From Bradyrhizobium sp. SZCCHNS1050 (GTDB taxonomy: Bacteria > Pseudomonadota > Alphaproteobacteria > Rhizobiales > Xanthobacteraceae), in the NCBI RefSeq assembly GCF_032484785.1, contig NZ_JAUETR010000002.1, positions 1,488,001 to 1,552,000 on the forward strand: DNA of 64,000 nucleotides, given 5' to 3'. The translations under genes were made by a program, and so were the position numbers. Below are positions 1-64,000 of the stretch, one piece after another. Each line of letters opens with the position of its first letter. Within the stretch, counting starts at the first letter, position 1. The notes under the pieces are model-generated. The model did no database searches and was not told where the DNA came from. It saw only the letters and a list, made by a program, of their open reading frames with translations.

Positions 1-1
1 C

Positions 2-469
2 GTACTCGGCCTCCTGCACACGCTGATGATGCAGGTCTACGAGCACATGACCTTCGACGAGGATCCGACCCACAGCGGCACCTCGGCGGCGGAAGCCTTC
101 GTGCTGAAGCGCGGCGTCTGCCAGGACTATGCGCATATCTTCATCGCCTGCGCGCGCGCCGCCGGCATTCCCGCGCGTTTCGTATCCGGCCACTTCCTGC
201 GTTCCGATGGTGCAGCGCACCAGGAGGCCGGCCATGCCTGGGCGGAAGCCTATGTACCGGATCTCGGCTGGGTCGGTTTCGACGCCGCCAACTGCATCTG
301 CACCACCGACGCTCATGTCCGGGTCGCGATCGGGCTCGATTATCTCGGTGCGGCGCCGGTGCGCGGCACACGCTATGGCGGCGGCACCGAGACGCTCACC
401 GTGAAAGTGAAGGTCGAGCAGGTCGGCCGCGGCGGTCCGTCGCAATCCCAGTCGCAGCGGCAGTCCTGA
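2..469 (+). CDS. Transglutaminase-like cysteine protease family protein, C-terminal part
   Basis: The gene enters from the left edge; about 155 residues are visible and the N-terminus is missing. The core of the transglutaminase fold is present: the nucleophile in GVCQDYAH, the His in HAWAEAYV and the Asp in GFDAAN, in the usual order and spacing. The C-terminus after the Asp matches the family's closing strand region and ends in a Gln/Ser-rich tail. It lies just upstream of an Anbu-type proteasome-like subunit. Family knowledge: Anbu genes typically occur with transglutaminase-like, alpha-E and ATP-grasp genes, so the missing upstream DNA probably holds those partners. The exact substrate is unknown. 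Confidence 0.85.
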   Translation, partial: VLGLLHTLMMQVYEHMTFDEDPTHSGTSAAEAFVLKRGVCQDYAHIFIACARAAGIPARFVSGHFLRSDGAAHQEAGHAWAEAYVPDLGWVGFDAANCICTTDAHVRVAIGLDYLGAAPVRGTRYGGGTETLTVKVKVEQVGRGGPSQSQSQRQS

Positions 470-497
470 ATTCTGGAACGCGCGCTCCACCCATGGT

Positions 498-603
498 GTC
501 GTTCCGGGGCGCGCGAAGCGCGAGCCCGGAATCCATCGGGTGGCAGAATGCACGGAGCGATGGATTCCGGGTTCGTCGCTTCGCTCCGCCCCGGAATGAC
601 GAC
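498..603. repeat. Mosaic palindromic intergenic repeat, family A, copy 1
   Basis: Starts with GTCGTTCCGGGGCGCGCGAA and ends with the near-complement CCCCGGAATGACGAC, with an internal CCCGGAATCCAT / ATGGATTCCGGG pair, so the whole unit folds as a long hairpin. The same unit recurs near 2.3, 7.9 and 39.8 kb with variable centres. It lies between two same-strand genes. A short reading frame crosses it but is a by-product of the repeat. Confidence 0.85.
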
Positions 604-703
604 CTTTTGTGGAGCGACCGCTCATTCCGGCTTCGACATTGGCGGGGGTGGACGGGAGGCCGATTTTCGCTAGTAATTCGCGCAATGGCTCGAGGGGACT
701 GAG

Positions 704-1462
704 ATGACCTATTGCTGCGGAATTCTGGTGCGTGACGGCCTCGTCATGATCGCGGACACCCGAACCAATGCCGGTCTCGACAACGTCTCGACCTTCCGCA
801 AGCTGCACATCTTCTCCAATCCGGGCGAGCGCATCGTGGCGGTCGCCAGCGCCGGCAATCTCGCCATCAGCCAGTCCGTCCTATCGACCTTGACCGAAGG
901 GATGGAAGACCCCGACACCGGCGAGGTCGAGACGCTGATGAACGCGCCGACGATGTTTCAGGCCGCACAGCGCATCGGCAAGGCGATCCGCATGGTGCAC
1001 GCCACCGAAGGCCCGGCGCTGAAGGCCGAAGACATCTCGTTCGACGTCTCCTTCCTGTTCGGCGGCCAGATCAAGGGCTCGCGGATGCGGCTGTTCATGG
1101 TCTACACCGCCGGCAACTTCATCGAATGCACCACCGACACGCCCTATCTGCAGATCGGCGAGCACAAATACGGCAAGCCGGTGCTCGACCGCGCCATGCA
1201 TTACGACGTCGAGCTCTACGAGGCGCTGAAGACGGGCCTGATCTCGATGGACTCGACGATGCGCTCCAATCTCGGCGTCGGCCTGCCGATCGACGTGCTG
1301 GTGGTGCGCGCGGAGGCCTGCGAGGCCGACCTCAATCATCGCATCGAGGCCGGCGAGCCCTATTTCCACGATCTCCGCTCGCGCTGGTCGGCGGCCCTGC
1401 GCGCTGCGCATAACAACATTCCAAGGCCGCCCTATAAGACTCAGAGCGAGTCAAAACACTGA
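704..1462 (+). CDS. Anbu, ancestral beta-type proteasome-like peptidase subunit
   Basis: 252 residues, the usual Anbu length. After Met removal the N-terminal residue is Thr (MTYCCG), the expected nucleophile of N-terminal-nucleophile hydrolases. Asp18 in MIADTRT and Lys33 in FRKLHIF (Met counted) match the catalytic Asp17/Lys33 pair of proteasome beta subunits. A clear GAGGGG ribosome site lies 6-7 bases before the ATG. The neighbouring upstream gene is a transglutaminase-like protein, the classic Anbu partner. Anbu proteins form HslV-like oligomers; physiological substrates are poorly known. The family assignment is firm and the role is inferred from context. Confidence 0.9.
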   Translation: MTYCCGILVRDGLVMIADTRTNAGLDNVSTFRKLHIFSNPGERIVAVASAGNLAISQSVLSTLTEGMEDPDTGEVETLMNAPTMFQAAQRIGKAIRMVHATEGPALKAEDISFDVSFLFGGQIKGSRMRLFMVYTAGNFIECTTDTPYLQIGEHKYGKPVLDRAMHYDVELYEALKTGLISMDSTMRSNLGVGLPIDVLVVRAEACEADLNHRIEAGEPYFHDLRSRWSAALRAAHNNIPRPPYKTQSESKH

Positions 1463-1496
1463 AACTGCAAAACACTTGAACTGAAGGTGAGGAAAC

Positions 1497-2252
1497 ATGG
1501 CTGAAGCGGCAAAGAAGATCGCGCTGGTGACAGGCGCAGGCACGGGGGTCGGCCGCGCCGCATCGCTCGCGTTGATGAACTCCGGCTTCACCGTGGTGCT
1601 GGCCGGTCGCCGCAAGGAGATGCTGGAGGAGACCGCCAAGCTCGGCCCAGCCGGCATGAGCCTCCCCGTCTCCGCCGATATGATGGACCCCGCCTCGATC
1701 GCGGGGCTGTTCGACACCGTGAAGTCGACCTACGGCCGGCTCGACGTGCTGTTCAACAATGCGGGCATGGGCGCGCCACCGGTGCCATTCGAGGACCTCA
1801 CCCTGCAGCAATGGCAGTCGGTGGTGGCGACCAACCTCACTGCGCCGTTCCTGTGCACGCAGCACGCCTTCCGCATCATGAAGGATCAATCGCCGCGCGG
1901 CGGCCGCATCATCAACAACGGCTCGATCTCGGCGCACGCGCCGCGGCCGTTCTCCTCGCCCTACACCTCGACGAAGCACGCGATCACGGGTCTGACGAAA
2001 GCGTCGAACCTCGACGGCCGCGCCTATGACATCGCGGTCGGCCAGATCGACATCGGCAACGCCGAGACGCCGATGACCGAGCGCATGGTCGGCGGCGTGC
2101 TGCAGCCCGACGGCCGCATGATGCCGGAGCCCCGCATGGACGTGAAGGCGGTCGGCGACGCCGTCGCCTACATGGCCGGCCTGCCGCTCGACGCCAACGT
2201 CCTGTTCATCACGGTGATGGCGACGAAGATGCCATTCGTGGGACGGGGGTGA
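1497..2252 (+). CDS. SDR family NAD(P)-dependent oxidoreductase
   Basis: 251 residues with the classical short-chain dehydrogenase layout. The N-terminal dinucleotide-binding motif is TGAGTGVG, followed by NNAGMG near residue 88, a Ser in the NNGSIS strand, and the YTSTK active-site Tyr/Lys pair near residue 160. An AAGGTGAGG ribosome site precedes the start. It follows the Anbu gene by 34 bases on the same strand and may be co-transcribed, although no functional link is obvious. Substrate cannot be predicted; cytoplasmic. Confidence 0.9.
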
Positions 2253-2290
2253 TCACTTCTTTCAGATCCCGCTCCCTGCTCTCTCCACTC

Positions 2291-2439
2291 GTCATTCCGG
2301 GGCGCGCGAAGCGCGAGCCCGGAATCCATAGCCACACGCGGTGGTGTGGCGCGAGATGGATGTGGCATTTATCTTCGTCACACGACGTCTCATGGTGATG
2401 GATTCCGGGCTCATCGCTGCGCGATGCCCCGGAATGACG
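2291..2439. repeat. Mosaic palindromic intergenic repeat, family A, copy 2
   Basis: Begins GTCATTCCGGGGCGCGCGAA and closes with GCCCCGGAATGAC. The centre is longer than in the other copies, with an inserted segment of about 45 bases between the two hairpin halves. It fills the gap between the SDR gene and the convergent MFS gene, where it could also act as a bidirectional transcription stop. Confidence 0.85.
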
Positions 2440-2461
2440 GAGAGAGCGCGGCCGGCTCGCC

Positions 2462-3688
2462 CTACTCCAACCGCTCCACCTTCCGCAGCTCGGGAAACAG
2501 CTTCATCCACGCCAGCGCGATCGCGATGGTGCCGACGCCGCCGAGGATGGCGGCGGGCATGGCCCCTAGCAGCGCGGCGGTGACGCCGCTCTCGAACTGG
2601 CCGAGCTGGTTGGAGGCGTTGATGAACAGGAAGTTCACCGCGCCGACGCGACCGCGCATCTCGTTGGGCGTGGCGAGCTGAACGAGAGAAAAGCGGATCA
2701 CGACGCTGACGGTGTCGGCGGCGCCGAGAACGGCGAGCGCAGCGACCGAGATCCACATCACATGCGAGACGGCGAACACGACCGTCGCCGCACCGAACAC
2801 GATGACCGCCTGGAACATGCGCAGGCCGACGCGCCGCCGAATGGTGTAGCGCGCCAGCACCGCCGTCATCGCCAGCGCGCCGACCGCTGGCGCGGCGCGC
2901 AGCACGCCGAGCCCGAACGGCCCGGTGTCGAGAATATCGCGCGCGTAGATCGGCAGCAGCGCAGTGACGCCGCCGAGCAGCACCGCGAACAGATCGAGCG
3001 AGATGGTGCCGAGGATCGCCGGATTGGCGCGGATGAAGCGGACGCCGGCGAACAGATCGTCCTTGCTGCCCTCGAGCCGCTCGGCCGGCACGTCATCAGG
3101 CACCTGCATCAGGCCGGTCAGGGCCATGCCTCCGATCCAGAACAGCATCATGATGCCGTAGGGCACACCGGGCGCGACCGCATAGGCGAAGCCGCCGATC
3201 GCAGGCCCCGCGATGGTCGCGAGCTGCGCTGCACCGCTGGACAGCGCGCTGGCCCGCTGCAAGGTGCCGGACGGCGCGATCAGCGGCAGCAGCGCCGCCG
3301 TGGCCGGACTTTCGAAGGCGCCGGCAATGCCGAGCACGAAGACGGCCGCGAACAGCTGGAATTCGCCGAGCTGACCGGCGTAAGCGCCCCAGCACAGATA
3401 GAGCGCCGTCAGCGCCTCGACGAGCTGACAGAGCTGCACGACGCGCTTGCGCTGGAATCGGTCGGCGGCGCTGCCGGCGACGAACACCAGCAGTGCCGTT
3501 GGCAGGAACTGGATCAGCCCGACCATGCCGAGATCGAAGGCGCGCCCGGTCAGATCGTAGATCTGCCAGCCGATCGCCACCGCCGCGATCTGGCTCGCAA
3601 AGCGCGACAGGCTGCGGGACGACAGGAAGAACAGGAACGCGCTTTGCTTCAAGAGATCGCGCGCGCCGATCGGGACGGTGGACGACAT
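2462..3688 (-). CDS. MFS transporter, EntS-like exporter family
   Basis: 408 residues with about 11-12 hydrophobic segments. The loop between segments 2 and 3 carries the MFS-type signature ADRFQRKRVV, and the N-terminal half contains the FASQIAAVAIGWQIYDLT stretch typical of the MFS_3 (enterobactin exporter EntS-like) group. Inner-membrane protein, probably exporting a small molecule by proton antiport; substrate unknown. It is divergent from the nucleoside transporter, with about 115 bases between them. The ribosome site is weak, but no better start is seen. Confidence 0.85.
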   Translation of the reverse strand: MSSTVPIGARDLLKQSAFLFFLSSRSLSRFASQIAAVAIGWQIYDLTGRAFDLGMVGLIQFLPTALLVFVAGSAADRFQRKRVVQLCQLVEALTALYLCWGAYAGQLGEFQLFAAVFVLGIAGAFESPATAALLPLIAPSGTLQRASALSSGAAQLATIAGPAIGGFAYAVAPGVPYGIMMLFWIGGMALTGLMQVPDDVPAERLEGSKDDLFAGVRFIRANPAILGTISLDLFAVLLGGVTALLPIYARDILDTGPFGLGVLRAAPAVGALAMTAVLARYTIRRRVGLRMFQAVIVFGAATVVFAVSHVMWISVAALAVLGAADTVSVVIRFSLVQLATPNEMRGRVGAVNFLFINASNQLGQFESGVTAALLGAMPAAILGGVGTIAIALAWMKLFPELRKVERLE

Positions 3689-3805
3689 GATGGCGCCTGC
3701 GTGACGCAGCCCTCACTGCTTGTCAATCGCGGGCCCCGCATGGCCGCGCGGCATTGCACGCGGCAGTTCCCTGCGCCCATAATGAAACGGGGTTCGGGGG
3801 ATCTG

Positions 3806-5056
3806 ATGCTTCAGCTGCAATCGGCGTTCGGGATAATCGCACTGCTCGCGATCGCATGGGCGCTCGGTGAAAACCGGCGCGCGGTGTCGTTGAAGCAGGC
3901 CGGGCTCGGGCTGGTGGTGACGCTCGTGACGGCCATTGTCCTGCTCAAGGTGCCTGCGGTCGCCCGCGCGTTCGGCGCCATCAACGACGTCGTGGGCGCC
4001 ATCTCGTCGGCCTCCCGGGCCGGCACCTCCTTCGTCTTCGGCTATGTCGGCGGCGGCGCCCTGCCCTTCGAGCTGAAGGCACCCGGTGCCGATTTCGTGC
4101 TCGCCTTCCAGGCGCTGCCGATCGTGCTGGTCATGAGCGTGCTCACGACGCTCTTGTTCTACTGGCGCGTGCTGCCGCCCTTGGTGCGCGGCATGGCCTG
4201 GCTGCTGGAGCGCACCCTCGGCGTCGGCGGCGCGGTCGGCCTGTCGACCGCCGCGAATGTCTTCCTCGGCATGGTCGAAGCGCCGCTGTTCATCCGGCCG
4301 TATCTGGCGCAGATGACGCGCAGCGAATTGTTTCTCGTCATGACCGGCGGCATGGCCGGCATCGCCGGCACCGTGCTGGTGCTCTACGCCACGCTGCTGG
4401 CGCCACTGATTCCGGATGCCGCCGCGCATTTCGTTATCGCCTCGGTGCTCGGCGCGCCGGCGTCGATCCTGGTCAGCCTGATCATGGTGCCGGAGACGTC
4501 GAAGCAGCTCACCGGCGGCGCGCTCGGCGATCCCGGGACTCAGGCTACCTCGACCATGGACGCGATCGTCAAGGGCACCAGCGCCGGGCTCGAACTCCTG
4601 ATGAACATCGTGGCGCTACTGCTGGTGCTGGTCGCGCTGGTGCATCTCGCCAACGCGATCCTGTCGCTCTTGCCCGCCATCGGCGGCGCCGACATCTCGC
4701 TGCAGCGGCTGCTCGGCCTCGTGATGGCGCCGGTGTGCTGGCTGATGGGCCTGCCGTGGTCGGAGGCCGTCACGGCCGGCAGCCTGATGGGCACCAAGAC
4801 GGTGCTGAACGAGCTGATCGCCTATGTCGAGCTGGCCAAGCTCGATGCAGGCGCGCTCGATCCGCGCGCGCGGCTGATCATGCTGTACGCGATGTGCGGC
4901 TTCGCCAACTTCGCCAGCCTCGGCATCATGATCGGCGGCCTCGGCACCATGGCGCCGACCCGGCGCGACGAGATCAACGCGCTCGGCCTGAAATCAATCG
5001 TCTCGGGCACCCTCACCACCTGCCTGATGGGTGCGATCGTCGGCCTGCTGACGTGA
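3806..5056 (+). CDS. Concentrative nucleoside transporter (CNT/NupC family)
   Basis: 416 residues beginning MLQLQSAFGIIALLAIAW, the usual CNT opening. The membrane core includes GVGGAVGLSTAANVFLGMVE and the MTGGMAGIAGTVLVLYA segment of the Nucleoside_tran_CNT/gate domains, and CGFANFASLGIM near the C-terminus. It couples nucleoside uptake to an ion gradient. The start at 3806 is preferred because a GGGGGAT ribosome site lies 4-5 bases upstream; an in-frame ATG at 3782 would add eight residues. The reading frame is open far upstream, but that part runs antisense to the MFS gene and is not coding. The last 63 bases overlap the convergent acyltransferase gene. Confidence 0.88.
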   Translation: MLQLQSAFGIIALLAIAWALGENRRAVSLKQAGLGLVVTLVTAIVLLKVPAVARAFGAINDVVGAISSASRAGTSFVFGYVGGGALPFELKAPGADFVLAFQALPIVLVMSVLTTLLFYWRVLPPLVRGMAWLLERTLGVGGAVGLSTAANVFLGMVEAPLFIRPYLAQMTRSELFLVMTGGMAGIAGTVLVLYATLLAPLIPDAAAHFVIASVLGAPASILVSLIMVPETSKQLTGGALGDPGTQATSTMDAIVKGTSAGLELLMNIVALLLVLVALVHLANAILSLLPAIGGADISLQRLLGLVMAPVCWLMGLPWSEAVTAGSLMGTKTVLNELIAYVELAKLDAGALDPRARLIMLYAMCGFANFASLGIMIGGLGTMAPTRRDEINALGLKSIVSGTLTTCLMGAIVGLLT

Positions 5057-7117
5057 GCTGAGCTCGGTCGTCTTCGGGAGAAGCAGCGGCGCGATCCAGG
5101 CCATCACGAGCTGCGAGCCCGCCGCCGTGAGATGCGCGTGGTCGAACGACAGCGGGACGTCTCCGACCGTGAGCGGACAGCGTCCGTTCTCGCAGACCGC
5201 CGACAGGATCGAGATGTAGGACAGGCCTTCGCTCGTCGACAGCGCCGCCTGCATCGCCTGATCCAGCGCAAAGATATCGGATCGGACGAACGCAACGGGA
5301 TCCGACGCCATGCCGCGCAAGGTGGCGCGCGCCAGCATCGAGGGCAGCCGCGCCCGGAATTGCACGGAGGGACCGAGCAGCACCACCGGAATGCCGGCAT
5401 CACTGAGCCGAGACAGGGTCGACCTGAGGTCGCGCACCATTCCGGCAAAGCGCGGCGATCGGGCATCTTCGAGCCAATCTGCTGACATCACCACCAGATC
5501 GGGCCGGTGCGCCGCGAAGTAGTCGCGCATCTGGGCCGCCAGCGCGCGGCAGGCGGCCACGCCCTGCGTCTCCGCGTTGAAGGTCGGCATGCAGGTGGGC
5601 TGGCTCGCCTGCATGATGTTGACGGTGTCCGGATCGAGCTCGGCCTTGAGGCCGTGGTAGTAGTGCGCAGCAAAGCTGTCGCCCCACAGCAGCAAGTTGG
5701 TCTTGCCAGGCACTGGACGGAGACAATCCTCGGGCACGCGCCCGTCCGGCGTCGTGAAGCAGGTGCCGTAGCGATAGACCGGCTTCATGTCGTAGGCGTT
5801 GTAGGCGTCCAGCCGCTGCGCCGCGCGGTCGGCGTCCGACACGGCGCCGGCGCGCAACAGACCCACGCCGCTGCCGGCCAGCAGCAGCAGGCTTGCCAGC
5901 GCCGCAAGACCGAAGGCCGCGCGCGGGGTCACTGCGAGTTTGCGATGGCGGAACGGCTGCTCGATGAAGCGCCAGGACAGCGTGGCGACTGCGACCGTGA
6001 GCGCGAACAACGCCACCCGCTCCCAGCCGTCGAGCGCGAGGCCGGGCTTGGCGAAGCGCGCGAAGGCGAACAACGGCCAGTGCCACAGATACAGCGAATA
6101 GGAAATGCGGCCGAAGAACGCCGCCACGCCGAGCGGCGATAGCGGGCTACGCGGCACGTTGGCCACGCCGGCGCCGCTCCACAGGAACAGCGCGGCACCA
6201 AGGCATGGCGCCAGCGCGTCGACGCCGGGGAAACCCGGTCCGGGGCGCAGCGCCAGAATCGGCACCGCCATCAGCAGCAGCGACAGCGCGCGGGCGCCGC
6301 GCCGTGCGAGACCAGGCCGCGGTGCGCGAAGGCCGGATATCGCGACCAGGCTGCCGAGCAGGAATTCCCAGGCGCGCGGCGGGCTGAGGAAGAATGCGCT
6401 CGCGGACGCGCCCTCGCGCATCAGCAGCAAACCGAGCGCGAACGAGCCGGCAGCCAGCAGCGCCAGCGTGAAAGTCAGCGCCAGCCTGCGGCCGCGCGCT
6501 ATCAGCAACACGGCCCAGACCACGATCGGCAGCACCAGATAGAACTGCTCCTCGACCGCGAGCGACCAGGCGTGCAGCAGCGGCTTCTCCACCGCGGCGT
6601 GGTCGAAATAGCCCGACTGCTGCCAGAAGAAGACGTTCGAAGTGAAGGTGACGACGGCGGCCGCGGAACGGAAGAATTCGGCGCGCTCGGAGCCCAGCAT
6701 GTCCTGCGACGCCGGGAGCGCCGCGAACGCCACCATGGCGTAGAGCGCCGGCAGCAGCCGCCGCCCCCTCCGCTCGTAGAATTGGACGAACGAGAAGCGG
6801 CCCGCCCCGATCTCCGCGGCGATGATGCCGGTGATCAGGTAGCCGGAGATGACGAAGAAGATGTCGACGCCGACGAAGCCGCCGAAGATCGCCGGCGCCT
6901 CGAAATGGAATGCGACGACGGAGAGCACCGCGATGGCGCGCAGCCAGTCGATGTCCTCGCGATGTCCTACACCCGAAGCCGAGCCGGCGCCCGCGCTGGC
7001 GAAGCGGGGCTGCGTCGATGCGCGCGTGCGAGGCGCGCGCGGGATCGTGGGAGCGAACTGGACGACGAAGCGCGGCAACGGGACGGGTACGCCTTTACGC
7101 AAGCCCGCGGCGAACAC
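4994..7117 (-). CDS. OafA/YrhL-type acyltransferase with C-terminal SGNH domain
   Basis: About 707 residues as drawn. The acyltransferase-3 membrane domain starts near residue 52 (EDIDWLRAIAVLSVVAFHF) and contains FFVISGYLITGII, FYERRGRRLLPAL and WSLAVEEQFYLVLPI. After about ten membrane segments comes a periplasmic SGNH hydrolase-like domain with the GDS block (LLLWGDSFAAHYY) and a DHAHLT motif close to the end. Such proteins O-acylate lipopolysaccharide, exopolysaccharide or other glycans. The first 50 residues are Pro/Arg/Ala-rich, lie outside the domain, and depend on a GTG start with no good ribosome site, so the true start may be further in. The C-terminus overlaps the convergent nucleoside transporter. 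Confidence 0.85.
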   Translation of the reverse strand: MFAAGLRKGVPVPLPRFVVQFAPTIPRAPRTRASTQPRFASAGAGSASGVGHREDIDWLRAIAVLSVVAFHFEAPAIFGGFVGVDIFFVISGYLITGIIAAEIGAGRFSFVQFYERRGRRLLPALYAMVAFAALPASQDMLGSERAEFFRSAAAVVTFTSNVFFWQQSGYFDHAAVEKPLLHAWSLAVEEQFYLVLPIVVWAVLLIARGRRLALTFTLALLAAGSFALGLLLMREGASASAFFLSPPRAWEFLLGSLVAISGLRAPRPGLARRGARALSLLLMAVPILALRPGPGFPGVDALAPCLGAALFLWSGAGVANVPRSPLSPLGVAAFFGRISYSLYLWHWPLFAFARFAKPGLALDGWERVALFALTVAVATLSWRFIEQPFRHRKLAVTPRAAFGLAALASLLLLAGSGVGLLRAGAVSDADRAAQRLDAYNAYDMKPVYRYGTCFTTPDGRVPEDCLRPVPGKTNLLLWGDSFAAHYYHGLKAELDPDTVNIMQASQPTCMPTFNAETQGVAACRALAAQMRDYFAAHRPDLVVMSADWLEDARSPRFAGMVRDLRSTLSRLSDAGIPVVLLGPSVQFRARLPSMLARATLRGMASDPVAFVRSDIFALDQAMQAALSTSEGLSYISILSAVCENGRCPLTVGDVPLSFDHAHLTAAGSQLVMAWIAPLLLPKTTELSSRQQADDRTHQAGGEGARDD

Positions 7118-7236
7118 CTCTTACGGATTCGTCGCCGGCCCATCCGTCCCAGTGACGCGAGACCGGATGTCAACACACACGCGCGATGGGACCGCCGTCC
7201 ATCGCACGCAAATGTTTCCATCCATTTCTGTCGGCT

Positions 7237-7842
7237 TTACGTCGACAGTTCGACGGTTTTGAAGTCGGCCGGCAGGATCACTTCCAGCAGCTCGACGTCG
7301 TCGGAATAGTCGAGGATCATGTGCCGGATCTTCGGCGGCTGGGTCCAGCAGCTGCCCTCCTGCATCAGCGTCTCGCCGACGCCTTCGAGGTAGCTCTTCA
7401 CCCAGCCCTTGAGCACATAGACCATCTGGAAGTCGACCGCATGGGTGTGCAGCTTGGAGACTTCCTGCGGATTGCACGGCGGCAGCATGCGGATGACATG
7501 CGCGCGCGCCAAACCGTGCGTCGCGTCAGCGATGCCGAGGTCGCGGTAATGGGCATAAGCGCGCAGGCCGTCGGCCTTGAAGTCCTCCTCGCGGTGATGG
7601 CTGATCGCGACCTTCTGTTTGCGGCGGCGCGGCGCCGGCGCTGGTCGCCCCTTGCTCGCCAGCGCCTTGCGCGCCGACGGCGCAGCCGCCCGGCCCGGCT
7701 TGGCGGGCGTCTTCGCCAGCGGCTTGGCGCTAGTTCTCGTAACGGCCTTCGCCGTCGCCTTGCTGCTCTTGCCGGTCTTCAGCGCCGCTGACTTGGCGGC
7801 GGCGCGTGATGCGGGCTTGGTCGTCCGGCTCTTGGTGGCCAT
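7237..7842 (-). CDS. Cupin-domain protein with a long basic Lys/Ala-rich N-terminal tail
   Basis: 201 residues from an ATG preceded by GGGAGA. Residues 1-77 are almost only Ala, Lys, Arg, Ser, Thr and Pro and contain no Asp or Glu, resembling histone H1-like tails. From about residue 90 a small cupin barrel follows, with KLHTHAVDFQMVYVLKGWV as the metal-binding/dimer strand region and a Gly-rich second half. Cupin proteins of this size are often sensors or isomerases. The tail suggests binding to nucleic acid or another polyanion, which is inference. The reading frame extends upstream into a family A repeat, so the later ATG is preferred. Confidence 0.8.
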   Translation of the reverse strand: MATKSRTTKPASRAAAKSAALKTGKSSKATAKAVTRTSAKPLAKTPAKPGRAAAPSARKALASKGRPAPAPRRRKQKVAISHHREEDFKADGLRAYAHYRDLGIADATHGLARAHVIRMLPPCNPQEVSKLHTHAVDFQMVYVLKGWVKSYLEGVGETLMQEGSCWTQPPKIRHMILDYSDDVELLEVILPADFKTVELST

Positions 7843-7917
7843 GGTGCTCTCCCTGCGTATCCTCGTCGCGAGGGTAGCACATATTGGAGAGTCCCAGCAG
7901 CCGCTCCAACAAAGGTC

Positions 7918-8019
7918 GTCATTCCAGGGCGTGCGAAGCACGAGCCCGGATTCCATTCCTCCGCGCGTTCTGCCGCCCGATGGATTCCGGGCTCGCGCTT
8001 CGCGCGCCCCGGAATGACA
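7918..8019. repeat. Mosaic palindromic intergenic repeat, family A, copy 3
   Basis: Begins GTCATTCCAGGGCGTGCGAA, ends GCGCCCCGGAATGAC, with an internal CCCGGATTCCAT / ATGGATTCCGGG pair. A few base changes in the left arm break perfect pairing, so this copy has drifted. It lies between the cupin and usg genes, both on the minus strand. Confidence 0.85.
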
Positions 8020-8052
8020 CCGGTCATGAGGCGGCAGCGGTGGCTGTCAGCC

Positions 8053-8337
8053 TCAATGCAGCCGGAAGACGCCGTCGACGGCACGCAGCTCGGCCGGCTT
8101 GATGAGCTTGGAATGCGCCACCGTGACCGAATACAGCGGACCCTCGATCTTCTCCTGCCAGAACGCCAGGAAGTCCTGCAGCGCCGGGAATTTCGGAAAC
8201 AGGTCGTAGTTCTGCCAGACATAGGTCTGCAGCAGCGAGCGATGGTCCGGCATCCGATACAGGATCTGCGCCGTCGTCAGCCCGTAACCCAGCACCTGTT
8301 TCCGAAAGTCCTCGGAAACCTCAACCTTCGACACCAT
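8053..8337 (-). CDS. usg: Usg family protein
   Basis: 94 residues starting MVSKVEVSEDFRKQVLGYGL, followed by the conserved TTAQILYRMPDH and YDLFPKFPALQDFLAFW blocks of the Usg family. Usg was named after a gene beside trpF in some bacteria; its biochemical role is unknown. An exact GGAGG ribosome site five bases from the ATG fixes the start, although the frame is open for 18 codons further upstream. No tryptophan genes are nearby; the gene stands alone, divergent from groES. Confidence 0.9.
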   Translation of the reverse strand: MVSKVEVSEDFRKQVLGYGLTTAQILYRMPDHRSLLQTYVWQNYDLFPKFPALQDFLAFWQEKIEGPLYSVTVAHSKLIKPAELRAVDGVFRLH

Positions 8338-8484
8338 GCCAACCTCCGTTTCTGGAGCGCATGTCCGTGTGGCTATCCGGGATGGAGCCACCCGGCAAAG
8401 ATGCGCTCACTGCCTAGAAATGTGACGCATGTCCTCAACCCATCTCAAGCTTAAATGTTTAACGACATGTTGAAAAATGCTGCA

Positions 8485-8511
8485 TTAGCAGCCACTTAGC
8501 CCAGGTGCTAA
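8485..8511 (+). promoter_or_regulatory. Degenerate CIRCE-like inverted repeat upstream of groES
   Basis: TTAGCAGCC-N9-AGGTGCTAA. The arm length and nine-base spacer match the CIRCE operator bound by the HrcA repressor (consensus TTAGCACTC-N9-GAGTGCTAA), but the inner three bases of each arm differ. It lies about 205 bases before the groES start, outside the usual promoter-proximal position. It could be an auxiliary or decayed operator. Confidence 0.45.
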
Positions 8512-8604
8512 TACGGGGTTTCATGGTTCGTTCCGCTCCCGTTAACGCTATCGGAACGCTTTGGCAGAGCCCGCAGTTGACTGCTAATTTTTCTGCTACA
8601 AGCC

Positions 8605-8632
8605 CTTGCCCGGCTGAATGCTCTCCCCTAAA
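8605..8632 (+). promoter_or_regulatory. Sigma32 (RpoH)-type heat-shock promoter for groESL
   Basis: CTTGCC, 14 bases, then CCCCTAAA closely resembles the RpoH consensus CTTGAA-N13-17-CCCCATNT. The predicted start point near 8640 is just before the CIRCE operator and about 75 bases before groES. No good sigma70 promoter with standard spacing was found here. Confidence 0.6.
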
Positions 8633-8645
8633 TCCAGCCTGCGTG

Positions 8646-8672
8646 CTGGCACTCGCCGGCGCCGACTGCCAA
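8646..8672 (+). promoter_or_regulatory. CIRCE operator (HrcA binding site) of groESL
   Basis: CTGGCACTC-N9-GACTGCCAA: the arms differ from a perfect inverted repeat at one position and match alphaproteobacterial CIRCE sites. It sits immediately downstream of the predicted heat-shock promoter start, the usual place for HrcA repression, and 45 bases ahead of the groES ATG. Confidence 0.8.
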
Positions 8673-8716
8673 ATTTCCAGAAACTGACAATCGCCTCAAT
8701 AGCTTAGGAGGACTGT

Positions 8717-9031
8717 ATGGCTTTCCGTCCGCTTCACGACCGCGTCGTGGTCAAGCGCATCGACGCCGAAGAGAAGACCGCTGGCGGCATCATCATCCCC
8801 GACTCGGCCAAGGAAAAGCCCTCGCAGGGCGAAGTGATCGCGGTGGGCCCGGGCGCCCGCGACGAGAGCGGCAAGCTGGTCCCGCTCGACGTCCAGGTCG
8901 GTGATCGCGTGCTGTTCGGCAAGTGGTCGGGCACCGAGGTCAAGATCGACGGCCACGAGCTGCTGATCATGAAGGAAAGCGACATCATGGGCGTGCTCAC
9001 CGACACCGCGTCGAAGAAGAAGGCCGCCTAA
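8717..9031 (+). CDS. groS: Co-chaperonin GroES
   Basis: 104 residues, standard length for alphaproteobacterial GroES. It opens [20 protein letters not shown], the first beta-barrel strand plus the start of the mobile loop, and the loop itself [16 protein letters not shown] contacts GroEL. It caps the GroEL folding chamber in the cytoplasm. AGGAGG lies eight bases before the ATG. First gene of a two-gene operon with groEL; control is likely dual, by RpoH and HrcA, from the upstream sites. The Lys-rich C-terminal tail (SKKKAA) is a slight extension. Confidence 0.98.
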
Positions 9032-9047
9032 GCCAACCCGCTCAACG

Positions 9048-10759
<1,712 letters not shown>

Positions 10760-10789
10760 GTCCGACGCTTCGTCGCAGACGACAATTGC

Positions 10790-10823
10790 AAAACCCCGGC
10801 AGCGATGCCGGGGTTTTCGTTTG
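10790..10823 (+). terminator. Intrinsic terminator after groEL
   Basis: AAAACCCCGGC, a six-base loop, GCCGGGGTTTT: a perfect 11-bp stem flanked by A- and T-runs, so it could stop transcription from either side. Confidence 0.92.
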
Positions 10824-10882
10824 TACTGGAATTGTCGAATCGCCAGCCTCGGTTTCGGGCTCGTGCCCCGATGCATTCAATG

Positions 10883-10995
10883 CGTAGTTCGGATGAGCGC
10901 ACGCCGCATCCCGAAGGGCGCGGGCGGAAGCGACATCCGGGGTCTCACGAACCGCGCCGGTGATCCCGCATGTCGCTTCGCTCATGCGGGGCTAC
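10883..10995. repeat. Palindromic intergenic repeat, family B, copy 1
   Basis: A mosaic of short complementary blocks: GTAGTTCGGATGAGCG at the left, an internal AGCGACATCCGGG, then CCCGCATGTCGCTTCGCTCATGCGG and GGCTAC at the right. Related units occur near 13.5, 16.1, 35.8 and 58.2 kb. It lies between the groEL terminator and the convergent lepB gene. Confidence 0.7.
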
Positions 10996-11010
10996 GGGTT
11001 CGCGTCCGCC

Positions 11011-11793
11011 CTACTTCACCATCGTCCCGATCCGCTCGAAACGGATCCGGCCCGGCTCGCCTTTCTCGGCGCGGGCGGCGGAGAAAAAGATCATGGCGGC
11101 GCGGCCGATCACGTTCTCGATCGGCACATAGCCGATCTGGGACAGGACGCGGCTGTCGGTCGAGTTGTCGCGGTTGTCGCCGAGCATGAACAGCCGGCCG
11201 TCCGGCACAACGAAGACGTTGGTGTTGTCGAAGAAGCCGTGGCTGACGCAATCCAGCGTCTCGTAGCTCACGCCATTCGGCAAGGTCTCGCGCCAGCGCG
11301 TGACGCGCTCGTTCGCATCGCCCCCGCAGGCCGCCTCTCCGGTCAGATCCTCGACGCGCTCCCGCTCGACGGCCGTATCGTTGATGTAGAGCACTCCGTC
11401 CTTCATCTGGACGCGATCGCCGGGCAGTCCGACGACGCGCTTGATATAGACGGTCGCATTGTCTTTCGGCAGGAAGAACGCGACGACATCACCGCGCGCA
11501 GGTGTCGCGCCCCAGATACGCGCCGACGGCGGCAACGAGGAAGGCCATGACAACGGCCAAGTGAAGCGGCTGTAGCCGTAGGGATATTTCGACACGAAGA
11601 AGACATCGCCGACGCGAAGCGTTGGAATGTTCGAGGATGAAGGAATGTTGAACGGCTGATACAGGAAGGAGCGGATCAGCACCGGCGAGGCCAGCAGCAG
11701 GCTCAGCAGCGCGAAGCCCGCGATGAAGATCGCCGCGATCGCCCACCACGGCTCGCGCTTCGGCCCGATTGCACCCGCATCCAGGCTCGTCAT
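11011..11793 (-). CDS. lepB: Signal peptidase I
   Basis: 260 residues. One N-terminal membrane segment (IAAIFIAGFALLSLLLASPV) is followed by the catalytic Ser block (SSNIPTL, family consensus SMxPT), the Lys dyad region YIKRVVGLPGDRV and the GDNRDNSTDSR box. It cleaves signal peptides of exported proteins at the periplasmic face of the inner membrane. The start was chosen at 11793 because a GGGGGGAG ribosome site lies six bases upstream; the frame is open for 21 further codons. It is the last gene of a minus-strand run downstream of RtcB, with 158 bases between them, so it may be separately expressed. Most genomes have another main lepB copy. Confidence 0.93.
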   Translation of the reverse strand: MTSLDAGAIGPKREPWWAIAAIFIAGFALLSLLLASPVLIRSFLYQPFNIPSSSNIPTLRVGDVFFVSKYPYGYSRFTWPLSWPSSLPPSARIWGATPARGDVVAFFLPKDNATVYIKRVVGLPGDRVQMKDGVLYINDTAVERERVEDLTGEAACGGDANERVTRWRETLPNGVSYETLDCVSHGFFDNTNVFVVPDGRLFMLGDNRDNSTDSRVLSQIGYVPIENVIGRAAMIFFSAARAEKGEPGRIRFERIGTMVK

Positions 11794-11917
11794 CGCGTCT
11801 CCCCCCTTCTTCACAGCCTGAGGATGATGGAAGGCCCGGCCATGCGCAATCGCCAAATGAACCGGCGGCCACGCGGCCGCTGATCACCTCCGGCGCCTGC
11901 CGCCCCGTCAACAGGAG

Positions 11918-11935
11918 GCCGCCCGTGGGCGACCT
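11918..11935 (-). other. Short GC hairpin downstream of rtcB (GCCGCCC-type)
   Basis: GGCCGCCCGTGGGCGACC, one change from a perfect inverted repeat. The same hairpin follows the slipin gene and the oxygenase gene, so each of three consecutive genes has one behind it. Confidence 0.6.
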
Positions 11936-11951
11936 CACCGATTTGGAGTCT

Positions 11952-13295
11952 TCACCGCCCCTTCCGCCACGGCGCGTCGGCTTCCCAGTCACCGGCCATG
12001 ATCGAGCCGTAAGGGATCACCTCGTCGGTCACCTCGCCGAGGCCGTAGCGTGCGATCTGCGCCCGTACCGACGCCGCGTTCTTGTAGGCCTGCGGCAGCT
12101 CCGACAAATCAGGCTTGCCGCAATAGAACCGCGCATCGATGCCCTCGGGCATCTCCGGGCGATGCGCGCGCAAAAACGCCTTCCGACCGAGATTGCGGCC
12201 AGCGCCGTGCGGCGCGAAGCCGAGCGCATCCTTGTTGTCGCGATGCTTCAGGATCAGCACCGGCTCGGCCATGTTGAGCGGCACGATCGTGCGTCCGTCA
12301 TCGTCAGCCGAGAAGCCGGACCAGTTCGGCGTCGCCCCCTTGCCGTGGTAGAACAGGCCGTCGCTCTTCTGGAAGACGAAGTTGTGCTCGTTCCAGAACC
12401 GGTCGGCGACGGCGTTGCCGAGCTTCGCCGCAGCGAGATCGTGAATCGCGTGGTGATTGGCCCTGGTCCACAGCCGCGCGACCTGCAACGCCTCCCAATA
12501 GGCGCGGCCGTCGTCGCTCGACGCCTTGATCCAGGCGCTGTGCTCCGGGACCTTCGGCGCATGGATCGCGGTGTGCCGCTTCGCCACCGCCATGCCGCGC
12601 TTGTAGAGCTGTGCGCCGAAGCCGCGCGAGCCGTGATGCGTCACCAGCGCCGCCTGCCCGGTCGACCTGAGATGGCCGACATAGGCGAAGTGGTTGCCGT
12701 CGCCCTGCGTGGCGAAGTGGCCGATCGCGAAGCGCTCGAGCCCCTTCAGGAAGGGATTGGCCTCGAACCCTGCCATCACCTCGTCGGGCGGCTGATGCAG
12801 CCGGTCGCGTCCGCCGGGACCGAAATGGGTCACGGCGTGAACCGCATCGAGAATGCGCTTGGGATCGTCCTTGCGCGCGAACACCGTCACCGCCACCGAG
12901 CAGCAAATGTCGGAGGAATGGAAGCCCGGATGGATCGCGTCCTCACAGGCGACCACGCCGCCGACCGGGATGGTGCCGAGCGCCGTTCCCGACGGACAGG
13001 CGTCCGGCATCACGGCGCCGGCTACGATGGTCGGCACCCGCATCAACGCATCCATGTGCTGGGTCACCGCCGCGACATTGGCGCGCTCCAGCTCGTTGTC
13101 GGCCTCGATCAGCATCGCGAACGGCACGCCGTTGGTGCGCATCAGCGTCTCCGCCGGCTGCAGTTCCTGCAGCGCGGCGAAGATCGCGTCATCATCGGCG
13201 CCATCGGCCCGCATCGCATTGGCCGTCGCCAGTCCCTCCTTGAACCAGCGACCGGGCTTGAAGCCCCAGGCGATCAGGGTGTTTCCGTCGATCAT
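11952..13295 (-). CDS. rtcB: RtcB family RNA ligase
   Basis: 447 residues. RtcB joins 2',3'-cyclic-phosphate or 3'-phosphate RNA ends to 5'-OH ends using GTP and Mn. By comparison with the archaeal enzyme all metal ligands are visible: Asp129/Cys132 (DICC), His202 in GDGNHF, His220 in HHGSRG and His304 in EHNFV. The guanylylated His is His363 in PHGAGR. The canonical DIGCGM reads DICCSV and the PDVH-type block reads MPDACP, so this is a divergent subgroup. It has a GAGAGTAGCAAG leader before the ATG. No archease or RtcA is nearby. Its minus-strand neighbours are a 2OG oxygenase, slipin, HNH nuclease and tRNA-like sequences, pointing to RNA repair; the target RNA is unknown. Confidence 0.93.
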   Translation of the reverse strand: MIDGNTLIAWGFKPGRWFKEGLATANAMRADGADDDAIFAALQELQPAETLMRTNGVPFAMLIEADNELERANVAAVTQHMDALMRVPTIVAGAVMPDACPSGTALGTIPVGGVVACEDAIHPGFHSSDICCSVAVTVFARKDDPKRILDAVHAVTHFGPGGRDRLHQPPDEVMAGFEANPFLKGLERFAIGHFATQGDGNHFAYVGHLRSTGQAALVTHHGSRGFGAQLYKRGMAVAKRHTAIHAPKVPEHSAWIKASSDDGRAYWEALQVARLWTRANHHAIHDLAAAKLGNAVADRFWNEHNFVFQKSDGLFYHGKGATPNWSGFSADDDGRTIVPLNMAEPVLILKHRDNKDALGFAPHGAGRNLGRKAFLRAHRPEMPEGIDARFYCGKPDLSELPQAYKNAASVRAQIARYGLGEVTDEVIPYGSIMAGDWEADAPWRKGR

Positions 13296-13364
13296 CTTGC
13301 TACTCTCACATGTCCAGCCGGAGCTTTGTCGTGCCCCGATCCACCTGCGTTCACCTCGCGGGAT

Positions 13365-13380
13365 GCCGCCCGTGGGCGGC
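13365..13380 (-). other. Short GC hairpin between oxygenase and rtcB
   Basis: GCCGCCCGTGGGCGGC, a perfect inverted repeat 70 bases before the rtcB start. It is identical to the copy behind the slipin gene. It may protect or process transcript ends in the island. Confidence 0.65.
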
Positions 13381-13448
13381 TCCCTCCACTGGTCGACGAC
13401 GTCACGTTCGTACGAACGCAGCGCCGATGAGCCGACGGCTCCGTCCGC

Positions 13449-13532
13449 GAGGGCGCAGGCGGGAGCGACATCCGGGGGGGGCTCACGAGCTTCGCCGGAG
13501 AACCCGCATGTCGCTGACGCTCGTGCGGGCTA
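13449..13532. repeat. Palindromic intergenic repeat, family B, copy 2
   Basis: Contains GAGGGCGCAGGCGGGAGCGACATCCGGG, written here as GAGGGCGCAGG then CGGGAGCGACATCCGGG, followed by ACCCGCATGTCGCTGACGCT and CGTGCGGGCTA. Its right end supplies the stop codon of the oxygenase gene. The left half has drifted from the other copies. Confidence 0.65.
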
Positions 13533-14102
13533 AACGTTCCGCCGATACATCACGTCGGTCCGCAGCACGTATTTGCGGCCCTTCGTCACGGGATCACCAC
13601 GATGCATGATCGGGTGCTGGAACAGCAGCGCCATGCCCCTCTCCGGCGTGATGAGCAAAGGACCGTCCGGCATCCGACCTGTGTCGTCGCAAAACGACGT
13701 TCTGCCACCCTCGAAGTCATCGTTGAGATAGACCATGAAGGTGAACTGGCTGCGCTCGCCATTGTCGCGCTCGAAATGACCGTCGCGATGCCAGTCGAAC
13801 TTTTGTCCGACGTCGTAGCGATAAAGTCGCAACCGTTCGTTCAGCCCGACCGGCGTCCAGCGATGCTGAAACGAGGGCGCCAGATGCACGGCGAGCCGCT
13901 CGTAGAGCTCTCGTGCACGATCGGCATCGTCAACGATCACGCGGTCGTTGTTGCGATGATCCTTCACGCCGCGAGGCGCAAACAAAGTCGCCGCCTCGAA
14001 CCCCATCGATTCACCCATGCGAATGTATTCCTCGCACTCAGCAGCGCCGAAGAAATTCGAGATCGTCTCGATGTTGTCGGCTCGCCAGGTGATATCAGTC
14101 AT
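13530..14102 (-). CDS. 2-oxoglutarate/Fe(II)-dependent oxygenase, prolyl-4-hydroxylase-like
   Basis: 190 residues with the double-stranded beta-helix core of the P4Hc type. The iron ligands are the HxD pair in DWHRDGHF and the distal His in FQHPIMHRG, followed by the 2-oxoglutarate-binding Arg in VTKGRKYVLRTD. The family hydroxylates protein side chains or nucleic acids. The start at 14102 follows GGAGGAGCGAGCG; an ATG five codons earlier overlaps that ribosome site. It lies 53 bases after the slipin stop and upstream of rtcB on the same strand. The substrate is unknown; the context makes an RNA or translation-linked target worth considering. Confidence 0.88.
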   Translation of the reverse strand: MTDITWRADNIETISNFFGAAECEEYIRMGESMGFEAATLFAPRGVKDHRNNDRVIVDDADRARELYERLAVHLAPSFQHRWTPVGLNERLRLYRYDVGQKFDWHRDGHFERDNGERSQFTFMVYLNDDFEGGRTSFCDDTGRMPDGPLLITPERGMALLFQHPIMHRGDPVTKGRKYVLRTDVMYRRNV

Positions 14103-14127
14103 CGCTCGCTCCTCCATGAGATTGGAA

Positions 14128-14143
14128 GCCGCCCGTGGGCGGC
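14128..14143 (-). other. Short GC hairpin between slipin and oxygenase
   Basis: GCCGCCCGTGGGCGGC, perfect inverted repeat, 12 bases after the slipin stop codon. Same sequence as the copy ahead of rtcB. Confidence 0.65.
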
Positions 14144-14155
14144 CTCTCTTATCGG

Positions 14156-15307
14156 TCACGCCGCATCCGGCGCCTTCAGCCGGACCAACCGCGTCAGCAG
14201 CGCATCGAGGCCGGCGCCGTCGCCGGCATGCAGGTCGATGCGGCCGACCTTCTCGACCAGGCGCTCCAGCGACTCCAGCTCCTTGAGCCGCAGCAGCAGC
14301 GGGTTCTCCTCCATCAGCCTGGCGGTGTTCAGGAGCGAGCGCGTCGCCGCGGTCTCCTCCTGGCGACGGATCAGGTTGGCCTTGGCCAGCCGCTCCGCCT
14401 CCACCACCTTGTTGACGAGCTCGCGGATCTCGCCGGGCAGGATCACGTCCTTCACGCCGAGCTCCGTCACCTCCACGCCCGAGCCGCCGAGCCGCGCGCG
14501 CACGTAGTCGCGCAGCTCGGCATCGAGCGAGGCCTTGGCGGCCAGCACCTCGTCGAGCGTGCGTGACGCCACCGCCTCGCGGATCGCGAACTGCACCAGC
14601 CGGTACAGCCACGCATCCACATCGGGCGTGGTCGCGACAGCCGCCTCCGCGTCGGCAATCCGCCGGAACGCCGTGAGCGTCACCCGCAGCGCGATGCGAT
14701 CCTTGGTCAGCATCTCCTGCGCGGTGATCTCCAGCACCGTGGGCCGCATATCCAGGCGCTTGACCTCGATCTTGCGGCCGACCGCCCAGAAGGCGTGCCG
14801 GCCCGGCGCCAGCCGCTCCGTCAGCTTGCCGTCGACATGGAGCAGACCGGCCTCGTGGTTCTCGACCACGACCTCGGTCACAACGCTCGGCCGGTTACGC
14901 TCGATCATCGCCAGATGCCGCGCGCTCACACGCACGTCGCTTGCGATGTCGATGCGCTCGACCTCGACCTGCGTCGCCACCTTCCAGTAGACACGTGTCT
15001 GCCACGGCGTGAGCAGATGCGTCGGCCGGCCGTCGAGGCTGACGATCGCGATCTCGTTCGCGCCGGTCTCCACGGCCTCGAAGAGTTCGGCGGCGAGATC
15101 GGGCCGCGCGGCCTTCAGCACCGCGTAGCGCTCGGCCGGGTATTCGGCCCTGACCACGTCGTACACTTGCACCATCAGCCGGTGCAGCGGATCGAGCAGC
15201 GCATGACGGCCAGGACCGAGCACGCGCACGAGCTGGCCGTCACGCCACACCAGCGCCCGCTCGCCATCCTCCACCGTCACGGTCTTCGTCACCAGATGCC
15301 AAGTCAC
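14156..15307 (-). CDS. Slipin, SPFH/band-7 domain protein
   Basis: 383 residues from a GTG start with GGGAG six bases upstream. The protein lacks a clear N-terminal membrane helix and instead begins with a hydrophilic segment (KTVTVEDGERALVWRDGQL). The band-7 core follows: EVKRLDMRPTVLEITAQE, then LTKDRIALRVTLTAFRRI, then an Ala/Glu-rich coiled coil (AERLAKANLIRRQEETAATR), ending in a leucine-rich tail. SPFH proteins oligomerise into membrane-associated rings or scaffolds. Slipins linked to RtcB occur in several reported RNA-repair-type gene neighbourhoods. The same frame is open for 49 codons upstream without a start or ribosome site. Confidence 0.9.
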   Translation of the reverse strand: MTWHLVTKTVTVEDGERALVWRDGQLVRVLGPGRHALLDPLHRLMVQVYDVVRAEYPAERYAVLKAARPDLAAELFEAVETGANEIAIVSLDGRPTHLLTPWQTRVYWKVATQVEVERIDIASDVRVSARHLAMIERNRPSVVTEVVVENHEAGLLHVDGKLTERLAPGRHAFWAVGRKIEVKRLDMRPTVLEITAQEMLTKDRIALRVTLTAFRRIADAEAAVATTPDVDAWLYRLVQFAIREAVASRTLDEVLAAKASLDAELRDYVRARLGGSGVEVTELGVKDVILPGEIRELVNKVVEAERLAKANLIRRQEETAATRSLLNTARLMEENPLLLRLKELESLERLVEKVGRIDLHAGDGAGLDALLTRLVRLKAPDAA

Positions 15308-15584
15308 AACACACTCCCACAGCTTGCGTCCGGCCCATCGGCCGAAACGCGATTCATTGATCAAAGGACGTGAGGACCGGACGACGCTTCCTGCGTGAAC
15401 CGAGCGGACCGAGGCTTGAGCATCTGACGATGCCGGGCGCACGCGCGCGGTCACACGAGCTATCAGCCCGAGCGTCCTTGCGCAGCCTTCCCGGCATCTT
15501 CAGACGCGGTATCCACCGCGGCACAGAGCCGGTTCTGCAGTGTCTTGATCTGGTCGAAATGCCCTAGAACTTTCTTCTTGGGCA

Positions 15585-15618
15585 AAACGGCCGGACCGCG
15601 ACTGAAGCGCGCGTCCGG
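15585..15618 (-). terminator. Possible terminator or attenuator after the tRNA-like pair
   Basis: Read on the minus strand: CCGGAC plus CGCG pairs with CGCG plus GTCCGG (one bulged base, seven-base loop), followed by GGCCGTTTTG. The U-run is short, so read-through into slipin is likely. The 350-base gap between the tRNA-like pair and slipin holds two further small hairpins (TTAGC/GCTAA and CCTC/GAGG) and no convincing reading frame. Confidence 0.4.
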
Positions 15619-15658
15619 TCCTCGTCAGAGGCGATTAGCTTTTCAGGCTAAACCGAAG

Positions 15659-15731
15659 CGCTGGAGCGGGAGTCGAACCCGCGACCCGATGATTCACAGT
15701 CATCTGCTCTACCTAACTGAGCTATCCTTTG
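15659..15731 (-). tRNA. tRNA-His-like sequence, anticodon GTG, defective acceptor stem
   Basis: On the minus strand: TA at 8-9, D arm GCTC/GAGC with a GG-containing loop, anticodon stem GATGA/TCATC with loop CTGTGAA (anticodon GTG, U33 present), five-base variable loop, and T arm GCGGG-TTCGACT-CCCGC. All internal arms pair perfectly. The acceptor does not: only GGA/TCC next to the T arm and the end pair C-G can form. The first two bases of the 5' acceptor strand are the last two bases of the preceding Phe-like CCA end. The discriminator position is C, as in tRNA-His, but no CCA follows. Probably not an ordinary translation tRNA. Confidence 0.75.
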
Positions 15732-15802
15732 GTGGTGTCGATCGGAATCGAACCGATGCCTTCGGGCCTTCAACCCGACGCTCTCCATGAGCTACAGACT
15801 CC
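15730..15802 (-). tRNA. tRNA-Phe-like sequence, anticodon GAA, bulged acceptor stem, encoded CCA
   Basis: On the minus strand: 5' acceptor GGAGTCTG, TA, D arm GCTC/GAGC with an unusually short five-base loop, anticodon stem TCGGG/CCCGA with loop TTGAAGG (anticodon GAA), variable loop AGGC, T arm ATCGG-TTCGATT-CCGAT, 3' acceptor CGACACC, then A73 and CCA. The acceptor pairs as GG, one A-A mismatch, GTC, a bulged T, then G. A73 and anticodon GAA agree with Phe identity. It abuts and slightly overlaps the His-like sequence, with no room for a normal spacer. Confidence 0.75.
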
Positions 15803-16102
15803 TTGTTCTTTGCGACGACGGAACACGGGACCGGACACCGGCCGCGCCAGTCGGGATTTCAGCGAGCCCGAACCAAAGTCATCACGAAGGACCGTGCTAC
15901 TACACACAATCAACGGCACGCGCAAGACGTAGACATCGATTATTTTCGAACGATCTCATTCCGTAACTAATCGTCTACATATCGATCTACTCATAACGAC
16001 GTCGCTCGCATGCAAATGCGGGCGACGCAATTTCGTAGCCCGGATGTCGCTTACGCCGAGGCCCGTTGGACCTCGGCGCACGCTCATCTGGGCCACCTCT
16101 CC
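15803..16102 (-). other. Gap between HNH gene and tRNA-like pair; AT-rich inverted repeat at 15929-15978
   Basis: About 300 bases without a credible reading frame. The centre is clearly more AT-rich than the surroundings and carries an imperfect inverted repeat: GTAGAC-at-CGATTA on the left and TAATC-GTCTAC on the right, about 25 bases apart. This could be an operator, a promoter region for the tRNA-like pair, or a cruciform. No well-spaced sigma70 promoter was found. Confidence 0.4.
16036..16095. repeat. Family B intergenic repeat, partial copy
   Basis: GTAGCCCGGATGTCGCTTAC matches the right-hand half of the family B units, followed by a short CGAGGCCC/ACCTCGGCG hairpin instead of the usual second half. 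It ends just before the HNH stop codon region. Confidence 0.55.
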
Positions 16103-16639
16103 TCACCGCTCCAGCTCCACGTCCCAATAGAGATAATCCTGCCACGTCTCGTGCAGGAATCTCGGCGGAAACAGGCGCTGCGCGGCCATCAGCTCGTGCC
16201 GCGTCGGCTCGAAGGGCGGCCGTCGCGGCTTGAGATAGCGCCGGTCCTTGCGCGCGTTGCATGGACTGCAAGCGGCGACGATGTTGGTCCACGACGTCTC
16301 GCCGCCATCGGCCCGCGGTACCACGTGGTCGAACGTCAACTCGCCGTGCAGATAGCGGCCGCCGCAATACTGACATTCGAAGCGATCGCGCAGGAACACG
16401 TTGAACCGCGTGAAAGGCACGCGCATCGCGGGCCTGACGTAGTTGCGCAGCGCGATCACCGCCGGCAGCCGCATGGTGACGCTCGGGCTACGAACGACCC
16501 GGTCGTATTCCGCGACGACGACGTGAGAGCCGCTGACGACTACCCTGATCGCATCCTCCCAGCTGACCACTGACAGCGGGAAGTAGCTCAGCGGCTGGAA
16601 GTCGGCGTTGAGAACCAGCGCCGGATTTGTTGCTGACAT
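16103..16639 (-). CDS. HNH endonuclease
   Basis: 178 residues. The N-terminus ALVLNADFQPLSYFPLSVV is typical of a widespread alphaproteobacterial HNH family. The nuclease region has CQYCGG, then LTFDHVVPRADGG and TSWTNIVAACSPCNARK, i.e. a zinc-binding CxxC pair around the beta-beta-alpha-metal HNH core with its catalytic His. AGAGGAGG lies 5-6 bases before the ATG. It lies 39 bases after the CCA of the Asp-like tRNA, on the same strand. As remembered, the family's housekeeping member reads LNADYRPLSYYPLSLWSW, so this looks like a second, diverged paralogue. It may cut DNA or RNA; the island suggests RNA, as inference. Confidence 0.88.
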   Translation of the reverse strand: MSATNPALVLNADFQPLSYFPLSVVSWEDAIRVVVSGSHVVVAEYDRVVRSPSVTMRLPAVIALRNYVRPAMRVPFTRFNVFLRDRFECQYCGGRYLHGELTFDHVVPRADGGETSWTNIVAACSPCNARKDRRYLKPRRPPFEPTRHELMAAQRLFPPRFLHETWQDYLYWDVELER

Positions 16640-16678
16640 CGTCGACCTCCTCTCTTCGCTTCAACCGCCTGGTCGTTC

Positions 16679-16753
16679 TGGCGCCCATGGCGGGAATCGA
16701 ACCCGCCTTCCCGGATCGACGGTCCGGTCCCTTCGCCAGATGGGGACATGGGC
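16679..16753 (-). tRNA. tRNA-Asp-like sequence, anticodon GTC, C33, encoded CCA
   Basis: On the minus strand: acceptor GCCCATG pairs perfectly with CATGGGC; T arm GCGGG-TTCGATT-CCCGC is perfect; anticodon stem CCGGA/TCCGG has loop CCGTCGA, giving anticodon GTC. G73 (an Asp identity base) and CCA follow. Three features are abnormal: position 33 is C where elongator tRNAs have U; the D stem is an inverted-type CCC/GGG of only three pairs with C at position 9; and the variable loop is GAAG. The 5' end is one base after the stop codon of the upstream 79-residue gene, so the RNA is almost certainly cut out of an mRNA. Confidence 0.8.
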
Positions 16754-16754
16754 C

Positions 16755-16994
16755 TCATGGTCTACCCGGCGCACCGCTCGACGCTCGCCGGCCATCGCGC
16801 CCGCCGTCCACCGCGTGCGGATGAAACGCGTCCGGATCGGTGCGATTGAGGTAGTCGAGATAGAGCTGCCGCGCGCGCGCCTCGGTCACGCCTCGGCACG
16901 TCATGACGATGCGCACGAAAGCTGCTGCCACCGGTGAATCCAGTGCGCGCGCAATGTCGCAAGTCTCGGGATCTTCGCCTGACGTCCGGGTCAT
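16755..16994 (-). CDS. Small protein of unknown function at the head of the tRNA-like/RtcB island
   Basis: 79 residues, not recognised. It starts MTRTSGEDPETCDIARALDS and has an amphipathic stretch around FVRIVMTCRGVTEARARQLYLDYL, predicted mainly helical; the last 15 residues are Gly/Arg/Pro-rich. A strong GGAGGG ribosome site lies 4-5 bases from the ATG, but it is buried in an 8-bp hairpin. The stop codon is separated by one base from the Asp-like tRNA. It has no membrane segment or signal peptide. It could be a regulator, an antitoxin-like partner, or a short leader whose translation controls processing of the tRNA-like RNA. Confidence 0.65.
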   Translation of the reverse strand: MTRTSGEDPETCDIARALDSPVAAAFVRIVMTCRGVTEARARQLYLDYLNRTDPDAFHPHAVDGGRDGRRASSGAPGRP

Positions 16995-16998
16995 CCAA

Positions 16999-17021
16999 CC
17001 CTCCGCTTGGTGCGCGGAGGG
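16999..17021 (-). promoter_or_regulatory. Hairpin sequestering the ribosome site of the 79-residue gene
   Basis: On the transcript CCCUCCGC pairs perfectly with GCGGAGGG across a seven-base loop. The 3' arm is the Shine-Dalgarno sequence itself, ending four bases before the AUG. Translation should be low unless the stem opens, a layout typical of translational control. Confidence 0.6.
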
Positions 17022-17059
17022 TGCAGTCCCGCCGCTGTTATGCTCTTGCTGAAATCTGG

Positions 17060-17076
17060 AGCCCCGGTCGGGCCAG
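17060..17076 (-). promoter_or_regulatory. Weak sigma54-like promoter candidate for the island
   Basis: CTGGCCCGACCGGGGCT has GG and GC elements with the 12-base separation of -24/-12 promoters (consensus YTGGCACG-N4-TTGCW) but lacks the A and TT. The start point would be near 17049, ahead of the hairpin leader. In E. coli rtcBA is driven by sigma54 with RtcR; no RtcR gene is in this window. Confidence 0.2.
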
Positions 17077-18330
17077 GATTTTCACGAGATCGCTTGGACC
17101 CTGACAGGCGACGCGCAGACCCGACCAATCGCTCGACCGATTAAAGGGTCGTTCGTTGGTGGCGGCGTTCGCGAGATGTGAGCGTAGGCTCAACACGGTC
17201 GTAGTCCTCAAGAGCGCGCCGGTGATGATCGGCGGCCGATTGCGATGGGGCAGAGCTATGCGCAGAATTTTCCGAAACCGTCAAGACCAAAGCGTGAAGC
17301 GATGACGTTGCCGGCTTCCGCAATGCGACGGATCTGCAACAGCCGGACTGCTCGTCGGGCAAATCAGTTGCGCATTTTCGCGCACGACAAGAGCACTGTC
17401 GCCCGCTCGAACGATCGAAGACGCGCGCGCGCGAAGGCTGATTTGTTGAGCCGGGTCAATCAGATCGCCCCGCTCGCCTCCTGTGCCCCGCATTTTCTTG
17501 TTTCCAAAAATCGGAAATCATGCATTCTATGCCGGTCCCGCCCTCATGAGAGGGGCGCTTCGCGATCGTCATGAACGTGGAGGGCGGGATGCGGTGGGCG
17601 CGTCGGGTTGCAGCGTGATCTGATCATGCGGACGAACGATCCGGCGCGCACGGCGAAGTCGTGATGTCCTGACACCCCGATGCTGGTGTCAAGGTCGAGG
17701 GAGACGAATGCTCCGACCGATGGTGGCCAGAAAGCCCGGCGCACCAGGGAGACCACGTATAAGCCGTAGGTCCATCGCGCGGGGAATGCCGGATGATGCG
17801 GCTGAACCTGTGGTGACTGCCGCCTGCTTTCTTTGTTGCAGGCGGGCCATGGGTGAGGCCCTCACCCGGCATTCCCCGCGCCCTCTCCTGATTTTCGAGG
17901 GCGACGTCGCTGGCAAGCCTCGGGCGTCGTTCGCCGCGAGAATGCGATGTCGTGTCCAGGAGTGTTCGAGCTGTGTATCCGTTTTCCCTTCTTTCCGTGC
18001 GATCGCATGAAGCGGTCGCCCGGAGCGACGCCGATCCCGAAGCCGCATCAGAAATCGTGCGCTCGTGACTGCACGGCAGCCGGCGGATTCTCGATCTTGT
18101 AGCTCTAAAAGTGCGTGCTCTTGGAGATTGGGAGATCGGACGAGCGCTGCAAGTGAATGCGCCCTCTCCCACAAGGGGAGAGGGCGCTGTATCGCGCAGC
18201 GTAGTAGTTAGCGATATAGCACTCGTGCGACGGGAATCACGGCGCACCTTTGCACGCCCTACAGTTCGGAACTACTGCTGAGTGTGTGAGGGCGACCATG
18301 CAGATCCCACCTCAACGCCTCCCGTCCGGC
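17077..18330. other. Long non-coding block with nested inverted repeats
   Basis: About 1.25 kb without a convincing gene on either strand. Visible structure: CCCGCCCTC (17537) with GAGGGCGGG (17580); GCGCGGGGAATGCCGG (17777) with CCGGCATTCCCCGCGC (17866), a perfect 16-bp pair; between them CGCCTGC/GCAGGCG; next to it GGTGAGG/CCTCACC; and GCGCCCTCTCCC/GGGAGAGGGCGC at 18159-18187. Short frames across it are Arg/Ser-rich and lack ribosome sites. It looks like a dispersed structured repeat, possibly transcribed. Confidence 0.5.
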
Positions 18331-19506
18331 TCACTCGATGCGGGCGAGCACGGCGAGCTTGCGGATGCCCTTGTTCTTGTAGGCATCGAGGAACGCATAG
18401 TAGTCGCGGAACGAGACGCAGCCGTTGGAGTCGCCGTTCGGGCCGAGCATGAAGGTGTGCGCGAGCAGGCCGTTGCGACCGTGGATGGCGTCCTCGCCGC
18501 CGATCGGGTTGAGCCGCAGCGCCGGCACGCCATGGAACAGCGCCTCGCGCGGCTTCAGCTCGTAGATGTGCGGCGGGGTGACGCCGCGCATCTTGATCTT
18601 CTCCGAGCTCGGCTTGTCGAGGTTGTCGCCGAGGCCGGAATGCGCCTCGAGCTTGGTGCCGTCGGGCAGATACACCGCCTTGGCCGAGATGTCGTACACG
18701 GCCGTGCTCAAATCGTACGGCGGCCGGCCGCCGCGGGTCGGATCCTTGGCGATGCTGGCAGTGATGTTGGAATCAGCCGAGGCATAGGCCAGGAGCCCGC
18801 CATCCTGGTTCTCCGGCTTGCCCCAGAGCTTTTCCTGGATCGAGTGGCGCTCACCCGCGATCGACAGCACCGCCGCCTTGGCACGCTCGGTCATCGCGCG
18901 CAGCGAGAAGCCGCTGCTCTTCGGCGCATTGGCCTCGGCAGCCTGCGCCGGCGTCGCGGGCTGCGCGGCCGGCCTGGTGTTGGCGAGCGCCAACTGCATC
19001 GGCGGCCGGGCATCCTTCTTCGACGCCTCGGCGACCTTCGCAGGCTCGGCCGGCTTGGCCTCGGCCGACTTGGTCTCGATCTGCCTGGTCTCGATCTGCT
19101 TGGGCGCGGCTTCGGCGAGCTTGGGCAGCGGCGGCGCGCCGTTCGCGGCGTTGGAGGCGACGCCCTGCGGCACGGCCGCGCCGAAGCGGTCGTTGAACAT
19201 CTGCGGCGTGATGGCGGCGGCCGTGGTGACGGGCGGAGATTCCGGGAATGCCGAGAAGGCCTCACCCACAGCATCGGAGGCGCTGCGCGTCGCAAGCCGC
19301 GGCGCCGGGCGCACGACGGGCTCATCCTGCTCGATGCTGCCCAGGGTCGGATAAGCGTCGGCCGCGATGATCTTGGTATAGACCGTTACGGCGCAGCCCC
19401 CGATCAGGCATGCGATTGCCGCGCCACCGATCAATTTGTGAGAGAACGCGATCAGGGAGGACTTCCTGCGATTTCGTGCGGCCAACGCAGCTCGACTGTT
19501 ACTCAT
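18331..19506 (-). CDS. Tlde1/DUF2778-domain protein, membrane-anchored
   Basis: 391 residues. One N-terminal membrane segment (LIGGAAIACLIGGCAVTVY) is followed by a long Ala/Pro/Lys-rich linker to about residue 230. The C-terminal domain contains YDLSTAVYDISAKAVYLPDG, then AIHGRNGLLAHTFMLGPNG and DSNGCVSFRDY, giving the His and the NGCVS Cys of L,D-transpeptidase-like Tlde1 (DUF2778) domains. In type VI secretion effectors this domain attacks peptidoglycan. Here the anchor and the absence of secretion genes favour a resident cell-wall enzyme. The gene is monocistronic. Confidence 0.8.
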   Translation of the reverse strand: MSNSRAALAARNRRKSSLIAFSHKLIGGAAIACLIGGCAVTVYTKIIAADAYPTLGSIEQDEPVVRPAPRLATRSASDAVGEAFSAFPESPPVTTAAAITPQMFNDRFGAAVPQGVASNAANGAPPLPKLAEAAPKQIETRQIETKSAEAKPAEPAKVAEASKKDARPPMQLALANTRPAAQPATPAQAAEANAPKSSGFSLRAMTERAKAAVLSIAGERHSIQEKLWGKPENQDGGLLAYASADSNITASIAKDPTRGGRPPYDLSTAVYDISAKAVYLPDGTKLEAHSGLGDNLDKPSSEKIKMRGVTPPHIYELKPREALFHGVPALRLNPIGGEDAIHGRNGLLAHTFMLGPNGDSNGCVSFRDYYAFLDAYKNKGIRKLAVLARIE

Positions 19507-20048
19507 TCACTCACGCCCGAACGAATACTCGACAACTCTCGCTCGATGCGCCACGGACACCCGCTTTGCATCTCGCAGAAGCACAGAGCTTCATTAAGGC
19601 GACTTTTAGTTAAATGCTGATTAAGTTTTGGCGGATTAGAGGCGGGTTAACCATCAGGGCCTGTTTTGCCGGCAAACAGGGCAGAAACAGGGCAAAACTG
19701 CAGCCGGAGGCAATATTGCCGTACCGGAAAAATCGGGAGAGGCAGCATCCGTCGGTCGCGCCGATCCGTAAAACAGCGCACGCCGCGTTAACGATTGGGC
19801 CGGGGCGGCGGCGAGCGATCGATGATCTCTCGTATGCGTGCGCTGACGAGGTAAAGGCCACAGGTCTCGCCAGTCGAAAGCCCCTGCTCCGGCAGGCCGG
19901 GTGCGCGACAAGCGCATCCGTAGCAACCCGGAGTTACAGGCGCTGTGGCCGCTGGCGACAGTATGGTACGGGACGATTCTCTGCGACACGCCGTCGGCGA
20001 ATCGTACCGCGTCCGCTCCCGGCCAAGACGACACGAGAGGACCTCTCC
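19507..20048. other. Intergenic region upstream of fkbM-like gene; promoter-like AT-rich DNA and a hairpin
   Basis: About 540 bases. The left part (near 19590-19625) is AT-rich and could hold the promoter of the Tlde1-domain gene. A near-perfect hairpin CCTGTTTTGCC/GGCAAACAGG lies at 19660-19680, followed by a repeated CAGGGCA motif. A plus-strand frame is open through to the methyltransferase but has no ribosome site or family similarity, so it is treated as non-coding. Confidence 0.4.
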
Positions 20049-20849
20049 ATGCAGATCCCCGGCCGGAAGCTGGCCTTCGTGCTGGCCTCGACCAATCAAG
20101 GTACGATGATCGTCAACCGGCTCGACTATCGCATGATCGACGCCAACCGCGGCTACGGCGTCGGCTTCCAGATCCTCAACACCGGCGCCTTCGATCCGGG
20201 AGAGGTGCAGCTGGCCGTCCGCCTGCTCGGCGTGCGCCGCAGGCACCATGGGGACGGCGCGGTCGCGATCGACTGCGGCGCCAATATCGGCGTCCACACG
20301 ATCGAATGGGCGAAGGCGATGACCGGCTGGGGATCCGTGCTCTCGATCGAGGCGCAGGAGCGGATCTACTACGCGCTCGCCGGCAATATCGCGATCAACA
20401 ACTGCTTCAACGCGATTGCGATCCATGCCGCGGTATCCTCCGAGCGCGGCGTGCTCAACATCCCGAGCCCGAACTATCTGACCCCGTCGAGCTTCGGCAG
20501 CCTCGAGCTGCGCCAGCGTCCCAACACCGAGTTCATTGGCCAGGCCATCGACTATGAGAACGACACGGTCGAGGTGCGCAAGCTTCCGCTGGACGATTTC
20601 AACCTGCCGCGTTGCGACCTGATCAAGCTCGACGTCGAGGGCATGGAGCTCGAGGCGCTCGAAGGTGCGGCGGCGACGATCGAACGCTGCACGCCGATCA
20701 TGCTGGTCGAGAAGATCAAGACCGATGCCGACCAGTTGCGGCAATGGTTCGATCGCCGCGGCTACAAGACCATCGACGCCGACATCAACATGGTCGCGAT
20801 CCACGGCGGGGACAAGGCGCTGGCGGACATCATTCCGCAGCAGGCCTGA
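20049..20849 (+). CDS. FkbM family methyltransferase
   Basis: 266 residues. The SAM-binding motif I is GAVAIDCGANIGVHTIEWAK, then VLSIEAQERIYYAL, and CDLIKLDVEGMELEALEG is the hallmark of the FkbM family. It methylates hydroxyls of sugars or secondary metabolites using SAM. The start follows GAGAGGACCTC; the open frame upstream is disregarded. It is convergent with a glycosyltransferase pair, nine bases apart, so a role in glycan decoration is plausible but unproven. Confidence 0.9.
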   Translation: MQIPGRKLAFVLASTNQGTMIVNRLDYRMIDANRGYGVGFQILNTGAFDPGEVQLAVRLLGVRRRHHGDGAVAIDCGANIGVHTIEWAKAMTGWGSVLSIEAQERIYYALAGNIAINNCFNAIAIHAAVSSERGVLNIPSPNYLTPSSFGSLELRQRPNTEFIGQAIDYENDTVEVRKLPLDDFNLPRCDLIKLDVEGMELEALEGAAATIERCTPIMLVEKIKTDADQLRQWFDRRGYKTIDADINMVAIHGGDKALADIIPQQA

Positions 20850-20857
20850 GGCGCGTG

Positions 20858-22375
20858 TCAGCGCTGCAGCTCCGGCGGCGGCGTGCGGTCGAGGAGATCG
20901 CCCTTCGGCTCGCTGAGCGCGTAGAAGGCGTAGGTCTCGATGGTCAAGGACCCGCGCTTGCGCGCGGCCTCGCCGACCTTCTCGATGCGGCCGAACGTGT
21001 TGCTGACGTAGACCCGCGTCGCGATCTGGGCCTCGTCGACGAACAGCTGCGTGCCCGCGAGCTTGGCCGGATCCGGCTCCGGGAAATTGGCCCAGCGGAT
21101 GCGCTGGATCGGCTGCAGCACGCAGGTCCCCGGCGGCAGATAGAACGACAGCCAGGCGGTGGTGCCATAATCCATCGCCAGCACGCAGGACGCGTCGGCG
21201 CGCACCCGCGCCGCCTCGATCTCGGCAGCCAGCGGCCGCCAGCCGACGCCGACGCTGCGCACCGTGGCATCGCGCCGGTAGCCGGACAGCAGGCCCGTGT
21301 TGGCCTGCACGATCAGCGCGACGAACATCACGACGCCGACGGGCACGGCCCAGCGCAGACAGAAGGTCGCGGTGCGCTGCTCGCGCGCCGACCAGGCGAC
21401 GAGATGGGCCGCCGCCGCGGCAGCCACCACGAACGCCGGATAGACCGGCGCGAACCAGTTGGCCTCGACCCGGGCATGCAGCGAATGCCAGACGAAATAG
21501 GCGACGATGACCCAGACCATCGCCTCGATCAGGACGCGCGCCGCCGCATCCCCTGCCCTGCGCCGGGCCAGGCCGTAGAGGCCCATCAGGCCGAGGATGA
21601 ACACCAGCGGCGTCGCAAAGGCGAACTGCGTCGGGATGATCTCGGCGATGTAGACAGGCCTGACCGCCTCGACCCTGGCACGGCCGAGCTGCTTGATGAA
21701 CGACACCCATTGGTGATCGGCATTCCACAGGATCACCGGCGCGAACAGCGCGAATGCCACGAGGCCGCCGAGATAGGGCCAGGGCGAGGCCAGCCAATGG
21801 CGCAGTTTCGGCACGGCGACGAGCCAGATCAGGATCGCCGCGCCGAAGAACATCGCGGTGTATTTCGACAGCAGCGCCGCACCGACGGCTGCGCCGACCG
21901 CGAGCCACCACGCGCCTCTCCCCGTCTCCAGCACCTTGGCGCAGAAGAAAAGCACGAAGCTGGAGGCGACCAGCAGCGGCGCGTCGGGGGTCACGATCAG
22001 CGTGCCGACCGCCGCCATCAGCGTGACGTTGAGCAGCAGCGCCGCGGTCGCCGCCACGCGCACGCCGCCGAACAGGATCTCGGCGGAGCGATAGACCGCA
22101 TAGCTCATCGGCAGGCCGAGCAGGATCGAGACGAGGCGCACGCCGAGCTCGCTGTCGCCGGCGATCAAGGTGCCCAGCCGGATCACGACCGCAACCATCG
22201 GCGGGTGGTCGTAATAGCCGCCCGCGAGATGCTTCGACCACATCCAGTAATAGGCTTCGTCGAAGGTGATCGACGTGACCGCGGCCGCGATCAGCCTGAC
22301 AACGACGAGGCCCGCGATGGTCAGCCAGACATTGCGGACCAGCCGGGCGTCGTCGGCACCTGCCGCAGATGTCAT
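20858..22375 (-). CDS. Glycosyltransferase family 39 (ArnT/PMT-like) membrane protein
   Basis: 505 residues with about 11-12 membrane helices. The first periplasmic loop carries FDEAYYWMWSKHLAGGYYDH, the acidic catalytic motif of PMT_2/ArnT enzymes. These use a polyprenyl-phosphate sugar donor made in the cytoplasm and act on the periplasmic face. The ATG overlaps the stop of the upstream GT2-GtrA gene by four bases (ATGA), so the two are translationally coupled. The pair makes a lipid-linked sugar (GT2), flips or anchors it (GtrA), and transfers it (GT39). The acceptor is unknown. Confidence 0.9.
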   Translation of the reverse strand: MTSAAGADDARLVRNVWLTIAGLVVVRLIAAAVTSITFDEAYYWMWSKHLAGGYYDHPPMVAVVIRLGTLIAGDSELGVRLVSILLGLPMSYAVYRSAEILFGGVRVAATAALLLNVTLMAAVGTLIVTPDAPLLVASSFVLFFCAKVLETGRGAWWLAVGAAVGAALLSKYTAMFFGAAILIWLVAVPKLRHWLASPWPYLGGLVAFALFAPVILWNADHQWVSFIKQLGRARVEAVRPVYIAEIIPTQFAFATPLVFILGLMGLYGLARRRAGDAAARVLIEAMVWVIVAYFVWHSLHARVEANWFAPVYPAFVVAAAAAAHLVAWSAREQRTATFCLRWAVPVGVVMFVALIVQANTGLLSGYRRDATVRSVGVGWRPLAAEIEAARVRADASCVLAMDYGTTAWLSFYLPPGTCVLQPIQRIRWANFPEPDPAKLAGTQLFVDEAQIATRVYVSNTFGRIEKVGEAARKRGSLTIETYAFYALSEPKGDLLDRTPPPELQR

Positions 22376-23505
22376 CGCTTGCGCCAGACGAACAATCCGG
22401 AGATCGCGTAATTCCAGACCACGCCCATCAGCGCGCCGGCGGCGCCCGCCAGCCACCAGATCGGCTCCTGGTCATAGACCGAGAAGGCGACGCCGACATT
22501 GGCCAGCAGGCCGACCGAGCAGACCAGATAGAAGACGAGCAGGCCACGCAGGATGGCAAAGCCCTTCAGCCGCTGGTCGCGATAGGTGAGGAAGTTGTTG
22601 AGGATGAAGTTCGAGGTCATCGCGACGAAGGCGCCGAGCGCCTGCGACTCCGCGAACGGAAGGTCGAACAAATTGAGACCGAGGAACAGCGTGGCGAGAT
22701 GGACCACCAGGCCGGTGCCGCCGACCATCGCGAACAACAGGAAGCGCAGCGACACCACGTCGTTGGTCATCTTGGCCAGCACGAGGCCGAGGAAGTCGAG
22801 CGCGACCATCGAGTCGAGCTTGCTCTCGCCGTGCAGGCGCGAGCCGAACGTATAGGGCACCTCGACCGTCTTCAGACCACCCTCGGCGCTGGCGATGATG
22901 TCGAGCAGGATCTTGAAGCCCTGCGTGGAGAGCTTCGGCGCGATCGCCTCGAAGCGGTCGCGGCGGATCATGAAGAAGCCGCTCATGGGATCGTTGACCT
23001 CGACCTTGAGCGCGCGGCGCGCGATCTCGGTGGCGAAGGCGCTGGCCCCCGCCCGCTTGCTGTCGAAGCTCGCGGCGCTGCCGCCCTCGATGTAGCGGCT
23101 GCCGACGACGAGCTCGGCCGCACCGCTCTGCAGCAGCGACAGCATCTTCGGCAGCTGGGTCTCGTCATGCTGCAGATCGGCGTCGATCACGGCGGCAAAG
23201 GGCGCGCTGGCGGCCAGGATGCCCTCGATGCAGGCGCCGGACAGGCCGCGCCGGCCGACTCGGCGGACGCAGCGGACGCGTTTGTCGCTGCGCGACAATT
23301 CGCGCACCACCTGCCAGGTGCCGTCCGGGGAGTTGTCGTCGACGAACACCACCTCCCACGGCACATCCTTGAACGCCGCCTCCAGCCGCCGGTACAGCGT
23401 GGTGACATTGTCGCGCTCGTTGAAGGTCGGCACGACCACCGAAACGATCGGAATATCAGCGGTTTGCGGCGGCGCGGGCATGGCCGGTCGGAGGACATCG
23501 TTCAT
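22372..23505 (-). CDS. Polyprenyl-phosphate glycosyltransferase (GT2) fused to GtrA domain
   Basis: 377 residues. The N-terminal GT-A domain (about 12-240) has VVVPTFNERDNV, VFVDDNSPDGTW and VIDADLQHDE (DxD region), matching dolichol-phosphate mannosyltransferase DPM1-like enzymes. The C-terminal 130 residues form a four-helix GtrA domain (FLLFAMVGGTGLVVHLATLF onward). It makes polyprenyl-phosphate mannose or glucose at the inner membrane. The start at 23505 is preferred; upstream codons in frame show no family similarity. First gene of a coupled two-gene operon. Confidence 0.9.
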   Translation of the reverse strand: MNDVLRPAMPAPPQTADIPIVSVVVPTFNERDNVTTLYRRLEAAFKDVPWEVVFVDDNSPDGTWQVVRELSRSDKRVRCVRRVGRRGLSGACIEGILAASAPFAAVIDADLQHDETQLPKMLSLLQSGAAELVVGSRYIEGGSAASFDSKRAGASAFATEIARRALKVEVNDPMSGFFMIRRDRFEAIAPKLSTQGFKILLDIIASAEGGLKTVEVPYTFGSRLHGESKLDSMVALDFLGLVLAKMTNDVVSLRFLLFAMVGGTGLVVHLATLFLGLNLFDLPFAESQALGAFVAMTSNFILNNFLTYRDQRLKGFAILRGLLVFYLVCSVGLLANVGVAFSVYDQEPIWWLAGAAGALMGVVWNYAISGLFVWRKR

Positions 23506-23621
23506 GGTGCGGATGCGTATATCTGCCGCGTTCCACACTGCCAAGCGCAACGGCTGAAGGAAGGCGCAAAAAGCCCGGACTGTGGTGCCGGCGTGCACCG
23601 CTGCCGAACGGGCGGCCCAAA

Positions 23622-23774
23622 ATGCCAACGACCACAAACAAAGGGCGCGCGTACATCCGGCGCAACCGCTCTGCCGTGGTCGTCTCGGTGCCGGAGCCGT
23701 TACAGCTCGACGTCACCGTCCCGACCAAAATGGGGTACCTCGGCAGGATTGCAAGGGGTCCCTGGCCGGCCTAG
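23622..23774 (+). CDS. Possible small protein, 50 residues
   Basis: An ATG-initiated frame reading MPTTTNKGRAYIRRNRSAVV and then a Val/Pro-rich stretch, with GC-rich third positions like real genes here. There is no clear ribosome site, and its last four bases overlap the convergent small membrane-protein gene. No recognised family; it may be spurious. Confidence 0.25.
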   Translation: MPTTTNKGRAYIRRNRSAVVVSVPEPLQLDVTVPTKMGYLGRIARGPWPA

Positions 23775-23977
23775 TTCGGAACCTCCCGGACCACGGGTCC
23801 GCGTACGGCCGGAGCCACCGGAACCGTCTGCACCGGCGTGGGCGGCACCTCGACCTTGGCCGGCTGCATCTGACGGGCCATCGGCCCGACGGGAACATAG
23901 TAGAAGGCTGCCGCAAGCACGACAGCGGCGACGATTGCCCCCAGCAGGCCGCCGACCGATTCCGCTCTCATTGTCAT
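23771..23977 (-). CDS. Small membrane protein of unknown function
   Basis: 68 residues from an ATG preceded by GGAAGGGGAG. It begins MTMRAESVGG, has one membrane helix (LLGAIVAAVVLAAAFYYVPV) and a Pro/Val-rich periplasmic-type tail (VEVPPTPVQTVPVAPAV). Not recognised. It sits alone between the glycosyltransferase operon and the DUF72 gene. Reality as a gene is supported by the ribosome site and membrane helix. Confidence 0.6.
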   Translation of the reverse strand: MTMRAESVGGLLGAIVAAVVLAAAFYYVPVGPMARQMQPAKVEVPPTPVQTVPVAPAVRGPVVREVPN

Positions 23978-24129
23978 ATCTCCCCTTCCCGGCCCCGGCC
24001 CTGGATACACGAGGCTCCGGAGCACGGGAAGAGCGACGGCGCGACCGCGCCGAACTGGTCAGAACCGGCCCGGTTGACTATCGTCTCCCCTACCGCAACA
24101 CCCTCGGCAATCAGCATCGGAATTGGTCC

Positions 24130-24954
24130 GTGAGCAAAGCCCCCGCACGCGCCTCGCAATCCAAGAGCCACATCTACATCGGCATCGGCGGCTGGACCTT
24201 CGCGCCGTGGCGCGGTGTGTTCTATCCGGACAAGCTGCCGCAATCGAAGGAACTCGAATACGCCGCCTCGAAGCTGACCTCGATCGAGATCAACGGCACC
24301 TATTATGGCTCGCAGAAGCCGGAGAGCTTCCGCAAATGGGCGCGCGAGGTGCCGGACGGTTTCATCTTCTCGCTGAAGGGGCCACGCTTCGCGACCAACC
24401 GCCGCGTGCTCGCCGAGGCCGGTGATTCCGTGAAGCGCTTTTACGACACCGGCGTGCTCGAGCTCGGCGACCGGCTCGGGCCGGTGCTGTGGCAGTTCGC
24501 GCCGACCAAGAAGTTCGACGAGGCCGATTTCGGCAAGTTCCTCGAGCTGTTGCCGCGCGAGCTCGACGGCCGCAAGCTGCGTCACGTCGTCGAGGTCCGC
24601 CATGACAGTTTCTGCGTCCCCAGCTTCGTCGCGCTGCTGCGCGAGTTTGCAACGCCGGTCGTGTTCGCCGAGCACGGCAAATATCCGGCGATCGCCGATG
24701 TCGTGGGTGATTTCGTCTATGCCCGGCTGCAGAAGGGCAATGACGAGCTTGCGACCTGCTATCCGCCGAAGCAGCTCGACGCCTGGGCGAAGCGATTGCA
24801 ACTGTGGGCTGGCGGCGGCGAACCGAACGATCTGCCACGGGTTGACGACAAGCCGGCGAAGAAGATGCCGCGCGATGTGTTCGCCTATGTCATCCACGAG
24901 GGCAAGGTGCGCGCGCCAGCCGGCGCGATGGAGCTCATCGAGCGCGTGAGCTGA
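24130..24954 (+). CDS. DUF72 family protein
   Basis: 274 residues from a GTG with a weak CGGAA site. The fold is a TIM-barrel-like DUF72 domain: IYIGIGGWTFAPWRGVFYP at the start, then LTSIEINGTYYGSQKPESF, FIFSLKGPRFATN and VVEVRHDSF. The domain's function is undetermined; links to nucleic-acid processing have been proposed for related families. It is followed 12 bases later by a DUF488 gene, a pairing seen in many bacteria, so the two probably act together. The frame is open much further upstream, but that part is antisense to the GT2 gene. Confidence 0.88.
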   Translation: MSKAPARASQSKSHIYIGIGGWTFAPWRGVFYPDKLPQSKELEYAASKLTSIEINGTYYGSQKPESFRKWAREVPDGFIFSLKGPRFATNRRVLAEAGDSVKRFYDTGVLELGDRLGPVLWQFAPTKKFDEADFGKFLELLPRELDGRKLRHVVEVRHDSFCVPSFVALLREFATPVVFAEHGKYPAIADVVGDFVYARLQKGNDELATCYPPKQLDAWAKRLQLWAGGGEPNDLPRVDDKPAKKMPRDVFAYVIHEGKVRAPAGAMELIERVS

Positions 24955-24966
24955 CGCAGGAGGCGC

Positions 24967-25431
24967 ATGATGGCCAAGAGCAAGACCCTGTTCACCATCG
25001 GCTACGAGCACACGCCGGCCAAAGCCGTCCTCGACGAGCTGCAATCGGCCGGCGTCAAGCTGCTGGTCGACGTCCGCGCGGTGGCGGCCTCGCGCCGGCC
25101 GGGCTTCTCCAAGAGCCAGCTCGCCGCAGGGCTCGACGAGCGCGGCATCGGCTATGTGCACCTGCGCGGGCTCGGCACGCCGAAGGAAGGCCGCGAGGCG
25201 GCCCGCAGCGGCCACTACGACACGCTGCACAAGATCTACAGCGCGCATCTGAAGACGCCGCAGGCGAAGGAGCAGATGGACGAGCTGGCCTCGCTCGTGA
25301 AGAGCGCCGGTCCCGTCTGCCTGCTCTGCTACGAGCGCGACCACGCTCATTGCCACCGGCAATGGATCGCCGAGATCATCGAGGAGCGCGACCATGTCCG
25401 AGTCGAGAATCTGATCGCGCCGCAGGTCTGA
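24967..25431 (+). CDS. DUF488 family protein
   Basis: 154 residues. Conserved landmarks are LFTIGYEHTP, VKLLVDVRAVAASRRPGF, YVHLRGLGTPKEGR and the Cys/His block CLLCYERDHAHCHR near residue 120, which looks like a metal or redox site. Function is unknown. It starts 12 bases after the DUF72 stop with an AGGAGG ribosome site; the first of two adjacent ATGs is used. Co-transcription with DUF72 is likely. Confidence 0.88.
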   Translation: MMAKSKTLFTIGYEHTPAKAVLDELQSAGVKLLVDVRAVAASRRPGFSKSQLAAGLDERGIGYVHLRGLGTPKEGREAARSGHYDTLHKIYSAHLKTPQAKEQMDELASLVKSAGPVCLLCYERDHAHCHRQWIAEIIEERDHVRVENLIAPQV

Positions 25432-25435
25432 CGTT

Positions 25436-27121
25436 TCACTCCGCCGCGCAGGTGAAGGATGACGCCTGCTCGACGTCGCCGCCGACATATTTGGCGAATT
25501 TCGGCCACGGGCACAGCGGCCGCGTCCGCTGCGGGCTCCATGTCGATGGGAGCTCCTTGTTGGCCGCATTGACCGAGGCCGTGATCGCCTCCGGCGCCTT
25601 GCCCTTCTCGACCCAGTCCATCAGCGCGCCCAGCGCATCGAACTTCTCCAGCGTGACGCCGCCGCCGCAATGGGTCTCGCCGGGCAGCGCAAACAGCCGC
25701 GCGAAACCGTCGGCCTTGCCCTGGACGTTGGCGTTGAGCTTCTCATACCAGCGGATCGTGTCGTTGATTGAGAACACCGGATCAGCCTGGCCGTGGTAGA
25801 TCAGCATCTTGCGGGCACCGTTCTGGAACGCCGGCAAGGTTGGGTTATCGACCGCGGGCGGGGCCATGAAGTCCATCGCCGACTCCGTGAAGGGGCCTTC
25901 CTTGGCGTAGATCTTCGGCGCGTCCTTGTCGAAGTCGTAGGTCTGCAGCTTCTCGACGAGCTTGTCGGGCGAGCCTTCGATCTCGACCGGCGGCGTCGAG
26001 AAGATGTAGTTGAGCGAGGCGCCGCCCATGGTGGCAATGATCGGAAGGTTGTTCCACGGCGCCACCGGGCTTTCGACCTTCCAGGCACGCCAGTTGCCGG
26101 TGCCGACGCCACCATCCACCGGCCAGTCGGAATACAGCGGCTCGCCCTTGGAATTGTGCGGGCCCGCGAAGACTTTCTTCAAGGCATCGACCTTGGCGGC
26201 CGGCAGACAGGCTTCGGTTGCCCCAGCGGCGCAGCGCAGGCTGTCGAAATCGAACGCCTTCTGGCAGGCTTTCAGGTTGGCCGTGAGGCCGTCCTTGGCG
26301 CCGTCGAGCCCGTCGCAGACCTCCGTGATCTTGGAAGCGATCAGCTTGGCATCCTCCCGCGTGATCGACTTGCGGATGTCGACGTCGGCCTTGGTCAGCG
26401 CCTGCACGTCCCAGGCGTGCTGCACGGCAGCGCGCGGCAGGTTGAAGCCGGGATTGCCGACCAGGAAGCCGTCATACTGCTCGGGCATGCGCTCGGCAGC
26501 CACCATGGTGTGGCGGCCGCCATTGGAACAGCCGGCGATGTAGGAATAGTCCGGCTTCCTGCCGTAATGCGCCGAGATGATCGCCTTCGCGATCGGCGCC
26601 AGCGTGATGTCGGCCGAATAGCCATAGTCGCGGCGCGCCTGCGGATCGAGCCCGAAGGCTGAGCCGGACGCAAGCCCGCGCGGCTTGTTGGCGGGATCGC
26701 TGCCGGAGTGGCCGCTGTCCGACGACAGCACGGCAAAGCCGCGGGCGAGCGGCGTCACACCGCCACCGACGAGACCGTCGGCCTTGTCGCCGAGCGCCGG
26801 CACCACCAGGCCGTCATTACCGCCATTGACCTGATGCAGGAAGCGGCCGTTCCAGGTCTCCGGCAGCCTGATCTCGAACTGGATCGCATAGGCATGGCCA
26901 TCGACGCCGGTGCGCTCATTGACCTTGCCGGAGAGAATGCAATGCCGCGGCAGCCCGTCGGCGGCCTCCTGCAGCTTCGATCCCGTCAAGGTCAGCCCGG
27001 GGACCTTCAACGCCTCGGCCGTCACCTTGCTGCAGGCAACATCCTCAGCCCGCACCGCCTCCATCCCGGTTACGCACAAGATCCCTGCTGCGGCCAAAAA
27101 CGACGCCCCGGTTCGGATCAT
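25436..27121 (-). CDS. Tannase/feruloyl esterase family protein, secreted
   Basis: 561 residues with a signal peptide (GASFLAAAGILCVTGMEAVR, cleavage likely after AVRA). The nucleophile is in the GCSNGGRH elbow, the Asp in HGQADPVFS and the His in GETHCGGG. The Cys next to the Ser and the Cys after the His form the CS-D-HC arrangement of tannases and feruloyl esterases. It hydrolyses ester bonds of plant phenolics (gallate, ferulate) or terephthalate-type esters outside the cytoplasm. It is convergent with DUF488, four bases apart. The start at 27121 gives a good signal peptide; a longer frame does not. Confidence 0.9.
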   Translation of the reverse strand: MIRTGASFLAAAGILCVTGMEAVRAEDVACSKVTAEALKVPGLTLTGSKLQEAADGLPRHCILSGKVNERTGVDGHAYAIQFEIRLPETWNGRFLHQVNGGNDGLVVPALGDKADGLVGGGVTPLARGFAVLSSDSGHSGSDPANKPRGLASGSAFGLDPQARRDYGYSADITLAPIAKAIISAHYGRKPDYSYIAGCSNGGRHTMVAAERMPEQYDGFLVGNPGFNLPRAAVQHAWDVQALTKADVDIRKSITREDAKLIASKITEVCDGLDGAKDGLTANLKACQKAFDFDSLRCAAGATEACLPAAKVDALKKVFAGPHNSKGEPLYSDWPVDGGVGTGNWRAWKVESPVAPWNNLPIIATMGGASLNYIFSTPPVEIEGSPDKLVEKLQTYDFDKDAPKIYAKEGPFTESAMDFMAPPAVDNPTLPAFQNGARKMLIYHGQADPVFSINDTIRWYEKLNANVQGKADGFARLFALPGETHCGGGVTLEKFDALGALMDWVEKGKAPEAITASVNAANKELPSTWSPQRTRPLCPWPKFAKYVGGDVEQASSFTCAAE

Positions 27122-27213
27122 GCATTCCCCCTGATGATGCTTCTCGTTGGGGGCAGTTAAACGCGGAGGCCAGCCAATGTAAATCTCCGACATCGCGCGC
27201 CGTATCGCCTGCG

Positions 27214-28518
27214 TCAGTGCAATTGCCAGATCTCGAACGGCCGGTCGTAGCCGCGCACCGACACCGCGCCGTGGAAGACGGCGTCGCGCGCCCCGTCGCC
27301 GGCCGCCCGCCGCACCTCGCTCGAGATCAGGAGCTGCGAATCGAACTCCTTGTTCAGCGCCTCGAGCCGCGAGGCGAAATTCACGGTGTCACCGATGACG
27401 GTATACTCTTTGCGCCGCGGCGAGCCGATGCTGCCGGCGACCACCTCGCCCAGATGTATGCCGATCCCGATCCTGAGCTGCCAGGACGACGATGCGTTGA
27501 CCCGCTCCATCGCTGCCACCATCTCGCGCGCAGCCATGACCGCCTGCACGGCGGCATCGCGCGCCTCGAACGGCGCGCCGAACAGCGCCAGAAAACCATC
27601 GCCGAGGAATTTGTTGACGATGCCGCCATGACGCTCGAGGATCTCCACCAGCACCGCGAACGCTCCGTCGAGACGATCGACAACCTGCTGCGGCGTCTTC
27701 GACCGAGCCGCCGCGGTGAAGCCGCGGAAGTCGACGAACATCACCGCGACCTCGTGGATGTCGCGCGCCTCTGCCGTCCCCTCCTTCATCAGGCGCTCGA
27801 CGACCTGGGGCGAGACGTGCTGGCCAAACAAATCCGTGACGCGGTCGCGCGCCGACGCGGCCTCGATGCTCGCCGCGAACTGGCGTCGCAGCTGCACGCT
27901 GACGGCACCGGCGAGCATCCCGCACAACAGGATGATGAAGCTGCGCTCACCGTGATAGTAGACCTCCGGATTCTGGCTGAGATCGATCGAAGGCCGGTCG
28001 AACAGCGCCACCACCAGCAGCTCCACCGCGGCAACCAGACCGGTGAAGCTCGACAGCCAGAAATCGAGACGAAGCGTCGAGAGAACGATGAAGATGAAAT
28101 AGACCAGCGGCGCGCCGAAGCCCAGCGCCTTGTCGTGGCCGATGCCCTCGATCTGCAGGATGAGGACGAACGTTGGCAGCGAGGTCTCGACCAGGGCGCT
28201 GACATAGCGCCAGATCACCGGCACGTCCCGGCCGTGGCGGATGTCCGCCTTGATCCTGAACAGGATGAGAGTCTCGAAGCTGATGAATGCGACGATGATC
28301 GCGTAGACGTAGAGGACCCCGATCCGGCTCGGCCAGATCCACTCCGAGATCCTGGGCTCGAAGATTTCGACCAGCACCGATATCACGAGAAACAGAGCCG
28401 CAGTGGCGATCAGCGCCCTCACCCGCAGCAGCTCGGTGTTCAACGTCTGGCGCATCAGCGCCTGGTCGAACTCGGCCGGCGCTTCGTTCGCCTGTCCTGC
28501 TCCTCCCACGATCTGCAT
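27214..28518 (-). CDS. Class III adenylate/guanylate cyclase with six-helix membrane sensor
   Basis: 434 residues. Residues about 35-210 hold six hydrophobic segments, followed by a linker coiled coil and the cyclase catalytic domain from about 235. The catalytic domain contains VAVMFVDFRGFTA (metal Asp), KFLGDGFLALFG (second metal Asp region), and GIHLGEVVAGSIGSPRRKEY / TVIGDTVNFASRLEAL (base and transition-state residues). It makes cAMP from ATP in response to a membrane or periplasmic cue. TGAGGCAAG precedes the ATG. Single gene downstream of the ABC efflux operon. Confidence 0.93.
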   Translation of the reverse strand: MQIVGGAGQANEAPAEFDQALMRQTLNTELLRVRALIATAALFLVISVLVEIFEPRISEWIWPSRIGVLYVYAIIVAFISFETLILFRIKADIRHGRDVPVIWRYVSALVETSLPTFVLILQIEGIGHDKALGFGAPLVYFIFIVLSTLRLDFWLSSFTGLVAAVELLVVALFDRPSIDLSQNPEVYYHGERSFIILLCGMLAGAVSVQLRRQFAASIEAASARDRVTDLFGQHVSPQVVERLMKEGTAEARDIHEVAVMFVDFRGFTAAARSKTPQQVVDRLDGAFAVLVEILERHGGIVNKFLGDGFLALFGAPFEARDAAVQAVMAAREMVAAMERVNASSSWQLRIGIGIHLGEVVAGSIGSPRRKEYTVIGDTVNFASRLEALNKEFDSQLLISSEVRRAAGDGARDAVFHGAVSVRGYDRPFEIWQLH

Positions 28519-28557
28519 CTTGCCTCAGCCGTTCCTGCTCCCGGCCGCCATTGTGCC

Positions 28558-29715
28558 TCAATCGAGGGTGCGGCGGAAGCGTAGGACGGCGACCGTCATG
28601 GCGAACAGCATGAGGCCGAACAGGGCGATCGTATCATGCTGCAGGTTCTGGAGCGTCGAGCCCTTCAGCATGATGGCGCGGACGATGCGCAGATAGTGCG
28701 TCAGCGGCAGGCATTCACCGAGCACTTGCGCCCATTGCGGCATGCCAAGAAAGGGAAACATGAATCCGGACAACAGGATGCTCGGCAGGAAGAACATCAT
28801 CGAGAGCTGCATTGCCTGCAGCTGGTTCTGCGCCAGGGTCGAGAAGGTGTAGCCGATCGAGAGGTTGGTCGCGATGAACAGAGTCGACAGCAGCGCCAAC
28901 AGCAGCAGGTTGCCCATGATCGGAACGCCGAACAGCAGGACGCCGATGCCGATGATGATCGTCGCCTGCAGGAAGCCGACCATCACATAGGGGATGATCT
29001 TGCCGAGCATGACCTCGACCGGCTTGATCGGCATCGACAGCAGGCTCTCCATCGTGCCGCGCTCGATCTCGCGCGTCACCGAGAGCGCGGTGAAGATCAG
29101 CATGGTCATGGTCAGGATGGTGCCGACGAGGCCCGGCACGATGTTGAGCCGCGACGAGGCCGCCGGGTTGTAGCGCGCGTGGGCCCGGATCTCGAACGGC
29201 GTCGTGACGGGATTGCCGGTGTACAGATCGTGCGCCAGCGCGGTCTGCACGATCATGCCGAGCGAGGACAGCGCCGATGACGCCGCGACCGGATCGGTCG
29301 CGTCGGCCGCAACGAGCAGGGCCGGCCGGTCGCCGCGGCGGACCGCGCGCTCGAAGCCGCGCGGGATCTCGACGCCGAACAGGACCTTGCCGGACAGCAG
29401 GAGATCGTCGAACTCGGCGACGCTGCTGACCTCCTGGGTGAAGCGGAAATACGCGGTGTTCTCCATCGCCTTCAGGATCGAGCGGCCGAGATCGCTGTCC
29501 TCCTGCAGCAGCACCGCCGCCGGCAGATGATGCGGCGTGGTGTTGATCGCGTAGCCGAACAGCATCAGTTGCATCACCGGGATCATCACGATCATCGCAA
29601 ACGAGACCCGGTCGCGCTTGAGCTGGATGAACTCCTTGACCAGCATCGCGTAGGTGCGCCGCCAGAAGCCGAAGCGCGGCTCGGAAGACGCGTGATGGAC
29701 GGCTGCGTCGCTCAT
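28558..29715 (-). CDS. ABC-2 type transporter permease (YhhJ-like)
   Basis: 385 residues. The N-terminal helix (FAMIVMIPVMQLMLFGYAIN) is followed by a large extracytoplasmic domain to about residue 185, then five helices including GLVGTILTMTMLIFTALSVT and the EIERGTMESLLSMPIKPVE motif of ABC2 permeases. It forms the export channel with the ATPase encoded upstream. Its ATG overlaps the ATPase stop by four bases. The operon order TetR, HlyD, ATPase, permease matches YhiI-RbbA/YhbJ-type efflux systems. Confidence 0.92.
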   Translation of the reverse strand: MSDAAVHHASSEPRFGFWRRTYAMLVKEFIQLKRDRVSFAMIVMIPVMQLMLFGYAINTTPHHLPAAVLLQEDSDLGRSILKAMENTAYFRFTQEVSSVAEFDDLLLSGKVLFGVEIPRGFERAVRRGDRPALLVAADATDPVAASSALSSLGMIVQTALAHDLYTGNPVTTPFEIRAHARYNPAASSRLNIVPGLVGTILTMTMLIFTALSVTREIERGTMESLLSMPIKPVEVMLGKIIPYVMVGFLQATIIIGIGVLLFGVPIMGNLLLLALLSTLFIATNLSIGYTFSTLAQNQLQAMQLSMMFFLPSILLSGFMFPFLGMPQWAQVLGECLPLTHYLRIVRAIMLKGSTLQNLQHDTIALFGLMLFAMTVAVLRFRRTLD

Positions 29716-30650
29716 TGGAAATTGTCCCGTGAACGGTTCATCAGGTCGATGAAGACGTCCTCGAGCGAGGGCGCGGCGGGCTGCCAGTGCAGATCAGCCT
29801 TGTCGCGCCAGGGCGCGATCGCAGCGTCCAGCGCGTCGCGGTCGCGGCCGGACACGTGCAGGCTGGTGCCGAACGGCGCCACCATGTCGACCCCCGGCTT
29901 GCCGGTGAGGTCCGCCGCGAGCTCGCGCAGATCGTCGCCGCTCACCGTATACGTGGTGAGCGCCGATTGCGCGATCACCTCCGAGACGGTGCCGTGCACC
30001 AGCAGATGACCATAGGCGATATAGGCGATCTCGTGACAGCGCTCGGCCTCGTCCATGTAGTGGGTCGAGACCAGCACGGTCAGCCCTTCGCCGGCGAGCG
30101 CATGGATCTCGTTCCAGAAGTCGCGCCGCGCCTTGGGATCGACGCCGGCGGTGGGCTCGTCGAGCAGCAGCAGTTGCGGATTCGGCAGGGTGCAGGCCCC
30201 GAGCGCCAGCCGCTGCTTCCAGCCGCCCGACAACTCGCCGGCGAGCTGCCGCTCGCGGCCGGCAAGCCCGAGCCGCTGCACCATGTCGCGCGCGGCCCGG
30301 CGCGGATCGGACATGCCATAGAGGCGCGCCACGAATTCGAGGTTCTCCCGCACCGAGAGGTCCTGATAGAGGCTGAAGCGCTGCGTCATGTAGCCCACCC
30401 GGCGCTTGATCTTGTCGGCGTCGCGACGGATGTCGAAACCGAGGCAGGTGCCCTCGCCGCCGTCGGGTGTCAGCAGGCCGCACAGCATCCGGATGGTCGT
30501 GGTCTTGCCCGAGCCGTTCGGGCCGAGAAAGCCGTAGATCGAGCCGCGCTTCACCTGCATCGACAGATCATGCACGACCTCGCGGCCGTCGAAGGACTTG
30601 GTCAATCCCTGGACGTCGATCGCGATCTCGGCGGGACCCGTTCCGTTCAT
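29712..30650 (-). CDS. ABC transporter ATP-binding protein
   Basis: 312 residues with Walker A GPNGSGKTT, Q-loop YMTQRFSLYQDL, signature LSGGWKQRLALG, Walker B LLLLDEPTAGVD and the H-loop STHYMDEAERC, all intact. It is DrrA/CcmA-like in its C-terminal extension. It energises the ABC-2 permease encoded immediately downstream. It overlaps the HlyD gene upstream by four bases, so all four genes of the operon are translationally coupled. Confidence 0.94.
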   Translation of the reverse strand: MNGTGPAEIAIDVQGLTKSFDGREVVHDLSMQVKRGSIYGFLGPNGSGKTTTIRMLCGLLTPDGGEGTCLGFDIRRDADKIKRRVGYMTQRFSLYQDLSVRENLEFVARLYGMSDPRRAARDMVQRLGLAGRERQLAGELSGGWKQRLALGACTLPNPQLLLLDEPTAGVDPKARRDFWNEIHALAGEGLTVLVSTHYMDEAERCHEIAYIAYGHLLVHGTVSEVIAQSALTTYTVSGDDLRELAADLTGKPGVDMVAPFGTSLHVSGRDRDALDAAIAPWRDKADLHWQPAAPSLEDVFIDLMNRSRDNFQ

Positions 30651-31438
30651 TGCTTGTCCGCCACCGGGGTCTTCGGATCAGGCGTCCTGGAATGCGGATA
30701 GATGCTCACCGGCTGGCCGACGCGCAGCGCATCCGGCCGCGACGGCCGCGCCTGGATCAGATAGACGAGCTTGTTGCGCTCATCGAGGCTGTAGATCACC
30801 GGCGGCGTGTATTCCGCCGAGGTCGCGAGGAAATAGATTCTGGCCGTCAGATCATCAGCACAGTTGTCGCAGGTGACGCGGACCTCGTCACCGATCGCGA
30901 GCTTCGGCAGATCAGGCTCGGGCACGTAGAAGCGCAGCTTCATGTTGCCCGGCGGCATGATCGACAGCACTGGCCGTTGCGCCGCGACCATCTCGCCCTC
31001 GCGGAAGTAGATCTGCTGGATAGTGCCCGCGACCGGTGCCACGCCCTTGCGCCGTGCCAGCCGCGTCTGCGAGGTCACGAGATGGGCCTCGGCGACGCGC
31101 AGCGCCGAAACGGCGGAGTCGAGCGTCGCCTGTGTCCCCGCGCCCGTCTTGCTCAGGGCCGCGGCGCGGTCATAGGTCTGCTGCGCGTTGGCCAGCGTCG
31201 CCTTGGTCTGGTTGAGATCGGCCTGCTGCAGATCGTCGTCGACCGAATAGAGCGGATCGCCGACCTTGACCACGTCGCCCTCATGCACGTTCAGCTTCGT
31301 GATCCGACCCGCTTCGTCCGGGCTGACGAAGATCATGTCGGCCTCGACCCAGCCTTGATAGCCGGGATCGCGCGTCTCCTTGCAGGCGTTGAACGTGAAG
31401 GCCGTGACCAGCACGGCGAGGCAATGCAGCAGGCTCAT
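30647..31438 (-). CDS. HlyD-family periplasmic adaptor of the ABC efflux operon
   Basis: 263 residues. The N-terminal hydrophobic segment ends in FNAC, a possible lipobox. The lipoyl-like half motif GRITKLNVHEGDVVKVGDPL is followed by a coiled-coil hairpin (about 75-150) and the second half VAPVAGTIQQIYFREGEMV, then beta-barrel domains. It links the inner-membrane ABC pump to an outer-membrane channel, which is not encoded here. GGAGG precedes the ATG, and the start overlaps the TetR stop by four bases. A longer frame upstream is antisense or out of frame with TetR and is not coding. Confidence 0.9.
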   Translation of the reverse strand: MSLLHCLAVLVTAFTFNACKETRDPGYQGWVEADMIFVSPDEAGRITKLNVHEGDVVKVGDPLYSVDDDLQQADLNQTKATLANAQQTYDRAAALSKTGAGTQATLDSAVSALRVAEAHLVTSQTRLARRKGVAPVAGTIQQIYFREGEMVAAQRPVLSIMPPGNMKLRFYVPEPDLPKLAIGDEVRVTCDNCADDLTARIYFLATSAEYTPPVIYSLDERNKLVYLIQARPSRPDALRVGQPVSIYPHSRTPDPKTPVADKQ

Positions 31439-32103
31439 GTCGGCCTCCTCGTGCCAAAGATCAGATCGAGATGGGTCTGCAGCATCGCTTCGGCGTCGAG
31501 CGGCGCATGTCGCTCGAACAGGCTCTTCCACAGCACCGCGACCATCATTGGCGCGATCATCAATTGCGGGTGTTGCACCAGCTTGGGCTCGCGGATCTCG
31601 CCGCGCGTGATCGCCAACTGGATCAGCGCGCGCATGGCCGCGAGACCGCGGGAGACGACCTCGCGATAATAGAAATCGGCAATGGCCGGAAAGCGCGGCC
31701 CTTCCGCGATGATGAGCCGGACGAGATCGGCCCGCCGGGTGCCGGCGACCTCCTGCAGGAACATGCGCGCCAACGCCTCGACCATGTCGCGCACCGAGCC
31801 GCCGGCAGGCGGCGGTGCGGCAAGACGGCCGACGAAGGGCACGATCGCGGTCCGGATCAATTCCTCGAACATCGATTCCTTGTCCTTGAAGTGCAGATAG
31901 ATCGTCCCCTTGGCGACCCCGGCCCGCTTGGCGACGTCGTCCAGCCGGGTCGCCGCGAAGCCTCGGGCGATGAACTCGTCCATCGCCGCCTGCACGATCG
32001 CCGCGCGGCGCTCGGCGGAGCGATCCGCCCGGCGCGACGCGCCAGCTCCCGCTGGCTTGGCGGCCTGAACTCTGCGCTCGGACAATTTCGACGGCTTCGA
32101 CAT
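31435..32103 (-). CDS. TetR family transcriptional regulator
   Basis: 222 residues. The helix-turn-helix domain spans about 30-75 (ERRAAIVQAAMDEFIARGF, then VAKRAGVAKGTIYLHFKDKE), preceded by a basic tail. The C-terminal ligand domain is of the TetR_C type with hydrophobic helices. First gene of the efflux operon; it presumably represses its own operon through the 20-bp palindrome located ten bases upstream of its start codon. Confidence 0.92.
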   Translation of the reverse strand: MSKPSKLSERRVQAAKPAGAGASRRADRSAERRAAIVQAAMDEFIARGFAATRLDDVAKRAGVAKGTIYLHFKDKESMFEELIRTAIVPFVGRLAAPPPAGGSVRDMVEALARMFLQEVAGTRRADLVRLIIAEGPRFPAIADFYYREVVSRGLAAMRALIQLAITRGEIREPKLVQHPQLMIAPMMVAVLWKSLFERHAPLDAEAMLQTHLDLIFGTRRPT

Positions 32104-32112
32104 GGAACAATT

Positions 32113-32132
32113 ATGACTGACTAGTCAGTCAT
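32113..32132 (-). promoter_or_regulatory. Operator palindrome of the TetR-controlled efflux operon
   Basis: ATGACTGACTAGTCAGTCAT is a perfect 20-bp palindrome, the expected size for a TetR dimer site. It lies just upstream of the regulator gene, where it would cover the promoter. Confidence 0.75.
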
Positions 32133-32219
32133 TGTAAAGAGGCCTCGCAGATCTATCGGCGCGGGTCAGGAGCCCTACCCGACCGCGCGCGGCCCCCTCG
32201 TCAGACGAAGTCGGCGCGA

Positions 32220-33500
32220 TCACGCACAGGACCTGATGTAAGGCCGATTGACCTCCCAGAGCTCGTCCACGATCTGGCGCGCGGCGGCCGCCGAGTTGAC
32301 GACGGGATCGATGAGCAGCGCCTGCAGCGCGAGATCCTTGGAGGCGGTCATGGCCGCCTGCACCGCCAGTTGCTGAACCTGAACCTGGACCGACATCAGC
32401 TTGGCGACGGCATCTGGAAGCGGGCCCAGCGACACCGGATGGATACCGACGCGATCGGCGACAACGGGCACTTCGACCGCGGCCTCGGCAGCCAGGTTGG
32501 GAATGACGTGACGGTTCAGAACGACGCCGGACTCGATGACCTGCTTCCGATCGTGCAGCACCGAGCCGATCACGGTGACCGCGCGCTCTCCGGACGGCAT
32601 TCGCCACCAGTCCGGCATGCCGGATTTGCCTGCCAGGACCTCGTCGATCTGCCGGATCAGCTTGGCCCGTTCCGCCTCGTCCCAGGCGAAGTCGTACCCG
32701 CTCTCGCCCGCTTCCCAGCCATAGGCGAGATATTCGCCGACATGGCTGTCGCCGCAGCCCAGCCAGAAGCCGAAGTCGCGCAACAGCGCCCGCGTCAGCG
32801 GCGCGACCTTGGGGTCGTGGCTCCCAGCCTTTTCGCGGAGCAGTGGATAGAGATCGGCCCCGGTGTCGCGATCCCGGATCTGCATGAGACATTGGAAATG
32901 GTTGAGCCCGGCGCCCCACACGTCCACGCGCTCCTCGGCCAGTTCCAGAATGGAAGCCACCTGGCTGCGCGCGATGAAGATGCCGTGGCACAGGCCGATA
33001 TGCGCGAGGCGGCTGTGAAGCCCCAGCGCGAGGATGATGCGGCTCTCAGGATTGGAGAAGTTGATGAACAGCGCGTCCGGACAGCGCCGCTCCATCTCGC
33101 GCACGAAGTCGAATACGACCGGCAAGGTGCGGAGCGTGAAGAACAATGCGCCCGGCCCGCCATTCTCGCCCAGCGTGTGCCGGATGCCGTATTTGCGCGG
33201 CACCTCGAAATCGAGCTTCCACAAGCGGTTGCGGTCGATCGCGGTGGCATGGATCACGAAGCCGGCGCCGTCGAGCGCCGCGCGCCAATCCGTGGTCGCC
33301 TCGATCTTAAGGCCGGCGCCGGAGAGGTCGTTGAGCAGCCGGGCCAGTGCTTCCGACCGGGCAAGCCGGATCGGGTCGCGGCCGACCAGCACGAGCGTCG
33401 AACCCGCGAGATCATGCGTCGAGAACAGGTCCCGGAACACGCTGAGTCCGAAGGACGCGCTGCTCGCGCCGAGGAAGACGATCTTGGTGACGGCTGCCAT
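32220..33500 (-). CDS. Glycoside hydrolase family 4 enzyme (alpha-glucosidase/galactosidase/galacturonidase type)
   Basis: 426 residues. The N-terminal Rossmann NAD site is [12 protein letters not shown]. Family landmarks follow: [30 protein letters not shown] (metal-binding Cys/His) and AGLNHFQC (metal His). GH4 enzymes cleave glycosides by an NAD- and Mn-dependent oxidation/elimination route in the cytoplasm. Substrate specificity cannot be read off. The ATG at 33500 is preferred over an upstream TTG; the ribosome site is weak in both cases. No sugar transporter is adjacent. Confidence 0.85.
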
Positions 33501-33596
33501 GAGCAATTTGTGCCAGCGCCGCGCGTCCCCATTCCTGATCCAGATCAAACCGCCGCCCCAATGTACGGCACGGCGGCGCGTCGATCGGTCTTGCGA

Positions 33597-34622
33597 TCAG
33601 CCGAAGTCGAGCACCACGCGACCGTCGATCTTGCCGGCCTTCATGCGGTCGAAGACGGTGTTGATCTCCGACAATGGCGCTGTGGTCACCTCGGCCGTCA
33701 CCTTGCCGTCCGCGGCGAACGCGATGGCTTCGTCGAGATCACGCCTGGTGCCGACGATCGAGCCGCGCACGGTGATGCGCTTCAGCACGACATCGAAGAT
33801 CGGTGTCGGGAATTCGCCCGGCGGCAAGCCGACGAGGCTGACCGTCCCCTTGCGGCGGACCATGTGCAGCGCCTGGGCAAAAGCCGGCGTCGACACCGCA
33901 GTGACCAGCACGCCATGCGCGCCGCCGCCGGTGATTGCGATCACCTGCGCCACGGCATCCTTGTCGAGCGCGTTGACGGCATGTTCGGCGCCGGCCTCCA
34001 GCGCGAGTTTCAGCTTGTCCTCGGCGATGTCGAGACCGATCGCCTTCAGCCCCATCGCCTTCGCATACTGGATTGCAACATGACCGAGGCCGCCGACGCC
34101 GGAGACCACCACCCACTCGCCCGGCCGCGCGTCGGTCTCCTTCAAACCCTTGTAGGTGGTGACGCCGGCGCAGAGGATCGGGGCGATCCTGGCGAAATCC
34201 ACATTGGCCGGCAGACGCGCAGCGAACGCCGCGGATGCGATCACGTATTCGGCAAAGCCGCCATTCACGCTGTAGCCGGTGTTGTGCTGGTGCTCGCACA
34301 AGGTCTCCCAGCCGGTCTCGCAATACTCGCAGCGCAGGCAGGCATCGTGCAGCCACGCCACGCCCACGGCGTCGCCGACCTTGAAGTCGGTGCCCCCGGG
34401 CCCGAGCGCCGCGACGATCCCGGCCGCCTCGTGTCCTGGGATGAATGGCGGCACCGGCTTCACCGGCCAATCGCCGGAGGCGGCGTGAAGGTCGGTGTGG
34501 CAGACGCCGCACGCCTTCACCCTGACCAGAAGCTCGCCGGGTCCCGGCACAGGAATCGGAACGTCCTCGATGTCGAGCGGCTTGCCGAAGGCTTTGACGA
34601 CGGCGGCTTTCATGGTCTGCAT
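33597..34622 (-). CDS. Zinc-dependent alcohol dehydrogenase (AdhP-like)
   Basis: 341 residues. The catalytic zinc ligands are Cys in GVCHTDLH, the GHEAAG His-Glu and a later Cys. The four structural zinc Cys are in CLRCEYCETGWETLC. The NAD-binding motif is VSGVGGLGHVAIQYAK. It oxidises primary alcohols or reduces aldehydes with NAD(H). The start at 34622 has AGGAG seven bases upstream; a second ATG three codons later is possible. Single gene. Confidence 0.93.
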   Translation of the reverse strand: MQTMKAAVVKAFGKPLDIEDVPIPVPGPGELLVRVKACGVCHTDLHAASGDWPVKPVPPFIPGHEAAGIVAALGPGGTDFKVGDAVGVAWLHDACLRCEYCETGWETLCEHQHNTGYSVNGGFAEYVIASAAFAARLPANVDFARIAPILCAGVTTYKGLKETDARPGEWVVVSGVGGLGHVAIQYAKAMGLKAIGLDIAEDKLKLALEAGAEHAVNALDKDAVAQVIAITGGGAHGVLVTAVSTPAFAQALHMVRRKGTVSLVGLPPGEFPTPIFDVVLKRITVRGSIVGTRRDLDEAIAFAADGKVTAEVTTAPLSEINTVFDRMKAGKIDGRVVLDFG

Positions 34623-34744
34623 CTGTCTGCTCCTCATGTCGCGGCGCAAACTAACGACGTCGGCGTATTCCGGGCTTGATCGGCATCAAGCCGCGCCGCT
34701 GCATGAAGTAACAGTTTGATGACAGCGCAATGTGCCCATGGCTG

Positions 34745-35158
34745 TCAGGCGTGAAATTTGAGTCCGTCGACGACCTTGTCGACCACCTTGCGCTCCGCAC
34801 GAAACGCCAATCCCACCAGATTGAGATCGGTGCGCGCCACCGCCTTCACGACATCACGGTTGGCCTCGTCATGCGTGGTCTTGAACATGTCATCGGTGTA
34901 GAGCGCCGGCTTCACGCTGCGCGACAGCGCCCGATCCAGAGCACGCGCCAGCGCGGCACGATCCGGCGCGCCGTAGATCAGGATCGGTTGCCCGATCAAC
35001 GCGTGATACAGGGTTGCCGAGCCGTCCTCATAAGGTGCGCCGATGCATTCGGGAAATGCCGCGGCGATGCCGCTGGAAAGAAACGCCGCGACGTTGAGCT
35101 TCTGCCAGGCCTTGAGATCGTTGCGGATGATCAGCGCGATCTTGGTGTCGAATTGCAT
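34745..35158 (-). CDS. DUF2000 family protein
   Basis: 137 residues starting MQFDTKIALIIRNDLKAWQK, then LNVAAFLSSGIAAAFPECIG, the characteristic DUF2000 opening. The domain resembles a peptidyl-tRNA hydrolase-like fold in annotation databases, but no function has been shown. GGAAG lies before the ATG. A perfect 10-bp inverted repeat sits just upstream of the start. Confidence 0.88.
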   Translation of the reverse strand: MQFDTKIALIIRNDLKAWQKLNVAAFLSSGIAAAFPECIGAPYEDGSATLYHALIGQPILIYGAPDRAALARALDRALSRSVKPALYTDDMFKTTHDEANRDVVKAVARTDLNLVGLAFRAERKVVDKVVDGLKFHA

Positions 35159-35168
35159 GCCACTTCCA

Positions 35169-35189
35169 GGGTTCGATGTCATCGAACCC
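35169..35189 (-). promoter_or_regulatory. Inverted repeat ahead of the DUF2000 gene
   Basis: GGGTTCGATG-T-CATCGAACCC, perfect 10-bp arms with one central base, ending 11 bases before the ribosome site region. It could be an operator or an mRNA hairpin limiting translation. Confidence 0.45.
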
Positions 35190-35282
35190 CGAGAATAGCC
35201 GAGCCGTTCTCAGGGTGAAGCATCGAAATGAAAGCGGACGCGGAACCCCGGCAGCGGAGCCGCTGAGATCATCAGACTTGAA

Positions 35283-35687
35283 TCAACCCTTGGCGTCGCA
35301 TACCCAGGCGCGGATGACGCATTCCTTGCCGCCATATTTGTAGCATTCCCGGGTCGCCTCGTTGAGCGAGGTCGAGATCGTCGGCCGAACAGCATAGCCG
35401 TGGGCGCCGCAGGGATTGGTGAGATCGACCGCGAACGCCGCGCAGGCCTTCTTCATCGTCACCGCGGTGCAGTCGCCCTTGCACTGCTTGAGCGCCGCGG
35501 CCTTGGCGAGATGCTCCGCCGGATAGTCGAACGCCTGGCCATAGGCGGCGCACTGGCCCATGGCGAACGCGCCGGCCGCATGCGCCGGACTGATGGCGCT
35601 GGTGTCTGCGATGCGCGCGGCACCAACGATCACGGTCAATCCAAATGCAAACAGCGCGAAACGTCGCGCGGCGGTCGAAATGATCAC
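35283..35687 (-). CDS. DUF4189 family secreted protein
   Basis: 134 residues from a GTG preceded by GGAGGAGAGA. A signal peptide (ALFAFGLTVIVGAARIADT, cleavage near AHA) precedes the mature domain. That domain has repeated Cys motifs (CKGDC, CAAFAVD, NPCGAHGYAV, ECYKYGGKECVIRAWVC) consistent with disulfides in the periplasm. DUF4189 has no established role. Single gene. Confidence 0.85.
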   Translation of the reverse strand: MIISTAARRFALFAFGLTVIVGAARIADTSAISPAHAAGAFAMGQCAAYGQAFDYPAEHLAKAAALKQCKGDCTAVTMKKACAAFAVDLTNPCGAHGYAVRPTISTSLNEATRECYKYGGKECVIRAWVCDAKG

Positions 35688-35774
35688 TCTCTCCTCCCCC
35701 GAGGCCCAATGTCGGCAAATCTAGCCGGGGGTCGTTGAAACTTGGTGAATGAGAGGTTGAGTCGGAGGGAAGTC

Positions 35775-35859
35775 GTAGCCCGCATGAGCGTAGTCGAAAT
35801 GCGGGCTCTCACGCACGGCGTCGGTGAACCCGCATGTCGCTTACGCTCATGCGGGCTAC
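35775..35859. repeat. Palindromic intergenic repeat, family B, best-preserved copy
   Basis: Termini GTAGCCCGCATGAGCGTA and TACGCTCATGCGGGCTAC are perfect 18-bp inverted repeats. Internal CGAAATGCGGGCTC and AACCCGCATGTCG add a second hairpin layer. It lies at the 3' end of the minus-strand Cox cluster. Confidence 0.8.
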
Positions 35860-35864
35860 GGGCT

Positions 35865-37469
35865 TCAACCGCGCCGCGCGGCTTCCAGCGCCTGCGGCGT
35901 GTCGATGTCGAGAAATGCACTGTCACCGTCGACCGGCACCTCGGCGACAGCCTCGGTGTGCTTGGCGATCAGGTGCCGCGCGCCGACATCGCCGTCCAGC
36001 GTCATCAGCTCGGCGAAGAAGCGGCGCGACCACAGCACGGGGTTGCCGCGGCGTCCCTCGGACACAGGCACCACGATCAAATTGCCGCGATCGGGCGCGA
36101 ACGCGCCGATCAGGCGGTCGAGCAGATCCGAGGACACCATCGGCATGTCACCCAGGCACACCACCGCGCCATCGACGCCCTCAGGCACCGCGGCAATGCC
36201 CGATTTCACCGAGCTGGCGAGGCCGCCGGCGAAATCCGGGTTGCGGACGAAGCGGACGTTGAGGTCGGACAGCGCCTGTTCGACCAGCTCTGCCTGATGA
36301 CCGGTGACGACGATGACCTCACCGGCCTTGGAGGCCAGCGCCTGCTCGGTCACGATGCGTACCAACTTCTTGCCGTCGAGCTCGGCCAGCAGCTTGTTCG
36401 GTCCCCCCATGCGGGTCGAGCGTCCGGCGGCGAGCACGACGGCGACGACCTTGCGTTCGCCCTCGGCCTCCGGCGTGGCGCGCGGCTGCGGCCGCGTCAC
36501 GATCTCCATGAGGAGGCCACCCACACCCATGGCCGTGAGCTCGGCGCGGCTGACCTTGATGCCGGCGAGCAGCCGCATCAGCACCCAGTCAAAACCGTTC
36601 TCCGCCGGCGAACGGGCGCAGCCGGGCGCGCCGAGCACCGGCACACCGCCGGCATTGCCGATCAAGAGCAGATTGCCGGGATCGACCGGCATGCCGAAAT
36701 GCTCGATGGCACCGCCAATGCCGGTGATTGCGGCTGGAATGACGTCGCGGCGGTCGGCGATGGCGGACGCGCCGAACACGATGACGAGCTCGGCGCCCAG
36801 CGCCAGCAGCTCCCTGATCGCAGCAGCCAGCGCGGCCTGCTCATGCGGCACGCGGCGCTCGGCGATGATGGTGGCGCCGGCCGGAGCGAGCCGCTCTGCG
36901 GTGACGCGCAGCGTCTTGTCGATGACCTTGGGTGCGAGCCCCGGAAGAAGCGTCGAGACCACGCCGACGCGCTTGATCACATAGGAGGCGATGCTGAGCG
37001 CGCCCCTGCCCGCCGCCGCGACGGCGGCATCGCGCAGGCGGCCTTCGACGCCGAACGGGATCAGCTTGACGGTGCCGACCATCTCGCCTTCGACCACCGG
37101 CTTGAACGCCGGCAAGGTCGCAAAGGTGATGGCCTCGTCGACGCCGTTGATGCGCTCGACCGCGGCGCGGTCGATCATCAGCACGCCGGCCTGCGCCGCG
37201 AACAGATTGGCGCGCCCGGTGAAGGCGCGATCGACGTGAATGCCCGCGCCGGCGACGACCTTGGCGACGTCGGCGGCCGCCTCGTCCTCGGAGACGTCGC
37301 CGGCCTCGAGCCGGACGACGACGATCTCCTTGACGCCTTCCCGGACCAGCGCCTCGACCTCCGCGGGACCGATCAGCGTGCCCTTCTTCAGCACCAATGA
37401 TCCTTTGCGCAGGGTGTGCACCGTCACCCCGCCGATCGCCTCGGCTGGACTGGCAGGACCGAACTTCAT
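35865..37469 (-). CDS. Molybdopterin-binding domain / MobA-like nucleotidyltransferase fusion
   Basis: 534 residues. The N-terminal half (to about 330) is a MoeA/MogA-like molybdopterin-binding domain (GAELVIVFGASAIADRRDVI, then GNLLLIGNAGGVPVLGAPGCA). The C-terminal half from about 340 is a MobA/MocA-type nucleotidyltransferase with VVLAAGRSTRMGGPNKLL and VCLGDMPMVSSDLL. It probably finishes the molybdenum cofactor (cytosine or adenine dinucleotide form) for the Cox/Xdh-type hydroxylase of this cluster. The ATG overlaps the stop of the upstream XdhC piece by four bases. Last gene of the operon. Confidence 0.88.
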   Translation of the reverse strand: MKFGPASPAEAIGGVTVHTLRKGSLVLKKGTLIGPAEVEALVREGVKEIVVVRLEAGDVSEDEAAADVAKVVAGAGIHVDRAFTGRANLFAAQAGVLMIDRAAVERINGVDEAITFATLPAFKPVVEGEMVGTVKLIPFGVEGRLRDAAVAAAGRGALSIASYVIKRVGVVSTLLPGLAPKVIDKTLRVTAERLAPAGATIIAERRVPHEQAALAAAIRELLALGAELVIVFGASAIADRRDVIPAAITGIGGAIEHFGMPVDPGNLLLIGNAGGVPVLGAPGCARSPAENGFDWVLMRLLAGIKVSRAELTAMGVGGLLMEIVTRPQPRATPEAEGERKVVAVVLAAGRSTRMGGPNKLLAELDGKKLVRIVTEQALASKAGEVIVVTGHQAELVEQALSDLNVRFVRNPDFAGGLASSVKSGIAAVPEGVDGAVVCLGDMPMVSSDLLDRLIGAFAPDRGNLIVVPVSEGRRGNPVLWSRRFFAELMTLDGDVGARHLIAKHTEAVAEVPVDGDSAFLDIDTPQALEAARRG

Positions 37470-38167
37470 GCCGCCTGCTCTTTCTCCTTGGCCGGCAGCC
37501 GCAACGTGGCGGTGATCTCGGCCATGATCGAGACCGCGATCTCCGACGGCGACACCGCGCCGATGGCGAGCCCGATCGGCGCATGGATGCGGGCAATGTC
37601 GGCATCGCTGGCGCCCTGCGCGCGCAGCCGATCACCGCGCTTGGCGTGCGTCTTCCGCGAGCCGAGCGCGCCGATATAGAAGCAGTCGCGCGAGAAGGCG
37701 TGCAGCAGCGCCGGATCGTCGATCTTCGGATCATGCGTCAGCGCGACAAAGGCGGTGTAGTGATCGACGTTGAGCGGGGGCAGCGCCACGTCGGGCCATT
37801 CGGCGATCAGCGGCACGTCAGGGAAGCGCTCGGGGCTGGCGAAAGCCGTGCGCGGATCGACGACGGTGACGTCATAGCCCAGCGACTTGGCGATCGGCGC
37901 CAACGCCTGGCTGATATGGACGGCGCCGACGATCACGAGCTTGGCCGTCGGCGCGTAGACGTTCAGGAACAGCCGCTTGCCGTCCACCTCGACCATGCCG
38001 CTCTTGCCCATACGCAGATGGGTCGACAGCTCGTTGCGCAGCGGATCGTTGGCGATGGCGGCGGCCCTGACCAGGCGCTGCGCGCCGGAGCCGACGTCGG
38101 TGACGAGAATCGCCGGGCGGCGCGCGGCACGCTCGGCGTTCAGTTCGGCCAGCGTTGCAGGCTGCAT
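37466..38167 (-). CDS. XdhC family protein, Rossmann part
   Basis: 233 residues. The N-terminal third carries an XdhC/CoxI-like segment, then AKLVIVGAVHISQALAPIAK begins a Rossmann fold, followed by VDPRTAFASPERFPDV, ALTHDPKIDDPAL and YIGALGSRKTHAKR, typical of XdhC_C. XdhC proteins protect and insert the sulfurated molybdenum cofactor into xanthine-dehydrogenase-type enzymes. The other XdhC_N domain is a separate gene three bases upstream. Confidence 0.88.
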   Translation of the reverse strand: MQPATLAELNAERAARRPAILVTDVGSGAQRLVRAAAIANDPLRNELSTHLRMGKSGMVEVDGKRLFLNVYAPTAKLVIVGAVHISQALAPIAKSLGYDVTVVDPRTAFASPERFPDVPLIAEWPDVALPPLNVDHYTAFVALTHDPKIDDPALLHAFSRDCFYIGALGSRKTHAKRGDRLRAQGASDADIARIHAPIGLAIGAVSPSEIAVSIMAEITATLRLPAKEKEQAA

Positions 38168-38170
38168 GGA

Positions 38171-38500
38171 TCAACCCACCTTCTCGACGAACACGCGGAT
38201 GGTGCCGCCGCAGGACAAGCCGACATTCCAGGCCGTCTCGTCGGCGACGCCGAACTCCAGCATCTTGGGCTGGCCGCTGGAGATGACGTCCAGCGCCTCG
38301 GTGACGACGGCGCCCTCGACACAGCCGCCGGACACCGAGCCCAGGAAGGTGCCCTCATCGTTGATCACGAGGTTGGAGCCGACCGGGCGCGGCGCCGAGC
38401 CCCAGGTCTCGACCACGGTGGCGAGCGCCACGCCGTGACCGGATTTGTGCCAGTCCTCGGCGGCCCTGAGGATGTCTTCGTCGCGGTTGAGCATGGTCAT
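38171..38500 (-). CDS. XdhC/CoxI family protein, N-terminal-domain only
   Basis: 109 residues consisting of just the XdhC_CoxI domain: VALATVVETWGSAPRPVGS, SVSGGCVEGAVV and NVGLSCGGTIRVFVE. The Cys in SGGCVEG and LSCGG are those proposed to bind the cofactor in XdhC. Same operon, seven bases from the CoxE-like stop and three from the next gene. A split XdhC is common in related genomes, so this is a stand-alone gene rather than a frameshift. Confidence 0.88.
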   Translation of the reverse strand: MTMLNRDEDILRAAEDWHKSGHGVALATVVETWGSAPRPVGSNLVINDEGTFLGSVSGGCVEGAVVTEALDVISSGQPKMLEFGVADETAWNVGLSCGGTIRVFVEKVG

Positions 38501-38507
38501 CTCCCTC

Positions 38508-39713
38508 TCAGGCGGCGGGCCGGATCGCGCTGCGCTGGTGGGGCGGCAGCGGCGACGACAGCGCCGAGATCAGCGTCTCGATCGAAGTCAAGTTATGTAC
38601 CGGGCGGAATTCGTCAACGTGGGGCAGCATGGTTTTGATGCCCTGCGCCTTCGCCTCGAAGCCGGAATAGCGCAGCAGCGGATTGAGCCAGATCAGCCGC
38701 CGGCAGGAGCGGTGCAGCCGGTCCATCTCGAAGGCAAGCTTGCTGTCGGCCTCGCGCTCCAGCCCGTCGGAGATCAACAGCACGATCGCGCCCTGCCCGA
38801 GCACGCGGCGCGCCCACTGCTTGTTGAAGGTCTGCAGCGAGGTGGCGATCCGGGTCCCGCCGGCCCAGTCCTCGACATTGGCCGAGCAGCTCGCCAGCGC
38901 CTCGTCGGGATCGCGCTGGCGCAGCGCCCGGGTCACGTTGGTCAGCCTCGTGCCGAACAGGAACACCGAGACGCGCTTGCGCGCGTCGGTGATGGCGTGG
39001 AGGAAATGCAGGAACAGGCGGGTGTACTCGCTCATCGAGCCGGAGATGTCGAGCAAGGCCACGATCGGCGCCGGCTTCTCGATCCGCCCCAAGCGATGAA
39101 AGTTGATGATCTCGCCCTCGGTGCGCAGCGCCTGACGCAGCGTCTTGCGCATGTCGATGCGACGGCCGCGCGGATCGGCGGTGTGGCGGCGGGTCTTCAG
39201 CTCGGCCTGCGGGAGCCGCATCTTGGCGATGGCGCGCGCAACCTCGGCGATCTCCGCCGCGCTCATCTGCGCAAAGTCCTTCTTCTGCAGCACCTCGCGG
39301 TCGGACACCGCGAGCCGCAGGTCCTGCTCCTGCGCCTTCGGCTCCTCATGGGTCTGCGGCTGCGACATCGCCTCCTGGACCCGGCGCGAGGCCGGCGGCG
39401 GCTTCTTCTTGGCGTGATCCGGCAGCGGCACCGAATCGAGCATCGACTTCCACTCCTCGGCCGGGCGGAAGAACAGGTCGAAGGCCTGAGAGAAGATCAG
39501 CGCATGCTCGTGGCGCTTGACGAAGATCGATTCGAGCGTGGTGAAGACGTCCGCACGCTTGCCGATGTCGATGACCTCGAGCGCGGTCATCGCGTCGATC
39601 ACGGCACCCGGACCGACCGGCAGGCCGGCGGCCCGCAGCGCCCGCGCAAAGCCCGCGATGTTGTCGGCGATGCCGCCGGTCGGCGGCGCGAGGTGATTGA
39701 TGCTTGTGGGCAC
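38508..39713 (-). CDS. CoxE-like VWA-domain protein
   Basis: 401 residues. The N-terminal region (about 1-210) is the CoxE-type helical part. A von Willebrand A-like domain follows, with MIDAS start LLDISGSMSEYT, a Thr/Ser in WAGGTRIATSL and LLISDGLEREAD. Together with the MoxR-type ATPase upstream it forms a chaperone pair (CoxD/CoxE) that in Oligotropha carboxidovorans is needed for assembly of the copper-molybdenum site. It lies within the Cox operon. Confidence 0.9.
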   Translation of the reverse strand: MPTSINHLAPPTGGIADNIAGFARALRAAGLPVGPGAVIDAMTALEVIDIGKRADVFTTLESIFVKRHEHALIFSQAFDLFFRPAEEWKSMLDSVPLPDHAKKKPPPASRRVQEAMSQPQTHEEPKAQEQDLRLAVSDREVLQKKDFAQMSAAEIAEVARAIAKMRLPQAELKTRRHTADPRGRRIDMRKTLRQALRTEGEIINFHRLGRIEKPAPIVALLDISGSMSEYTRLFLHFLHAITDARKRVSVFLFGTRLTNVTRALRQRDPDEALASCSANVEDWAGGTRIATSLQTFNKQWARRVLGQGAIVLLISDGLEREADSKLAFEMDRLHRSCRRLIWLNPLLRYSGFEAKAQGIKTMLPHVDEFRPVHNLTSIETLISALSSPLPPHQRSAIRPAA

Positions 39714-39757
39714 GTTCTGATCCCTCGTCCGCTTCGCACACGCCTCAAATTGAGCTC

Positions 39758-39858
39758 GTCATTCCGGGGCGCCCGGAGGGCGAGCCCGGAATCCATACTC
39801 ACGATCGTGGTTATGGATTCCGGGCCTGCGTGCTGCGCACGCATCCCGGAATGACGAC
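39758..39858. repeat. Mosaic palindromic intergenic repeat, family A, copy 4
   Basis: GTCATTCCGGGGCGCCCGGA at the left and GCATCCCGGAATGACGAC at the right with ATTCCGGG/CCCGGAAT inside. It lies between the CoxE- and CoxD-like genes, i.e. inside an operon, so transcription must read through it. Confidence 0.85.
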
Positions 39859-39882
39859 CTTTATTTTAGGCACCGGCGTGAA

Positions 39883-40791
39883 CTACGTCTCGTTGGTCGC
39901 GTCCTTGATCGCCTTCTGCAACGCATCGCCCTGCATGCGGGCGATGTCGTCCTGATATTTCAACAGCGCGCCCAGCGTGTCGCCGACGACCTCGGCGTTC
40001 AGCGAGCGCGCATCGAGCTCCGTCAGCGCCGTGGCCCAGTCGAGCGTCTCGGCGACCCCCGGCGACTTGTAGAAGTCCTGGTCGCGCAGCGCCTGGACGA
40101 AGCGCACGATCTGCTGCGACAGCCGCTGCGAGATGCCGGGCAGCCGGGTTTTGACGATGGCAAGCTCGCGCTCGGCGGAGGGATAATCGACCCAATGATA
40201 CAGGCAGCGCCGCTTCAGCGCGTCATGGATCTCACGGGTCCGGTTCGAGGTGATGATGACGATCGGCGGATGCGGCGCCTTGACGGTACCGAACTCCGGG
40301 ATCGTGACCTGGAAGTCGGAGAGGATCTCGAGCAGATAGGCCTCGAACGCCTCGTCCGCGCGGTCGAGCTCGTCAATGAGCAGAACCGGCGCGCCGGCGA
40401 CATCCGGCTCCAGCGCCTGCAGCAGCGGGCGCTTGATCAGGTAGCGGTCGGCGAAGATGTCCGACGTCAATTGATCGCGGTCGACCTCGCCGCCCGCTTC
40501 CGCCAGCCGGATCGCGATCATCTGCGCCGCTGAATTCCATTCGTAGACGGCGGAGGCGACGTCGAGACCCTCGTAGCACTGCAGCCGGATCAGCTTGCGG
40601 CCGAGCGCCGCCGACAGGACCTTGGCGATCTCGGTCTTGCCGACGCCGGCCTCGCCTTCGAGGAACAGCGGCCGGCCCATGCGCAGCGACAGATAGGTCA
40701 CCGTCGCCAGCGATCGCTCGGCCAGATAGCCGCGCGAGGACAACAATTCGAGCATCGCGTCGACCGATGCTGGCAGGGCCGGAGCACTCAT
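39883..40791 (-). CDS. MoxR-type AAA+ ATPase (CoxD-like)
   Basis: 302 residues. Walker A GEAGVGKTEIAK, Walker B LLIDELDRADEAFEAYLLE, sensor-1 IITSNRTRE and the arginine-finger region RRCLYHWVDYP are intact. It is the ATPase partner of the VWA protein, remodelling the Cox/Xdh enzyme for cofactor insertion. The ATG at 40791 is chosen; 38 upstream codons in frame are Arg/Pro-rich and lie over the CoxM gap. Between it and CoxE is a family A repeat. Confidence 0.92.
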   Translation of the reverse strand: MSAPALPASVDAMLELLSSRGYLAERSLATVTYLSLRMGRPLFLEGEAGVGKTEIAKVLSAALGRKLIRLQCYEGLDVASAVYEWNSAAQMIAIRLAEAGGEVDRDQLTSDIFADRYLIKRPLLQALEPDVAGAPVLLIDELDRADEAFEAYLLEILSDFQVTIPEFGTVKAPHPPIVIITSNRTREIHDALKRRCLYHWVDYPSAERELAIVKTRLPGISQRLSQQIVRFVQALRDQDFYKSPGVAETLDWATALTELDARSLNAEVVGDTLGALLKYQDDIARMQGDALQKAIKDATNET

Positions 40792-40822
40792 GGGCGAGAC
40801 CGCTTCCTTCTTCACGCGTCCG

Positions 40823-41680
40823 TCACGAAGCCGGAGCCTCGGGTTCGGCGGCTCCCTCCGACGCGGTTGAGGCCTTGGCGCCGGCATTGGCCGCATCGAC
40901 CGCACGGCGCGCCAGCACGCCGATCAGATGGGCACGATATTCGGCGCTGCCGTGGATGTCGCTGTTGAGGCCTTCGGCCGAGACCGGAATGCCCTCCAGC
41001 ACCTTCGGCGAGAAGCGCTTCTGCAGCGCCTCCTCGAAGGCGGTGACGCGGAACACGCCATTGCCGCCGGCCCCGGTCACCGCAACGCGCACGTCGGACG
41101 GACGGCGGGCGACGAACACGCCGACCAGCGCGTAGCGGGAGGCCTGGTTGCGGAACTTGACGTAGGCCGCCTTCTTGGCCAGCGGGAAGCTCACCTTGGT
41201 GATGATCTCGTCCGGCTCCAGCGCGGTCGTGAACAGCCCGAGGAAGAACTCCTCGGCCTTCAGCTTGCGCTTGTTGGTGACGATGGTGGCGCCGAGCGCA
41301 AGGCACGCGGCTGGATAGTCCGCGGTCGGATCGTTGTTGGCGATCGAGCCGCCGATGGTGCCGCGATGGCGCACCGCGGGATCGCCGATCAGGCTCGCCA
41401 GATGGGCGAGCGCCGGAATCGCCTCGCCGACGGTTGCGGAGTTGGCGACGTCGGCATGACGCGCCATCGCGCCGATCACGAGGTTTCGGCCCTTCACCTC
41501 GATCGTATCGAGCCCCTCGACATGGGAGAGATCGACCAGATGCGGCGGGCTCGCGAGCCGCTGCTTCATGACCGGCACCAGCGTGTGGCCGCCGGCGACC
41601 AGCTTGGCGTCTTCGTTCTTGGTGAGGAGATTGGCGGCCTGGCGCACGGTCGCCGGCCGGTGATATTTGAATTCGTACAT
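40823..41680 (-). CDS. FAD-binding medium subunit of a CO dehydrogenase/xanthine dehydrogenase family enzyme (CoxM-like)
   Basis: 285 residues. The FAD motif AGGHTLVPVMKQRL is near residue 35 and GTIGGSIANNDPTADYPAAC near residue 110; the C-terminal CO_deh_flav_C domain follows. It passes electrons between the iron-sulfur small subunit and FAD. The ATG lies 48 bases after the CoxS stop. The final 20 residues are Ala/Ser/Glu-rich. Confidence 0.93.
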   Translation of the reverse strand: MYEFKYHRPATVRQAANLLTKNEDAKLVAGGHTLVPVMKQRLASPPHLVDLSHVEGLDTIEVKGRNLVIGAMARHADVANSATVGEAIPALAHLASLIGDPAVRHRGTIGGSIANNDPTADYPAACLALGATIVTNKRKLKAEEFFLGLFTTALEPDEIITKVSFPLAKKAAYVKFRNQASRYALVGVFVARRPSDVRVAVTGAGGNGVFRVTAFEEALQKRFSPKVLEGIPVSAEGLNSDIHGSAEYRAHLIGVLARRAVDAANAGAKASTASEGAAEPEAPAS

Positions 41681-41728
41681 GGGGGAATGTCCTGTGCGCA
41701 GCGGGCCGACTAAGGCAAGGTCAGACGT

Positions 41729-42214
41729 TTAGGCGAGGTCCGATTTGGCCATCGCCTTGGCGCCGGCGGCGATCGATTGCACGATGTTCTGATAGCCCGT
41801 GCAGCGGCAGAGATTGCCCTCGAGCTCCTCGCGAATGGTCTCGTCGCTGAGCTCATGTCCCTTACGGTGGACGAGGTCGACCGCGGTCATGATCATGCCC
41901 GGCGTGCAGAAACCGCATTGCAGGCCATGATGCTCGCGAAACGCCTCCTGCATCGGATGCAGCGGCGCGCCGTCGGCAGCGAGTCCCTCGATCGTCCTGA
42001 CCTCATGACCATCGGCCATCACGGCCAAGGTCGTGCAGGACTTCACTGCCTTGCCATCGAGATGGACGACGCAGGCGCCGCATTGCGACGTGTCGCAGCC
42101 GACATGGGTGCCGGTGAGGCGCAGATTCTCGCGCAGGAACTGCACCAGCAGCGTCCGCGGGTCGACGTTCGCCGTGACGGGATTACCGTTCACAATCATG
42201 GAAATCTTGGCCAT
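41729..42214 (-). CDS. 2Fe-2S small subunit of a CO dehydrogenase/xanthine dehydrogenase family enzyme (CoxS-like)
   Basis: 161 residues. The N-terminal plant-ferredoxin-type cluster has [15 protein letters not shown]. The C-terminal helical 2Fe-2S domain has [12 protein letters not shown] and [14 protein letters not shown]. Both clusters are complete. It carries electrons from the molybdenum subunit to FAD. First structural gene of the operon on the minus strand. No large molybdenum subunit gene lies next to it. Confidence 0.94.
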
Positions 42215-42345
42215 TCAGGACTCTCTATTATCCGCGCGACAGCGTTGCACTGCAGCGCAGCCCAGCAAAATCAGTCGAAAACCATCATATGGGCGCTCCC
42301 GGCGGCGGGCAACCTCGCCCCCGGCCGCGCATGGGTCAGTTGCGG

Positions 42346-42792
42346 TCAGCCTTGAACGGCCTTGGCGAAGTTGGCGAAGAATTCGTCGGCGAGCTTCTTT
42401 GCGGTGCCGTTGATCAGCCGCTGGCCGAGCTGCGCCAGCTTGCCGCCGATCTGCGCTTCGACATTGTAGGTCAGCAGCGTGCCGCCGTCCTTGTCCGCCA
42501 GCGCGACGACCGCGCCACCCTTGGCGAATCCGGCGACACCGCCCTCGCCTTCGCCGGAGATCTTGTAGCCGTTCGGCGGATCGAGATCGCTCAAGGTCAC
42601 CTTGCCTTTGAAGCGCGCAGAGACCGGTCCGACCTTCATCTTGGCAACGGCGCGGAGGCCGCCATCCTCGGTCCTCTCCAGCTCCTCGCAGCCGGGAATG
42701 CAGGCCTTGAGCACCTCCGGATCATTCAGCTTGTCCCAGACCTGCTCTCGCGGAGCGGCCAGCTGGACTTCGCCCGTCATCGTCATAGCCAT
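42346..42792 (-). CDS. CoxG family SRPBCC protein
   Basis: 148 residues with the carbon-monoxide-dehydrogenase subunit G (CoxG) fold: MTGEVQLAAPREQVWDKLND, CIPGCEELE, and ISGEGEGGVAGFAKGGA. CoxG is thought to target or stabilise the Cox complex at the membrane. The ATG at 42792 has GGGGGGAG with six-base spacing. It lies upstream of CoxS on the same strand with a gap of about 130 bases, and is the probable first gene of the whole Cox operon. Confidence 0.9.
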   Translation of the reverse strand: MAMTMTGEVQLAAPREQVWDKLNDPEVLKACIPGCEELERTEDGGLRAVAKMKVGPVSARFKGKVTLSDLDPPNGYKISGEGEGGVAGFAKGGAVVALADKDGGTLLTYNVEAQIGGKLAQLGQRLINGTAKKLADEFFANFAKAVQG

Positions 42793-43023
42793 GTGCATCT
42801 CCCCCCGATTGGCGCGGTTAGAGGCATTCAAGTAAAGCACCGAACGCCCAAAAGGAAGGGCGAGCAGCGCCCGGAAGCGTTGCAGAAAAGCCGGGCACCG
42901 CAGCATTCCGGACCTCGCCGCCGTCGGGTTTTGATTGGCAGACGGCGGCGGCGGTGGTTAGTTCGCCATCAAATCTGCACGATTCCTCCGGCGGCGCGGC
43001 CGCCTGCGACAAGGATTCCGCCC

Positions 43024-43806
43024 ATGCCGATGATCGATGCCGACGGCTGTCTGTTGAATGTCACCGTCGAGGGCCGCGACGGCGGGCCGACCCTGATGCT
43101 CTCGAACTCGCTCGGCTCGACGCTGCAGATGTGGGAGCCGCAGATGCGCGCCTTCACGCAGGTGTTCCGCGTGATCCGCTATGACCGGCGCGGTCATGGC
43201 AAATCGCAAGTGCCGCCCGGGCCCTACTCGATCGAGCGATTCGGCCGCGATGCGCTGGCGATTCTCGATGACCTCAACATCGAGAAGGTGCACTGGTGCG
43301 GCGTGTCGATGGGCGGCATGGTCGGGCAGTGGCTCGCCGCTCATGCTCCTGAACGCATCGGCAAGCTCGTGCTCGCCAACACCACCTGCTACTACCCCGA
43401 TCCGGCAATCTGGGACGCCCGCATCAAGGCGGTCGAGGACAGCGGACTCGCTGGAATCGCCGACACGGTCATCGCTGGCTGGCTGACGCAGGAGTTTCGT
43501 GATCACAATCCTGATGTCGCCGACCGGATGAAGGCAATGCTCGTGGCCACCCCTGTCGGCGGCTATCTTGCCTGCTGCGCGGCGCTGCGTGCCCTGGACC
43601 TGCGTGAGGATCTGCCGGCCATCAAGAGCCCGACCCTCGTCGTGGCCGGCCGCTACGACAAATCGACGCCGATCGCGATGGCGGAAGCAATCCGCAGCCG
43701 CATCCCCGGCGCCAGCATGACCATCGTCGATGCCGCGCACATCTCGAATGTCGAAGCGGCGGGCCAGTTCAACGATGCCGTGCTGGGCTTTCTGACCCAG
43801 CACTGA
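43024..43806 (+). CDS. pcaD: 3-oxoadipate enol-lactonase
   Basis: 260 residues, alpha/beta hydrolase fold. The nucleophile is in CGVSMGGMVGQ, the Asp in VVAGRYDKSTP and the His in DAAHISNVE. The length and opening (DADGCLLNVTVEGR) fit PcaD, which opens the lactone ring to 3-oxoadipate in the protocatechuate/catechol pathway. No other pca gene is present here, so substrate assignment rests on similarity. A second ATG two codons in is possible. Divergent from CoxG. Confidence 0.8.
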   Translation: MPMIDADGCLLNVTVEGRDGGPTLMLSNSLGSTLQMWEPQMRAFTQVFRVIRYDRRGHGKSQVPPGPYSIERFGRDALAILDDLNIEKVHWCGVSMGGMVGQWLAAHAPERIGKLVLANTTCYYPDPAIWDARIKAVEDSGLAGIADTVIAGWLTQEFRDHNPDVADRMKAMLVATPVGGYLACCAALRALDLREDLPAIKSPTLVVAGRYDKSTPIAMAEAIRSRIPGASMTIVDAAHISNVEAAGQFNDAVLGFLTQH

Positions 43807-43828
43807 TGCACCGAGATGGATCGGGGCG

Positions 43829-44374
43829 TCATGCCTGCTGCGGCGACGGCGTCGCCGTGGGCTCCATCTTCGGCGAAGCGGATGCGGAAGACGGCGAGGC
43901 TTGCGTCGTCGGCTTCTCCACCAGCATGACGATGGCCGTGCCGAGCAGCATCAGGAGTTCCGTGGCATGCAGACGCAACGCCTGGGGCTCCCCGACTTTG
44001 GCAGCCATGATCATGCTGAAGAAGGCGAGCATGCTGCCGAAGCCGAGCCCGATCGACAGCGCCTCGACATAGCCGGCCACCTTTCGCACCCGCGGAACCA
44101 GGATCAGCACCAGGAACATCGCGAAGAAGCCTGCGACCGTCAGTCGCGCCAGCGCAAGCAGCCAGGCGGCGCGAACCGTCTCGATGCCCGACAGCTGCAG
44201 GTGGTCGCTGATGAACAAGGCCACCGCGATATTCGGCCGCGCGAACAACCCCTGGATCGGCGACACCATGATCTGAAACGCGATGATGGTCCAGGCGGGC
44301 ACGAAATAGAGCGCCAGCAGCACACCGTTGACGCAGCTGAGCCGCCAATTCCTGATCACGCAATCCTTGATCAT
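43829..44374 (-). CDS. Membrane protein of unknown function
   Basis: 181 residues with four predicted membrane helices (LLALYFVPAWTIIAFQIM; ETVRAAWLLALARLTVAGFF; GFGSMLAFFSMIMAAK; ATELLMLLGTAIVMLVE) and a Ser/Thr/Pro-rich tail. Not recognised. The start at 44374 is chosen because the upstream codons lack a ribosome site. It is monocistronic and convergent with pcaD. Confidence 0.7.
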   Translation of the reverse strand: MIKDCVIRNWRLSCVNGVLLALYFVPAWTIIAFQIMVSPIQGLFARPNIAVALFISDHLQLSGIETVRAAWLLALARLTVAGFFAMFLVLILVPRVRKVAGYVEALSIGLGFGSMLAFFSMIMAAKVGEPQALRLHATELLMLLGTAIVMLVEKPTTQASPSSASASPKMEPTATPSPQQA

Positions 44375-44891
44375 GTCACGCCCACCTTTGCATCCCATCA
44401 ACTGCCCGTCCGGCCGATTTCCAGACGAGCTAACGCCCGGCAAACGCGCCCGGCAATTTAAACCATTCGTTTACCTTAACAGGGTGGCGACGGGCGCGAT
44501 CCATTAACGGTCACCGTCCAAGAGACCGTGCCGACGACCTCGCCGATCAGGCCTCGACTTCCCGCGTGACAACGGCCTTCCCGGCCATCAATGCCTCCTC
44601 GAACGTCTGCATCGTATCCGACATTGCGCGCCCGCTTTGTCTTCAGCACCGCGATGCGGCTGCTCCGCTGAATGATCGCCGTAACCGACGCCTGCATCGG
44701 GGTCACGATCGAGCGCCGGCAGTCCGATCGCGTCGATGGCCGCTGCACCGCAATTATGTGCGCCGCGCCATCGTTCCTTTTGACTATCGTCAAAGTAGCT
44801 AGACAATGTGATACTATCTTAAGACGAGCGCTGCTGCGTTTCGCACAGCTCGATCGTGATGCGGCAAGCAGCCGCCGAGCGGGAGTACTGC
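44375..44891 (+). other. Intergenic region upstream of the polysaccharide synthase operon, with operator-like palindrome
   Basis: About 515 bases without a convincing gene; a 25-codon minus-strand frame (MSDTMQTFEEALMAGKAVVT plus five residues) near 44,560-44,640 may be a remnant. At 44780-44793 there is a perfect TTGAC-N4-GTCAA inverted repeat, and at 44807-44815 a TGTGATACT extended -10-like element, placing a candidate promoter and operator about 75 bases before the first synthase gene. Confidence 0.45.
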
Positions 44892-46097
44892 ATGAGACTG
44901 GCTCGGATATTCATCGGCATCCTCCTGCTCGCCGGCGGCCTCTACATCCTGGTCGGCGAGCATTTCGCCGGAACTTCAGGCGACGCGACCGTCAATGCCC
45001 GGCTTTACGTCGTGCGCGCGCCGATCGAAGGCCGCGTGACGCTGGGGGTGAGCAATATCGGCGCCAGGGTCAACGCCGGGGAACTCATGGCCGAGATCGT
45101 CGACGACCGGTTCGACACCACGCGCCTGCTCAATCTCGAGCGCGACCGTGACGAGCAGAAGATCGCGCTCAAGCGGGTTCCGGCGCAGCGTTCGGCGCTC
45201 GAGCAGGCGCGGGCCGCCTTCGCGGCCCAGTCGGCCAACTACAAGACCGGCCGCGTCCGCCAGATCGCGGCACGCATCGCCGAGGCCAAGGCGGCGGAGG
45301 ATGCCGCGGCCGCCCGGCTGAAGCTCGCGGATCTCACCTTCACGCGGGCCAACGAGCTGAAGGAACGCGGGGTCCAGACGGTCGCCGGCCTCGACCAGGC
45401 CAGCGCCTCGCTCGATATCGCCAAGCAGGATTTGGAAAGCGCGAAACAGCGCAGCAACTATGTCGAGACCGAGCTCGGCTCCGCGCAATCGGGGGTCTTC
45501 ATCGGCGACTCCTACAACGACGTGCCGTTCTCGATGCAGCGCATTCACGAGCTCGACCTGCGCCTCGCCGAACTTGCCGTGGACGAGCAGCAGATCCAGT
45601 CCCGCCTGGTCCAATACGAGCAGCAGATCAACGCCGAACGCGTCCGGATCAACCGGCTGACCTCGGCGACGCTGAGGGCCCGCGTCCCGGGCATGGCCTG
45701 GGATTTCCTCGTCGACGATGGCGAATATGCCCGTCGCGGTCAGGATCTCGTCAAGCTCGTGGACTGCAACAGTCTCGTGGTGACCGCGAGCGTTCCCGAA
45801 AGGCTCTACGACAGCCTGTCGATCGGCGCCCCGGTGCAGTTCCGTCTGTTCGGCGACGACCGGATATTCGATGGGACGGTGACACGTCTCGGCGGCTCGG
45901 GCGCCTCGCAACTCTACGCCAATCTCGCCGTCGGCCCGACGCCGCAGCACTTGCAGCGCTTCGACGTCACCGTTGCGGTGCCAGATCTCGCCAAGCAGCC
46001 GGATCTGTCCTGCGCCATCGGGCGCACCGGCCGGGTGATCTTCACCAGCGGACCGATCGCGGCATTCCGCGGCTTCGTCGCCCGGTACGGCTACTGA
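44892..46097 (+). CDS. HlyD/Alg44-like membrane adaptor of a polysaccharide synthase operon
   Basis: 401 residues. A single N-terminal helix (IFIGILLLAGGLYILVG) is followed by a barrel-sandwich half motif (APIEGRVTLGVSNIGARVNA), a long coiled coil (about 75-250, rich in Ala/Arg/Glu/Lys) and the return half (ARVPGMAWDFLVDDGEYARRG), then a beta-barrel region. It would guide a nascent glycan through the periplasm, as Alg44 does for alginate. Its stop overlaps the start of the synthase gene by one base (TGATG). The ribosome site is GCGGGAG. Confidence 0.85.
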   Translation: MRLARIFIGILLLAGGLYILVGEHFAGTSGDATVNARLYVVRAPIEGRVTLGVSNIGARVNAGELMAEIVDDRFDTTRLLNLERDRDEQKIALKRVPAQRSALEQARAAFAAQSANYKTGRVRQIAARIAEAKAAEDAAAARLKLADLTFTRANELKERGVQTVAGLDQASASLDIAKQDLESAKQRSNYVETELGSAQSGVFIGDSYNDVPFSMQRIHELDLRLAELAVDEQQIQSRLVQYEQQINAERVRINRLTSATLRARVPGMAWDFLVDDGEYARRGQDLVKLVDCNSLVVTASVPERLYDSLSIGAPVQFRLFGDDRIFDGTVTRLGGSGASQLYANLAVGPTPQHLQRFDVTVAVPDLAKQPDLSCAIGRTGRVIFTSGPIAAFRGFVARYGY

Positions 46098-48067
46098 TGC
46101 CGACGCTGTCACCATTCCTGTCCGCGTTCGCAGTCGTTGCGATCATCGTAGGGCTGCGCCTCCTGGTGTTGCCCCTCCTGGACCCGAAGATATGGTACTG
46201 GCGGACCCTGCTCCTCAGCGGCTCGATCCTGCTGGCCTGGCGCTATGTCGCCTGGCGCTTCACCGAGACCCTTGCTCCGCCCGGCCTCACGCCGGATGGG
46301 ATCCTCAGCTGGGGCTTCGCCATTCTCGAAACGCTCACCGTTGTTTCGTCGTCCTTCGCCTTCCTGATCCTGACCAGGACCAAGGAGCGGACGACGGAGG
46401 CTGATCGCCATGCCGGCTGGTGGCTTCCGAGGCCGCCGCCTCGGGTCGACATCTTCATCACCACCTACAACGAGCAGCTCGAGGTCCTGGAGCGAACCAT
46501 CGTCGGCGCCAAGGCGATCACCTATGCGGCATTGCGCGTCTTCGTCCTCGACGACGGCAGCCGAGCCTGGCTCCGGGATTACTGCACCGAGCACGGCATC
46601 GGCTATGTCGCCCGCACCGACAAGTCGCACGCCAAGGCCGGCAACATCAACAATGCCTTGCGGCTGCGCGCGGCGGATGCGGACCGGCCGGATCTCGTCG
46701 CCGTTCTCGACGCCGACTTCGTGCCTCATCTCGACTTCGTCGAGCGGACGCTCGCGTTGTTCCACGATCCGGCTGTCGGCCTCGTACAGACGCCCCAGCA
46801 CTTCTTCAACCCGGACCCGATCCAGCACAATCTCGGCATCGGCGCGTCCTATCCCGACGAGCAGCGCCACTTCTTCGACAACGTCGAGCCGGCGCGCGAC
46901 GCCTGGGGCATCGCAATGTGCTGCGGCACCTCCTCGATATTCCGCGTCTCCGCCGTGGAGATGATCGGCGGCGTGCCGACCGAGAGCGTCACCGAGGATT
47001 TCCTGCTCACGCTGCGCCTGTCCGCACACGGCTACCAGACCGTGTACCTGAACGAGGCGTTGTCGGAGGGATTGGCGCCGGAAGGCCTTGCGGAATACGT
47101 CACGCAGCGCGGCCGCTGGTGCCTCGGCCTCATGCAGATCGTGCGCAACGTCTACAATCCATTCGGCTCCCATGGTCTGGGTTTCTTCCACCGGCTCAGC
47201 GTCCTCGACTCGCTGCTCTACTGGACGTCGACCTATCCGTTCCGCCTCGCCGCGCTGATCTGTCCACTGCTCTACTGGTGGGGCGGGGTGACGGTGGTGA
47301 ACGCCTCGATCGCCGACATCATCCGGTATTACGGCCCCTATTATCTCTCGATCATGTACACGCTGAACTGGCTGTCCAAGGGACTGTTCATTCCGATCGT
47401 CAACGATGTCTCGCAGATCGTCGCCGCCTGGCCCGTGCTCCGCGCCGCCGCTCTCGGCCTGCTCTCCCCCGGTCCGCACAAATTCTCGGTGACCGCCAAG
47501 GGCGGCGATCGCGCCAAGATCATCGTCCAATGGCCGCTGATGCGGCCCTTCCTGATCCTGATGGCGCTGACGATCGGTGGCCTGATCGTGTCGCTGACGT
47601 CCGATTTCGTCTTCAATACCACGGGGACCGCGGGAGACGGCGTCATCGTCGTGATGTTCTGGACGATCTACAACATTCTGGTGCTGTCGGTGGCGATCGC
47701 CGTGTGCATCGACCGTCCACGCTACAACCGGCCGCAACGCCAGATCGTCGAGCCGATAACCCTGACGGTCGACGGCGAGCCGCAACGCGGCTGGATCGTC
47801 AATCTCGGCCCCGGCGGCGCACGCGTCAGCGGTCCGGTCGGCCTTGCGACCGGCGCCATCGGCACGCTCACCCTGCCCCTGATCGGCGATATCCCAACCA
47901 AGGTCGCGGCTCCGACGAACGACGGCTACCGGCTCATATTTGCGGTGACGCCGCAGCAGCGCGCCCAGATCATCGAGCGGCTGCACACCGCGAGCGGAGT
48001 GCCCGGCGCCGACAGCGGCGATCTCGGCCGCATGCTGAAAGAAATCGCGCGAGCCGTGGCCGATTGA
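46097..48067 (+). CDS. Processive family 2 glycosyltransferase with C-terminal PilZ-like domain (cellulose synthase-like)
   Basis: 656 residues. Three N-terminal helices precede the catalytic domain: FITTYNEQLEVLERTIVGAK, VFVLDDGSRAW (first Asp), VAVLDADFVPHLDF (DxD), ESVTEDFLLTLRL (TED) and TQRGRWCLG (QxxRW). Several helices follow, then a cytoplasmic PilZ-like domain from about 545 (RYNRPQRQIVEPITLTVD ... NLGPGGARVSG). The order resembles BcsA/Alg8. The c-di-GMP-binding signature is imperfect: no exact RxxxR, and NxSxxG reads NLGPGG. It polymerises and secretes a beta-glycan of unknown composition. Confidence 0.9.
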   Translation: MPTLSPFLSAFAVVAIIVGLRLLVLPLLDPKIWYWRTLLLSGSILLAWRYVAWRFTETLAPPGLTPDGILSWGFAILETLTVVSSSFAFLILTRTKERTTEADRHAGWWLPRPPPRVDIFITTYNEQLEVLERTIVGAKAITYAALRVFVLDDGSRAWLRDYCTEHGIGYVARTDKSHAKAGNINNALRLRAADADRPDLVAVLDADFVPHLDFVERTLALFHDPAVGLVQTPQHFFNPDPIQHNLGIGASYPDEQRHFFDNVEPARDAWGIAMCCGTSSIFRVSAVEMIGGVPTESVTEDFLLTLRLSAHGYQTVYLNEALSEGLAPEGLAEYVTQRGRWCLGLMQIVRNVYNPFGSHGLGFFHRLSVLDSLLYWTSTYPFRLAALICPLLYWWGGVTVVNASIADIIRYYGPYYLSIMYTLNWLSKGLFIPIVNDVSQIVAAWPVLRAAALGLLSPGPHKFSVTAKGGDRAKIIVQWPLMRPFLILMALTIGGLIVSLTSDFVFNTTGTAGDGVIVVMFWTIYNILVLSVAIAVCIDRPRYNRPQRQIVEPITLTVDGEPQRGWIVNLGPGGARVSGPVGLATGAIGTLTLPLIGDIPTKVAAPTNDGYRLIFAVTPQQRAQIIERLHTASGVPGADSGDLGRMLKEIARAVAD

Positions 48068-48077
48068 GGAGTGGACG

Positions 48078-49190
48078 ATGACGAGGCGACGGTGGAGCTT
48101 ACAGACAGCGGTTTTCCTCGGCGGCACGACACTGATCGTCGTGACGGCGCTGGCCGTTGCCATCCTCTATTCGGCGTCGCTGCAGCGGCGCGGCGAGGAG
48201 CTCGCGATCGAGCAGCTGAGGACGCGCGGTGAGCTCAGCGCAAACCTGCTGGCGCGACAGCTGTACGGCACGTGGATCGACGTGTCGCGGCTCGCCGCGA
48301 TCATCGACCCCGCCGACGTCGCCGAGGCGCGCCGGCAGATCCAGTTCGTGAGCCAGTTCCAGCCGCGCTATGCCTGGCTCGGCATCGCCGACCCCGGCGG
48401 CAAGGTCATCGCGAGCAAGGACCGGATGCTGGAAGGACAAAGCGTCGCCGACCTGCGCTGGTTCCGGCATGGACTCGGGGTGCCGACGGCGGTCGATGAT
48501 CGCGAATCAGAGGCCCTGGGCCGGATGTTGCAGGCCGCTTCGGGACCGGACCGCTTGATCGCCATGTCGGCTCCGCTCGTGCACGACGGCGCCCCCGCCG
48601 GCGTCATCGGGGCCCAGATCGATTGGAAATGGGTGATCGAATCCGTCGCGGCGCTGGCGTCGCGCGACATCGATCTGGTGTTGCTGTCGCGCGAGAGCAT
48701 CGTGCTGTTCGGCCCGCCGGATCTCGTCGGCAAGCAACTGACGATCGGCTCGGCGCAGGCCGCAAGCCGCGGGGCCTCGGTCGCGCTCATCGAGCGATGG
48801 CCCGACGGCAAGGATTATTTCACCCTCACGTTCCCCACCGTGAAGTACGCCGATCTGCCGAGCTTCGGCTGGTCCCTTCTGATCCGGCAGGACGCCGTTG
48901 CCGCGATGGTGCCGACCCGCCAGCTTGTGCGCTCGTTTTGGTTCAACGTTGCCGGTGGCGTGTTCTCGATCCTGGTGCTGCTCAATTTCGCCGCGAAATG
49001 GGTGGTGACGCCGATGCGCCGTCTTGCCCAGGCCGCCGAGACCATGGTGAAAGATCCGTTTTCTGGCATGGTGGCTCGGGAAACCCGGTACGATGAGGCG
49101 ACGCGGCTGCGCGACGCCTTGGTCAGGCTCCAGTCGAAGCTGATGGCAAAAGTGCCTGGTTCGACGGAAGACAGCGGTAGCGGCATATAG
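48078..49190 (+). CDS. Membrane protein with periplasmic Cache-type sensor domain, third gene of synthase operon
   Basis: 370 residues. Two membrane helices (FLGGTTLIVVTALAVAILY near the start; FNVAGGVFSILVLLNFAA near 285) bracket a periplasmic domain of about 240 residues with Cache-like features (FVSQFQPRYAWLGIADPGGK, LIAMSAPLVHDG). A HAMP-like segment follows (VVTPMRRLAQAAETM), after which the protein ends without a kinase, cyclase or methyl-accepting domain. It starts ten bases after the synthase stop. It probably modulates the synthase in response to an external signal. Confidence 0.75.
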   Translation: MTRRRWSLQTAVFLGGTTLIVVTALAVAILYSASLQRRGEELAIEQLRTRGELSANLLARQLYGTWIDVSRLAAIIDPADVAEARRQIQFVSQFQPRYAWLGIADPGGKVIASKDRMLEGQSVADLRWFRHGLGVPTAVDDRESEALGRMLQAASGPDRLIAMSAPLVHDGAPAGVIGAQIDWKWVIESVAALASRDIDLVLLSRESIVLFGPPDLVGKQLTIGSAQAASRGASVALIERWPDGKDYFTLTFPTVKYADLPSFGWSLLIRQDAVAAMVPTRQLVRSFWFNVAGGVFSILVLLNFAAKWVVTPMRRLAQAAETMVKDPFSGMVARETRYDEATRLRDALVRLQSKLMAKVPGSTEDSGSGI

Positions 49191-49238
49191 CGGCGCCAGC
49201 AACCGGTGCGAGAACCCTCCTTTTCGGCGCTACGTGCT

Positions 49239-49325
49239 GGGTTCCCAAGCGGTCATTTGATGGCGACGGCCGGCCCCGAGGAAGGCAGGGGAACCGCGCC
49301 ATCAAAGGAGGCGGGATAAGCCCGC
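49239..49325 (+). other. Structured region between synthase operon and liv operon
   Basis: Two helices cross each other: GGGTTCCC (49239) with GGGGAACC (49288), and TTTGATGGCG (49256) with CGCCATCAAA (49297). A third hairpin GCGGG-ATAA-GCCCGC follows at 49311. Crossing helices imply a pseudoknot or two exclusive folds. It lies about 160 bases before livH. No known riboswitch class was recognised. Confidence 0.5.
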
Positions 49326-49487
49326 AATTGTGGCACTGCACGCTGTTGCGGCACCCGGTTCCGAACTGTTAGTACTGCCGCACGCGTCGCCTTGGGCGCG
49401 GGTGCGTCTCCAGGCATACCGGCACCCGCTCTACAAGGCCCCCGCCGCGTTGCGAACCGGTATCGGCAGTCTCACTCACGGCAGTTC

Positions 49488-50405
49488 ATGGATTATTTCG
49501 CGCAACAGCTCATCAACGGCCTCGTTCTTGGCTCGATCTACGGCCTGATCGCCATCGGCTACACCATGGTCTACGGCATCGTCGGCATGATCAATTTCGC
49601 CCATGGCGACATCTTCATGATCGGCGGCTTCATCGCGCTGATCTGCTTCCTGGTCCTGGTGTCGCTGGGCCTGACCGCGGTTCCGGTGATCCTGCTGATC
49701 GTGCTGCTGGTGTCGATGGCCATCACGGCGCTCTATGGGTGGACCATCGAACGTATCGCCTATCGCCCGCTGCGGCACTCGTTCCGCCTGGCGCCGATGC
49801 TGTCCGCCATCGGCATGTCGTTCGTCCTCACCAACTATTCGCAGGTGTCGCAGGGCGCGCGCGTCAAGCCGGTGCCGCCGATCATCACCGGCGGCTACAC
49901 GCTGCACGAGGGCGCGGGCGGCTTCGTCGTCCAGCTCTCCAACATCCAGATCGTGGTGGTCATCACCACCATCGTTCTGCTCGCGCTGTTCACCTGGCTG
50001 GTATCCCGCACGCGGCTCGGCCGCGACATGCGCGCCTGCGAGCAGGATCAGACCATGGCGGCACTGCTGGGCGTCGACGTCGACCGCACCATCTCGATGA
50101 CCTTCGTGATCGGCGCGGCGCTCGCGGCCGTCGCCGGCATGATGTACCTGCTGTATTACGGCCTGGTCGATTTCTTCATGGGCTTCGTCGCCGGCATCAA
50201 GGCGTTCACGGCGGCGGTGCTCGGCGGCATCGGCTCGCTGCCGGGCGCGATGCTCGGAGGCCTCGCGATCGGACTGATCGAGACGTTCTGGTCGGCCTAT
50301 TTTTCGGTGGAGTACAAGGACGTCGCAGCATTCTCGATCCTGATCGTGGTGCTGATCTTCCTGCCAACCGGCCTGCTCGGCCGGCCCGAAGTCGAAAAAG
50401 TCTGA
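49488..50405 (+). CDS. livH: Branched-chain amino-acid ABC transporter permease
   Basis: 305 residues with about eight helices. LivH hallmarks are INGLVLGSIYGLIAIGYTMV, GMINFAHGDIFMIGGF and the C-terminal AVLGGIGSLPGAMLGGLAIG. It forms the membrane channel with LivM. The ATG at 49488 begins MDYFAQQLINGL, the usual LivH start; the open frame upstream is not family-like. First of five co-directional genes encoding a complete transporter. Confidence 0.94.
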   Translation: MDYFAQQLINGLVLGSIYGLIAIGYTMVYGIVGMINFAHGDIFMIGGFIALICFLVLVSLGLTAVPVILLIVLLVSMAITALYGWTIERIAYRPLRHSFRLAPMLSAIGMSFVLTNYSQVSQGARVKPVPPIITGGYTLHEGAGGFVVQLSNIQIVVVITTIVLLALFTWLVSRTRLGRDMRACEQDQTMAALLGVDVDRTISMTFVIGAALAAVAGMMYLLYYGLVDFFMGFVAGIKAFTAAVLGGIGSLPGAMLGGLAIGLIETFWSAYFSVEYKDVAAFSILIVVLIFLPTGLLGRPEVEKV

Positions 50406-50418
50406 AGATGGAGTCCGC

Positions 50419-51747
50419 GTGAGCGCGTCCCTTCCCGCCTCGTCGAAAGGCTCCGAACCGGTCGGAGCCGCCTTCATCCTCAAGAAGGCCTTTCTCAGCG
50501 CACTGGTCGCTCTCGGTCTGTTCTCCCTGATGGTCGGCGTCCGCACCGAAGCGGGTCAGAGCGGCCAGCTCGTATACTGGACCCGCTTCGGCGACCTCGC
50601 CAGCCTGGTTGTGGCGGTGTTCGTCGGCTCGATCGCGGTCGAGCTGCTGCGGCTGTGGTTCGGACCGCGCGGCGGCCTCGGCAGCTTCGTGCCGCCGTCC
50701 GTGCGGAGCGGCATGTCGGTAGCCGGCCGCTATCTCGCGCCGGCGCTGCTGATCTTCACCTTGCTGGTACCGGTGATCTTCTACAATCAGCGTTACATTC
50801 TCGACCTCGGCATTTTGGTCCTTACCTACGTCATGCTGGGTTGGGGCCTCAACGTCGTGGTCGGTCTCGCCGGCCTGCTCGACCTCGGCTACGTCGCGTT
50901 CTACGCCGTCGGCGCCTATTCCTACGGCCTGCTCTCGACCACCTTCGGCCTGTCGTTCTGGGTCTGCCTGCCGCTCGCCGGCATTCTCGCCGCCTTCTGG
51001 GGCGTGCTGCTCGGCTTTCCGGTGCTGCGGCTGCGCGGTGACTACCTCGCCATCGTGACCCTGGCCTTTGGCGAGATCATCCGCCTCGTCCTCATCAACT
51101 GGCAGGACGTGACCGGCGGTCCCAACGGCGTCTCCGGGATTCCGCGACCGACGTTGTTCGGCATTCCGCTCGCACCGGGCGAAGGCGGCCTTGCATCGAT
51201 GCTCGGCATCCCGTTCTCGCCGACGCATCGCATCGTTTTTCTGTTCTATCTGATCCTGGCGCTGGCACTCCTGACCAACTGGGTCACCATCCGGCTGCGC
51301 CGGCTGCCGATCGGCCGGGCCTGGGAAGCGCTGCGCGAGGACGAGGTCGCCTGCCGCGCGCTCGGCATCAACATCACCACCACCAAGCTGACCGCATTTG
51401 CGACCGGCGCGATGTTCGGCGGTTTCGCCGGCGCCTTCTTCGCCACGCGCCAGGGCTTCATCAGCCCGGAATCCTTCACCTTCCAGGAATCGGCGCTGGT
51501 GCTCGCCATCGTCGTGCTCGGCGGCATGGGGTCGCAGCTCGGCGTCGCGCTGGCGGCGCTCGCCATGATCGGCGGCTTCGAGCTGTTCAGAAGCCTCGAG
51601 GGCTACCGCATGCTGGTGTTCGGTCTCGCCATGGTGCTGGTGATGATCTGGCGGCCGCGCGGCATTGTCGGCCATCGCGCGCCGACCGTATTCCTGGAAA
51701 AATCCAAGAGCATCTCTTCGGACCTCGTCAAGGAAGGCCACGGATGA
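50419..51747 (+). CDS. livM: Branched-chain amino-acid ABC transporter permease
   Basis: 442 residues from GTG with GGAG upstream. About ten helices; the LivM signature is LGWGLNVVVGLAGLLDLGYV and GFPVLRLRGDYLAIVTLAFG, then QESALVLAIVVLGGMGSQLG. The N-terminal 100 residues form an extra hydrophobic extension common in alphaproteobacterial LivM. It starts 13 bases after livH. Its stop overlaps the livG start (ATGA). Confidence 0.94.
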   Translation: MSASLPASSKGSEPVGAAFILKKAFLSALVALGLFSLMVGVRTEAGQSGQLVYWTRFGDLASLVVAVFVGSIAVELLRLWFGPRGGLGSFVPPSVRSGMSVAGRYLAPALLIFTLLVPVIFYNQRYILDLGILVLTYVMLGWGLNVVVGLAGLLDLGYVAFYAVGAYSYGLLSTTFGLSFWVCLPLAGILAAFWGVLLGFPVLRLRGDYLAIVTLAFGEIIRLVLINWQDVTGGPNGVSGIPRPTLFGIPLAPGEGGLASMLGIPFSPTHRIVFLFYLILALALLTNWVTIRLRRLPIGRAWEALREDEVACRALGINITTTKLTAFATGAMFGGFAGAFFATRQGFISPESFTFQESALVLAIVVLGGMGSQLGVALAALAMIGGFELFRSLEGYRMLVFGLAMVLVMIWRPRGIVGHRAPTVFLEKSKSISSDLVKEGHG

Positions 51748-52577
51748 GCTCCGCTCCCATTCTCGCACTCGAAAACCTCACCATGCGCTTCGGCGGCATC
51801 GTCGCCGTCAATGCGCTGTCGTTCACCGCGCAACGCACGCAGATCACGGCCCTGATCGGCCCCAACGGCGCCGGCAAGACCACCGTGTTCAACTGCATCA
51901 CCGGCTTCTACAAGCCGACCTCCGGCGTCATCCGCCTGACCCATGATGACGGCGCGCAGTTCGAGATGCAGAAGCTGAAGGACTTCAACATCTCCAAGCA
52001 GGCCAAGGTGGCGCGGACGTTCCAGAACATCCGGCTGTTTCCGGGCATGACGGCGCTCGAGAACCTGATGGTCGCGCAGCACAACGCGCTGATGCGCGCG
52101 TCCGGCATGACGGTGCTCGGGCTGCTCGGCGTGCCCTCGTGGCGCGCGGCCGAGCGGAACGCGATCGATGCGGCCGTGTTCTGGCTGAAGCGCGTCGGGC
52201 TGATCGACCGCGCCGACGACGCGGCCGGCAATCTCGCCTATGGCGACCAGCGTCGGCTGGAGATCGCGCGCGCGATGTGCACCTCGCCGGCCCTGCTCTG
52301 CCTCGACGAACCGGCCGCCGGCCTCAACGCGCGCGAGAGTGCGGCCCTCAGCGAGTTGCTGCTGTCGATCCGGGCCGATCACGCCACGTCGATCCTGCTG
52401 ATCGAGCACGACATGAGCGTCGTGATGGAAATCTCCGACCGCGTCGTCGTGATGGACTACGGCGTCAAGATTGCCGAGGGCACGCCGCGCGAGATCCGCG
52501 ACGATCCGAAGGTCATCGCCGCCTATCTCGGCACCGACGAGGAAGAGGCCGCAGCCGTGATGGAGGCCGAGGCGTGA
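51744..52577 (+). CDS. livG: Branched-chain amino-acid ABC transporter ATP-binding protein
   Basis: 277 residues. Walker A is GPNGAGKTT. The signature region is unusual: where most ABC proteins have LSGGQ it reads LAYGDQRRLEIARAM, as is normal for LivG. Walker B is LLCLDEPAAGLN and the H-loop IEHDMSVVMEISDR. Paired with LivF it powers uptake. The start overlaps livM by four bases and its own stop overlaps the GTG of livF. Confidence 0.95.
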   Translation: MSSAPILALENLTMRFGGIVAVNALSFTAQRTQITALIGPNGAGKTTVFNCITGFYKPTSGVIRLTHDDGAQFEMQKLKDFNISKQAKVARTFQNIRLFPGMTALENLMVAQHNALMRASGMTVLGLLGVPSWRAAERNAIDAAVFWLKRVGLIDRADDAAGNLAYGDQRRLEIARAMCTSPALLCLDEPAAGLNARESAALSELLLSIRADHATSILLIEHDMSVVMEISDRVVVMDYGVKIAEGTPREIRDDPKVIAAYLGTDEEEAAAVMEAEA

Positions 52578-53305
52578 GTGCGTCCCTGCTCGCGATCCGC
52601 AATCTGCGCGCGTCCTACGGCAAAATCGAAGCGCTGAAGGGCGTCGATCTCGACATCAAGCCGGGCGAGATCGTCGCGCTGATCGGCGCCAACGGCGCCG
52701 GCAAGTCGACGCTGATGATGTCGATCTTCGGCCGCCCGCGCGCAAGCTCCGGCAACATCGTCTACGACGGCAACGACATCACACAGGTGCCGACGCATCA
52801 GATCGCGCGGCTGCGCATCGCGCAGTCGCCGGAGGGACGCCGCATCTTTCCGCGCATGAGCGTGGCGGAAAACCTGCAGATGGGCGCCGACGCCGGCGAG
52901 ACGACCGACGCGGAGCGGGCCAGCACGCTGGAGCGCGTCTTCGCCCTGTTCCCGCGCCTGAAGGAGCGCGTCGACCAGCGCGGCGGCACGCTATCCGGTG
53001 GCGAGCAGCAGATGCTGGCGATCGGACGCGCGCTGATGAGCCGGCCGCGCCTGCTGCTTCTGGATGAGCCCTCGCTCGGCTTGGCGCCGCTGATCGCCCG
53101 CCAGATTTTCGACGCCATTCGGACACTCAACCGCCAGGACGGTCTGACCGTGCTGATCGTCGAGCAGAACGCCAATCACGCGCTGAAGCTCGCCCATCGC
53201 GGCTATGTGCTGGTCAACGGCCTGATTACGCTGTCGGGCACCGGCACCGAGCTGCTGCAGCGACCGGAGATCCGCGCTGCCTATCTGGAGGGCGGCCGCC
53301 ACTGA
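52574..53305 (+). CDS. livF: Branched-chain amino-acid ABC transporter ATP-binding protein
   Basis: 243 residues from GTG overlapping the livG stop (GTGA). Walker A GANGAGKST, LivF-type QSPEGRRIFPRMSVAENLQ, signature LSGGEQQMLAIGRAL, Walker B LLLLDEPSLGLAP and H-loop VEQNANHALKLA. Second ATPase of the transporter. It is translationally coupled to livG; a gap of about 155 bases separates it from the binding-protein gene. Confidence 0.95.
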   Translation: MSASLLAIRNLRASYGKIEALKGVDLDIKPGEIVALIGANGAGKSTLMMSIFGRPRASSGNIVYDGNDITQVPTHQIARLRIAQSPEGRRIFPRMSVAENLQMGADAGETTDAERASTLERVFALFPRLKERVDQRGGTLSGGEQQMLAIGRALMSRPRLLLLDEPSLGLAPLIARQIFDAIRTLNRQDGLTVLIVEQNANHALKLAHRGYVLVNGLITLSGTGTELLQRPEIRAAYLEGGRH

Positions 53306-53461
53306 GGCGGGCCCTCAAAACGCGGTCAGAATGGCCTTAGTCCTTCGTAGGTGTGGTCAAAAATTGCCGGTGACTTCGCCGGAAAATCAGCCACAATGCG
53401 CGCGGTCTGCGGCCCGCCGTTCGGGCCGTTCCGTGTCGACCTACCCCCGCGAGGATTTCTC

Positions 53462-54580
53462 ATGAAACCACTCAAACTCATCGGCTTGGCTCTGGGCGCA
53501 TCGCTGGCGCTCTCGACTGCTGCCTTCGCCGAAGACATCAACATCGCCGTGGCCGGCCCGATGACCGGCAGTGAATCGGCCTTCGGCCGCCAGATGCAGA
53601 ACGGCGCCGAGATGGCGGTCGCCGACCTCAATGCCGCCGGTGGCGTGCTCGGCAAGAAGCTCGCACTGCAGGTGGGTGACGATGCCTGCGATCCGAAGCA
53701 GGCGCGTTCGGTTGCCGAAAAGCTCGCCGGCTCCGGCATTCCGTTCGTCGCCGGCCATTTCTGCTCGTCGTCGTCGATCCCGGCCTCCGAGGCCTATGCC
53801 GACAGCAACGTGCTGCAGATCACGCCGGCCTCGACCAACCCGCTGTTCACCGAGCGCAAGCTGTGGAACGTGGCGCGCGTCTGCGGCCGTGACGACCAGC
53901 AGGGTCTCGTCGCCGCCAACTACATCGCGAAGAACTTCAAGGGCAAGAACATCGCGATCCTCAACGACAAGACCACCTACGGCAAGGGTCTCGCCGACGA
54001 GACCAAGAAGGCGCTGAACAAGGCCGGCGTCACCGAGAAGATGTTCGAGTCCTACAACAAGGGCGACAAGGACTTCAACGCCATCGTCTCCCGCTTGAAG
54101 CGTGACAACATCGATCTCGTCTATGTCGGCGGCTATCATCAGGAAGCCGGCCTCATCCTGCGCCAGATGCGCGACCAGGGTCTCAAGACCATCCTGATGG
54201 CGGGCGACGCGATGAACGACAAGGAGTTCGCTTCGATCACCGGTCCGGCCGCGGAAGGCACGCTGTTCACCTTCGGCCCCGAGCCGCGCAACAAGCCGAC
54301 CGCGAAGGCGATCGTGGACAAGTTCAAGGCCAAGAACATCGATCCCGAGGGCTATACGCTCTACACCTACGCCGCGATCCAGGTCTGGTCGCAGGCCGTC
54401 AAGAAGGCCAACACCACCGACGCCAAGAAGGTAATGGACACCATCAAGGCCGGCGAGTGGGACACGGTGCTGGGCAAGCTCGGCTTCGACGCCAAGGGCG
54501 ACATCAAGCAGATCGACTACGTCGTCTACAAGTGGGACGCCAAGGGCGGCTACGCCGAGCTCGGCGGCAAGGGATCCTGA
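53462..54580 (+). CDS. Branched-chain amino-acid ABC transporter substrate-binding protein
   Basis: 372 residues. The signal peptide (LIGLALGASLALSTAAFA) ends before EDINIAVAGPMTGSESAFGR, the usual mature start of LivJ/LivK-like proteins (Peripla_BP_6). The fold includes GDDACDPKQARSVAEKL and AGHFCSSSSIPASEAY in the ligand cleft. It delivers Leu/Ile/Val-type or related amino acids to LivHMGF. GAGGATTTCTC precedes the ATG. Separate promoter possible in the upstream gap; a strong terminator follows. Confidence 0.95.
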   Translation: MKPLKLIGLALGASLALSTAAFAEDINIAVAGPMTGSESAFGRQMQNGAEMAVADLNAAGGVLGKKLALQVGDDACDPKQARSVAEKLAGSGIPFVAGHFCSSSSIPASEAYADSNVLQITPASTNPLFTERKLWNVARVCGRDDQQGLVAANYIAKNFKGKNIAILNDKTTYGKGLADETKKALNKAGVTEKMFESYNKGDKDFNAIVSRLKRDNIDLVYVGGYHQEAGLILRQMRDQGLKTILMAGDAMNDKEFASITGPAAEGTLFTFGPEPRNKPTAKAIVDKFKAKNIDPEGYTLYTYAAIQVWSQAVKKANTTDAKKVMDTIKAGEWDTVLGKLGFDAKGDIKQIDYVVYKWDAKGGYAELGGKGS

Positions 54581-54620
54581 TAGGAACTTTGACCGTCTCG
54601 ATCATCATCAGCAAAATGCA

Positions 54621-54650
54621 AACGCCCCGGTCCTGGACCGGGGCGTTCTG
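54621..54650 (+). terminator. Intrinsic terminator after the liv operon
   Basis: AACGCCCCGGTCC-T-GGACCGGGGCGTT: a 13-bp perfect stem with a one-base centre (effective loop of a few bases), followed by CTG rather than a T-run, so it may act in both directions between liv and the convergent response-regulator gene. Confidence 0.85.
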
Positions 54651-54718
54651 CTGAGAGCTTGTTTCGTCGCTGAGCCCCCGACCGTGGGGAACCACGTCGT
54701 ACGGAGCAACAGACCGGC

Positions 54719-55120
54719 TCAGCCGGCACAGGCCGAAAGCGATGGGGTCCCCTTGGCCGCCACCGCCGCACGGGCCGTTTCGACGGCACGCATCAGCTCG
54801 GCCGGGCGGAACGGTTTCTGCAGGTAAACGACACGGGTCAGCTCGTCCGACATCGACGCGCCATCGAAGGCAGTCATGCCGGAGACGGCGACCACCGGAA
54901 CGTCGGGAACCAGCGCGCGCATACTGCTGACCAGATCGAGCCCGTTGGAATCATCGAGATAGATGTCGACGATGACGGCATCGAATGCCTGGTCGCGGAA
55001 CAACTGCAGTCCGGACGCAGCGGTTCCCGCTTCGACCACGTCGAACTGATTGACGCGCAGCACCATACAGATCATGGCGCGCACATCCTTCTGATCGTCG
55101 ACCACCAGAATCCGTGGCAT
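54719..55120 (-). CDS. Single-domain response regulator (CheY-like)
   Basis: 133 residues. A receiver domain only: acidic pocket VVDDQKD, phospho-acceptor Asp in VIVDIYLDDSNG, Ser/Thr in VVAVSGMTAF and Lys in LQKPFRPAEL. It has no output domain, so it acts by protein contact or phospho-relay. GGAGAAGTT lies before the ATG. It is divergent from the hybrid histidine kinase gene, about 240 bases apart, and is its likely partner. Confidence 0.93.
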   Translation of the reverse strand: MPRILVVDDQKDVRAMICMVLRVNQFDVVEAGTAASGLQLFRDQAFDAVIVDIYLDDSNGLDLVSSMRALVPDVPVVAVSGMTAFDGASMSDELTRVVYLQKPFRPAELMRAVETARAAVAAKGTPSLSACAG

Positions 55121-55357
55121 CAACTTCTCCAGAATTTTTCCGTTGGACAGCCTACAACGTAGAAAGAAATCGGACACAACTATGAGTATATTTATCTCAT
55201 TTGCGGTAAAGGTGCGGTTACTCCAACTATTGACTCATTCTACAGAACGATCCGATCTGGTACCATACAACCTTCATTAGAACAGTGATTTTCTTCGCGC
55301 ACCAGCTGTAAAGCTTCCCCTCTTGCACGTCGGCTCTGTTGCGCAGGACCCTTGGAG
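55121..55357. other. AT-rich divergent promoter region of the two-component pair
   Basis: Noticeably more AT-rich than its surroundings (for example TATGAGTATATTTATCTCAT near 55180-55200). It should contain the promoters of both the response regulator and the kinase. No clear operator was identified. Confidence 0.45.
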
Positions 55358-58132
55358 ATGCAGAGCATCAAGGATCATCGCGAAGTCCTCCTGTCGACGT
55401 CCACCGCGACGCGCCGAGACCAAATCGCAGCACTCGCCGCGGTTGCGATCTCGACCTTGCTGTTTGCCGCCGCCGCTCCCTTTGCCAAGGTGCAGTTGCC
55501 GCCGGTGCCTGCGTTCGTCGCGAGCTACCAGTCGGCGCTGGCGCTGAACGATCTCATCACCGCGTTCCTGCTGTTCTCCCAGTTCGTGCTGCTTCGCTCG
55601 CGACCGTTGCTGTGGTTGGCCTCCGGTTACCTGTTTACCGCGCCAGCCTCGCTGCTGCACACGCTGGTGTTCCCAGGCCTGTATTCTCAGACCGGCCTGC
55701 TCGATGCAGGGCCGCAGACCGCAGCCTGGATCTACATGATCTGGCACGGCGCGTTCCCCTTGTTCGTTCTGGTCTATGCGCTGCACGACCGTCTCCGTCC
55801 GGCGCCCGTTGGGTCGGTTGCGCTGTCTCTCTCGGTCGCCGTGCTCGGCGTGGCGATTGCACTTGCGGCACTCACCTGGGCGGTGATCGCCCATGATACG
55901 GCGCTGCCTGCGCTCGTCCGCGATGACGCTGCCACTCCGGCTTTGAAGATCGTGGTCGGCGCCATCTGGTGCGTAACATCGGCTGCCCTGCTCGTCCTGG
56001 CGTTGCGCAGGCCGCACAGCATTCTCGACCTCTGGGTCATGGTGGCGCTGTGCGCCTGGCTGTTCGATCTCTCGATCTCCTCGCTGCTCAACGCCGCCCG
56101 GTTCGACCTCGGCTACTATGCGGGCCGCATCTATGGCTTGCTGGCAGCGAGCTTCGTCCTCGGCGTCCTGCTCGCCGACAATGTCAGGCTGCAGACGAGG
56201 CTCATGCGGCTGCTGCAGCAGCAGCGCCGGCAGAGCGAAAGCGAGCGGGCCCGTTTCATCGCGCGGGAGCGGCTGTTCAGCGCTGTGGTGGAATCCTCCA
56301 ACGACGCCATCATCACGCTGACGCTGCAGGGCAAGATCACGTCCTGGAATCGCGCCGCCGAACACCTGTTCGGATACGGCGCAGACGAGGCGCTTGGCAA
56401 CGACATCGGCCTGATCGTGCCCGCCGAACGGCGCAGCGAAGTCGATCGCATCCTGAGCCGGATCGGCGACGGCGAGAAGATCGAGCATCACGAGACGATC
56501 CGCCGCCACAAGGACGGCCGCGAGATCGAAGTATCGCTCGGCGTGTCGCCGATCCTCGACGCGCATGGTGTGATCATCGGCGCCTCGAAGGTGGCGCACG
56601 ACATCACCGAGAGCAAGCGCACCCGAACCGCCCTGACCCGTGAGACCGAGGAGCGCCGCCGCATCTTCGAGACCTCGCAGGACCTGATCCTGGTTGCCAA
56701 CTCCTACGGACAATTGATGCAGGTCAGCCCGAGCGCGCTGGACGTGCTCGGCTACCGGCCGGAGGAGATGGTCGGCCGCAATGCCAGCGACTTCGTCTAT
56801 CCGCCCGAGCTCGAGGCGGTCCGTAGCCAGATGCGCGCCTGCCGCCGCGGCCGCGACGTCCGTAATTTCGAAGCGCAGCTCATGCACAAGGAAGGCCGCG
56901 GCGTCGTCCTGAACTGGATGGCGAGCTGGTCGGAGCCGGTGCAGCGCCACTTCTTCGTCGGCCGCGACCTCACCGAGAAGCGCGCGGCCGAGGCGCAGTT
57001 CCGCCAGGCGCAGAAGATGGAGGCGGTCGGTCAGCTCACCGGCGGCGTCGCCCACGACTTCAACAACATCCTCACCGTCATCACCGGCAGCATCGGCATT
57101 CTTGCCGACGCCGTGTCCGACCGGCCGGAGCTCGCCTCCGTCGCCAAGCTGATCGACGACTCCGCCGACCGCGGCGCGCAGCTCACGCGGCAGTTGCTGG
57201 CCTTCGCCCGCAAGCAGCCGCTGCAGCCGACGGATCTCGACGTCAACGCCCTGTTGAACGAGACCGCAGCCTTGCTGCAGCCGACGCTCGGCGCGCAGAT
57301 CGAGATCGAGCGTATCCTTGACGCCGATCCCTGCACTGCGCTCGCCGATCCGAACCAGCTCGCCACCGCGGTCATCAATCTCGCGCTCAATGCGCGTGAT
57401 GCGATGCCGCAGGGCGGCAAGCTCACGCTGGAGACAGCGAACGTCACGCTCGACCGGGACTATGCCGACGTCCATAGCGAGGTCATCGTCGGTGACTACG
57501 TGATGATCGCCGTGAGCGACACCGGCTGTGGCATTCCGCCGGCCTATCTCGAGAAGGTGTTCGATCCGTTCTTCTCGACCAAGGGCTCCGGCAAGGGCAC
57601 GGGGCTCGGCCTCAGCATGGTGTTCGGTTTCGTCAAGCAGTCCGGCGGCCACATCAAGATCTACAGCGAGGTCGGCCACGGCACCTCGATCAAGCTGTAT
57701 CTGCCGCGCTCGGCGTCCGCTCCGGCGGCCAGCGCGGGCTTGCAGGCGCCAGACGCGCGCGGCGGCAATGAGACGATCCTGATCGTGGAGGACGATCCGC
57801 TGGTACGCCAGCACGTGATCGCCCAGGTCGGCAGCCTCGGCTACACCACCCTGGCTGCAGCCAATGCCGCCGAGGCGCTCGACGTGCTCGATCGCCATCC
57901 GGAGATCGACCTGCTGTTCACCGACGTCATCATGCCCGGCGCCATGAACGGCCGCCAGCTCGCCGACGCCGCGCGGGTGCGGCGGCCGGCGCTGCGGACG
58001 CTGTTCACCTCGGGCTACACCGAGAACGCGATCGTGCACCACGGCCGCCTCGACGCCGGCGTGCTGCTGCTGCCCAAGCCTTACCGGAAGCCAGAGCTGG
58101 CCCGCATGATCCGTATCGCGCTGGAGCGCTGA
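55358..58132 (+). CDS. Hybrid sensor histidine kinase with MASE4-like membrane domain, two PAS domains and receiver
   Basis: About 924 residues. Residues 1-285 hold eight hydrophobic segments resembling the MASE4 sensor. A coiled linker leads to PAS 1 (about 310-425, SAVVESSNDAIITLTLQGKI) and PAS 2 (about 435-545). The H-box VGQLTGGVAHDFNNILTVI carries the phospho-His; the N-box is NLALNARDAM, the G-boxes DTGCGIP and GKGTGLGLSMVFG. A C-terminal receiver (about 800-920) has VEDDPLVRQH, FTDVIMPGAMNG and LPKPYRKPEL. All catalytic residues are present. It probably phosphorylates the adjacent single-domain regulator. An upstream TTG is possible but the ATG is preferred. Confidence 0.9.
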   Translation: MQSIKDHREVLLSTSTATRRDQIAALAAVAISTLLFAAAAPFAKVQLPPVPAFVASYQSALALNDLITAFLLFSQFVLLRSRPLLWLASGYLFTAPASLLHTLVFPGLYSQTGLLDAGPQTAAWIYMIWHGAFPLFVLVYALHDRLRPAPVGSVALSLSVAVLGVAIALAALTWAVIAHDTALPALVRDDAATPALKIVVGAIWCVTSAALLVLALRRPHSILDLWVMVALCAWLFDLSISSLLNAARFDLGYYAGRIYGLLAASFVLGVLLADNVRLQTRLMRLLQQQRRQSESERARFIARERLFSAVVESSNDAIITLTLQGKITSWNRAAEHLFGYGADEALGNDIGLIVPAERRSEVDRILSRIGDGEKIEHHETIRRHKDGREIEVSLGVSPILDAHGVIIGASKVAHDITESKRTRTALTRETEERRRIFETSQDLILVANSYGQLMQVSPSALDVLGYRPEEMVGRNASDFVYPPELEAVRSQMRACRRGRDVRNFEAQLMHKEGRGVVLNWMASWSEPVQRHFFVGRDLTEKRAAEAQFRQAQKMEAVGQLTGGVAHDFNNILTVITGSIGILADAVSDRPELASVAKLIDDSADRGAQLTRQLLAFARKQPLQPTDLDVNALLNETAALLQPTLGAQIEIERILDADPCTALADPNQLATAVINLALNARDAMPQGGKLTLETANVTLDRDYADVHSEVIVGDYVMIAVSDTGCGIPPAYLEKVFDPFFSTKGSGKGTGLGLSMVFGFVKQSGGHIKIYSEVGHGTSIKLYLPRSASAPAASAGLQAPDARGGNETILIVEDDPLVRQHVIAQVGSLGYTTLAAANAAEALDVLDRHPEIDLLFTDVIMPGAMNGRQLADAARVRRPALRTLFTSGYTENAIVHHGRLDAGVLLLPKPYRKPELARMIRIALER

Positions 58133-58140
58133 AGCACGCG

Positions 58141-58203
58141 CCCGGATCGGCGTAAGCGACATCCGGGCCCACCGGCGCGGCACTTGAGACCCGGATGTCG
58201 CCT
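58141..58203. repeat. Family B intergenic repeat, partial copy
   Basis: CCCGGAT-cggcgta-AGCGACATCCGGG and later ACCCGGATGTCGCCTG repeat the internal blocks of family B. Here the GCATG of other copies reads GGATG, matching the copy near 16.04 kb. Confidence 0.55.
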
Positions 58204-58331
58204 GCCCCTTCGCGCCCGCTGGACGCAAGCGGGGCGCTCATACCAGCGCCGAGGCGCGTGCCCTCCTGCATTGAGGCCTCGCGCCGGCCGCGCTATCCAT
58301 CCGGCATCATCATCTGCAGCGAGGGACGATC

Positions 58332-59330
58332 GTGCAGAACCTCCTCACCGACATCCCCGGCGTACGCGTAGGCCATGCCCATGACGCCGCGCTCGCTTCC
58401 GGCGTGACCGCGATCCTGTTCGATCAGCCGGCGGTCGCCGCGATCGACATCCGTGGCGGCGGACCCGGGGTGCGCGAGGATGCGCTGCTCGATCCTGCGA
58501 ATACGGTGGAACGGGTCGACGGCATTGCCCTGTCGGGAGGCTCGGCGTTCGGGCTCGAGGCCGCGAGCGGCATTCAGGCCTGGCTGGCGGAACAGGGGCG
58601 CGGCTTTGCCGTGCGCGACGCGCTGATCCCGATCGTCCCCGGCGCGATCGTGTTCGACCTCTTGAACGGCGGCAACAAGGCCTGGGGCCGCTACGCGCCG
58701 TATCGCGAGCTCGGCTACGCGGCGGCGGCGGCGGCCAGCACGACCTTCGCGCTCGGCAGCGTCGGTGCCGGGCTCGGCGCCACCACGGCCAACCTGCAGG
58801 GCGGGCTCGGCTCGGCGTCGGCGACGACGACAGGCGGCATCAAGGTTGCGGCCATTGTTGTGGTGAATGCGGTCGGCAGCGTCACTGTCGGCGACGGTCC
58901 CTGGTTCTGGGCGGCACCGTACGAGATCGACGGCGAGTTCGGCGGCCGCGGCCTGCCGGCCGCCTTCACGCCGGACATGCTGGCGATGCGCATCAAGGGC
59001 GGCCCGGCAGCATCGGCCTCCGAGAACACGACGATCAGCCTCGTCGTGACCGATGCCATCCTGACTAAGGCGCAGGCCAAGCGGCTCGCGATGATGGCGC
59101 AGACCGGCATGGCGCGCGCGATCTATCCGGTGCATCTGCCGCTCGACGGCGACATCGTGTTCGCGGCCGCGGCCTGCACCAGGCCGATCGAGCCGCTGGT
59201 CGAGCTGAGTGAGCTCGGCATGGTCGCGGCCAACGTCCTGGCGCGCGCGATCGCCCGCGGCGTCTATCACGCGAGCCCGCTGCCGTTCGCCGGCGCGCTG
59301 CCGTCCTGGCAAGGCCGCTTCGGCAGTTGA
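58332..59330 (+). CDS. P1 family (DmpA-type) peptidase
   Basis: 332 residues from GTG with GAGGGA upstream. The fold of the self-processing P1 family is recognisable: ITDIP-type opening GVRVGHAHD, the GGGPGVREDALL loop, SGGSAFGLEAASG, VGAGLGATTANLQGGLGSAS, where the Ser after GGLG is the autoprocessing nucleophile. These enzymes (DmpA, BapA) hydrolyse N-terminal D- or beta-amino acid residues. The match is of the shorter NylC/DmpA-like kind; substrate unknown. It is convergent with the EF-hand gene, two bases apart. Confidence 0.85.
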   Translation: MQNLLTDIPGVRVGHAHDAALASGVTAILFDQPAVAAIDIRGGGPGVREDALLDPANTVERVDGIALSGGSAFGLEAASGIQAWLAEQGRGFAVRDALIPIVPGAIVFDLLNGGNKAWGRYAPYRELGYAAAAAASTTFALGSVGAGLGATTANLQGGLGSASATTTGGIKVAAIVVVNAVGSVTVGDGPWFWAAPYEIDGEFGGRGLPAAFTPDMLAMRIKGGPAASASENTTISLVVTDAILTKAQAKRLAMMAQTGMARAIYPVHLPLDGDIVFAAAACTRPIEPLVELSELGMVAANVLARAIARGVYHASPLPFAGALPSWQGRFGS

Positions 59331-59332
59331 GC

Positions 59333-60097
59333 TTACGCGCTGACCGCGGTCGTTGAAGACGTCGAGGCCGACAGCATGTTGGACTGCCGCTGGATCAGCT
59401 TCTCGATCATGTTGTAGGACGAGGTCGCAGCGTTGGACGCGGTTGTGGCTGCCGGCGTCGTCAGCGTCACCTTGGAGCCGTCGGCATAGGTGATGGTGGT
59501 CGTGGTCGAGCCGTCGCTGTTGGTGGACGAGGAGCTCGACGCGCCCGACAGCGCCTGCATCAGCGCATCTGCGCCCGCGCTGGATGAGGTGCCCGAGCCG
59601 CCGCTCCCGCCCGCCACCTGGTGATGATGGTGGCCACGTCGCCCCTTGGCGCCCTGCAGCGCCGAGGACAGCTCGTCGAGGCTGACATTGCCGTCGCCGT
59701 TCGTATCCAGCTTGCCGAACACCTTGTCGGCATTGGCGACGTTGGTGCCGCCGGCGCCGAGCGCGCTCTCGAACTCCGATTTGCTGATCTGACCATCGCC
59801 ATCGCCGTCGATCTGCGAGAACAGGTCCTGCAGCGGATTGGTCGATGAGCTTGCGCTCGACGACGCGCCCGACTGGCTCTGCGCTGCGAGCAGCGCGCTC
59901 ATGGTCTCCGGCGCGATCTGCCCCGAGCTGCTGCTGCCGCCCGCGCTCGACCACGGGCTGAAATTGCCGGAGCCGCTCGCCCCCTTGGTGTCGAGGCTGA
60001 ACGGACCGCCGCCCGACTTGCCGGAGCCCGACTTGGTCGAGCCGAGCGACTGCAGGCTGTCCAGGACCGACGAGGCAGCCCCCAGTGCAAACCACAT
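59333..60097 (-). CDS. EF-hand calcium-binding protein, Ser/Gly-rich
   Basis: 254 residues. Residues 1-90 are Ser/Gly-rich with no signal peptide of standard form. Two canonical EF-hand loops follow at 97-108 ([12 protein letters not shown]) and 131-142 ([12 protein letters not shown]), both with all calcium ligands. A HHHH stretch near 156, then Ser/Thr-rich repeats ([15 protein letters not shown]) complete the protein. The extreme Ser/Thr bias suggests an extracellular or surface location, possibly via a non-classical export route. GGGAGTTTCGCC precedes the ATG. Function unknown. Confidence 0.85.
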
Positions 60098-60323
60098 GGC
60101 GAAACTCCCGCAAGGCCGCCCACGCGGCGGCAGAACATCTTCCCACCGCCGTCGCAATCCCCATGCCAGCGCCAAACCGCTGATATGTCCGGATATTTCG
60201 CGATGTTACGGTGGCCTGAACCCGGCAGATCGTGCCGTGCCCGGCAGATTTTTCCCGCTCGCGTTGCCGCAGCCGGCCCTGCATGATACGGCGACATCCC
60301 CGATCGTCCTGGAACAGCCGCCC

Positions 60324-61025
60324 ATGACCCAGTCCTTCACGCCGCGTCCGCTCGTCATCGCGCCATCGATCCTGGCGTCGGATTTCTCCAAGCTCGGCGA
60401 AGAGGTGCGCGCCGTCGATGCCGCCGGGGCCGACTGGATCCATCTCGACGTCATGGACGGGCATTTCGTCCCGAACATTTCCTATGGCCCGGATGTCATC
60501 AAGGCGCTGCGCCCACACACCACCAAGATCTTCGACGCGCATCTGATGATCACGCCGTGCGATCCCTATCTCGAGGCCTTCGCCAAGGCCGGCTGCGACC
60601 ACATCACGGTCCACGCCGAGGCCGGCCCGCATCTGCATCGCTCGCTGCAGGCAATCCGCGCGCTCGGCAAGAAGGCCGGCGTCTCGCTCAACCCGTCGAC
60701 CCCGCTCAACGTCATCGAATATGTGCTCGACCTCGTCGACCTCGTGCTGATCATGTCGGTCAATCCCGGCTTCGGCGGCCAGGCCTTCATCCCCTCGGCG
60801 ATTGGCAAGATCCAGGATCTGCGCGCGATGACCGCGGGCCGGCCGATCGATATCGAGGTCGATGGCGGCGTCGGCCGCGACAATGCCGGCGCACTCGCCG
60901 CCGCTGGCGCCAACGCCTTCGTCGCAGGCTCCGCCGTCTTCAAGGGCGGCACGATGGAAGCCTATCGCAGCAACATCGCCGCGATCCGCAGCGCCGCCGC
61001 GTTGGCGCGCGGCGAAGCGATCTGA
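60324..61025 (+). CDS. rpe: Ribulose-phosphate 3-epimerase
   Basis: 233 residues, full length. Motifs: [36 protein letters not shown] (metal Asp/His), [19 protein letters not shown] and DIEVDGGVG (second catalytic Asp). It interconverts ribulose 5-phosphate and xylulose 5-phosphate in the pentose phosphate and Calvin cycles. The start at 60324 begins [16 protein letters not shown]; the frame runs open upstream over the antisense EF-hand gene and is not used. Confidence 0.97.
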
Positions 61026-61040
61026 GGCACGCGAGACGGG

Positions 61041-61526
61041 ATGCACACGCTCACGCCGCAGCCGCTGACGAAAGCGGCCTTCGCTGCTTTCGGCGACGTC
61101 GTCGAGACCGATGGCGCCCAGCCCATCGACATCAACCAGGGCTTCGCCCGCCGCTGCAACGGCCTCGCTGCTGTCGACGTGACATCGGGCGGCGCGGCCG
61201 TGAACATCAGCCTGTTCGAGGCCAAGCCGCGGCCGTTGCCGATCGAGATCAAGCTGATGGAGCGGCACCCGCTCGGCAGCCAGCTGTTCATGCCGTTGCA
61301 GGACCGGCCGTGGCTGGTGCTGGTCTGCGCCGATCCGCGCGATCCCGCGAGCTACCACGCCTTCACGGCAACCGGCCGCCAGGGCGTCAACTACGCGCGC
61401 AACGTCTGGCATCATCCGCTCTTGGTGTTCGACGAGGCCTCGCGCTTCATGGTGGTCGACCGCATCAGCCCCGACAATCTCGAGGAGCTGTGGCTCGACG
61501 AGCCGCTCTACCTTGCCATTCCCTGA
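61041..61526 (+). CDS. allA: Ureidoglycolate lyase
   Basis: 161 residues. The AllA family signature is FAAFGDVVETDG, INQGFARRCNGLA, ERHPLGSQLFMP and VNYARNVWHHPLL. It splits ureidoglycolate to glyoxylate and urea in allantoin degradation. It starts 15 bases after rpe and is followed by a ureidoglycine aminohydrolase-like gene, so these two form a purine-catabolism unit. Confidence 0.92.
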   Translation: MHTLTPQPLTKAAFAAFGDVVETDGAQPIDINQGFARRCNGLAAVDVTSGGAAVNISLFEAKPRPLPIEIKLMERHPLGSQLFMPLQDRPWLVLVCADPRDPASYHAFTATGRQGVNYARNVWHHPLLVFDEASRFMVVDRISPDNLEELWLDEPLYLAIP

Positions 61527-61570
61527 TGACCGATGGCGCGCCGGTTGATCATCCGCGCCGTGGAGAGACG

Positions 61571-62404
61571 ATGATGGACAAGCCGAACTACTTCGTGCCG
61601 CATGGCGGCCACCCGCCGCAGACCGACCTGCTGACCGGCCGCGCCGTGTTCACCGAGGCGTATGCCGTCATCCCGAAGGGCGTGATGCGCGACATCGTCA
61701 CCTCGGCGCTGCCGTTCTGGGACAAGACGCGAACCTGGGTGATCGCGCGTCCCCTCTCCGGCTTCTCGGAAACGTTCTCGCAATACATCGTCGAGGTCTC
61801 GCCCGGCGGCGGCAGCGCCCAGCCCGAGCCGGATCCGGAGGCCGAGGGCGTGCTGTTCGTGGTGTCAGGCGAGATCATGCTCACCATCGCCGGCAAAGAG
61901 CATCGCCTGGGCCATGGCGGCTACGCCTTCCTGCCGCCGTCCTGCAAGTGGACGATGCGCAACGACAGCCAGGCGCCCGCGACCTTCCACTGGATCCGCA
62001 AGGCCTATGAGGCCGTTCCCGGCATCGCCGTGCCCGAGGCCTTCGTCACCAACGAGGCGACGATCGCCCCTGCCGCGATGCCGGAGACGCAGGGCCGCTG
62101 GGCCACCACGCGCTTCGTCGATCCGCTCGACGTTCGCCACGACATGCACGTCAACATCGTCACCTTCGAGCCCGGCGCCGTGATCCCGTTCCTGGAGACG
62201 CATGTGATGGAGCACGGGCTCTATGTGCTCGAGGGAAAGGCGGTCTACAAGCTCAACCGCGACTGGGTCGAGGTCGAGGCCGGCGACTTCATGTGGCTGC
62301 GCGCCTTCTGCCCGCAGGCCTGCTACGCCGGTGGCCCCGGCCGCTTCCGCTACCTGCTCTACAAGGACGCCAACCGGCACATGAAGCTGCGGCCGTTCAG
62401 GTGA
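61571..62404 (+). CDS. (S)-ureidoglycine aminohydrolase-like bicupin
   Basis: 277 residues with two cupin halves: an N-terminal one ending near residue 130 and a C-terminal one with VRHDMHVNIVTFEPGAVIPF, then ETHVMEHGLYVLEGKAVYKL holding metal His/Glu residues. The family (AllE/UGlyAH) releases ammonia from ureidoglycine to give ureidoglycolate, the substrate of the neighbouring AllA. GGAGAGACG precedes adjacent ATGs; an earlier ATG overlapping the allA stop (61526) is possible. Confidence 0.88.
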   Translation: MMDKPNYFVPHGGHPPQTDLLTGRAVFTEAYAVIPKGVMRDIVTSALPFWDKTRTWVIARPLSGFSETFSQYIVEVSPGGGSAQPEPDPEAEGVLFVVSGEIMLTIAGKEHRLGHGGYAFLPPSCKWTMRNDSQAPATFHWIRKAYEAVPGIAVPEAFVTNEATIAPAAMPETQGRWATTRFVDPLDVRHDMHVNIVTFEPGAVIPFLETHVMEHGLYVLEGKAVYKLNRDWVEVEAGDFMWLRAFCPQACYAGGPGRFRYLLYKDANRHMKLRPFR

Positions 62405-62446
62405 AGGCCAGCAGCATCCGCTGAATGAGTCCTGGATACACGGCTG

Positions 62447-62962
62447 ATGTCGACCGTTCCCGAACGCCTGGAGAGCTTGATCGAAGGGGAATTGGCTGAG
62501 CTGTCCGACAAGCGTGTGCTCTCGCATATCCGCGGCATGCTCGTCGCACCTCACATGGTGCTGCGCGATTGGGACTATGGCCAACCGGGGGAGCAATATC
62601 CCTGCTGGTTCGTGCTTCGCGATGCACAATCCGGTGCCGAGATCGCCTATTGTGAGCACGGCTTCGGACCGGGCTGCCCCTGGGGCCTGGTGAGTTCTGC
62701 GCACGAACCGGAGTTCCGCCATATGGGCATGGACTCCGGCTGGTTCACCTCGTTTCTGGATGCATTTTTCGATTCTTTCGCCTGCGTGGCGCTTCTAATC
62801 TGGAAGGTGATCAACATCGATGCTGACGGAACCCGGACCTGTCTGACCGCCGAAGGCGCGTGGGAGAGCACATGGCAGCGGGTCTACGAATTGCGCAATC
62901 ATGATCCGAGCGGCCGCTATGAATGCGGCCACGACATCGGCTATCGCAAGACTGCCACCTGA
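62447..62962 (+). CDS. Protein of unknown function
   Basis: 171 residues, not recognised. No signal peptide; a Cys/Gly/aromatic-rich middle (FGPGCPWGLV, MGMDSGWFTSFLDAFFDSFA) and a charged N-terminal helix (VPERLESLIEGELAELSDKR). The compact, acidic, aromatic-rich sequence is reminiscent of small immunity-type or SMI1/SUKH-like proteins, but no motif decides it. The ribosome site is weak. It follows the aminohydrolase by 42 bases on the same strand but looks unrelated to ureide catabolism. Confidence 0.6.
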   Translation: MSTVPERLESLIEGELAELSDKRVLSHIRGMLVAPHMVLRDWDYGQPGEQYPCWFVLRDAQSGAEIAYCEHGFGPGCPWGLVSSAHEPEFRHMGMDSGWFTSFLDAFFDSFACVALLIWKVINIDADGTRTCLTAEGAWESTWQRVYELRNHDPSGRYECGHDIGYRKTAT

Positions 62963-63095
62963 TGCGCTCGTCGAATCTTCGGCCGCAACCGCCGACGAAG
63001 AGCTTCTCCTCATCGGCCTCGAACACCGGCTCGATCGCGCGATCGACCAATCCACGCCGTACTCGCTCCCTCATTCTCCCCCTAGTGATCCTCCC

Positions 63096-63998
63096 TCACG
63101 CCCCCTGATACTCCACCTCTTCCGCCGTGCCGCGGTCGAGCACGGCCTTCGCCTTGGCATGGTCGAGGTCGTCCTCCCAGGCGGCGACGACGACGGTGGC
63201 GACGCAGTTGCCGATCAGGTTGCCGACGGCGCGCGCGATGCCGACGAACCAGTCGACGGACAGCACCAGCACCAGACCGATGGCGGGGATAGCCGGCACG
63301 GCGCCGAGCGTTGCGGCCAGGATGACGATGGCCGAGCCGGGCACGCCATGGGCGCCCTTGGACGTGACCAGCGACACGCCGAGCACCAGCAGCAGGTCGC
63401 TGACCGACAGCGGCGTGTTGGTGGCCTGGGCGATGAAGACGACGGCGAGCGTCAGGTAGATCGAGAACGCATCGAGGTTGAAGGAATAGCCGGTCGGGAT
63501 GACCAGGCCGACGACCTCCTGCTTGACGCCCATCGCCTCGAGCTTGCGCATGATCTGCGGCAGCACGGAGTCGGACGACGCCGTCGCCAGCACGATCAGC
63601 AGCTCCTCCTTCAAATAGCGCAGGAACTTGAACAGGCTGAGGCCGGCCATGCGCATCACGAGGCCAAGCGCGGTCACGACGAACAGCGCCACCGAGACGT
63701 AGAACAGCACGACCAGCGCCAAGAGCTGCTTGAGCGAGCCGACGCCATATTTGCCGACGGTGAAGCCGATGGCGCCGAGCACGCCGAGCGGCGCGACGCG
63801 CACGATCAGCCCCATCGCCTTGAACAGCACCTTGGCGACGGACTCGATCAGGTCGACCACGGGCTTGCCGGGCTCGCCGACCAGCGCCAGGCTGACGCCG
63901 AAGATCACCGCGAAGAACAGCACCTGCAGCACGTCGTTGCGGGCAAAGGCGTCGAACGCCGTCGGCGGAATGATGTTGAGGATGAAGCCGCCGAAGCC
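63096..63998 (-). CDS. dctA: Dicarboxylate/amino acid:cation symporter, C-terminal part (DctA family)
   Basis: About 300 C-terminal residues; the N-terminus lies beyond the right edge. Visible motifs: IPPTAFDAFARND, the serine-rich ATASSDSVLPQIMRKLEAMG hairpin, GVKQEVVGLVIPTGYSFNLD, and SKGAHGVPGSAIVILAAT, all typical of DctA (DAACS family). It imports C4-dicarboxylates (succinate, malate, fumarate), which in rhizobia feed nitrogen-fixing bacteroids. An internal GTG near 63932 is not the real start. Confidence 0.93.
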   Translation of the reverse strand, partial: GFGGFILNIIPPTAFDAFARNDVLQVLFFAVIFGVSLALVGEPGKPVVDLIESVAKVLFKAMGLIVRVAPLGVLGAIGFTVGKYGVGSLKQLLALVVLFYVSVALFVVTALGLVMRMAGLSLFKFLRYLKEELLIVLATASSDSVLPQIMRKLEAMGVKQEVVGLVIPTGYSFNLDAFSIYLTLAVVFIAQATNTPLSVSDLLLVLGVSLVTSKGAHGVPGSAIVILAATLGAVPAIPAIGLVLVLSVDWFVGIARAVGNLIGNCVATVVVAAWEDDLDHAKAKAVLDRGTAEEVEYQGA

Positions 63999-64000
63999 GC

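Follow-up and report, generated by a model that had tools for sequence, protein, structure and literature searches.

In 2016, Burroughs and Aravind (NAR 44:8525, cited in PMC7790460) reportedly described RtcB RNA-repair systems in which a scaffold protein of the SPFH/Band-7 type is accompanied by a "novel tRNA-like molecule". The locus considered here lies in a window of 64,000 nucleotides from Bradyrhizobium sp. SZCCHNS1050 (by window we mean this whole stretch of DNA). It has the SPFH protein, the adjoining tRNA-like RNA and the RNA ligase, RtcB, of such a module, and some of its relatives share with the module an annotated nucleotidyltransferase. The original prediction took the combination to be uncharacterized, a claim that is not supported in its full form in view of the reported 2016 description of SPFH/Band-7 proteins and tRNA-like RNA in RtcB systems. 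The island also appears to depart from the module as reported: two tRNA-like domains, T1 and T2, stand in tandem within a larger RNA, the anticodon is variable, loci of this type are often without RtcB or RtcR, and an HNH protein and a 2OG enzyme are added. As far as can be told, what is new relative to that description is the tandem composite RNA, its strict linkage to slipin without RtcB, and the variable anticodon.

Another close arrangement is the rsr-yrlBA-rtcBA operon with its Y RNA, in which, according to the available part of PMC7790460, a tRNA-mimic RNA likewise lies beside a scaffold protein and RtcB. Unlike that Y RNA, the T2 of the island retains an anticodon loop. The island also falls outside the rsr-yrl-rtcBA operons on both counts by which membership was judged: the TROVE domain of Ro60/Rsr has no match among the five island proteins, and the YrlA model of Rfam reaches 16.7 bits on the window against a cut-off of 69, which is chance level. 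Some Bradyrhizobium have a separate rtcB2 locus with what we take, by eye, to be Yrl-like RNAs, and one of these loci (L031) has a gene that presumably is Rsr-like.

The Pseudomonas rtc locus (RtcA, RtcB, RtcR) includes an SPFH gene and so resembles the island in bringing this gene together with RtcB; a tRNA-like RNA goes unmentioned in the available parts of PMC13086221 and PMC8619066, on whose descriptions the comparison is based. In Anabaena, as the available part of PMC10272220 has it, a single repressor, TrcR, controls a regulon that comprises a tRNA operon together with rtcB, slipin and HNH genes. The island also joins tRNA, rtcB, slipin and HNH, a likeness by gene names, while the loci of the regulon, unlike those of the island, are dispersed.

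The Island and Its Proteins

The named elements were all found where the original prediction had placed them, by domain searches, Rfam and ARAGORN. In order along the minus strand, they are a 79-residue open reading frame without known domain in the domain search (16755..16994), an Asp-like tRNA (16679..16754; 47.5 bits with the Rfam tRNA model and also called by ARAGORN), an HNH protein (16103..16639; PF01844) with an IscB/Cas9d/PtuB-like HNH domain, the T1/T2 pair, a slipin of the SPFH/Band_7 family (14156..15313; PF01145, 106.2 bits), a prolyl-4-hydroxylase-like 2OG-Fe(II) oxygenase (13530..14105; PF13640) and a divergent RtcB (11952..13295; PF01139, 96.8 bits). The HGAGR and HxGSRG stretches of this RtcB align with those of solved RtcB, and the 79-residue frame has partial matches at 63–67% identity in four near relatives. 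PADLOC returned nothing on the island beyond generic HNH and 2OG domain matches. A phage origin was rejected, as a phage collection held no slipin relative at E ≤ 1e-15.

The accessory members of the island are found in few of its relatives. Among 80 related slipin loci (the named loci), the 2OG oxygenase occurs in five and an HNH match in seven; HNH is also matched in 2 of 15 further loci taken as an even draw of Pseudomonadota. The Asp-like tRNA has C33, a 7-bp acceptor stem and, by eye, CCA. Two of five loci (the window and L045) have it no more than 260 nt upstream of HNH, where it is absent from L046, L047 and L106, and it is less conserved than T1 and T2. It was therefore rejected as a core part, so that of the three tRNA-like members originally proposed the tandem pair stands and the Asp-like one does not stand on an equal footing. 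We infer that the HNH protein, the 2OG enzyme and the Asp-like tRNA are extras that a locus may have or lack.

A Composite RNA with Two tRNA-like Domains

The Phe-like T1 (15734..15802, minus strand; Rfam tRNA 44.7 bits, also called by ARAGORN) has a 7-nt loop with GAA, and the His-like T2 (15659..15731, minus strand; 52.9 bits) has the loop CTGTGAA with anticodon GTG. ARAGORN called the Phe-like and Asp-like tRNAs and missed T2. All three island sequences pass the Rfam tRNA gathering cut-off of 29 bits, and they rank 46th, 48th and 49th by score among the 49 tRNA matches of the genome, which bears out the description of them as abnormal. The tRNA family is the sole Rfam family to reach its cut-off in the window, and a permissive search of 15314–17100 gave no further family over its own cut-off.

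An alignment of 24 chosen loci, analysed with RNAalifold and for covariation, shows that the tandem pair belongs to a longer RNA upstream of slipin, conserved and structured over at least 317 nt (15534..15850, minus strand), which runs from a 5' hairpin through T1 and T2 to 3' hairpins, one of them conserved 3' of T2 (15589..15621, minus strand). Seventeen base pairs have changed on both sides, a count reached in none of 500 shuffles; the RNA model used in searches was built from 20 loci. The low tRNA scores could suggest decaying tRNA pseudogenes or integration scars, but conserved stems with compensatory changes, the strict linkage to slipin and the wide phylogenetic spread described below make this extremely improbable.

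Another explanation would be that the domains are functional tRNAs kept in reserve to stand in for damaged ones, like those of tRNA arrays. Some tRNAs in the HNH-linked groups of L145 and L153 do score well, up to 74 bits, and in Anabaena the rtcB, slipin and HNH genes share their regulation with a tRNA operon (PMC10272220, available part). Judged by a 7-nt loop, a full acceptor stem and one anticodon per body, however, T1 and T2 as a set do not look like working tRNAs. In the window both loops are of 7 nt, with 3 and 4 of 7 acceptor pairs as parsed; in relatives the T1 loop ranges from 3 to 9 nt as parsed, with a GNRA tetraloop in 8 of 67, and the T2 domains with a 7-nt loop in the alphaproteobacterial set (63 of 72) have only 3–5 of 7 acceptor pairs. 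Nearly one T2 body also goes with 18 anticodons, A34 triplets among them, and we regard spare tRNAs as very unlikely. The distant relatives L117 and L146 have one slipin-proximal tRNA-like domain with 6–7 of 7 acceptor pairs, so not every copy looks unfit to work as a tRNA.

Linkage of the RNA to Slipin

Slipin is the constant neighbor of the RNA in the genus. Strong matches to the RNA (at least 148 bits) were found in 45 of 146 genus genomes, and these are the same 45 that have a full-length slipin; the other 101 have neither, and G010, which keeps a C-terminal piece of slipin only, has no strong RNA match. A T-arm motif lies within 600 nt upstream in 79 of the 80 named loci, as against 3 of 3631 background windows, and is also present upstream in all 15 loci of the even draw. 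At 30 other Band_7 loci, taken among the matches listed in nine genomes, it was found in none of 60 flanks read toward the gene and measured from the domain rather than the gene start. In relatives, and in other phyla as well, tRNA-like domains are found at the corresponding position before slipin, so the tandem pair passed the test set in advance by the original prediction, its presence in orthologous islands. The RNA and slipin are the core of the system.

The same arrangement brings up the possibility that the RNA is a 5' leader controlling slipin expression, with tRNA-processing enzymes that act on T1 and T2 sensing their own load. It would fit the constant position, about 200–500 nt upstream of slipin on the same strand at nearly all loci, and the conservation that extends on toward the slipin start in the 24-locus alignment. 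The RNA is, however, conserved more than a simple leader would seem to require, and we think this reading quite unlikely.

RtcB, RtcR and Sigma-54 Neighbors

RtcB, which the original prediction had made the hub, is not supported in that place: any RtcB is found within the fetched stretch at 16 of the 80 named loci. The island's own subtype occurs at more than 50% identity in just 6 of 59 other genomes, and because of this scarcity RtcB was dropped as the synteny anchor and slipin taken in its place. Some association is nonetheless seen within the genus, where 8 of 11 genomes with slipin have any RtcB vs 4 of 25 without (36 genomes, p = 0.0018); with one query at E ≤ 0.001, RtcB was undetected in the slipin-bearing G005, G022 and G033.

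In the even draw, RtcB lies within about 2 kb in 9/9 loci from classes outside the alphaproteobacteria, six of which also have RtcR in the fetched stretch, as against 0/6 alphaproteobacterial loci (18 kb fetched each). Sigma-54-like sites precede 7 of 28 loci (L146, L147, L148 and L186–L189), where single-base shuffles gave a mean of 1.1 and a maximum of 5 in 200 rounds and the other strand 1/28; the counts for L153, L145, L154 and L155 taken singly are no higher than chance would give, and L154 has a sigma-54-like site too with a looser pattern.

The window itself does not look like part of an RtcR-controlled rtc operon. No RtcR orthologue was found in its genome, where eight matches all fall within residues 177–437, the part common to other sigma-54 activators. 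A sigma-54 promoter for the window RNA was rejected, the window having 12 matches vs 11.4 expected and none between 15314 and 15950.

RtcB is optional in alphaproteobacteria. The predicted role in tRNA damage draws support from the RtcB, RtcR and sigma-54-like neighbors of relatives in other classes, which suggest a link to repair; in Bradyrhizobium this link is partly an analogy, given the alphaproteobacterial loci of the even draw and the three slipin-bearing genomes in which RtcB was not detected.

Turnover of the T2 Anticodon

While the body of T2 is conserved, its triplet takes 18 different forms in the 63 loci with a 7-nt loop, the nine other domains of the alphaproteobacterial set being outside the per-position counts. 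T33 is present in 51 of the 63, A37 in 61 and A34 in six; none has a stop anticodon, and with 18 types in 63 loci we claim no pattern of enrichment. On the slipin tree (57 taxa), the three triplet positions change 19, 14 and 14 times and position 37 twice, vs a mean of 6.0 and a maximum of 17 for 197 silent fourfold sites on matched taxa; random triples of such sites were as high in 1 of 100,000 draws. This comparison supersedes an initial one in all 66 taxa, whose fourfold sites were those with a fully conserved prefix. In this GC-rich genus codon bias may slow change at silent sites, and the tree test would then look stronger than it is.

Close relatives give a different picture. From 28 closest pairs, the 16 independent ones under 10% divergence were counted, and here the triplet differs at 8/48 positions vs 506/3631 for silent sites (p = 0.35), with the same triplet in both members of nine pairs. 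Positive selection is therefore not claimed: the anticodon turns over at or above the silent-site rate, high on the tree and not in close pairs, and selection is not proven.

Such turnover is what one might expect if T2 were a bait or decoy, that is, a sacrificial or competing substrate of anticodon nucleases whose triplet diversifies with the nucleases met, with RtcB resealing it where present and cleavage perhaps serving as a signal. Besides the tree counts, three species of a second genus (L150–L152) are consistent with it, in which a near-identical T2 body carries GAG, CAT and GTT, as is the role of competitive inhibitor suggested for YrlA in the available part of PMC7790460. That part, however, reports no YrlA fragments, i.e., no cleavage. 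Against a bait are also the close pairs, the T2 loop common to L146 and L148 of one genus, and the E. coli version, in which the RNA is nearly invariant across seven strains and the loop invariant. Some T2 triplets, moreover, have A34, and anticodons of this kind are rarely used by ordinary bacterial tRNAs. Overall, we consider a bait fairly unlikely.

A Proposed Role for the Island

We lean, with modest confidence, toward reading the island as an alphaproteobacterial variant of the SPFH/Band-7 RtcB-linked repair module, with a core of slipin and a cognate non-coding RNA of at least 317 nt in which two tRNA mimics stand in tandem. The composite RNA is most likely a slipin-partnering tRNA mimic and not a decoding tRNA. 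Slipin, by homology to stomatin, would form a membrane ring scaffold, and the RNA may act as its partner much as the Y RNA does for Ro60/Rsr in rsr-yrl-rtcBA operons, an analogy of position and partner type. By showing a tRNA fold, the RNA could dock or occupy tRNA-handling enzymes, namely RtcB where present and tRNA-cutting nucleases, and the T2 anticodon would be unused in decoding and so at liberty to change. That this anticodon changes quickly between species in some bacteria suggests a mimic tied to tRNA damage, not to protein making. An unlikely extension is that T2 serves as an evolving bait: on a scaffold that stays the same, each species would renew the anticodon of the mimic so as to draw in anticodon nucleases or outcompete them, and the cut bait would be handled by slipin and, in loci that have it, by RtcB; if true, it would be an RNA decoy against tRNA-cutting enzymes.

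Because this RNA is strictly paired with slipin and combines a conserved body with a changing anticodon, one can test directly whether tRNA mimics are kept by bacteria to serve, in the face of tRNA damage, as decoys or as docking RNAs. The same can be asked of a common laboratory organism: of 5426 complete E. coli genomes, 1621 have DNA that matches no less than 80% of a related stretch with the sigma-54-like site, the T-arm RNA and slipin (the RNA was inspected in the seven strains above).

The island and its proteins

The original prediction had placed RtcB, a 2OG oxygenase, a slipin, an HNH protein and a 79-residue ORF on one strand together with three tRNA-like sequences, and all of them were found on the minus strand of the window, in the order 79-aa ORF, Asp-like tRNA, HNH protein, tandem Phe-like and His-like tRNAs, slipin, 2OG-Fe(II) oxygenase and RtcB. 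The three tRNA-likes rank 46, 48 and 49 among the 49 tRNA matches of the 7.6-Mb genome. The RtcB is divergent: it matches the Pfam RtcB family, it scores under the NCBIfam cut-offs, and a solved RtcB aligns with it weakly, in three separate stretches, HGAGR and HxGSRG among them. The HNH domain is similar to those of IscB, Cas9d and PtuB, the 2OG enzyme to bacterial prolyl 4-hydroxylase, and the slipin core to stomatin. In the N-terminal part of the slipin (gene 14156-15313), a DG-x-L...L-x-PG-x-H-like motif was seen three times by eye, which suggests putative repeated SPFH1-like units. A GCCGCCCGTGGGCG(GC) hairpin sequence lies at 11918, 13365 and 14128, after RtcB, the 2OG gene and the slipin, thus at each gene boundary from the slipin on.

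The slipin and its upstream RNA

The core of the system is an RNA and the slipin. The Phe-like domain T1 (15734-15802, minus strand) and the His-like domain T2 (15659-15731, minus strand) are parts of one conserved RNA, whose consensus structure is paired in 97.4% of cells. Two-sided changes occur at 17 pairs, against a shuffle mean of 5.5, and none of 500 shuffles reached that number. A sliding-partner control abolishes the pairing and covariation signal; this control is biased in favour of the consensus structure, since the structure and the test come from the same alignment. The T1 loops are 3-9 nt long as parsed, with a GNRA tetraloop in 8/67.

The slipin search gave 140 relatives, the best 80 of which, the named loci, are mostly from Bradyrhizobium, with others from Rhodoplanes, Dongia, Methylopila, Steroidobacter, Acidobacteria and further groups. 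That the tandem tRNA-likes recur at the same position in relatives was borne out: a T-arm motif lies within 600 nt upstream of the slipin in 79 of these best 80 of 140. Of 3631 background windows of that length in the same loci, 3 have one. Two motifs are present in 69 of the 80, and the sole exception, locus L120, carries its motifs further out, at -709 and -771. Thirty other Band_7 loci showed the motif in 0 of 60 flanks and no tRNA by ARAGORN. A sample of 299 genomes drawn evenly from the Pseudomonadota yielded 15 slipins in addition to the window's own, with an upstream T-arm motif in 15/15 and an upstream tRNA by ARAGORN in 12/15. Scanned across 146 genomes of the genus, an RNA model comprising T2 and the 3' hairpins scored 148-176 bits in 45; no other match exceeded 68.7 bits, and these weaker ones fall in the range of ordinary tRNAs. 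Full-length slipin occurs in exactly the same 45 genomes, while genome G010 has a C-terminal piece only. The window-subtype RtcB is patchy (>50% identity in 6/59 other genomes).

Variation of the T2 anticodon

The alpha-set, which covers loci L045-L115 and the window, has 72 T2 domains. A 7-nt loop is present in 63, and in these the entropy reaches 1.72, 1.53 and 1.28 bits at positions 34-36. It is 0.2 at position 37, 0.95 at position 33 and low across most of the body, the other variable positions being 2, 59, 70 and 71 (1.24-1.52 bits). The 63 domains hold 18 different anticodons, with A34 in six loci. On a slipin tree of the 57 taxa with a 7-nt T2 loop, positions 34, 35 and 36 changed 19, 14 and 14 times, compared to a mean of 6.0 over 197 fourfold sites. 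A comparison of 16 independent close pairs gave triplet differences at 8/48 sites versus 506/3631 silent sites (p=0.35), with an identical triplet in nine pairs; the remaining RNA differs at 223/4957 sites. The tree counts and this p value together indicate that the T2 triplet is unconstrained or faster; they do not prove diversifying selection on it.

Three species of another genus (L150-L152) combine a near-identical T2 body with GAG, CAT and GTT, and two loci of a third genus (L146 and L148) have a common T2 loop. The RNA hardly varies among seven E. coli strains, and its anticodon-arm-like loop is constant in them, which counts against the generality of anticodon variation.

RtcB, RtcR and HNH neighbours

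In the even draw, RtcB lies within about 2 kb in 9/9 sampled loci from non-alpha classes, and anywhere in the 18 kb fetched in 0/6 alpha loci. Using a query taken by eye from locus L153 (60% match to an annotated RtcR), RtcR was found in the fetched stretch of 6/15 sampled loci and in 3/4 loci of a plasmid collection. A sigma-54-like site is located upstream in 7/28 loci (shuffle mean 1.1, maximum 5; opposite strand 1/28); counted locus by locus, these sites are not above chance. Among the named loci (best 80 of 140, some cut by contig ends), any RtcB was found in 16/80, HNH in 7/80 and the 2OG enzyme in 5/80. In 36 genus genomes, any RtcB accompanies 8/11 with the slipin versus 4/25 without it (p=0.0018); the RtcB search gave no match in three slipin-plus genomes (G005, G022 and G033).

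L153 carries, in one stretch, RtcR, RtcB, tRNAs, HNH, slipin, a nucleotidyltransferase, a second RtcB and a PrfH-like factor, the nucleotidyltransferase and PrfH having been identified by eye. In L145, the HNH gene is flanked by a tRNA array and the slipin-proximal tRNA-like. Two Steroidobacter records and a Chromatiales MAG (L116, L117, L120) have an HNH match, then a tRNA-like, then the slipin, so the HNH association is wider than Bradyrhizobium. In one relative, a transposase-like gene, seen by eye (L025, 7553-8674), separates the tRNA-like pair from a signal peptidase gene.

E. coli and other loci

In E. coli (L187, L198), an RNA with a T-arm and a sigma-54-like site lies between yjbD and the slipin, and 80% or more of the stretch is matched in 1621/5426 genomes of this species. 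The annotation of strain 042 does not include this RNA; in that strain, a nucleotidyltransferase gene is followed by a zeta-family gene.

Bradyrhizobium rtcB2 loci (L031, L032, L035, L036, L038) contain other tRNA-likes, which share a TGTTACTTC-like element and differ in their anticodon-like loops; in L031 the parts concerned are 12772-14097 and about 14374-14563. Because L031 additionally has a TROVE/Rsr-like gene, seen by eye, these RNAs look like possible Y RNAs. A YrlA RNA (92.5 bits) is found at 911-1023 of L007, in a genome shared with L030 and from another family of the order, directly upstream of a relative of the window-subtype RtcB; a slipin search of the 20 kb around it gave no match.

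Possible roles: docking, bait or leader

Burroughs and Aravind are said to have named a pairing of SPFH with tRNA-like RNA in 2016. Among the matches listed in the literature, there is no other description of such a pairing, the Anabaena regulon excepted. In Hughes et al. 2020 (PMC7790460), the RtcR operon is linked to damaged tRNAs, a competitive-inhibitor role is suggested for the tRNA-like YrlA, and YrlA fragments are described as not observed. On the SPFH-module pattern, this suggestion and the missing fragments, we would rank third a leader role, in which the RNA regulates the slipin as its 5' leader, and second a bait role, in which T2 may be a substrate or competitor for anticodon nucleases. 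The function we would place first is docking or mimicry by the RNA, and the overall pattern fits an SPFH-type repair module with a cognate tRNA-like RNA.
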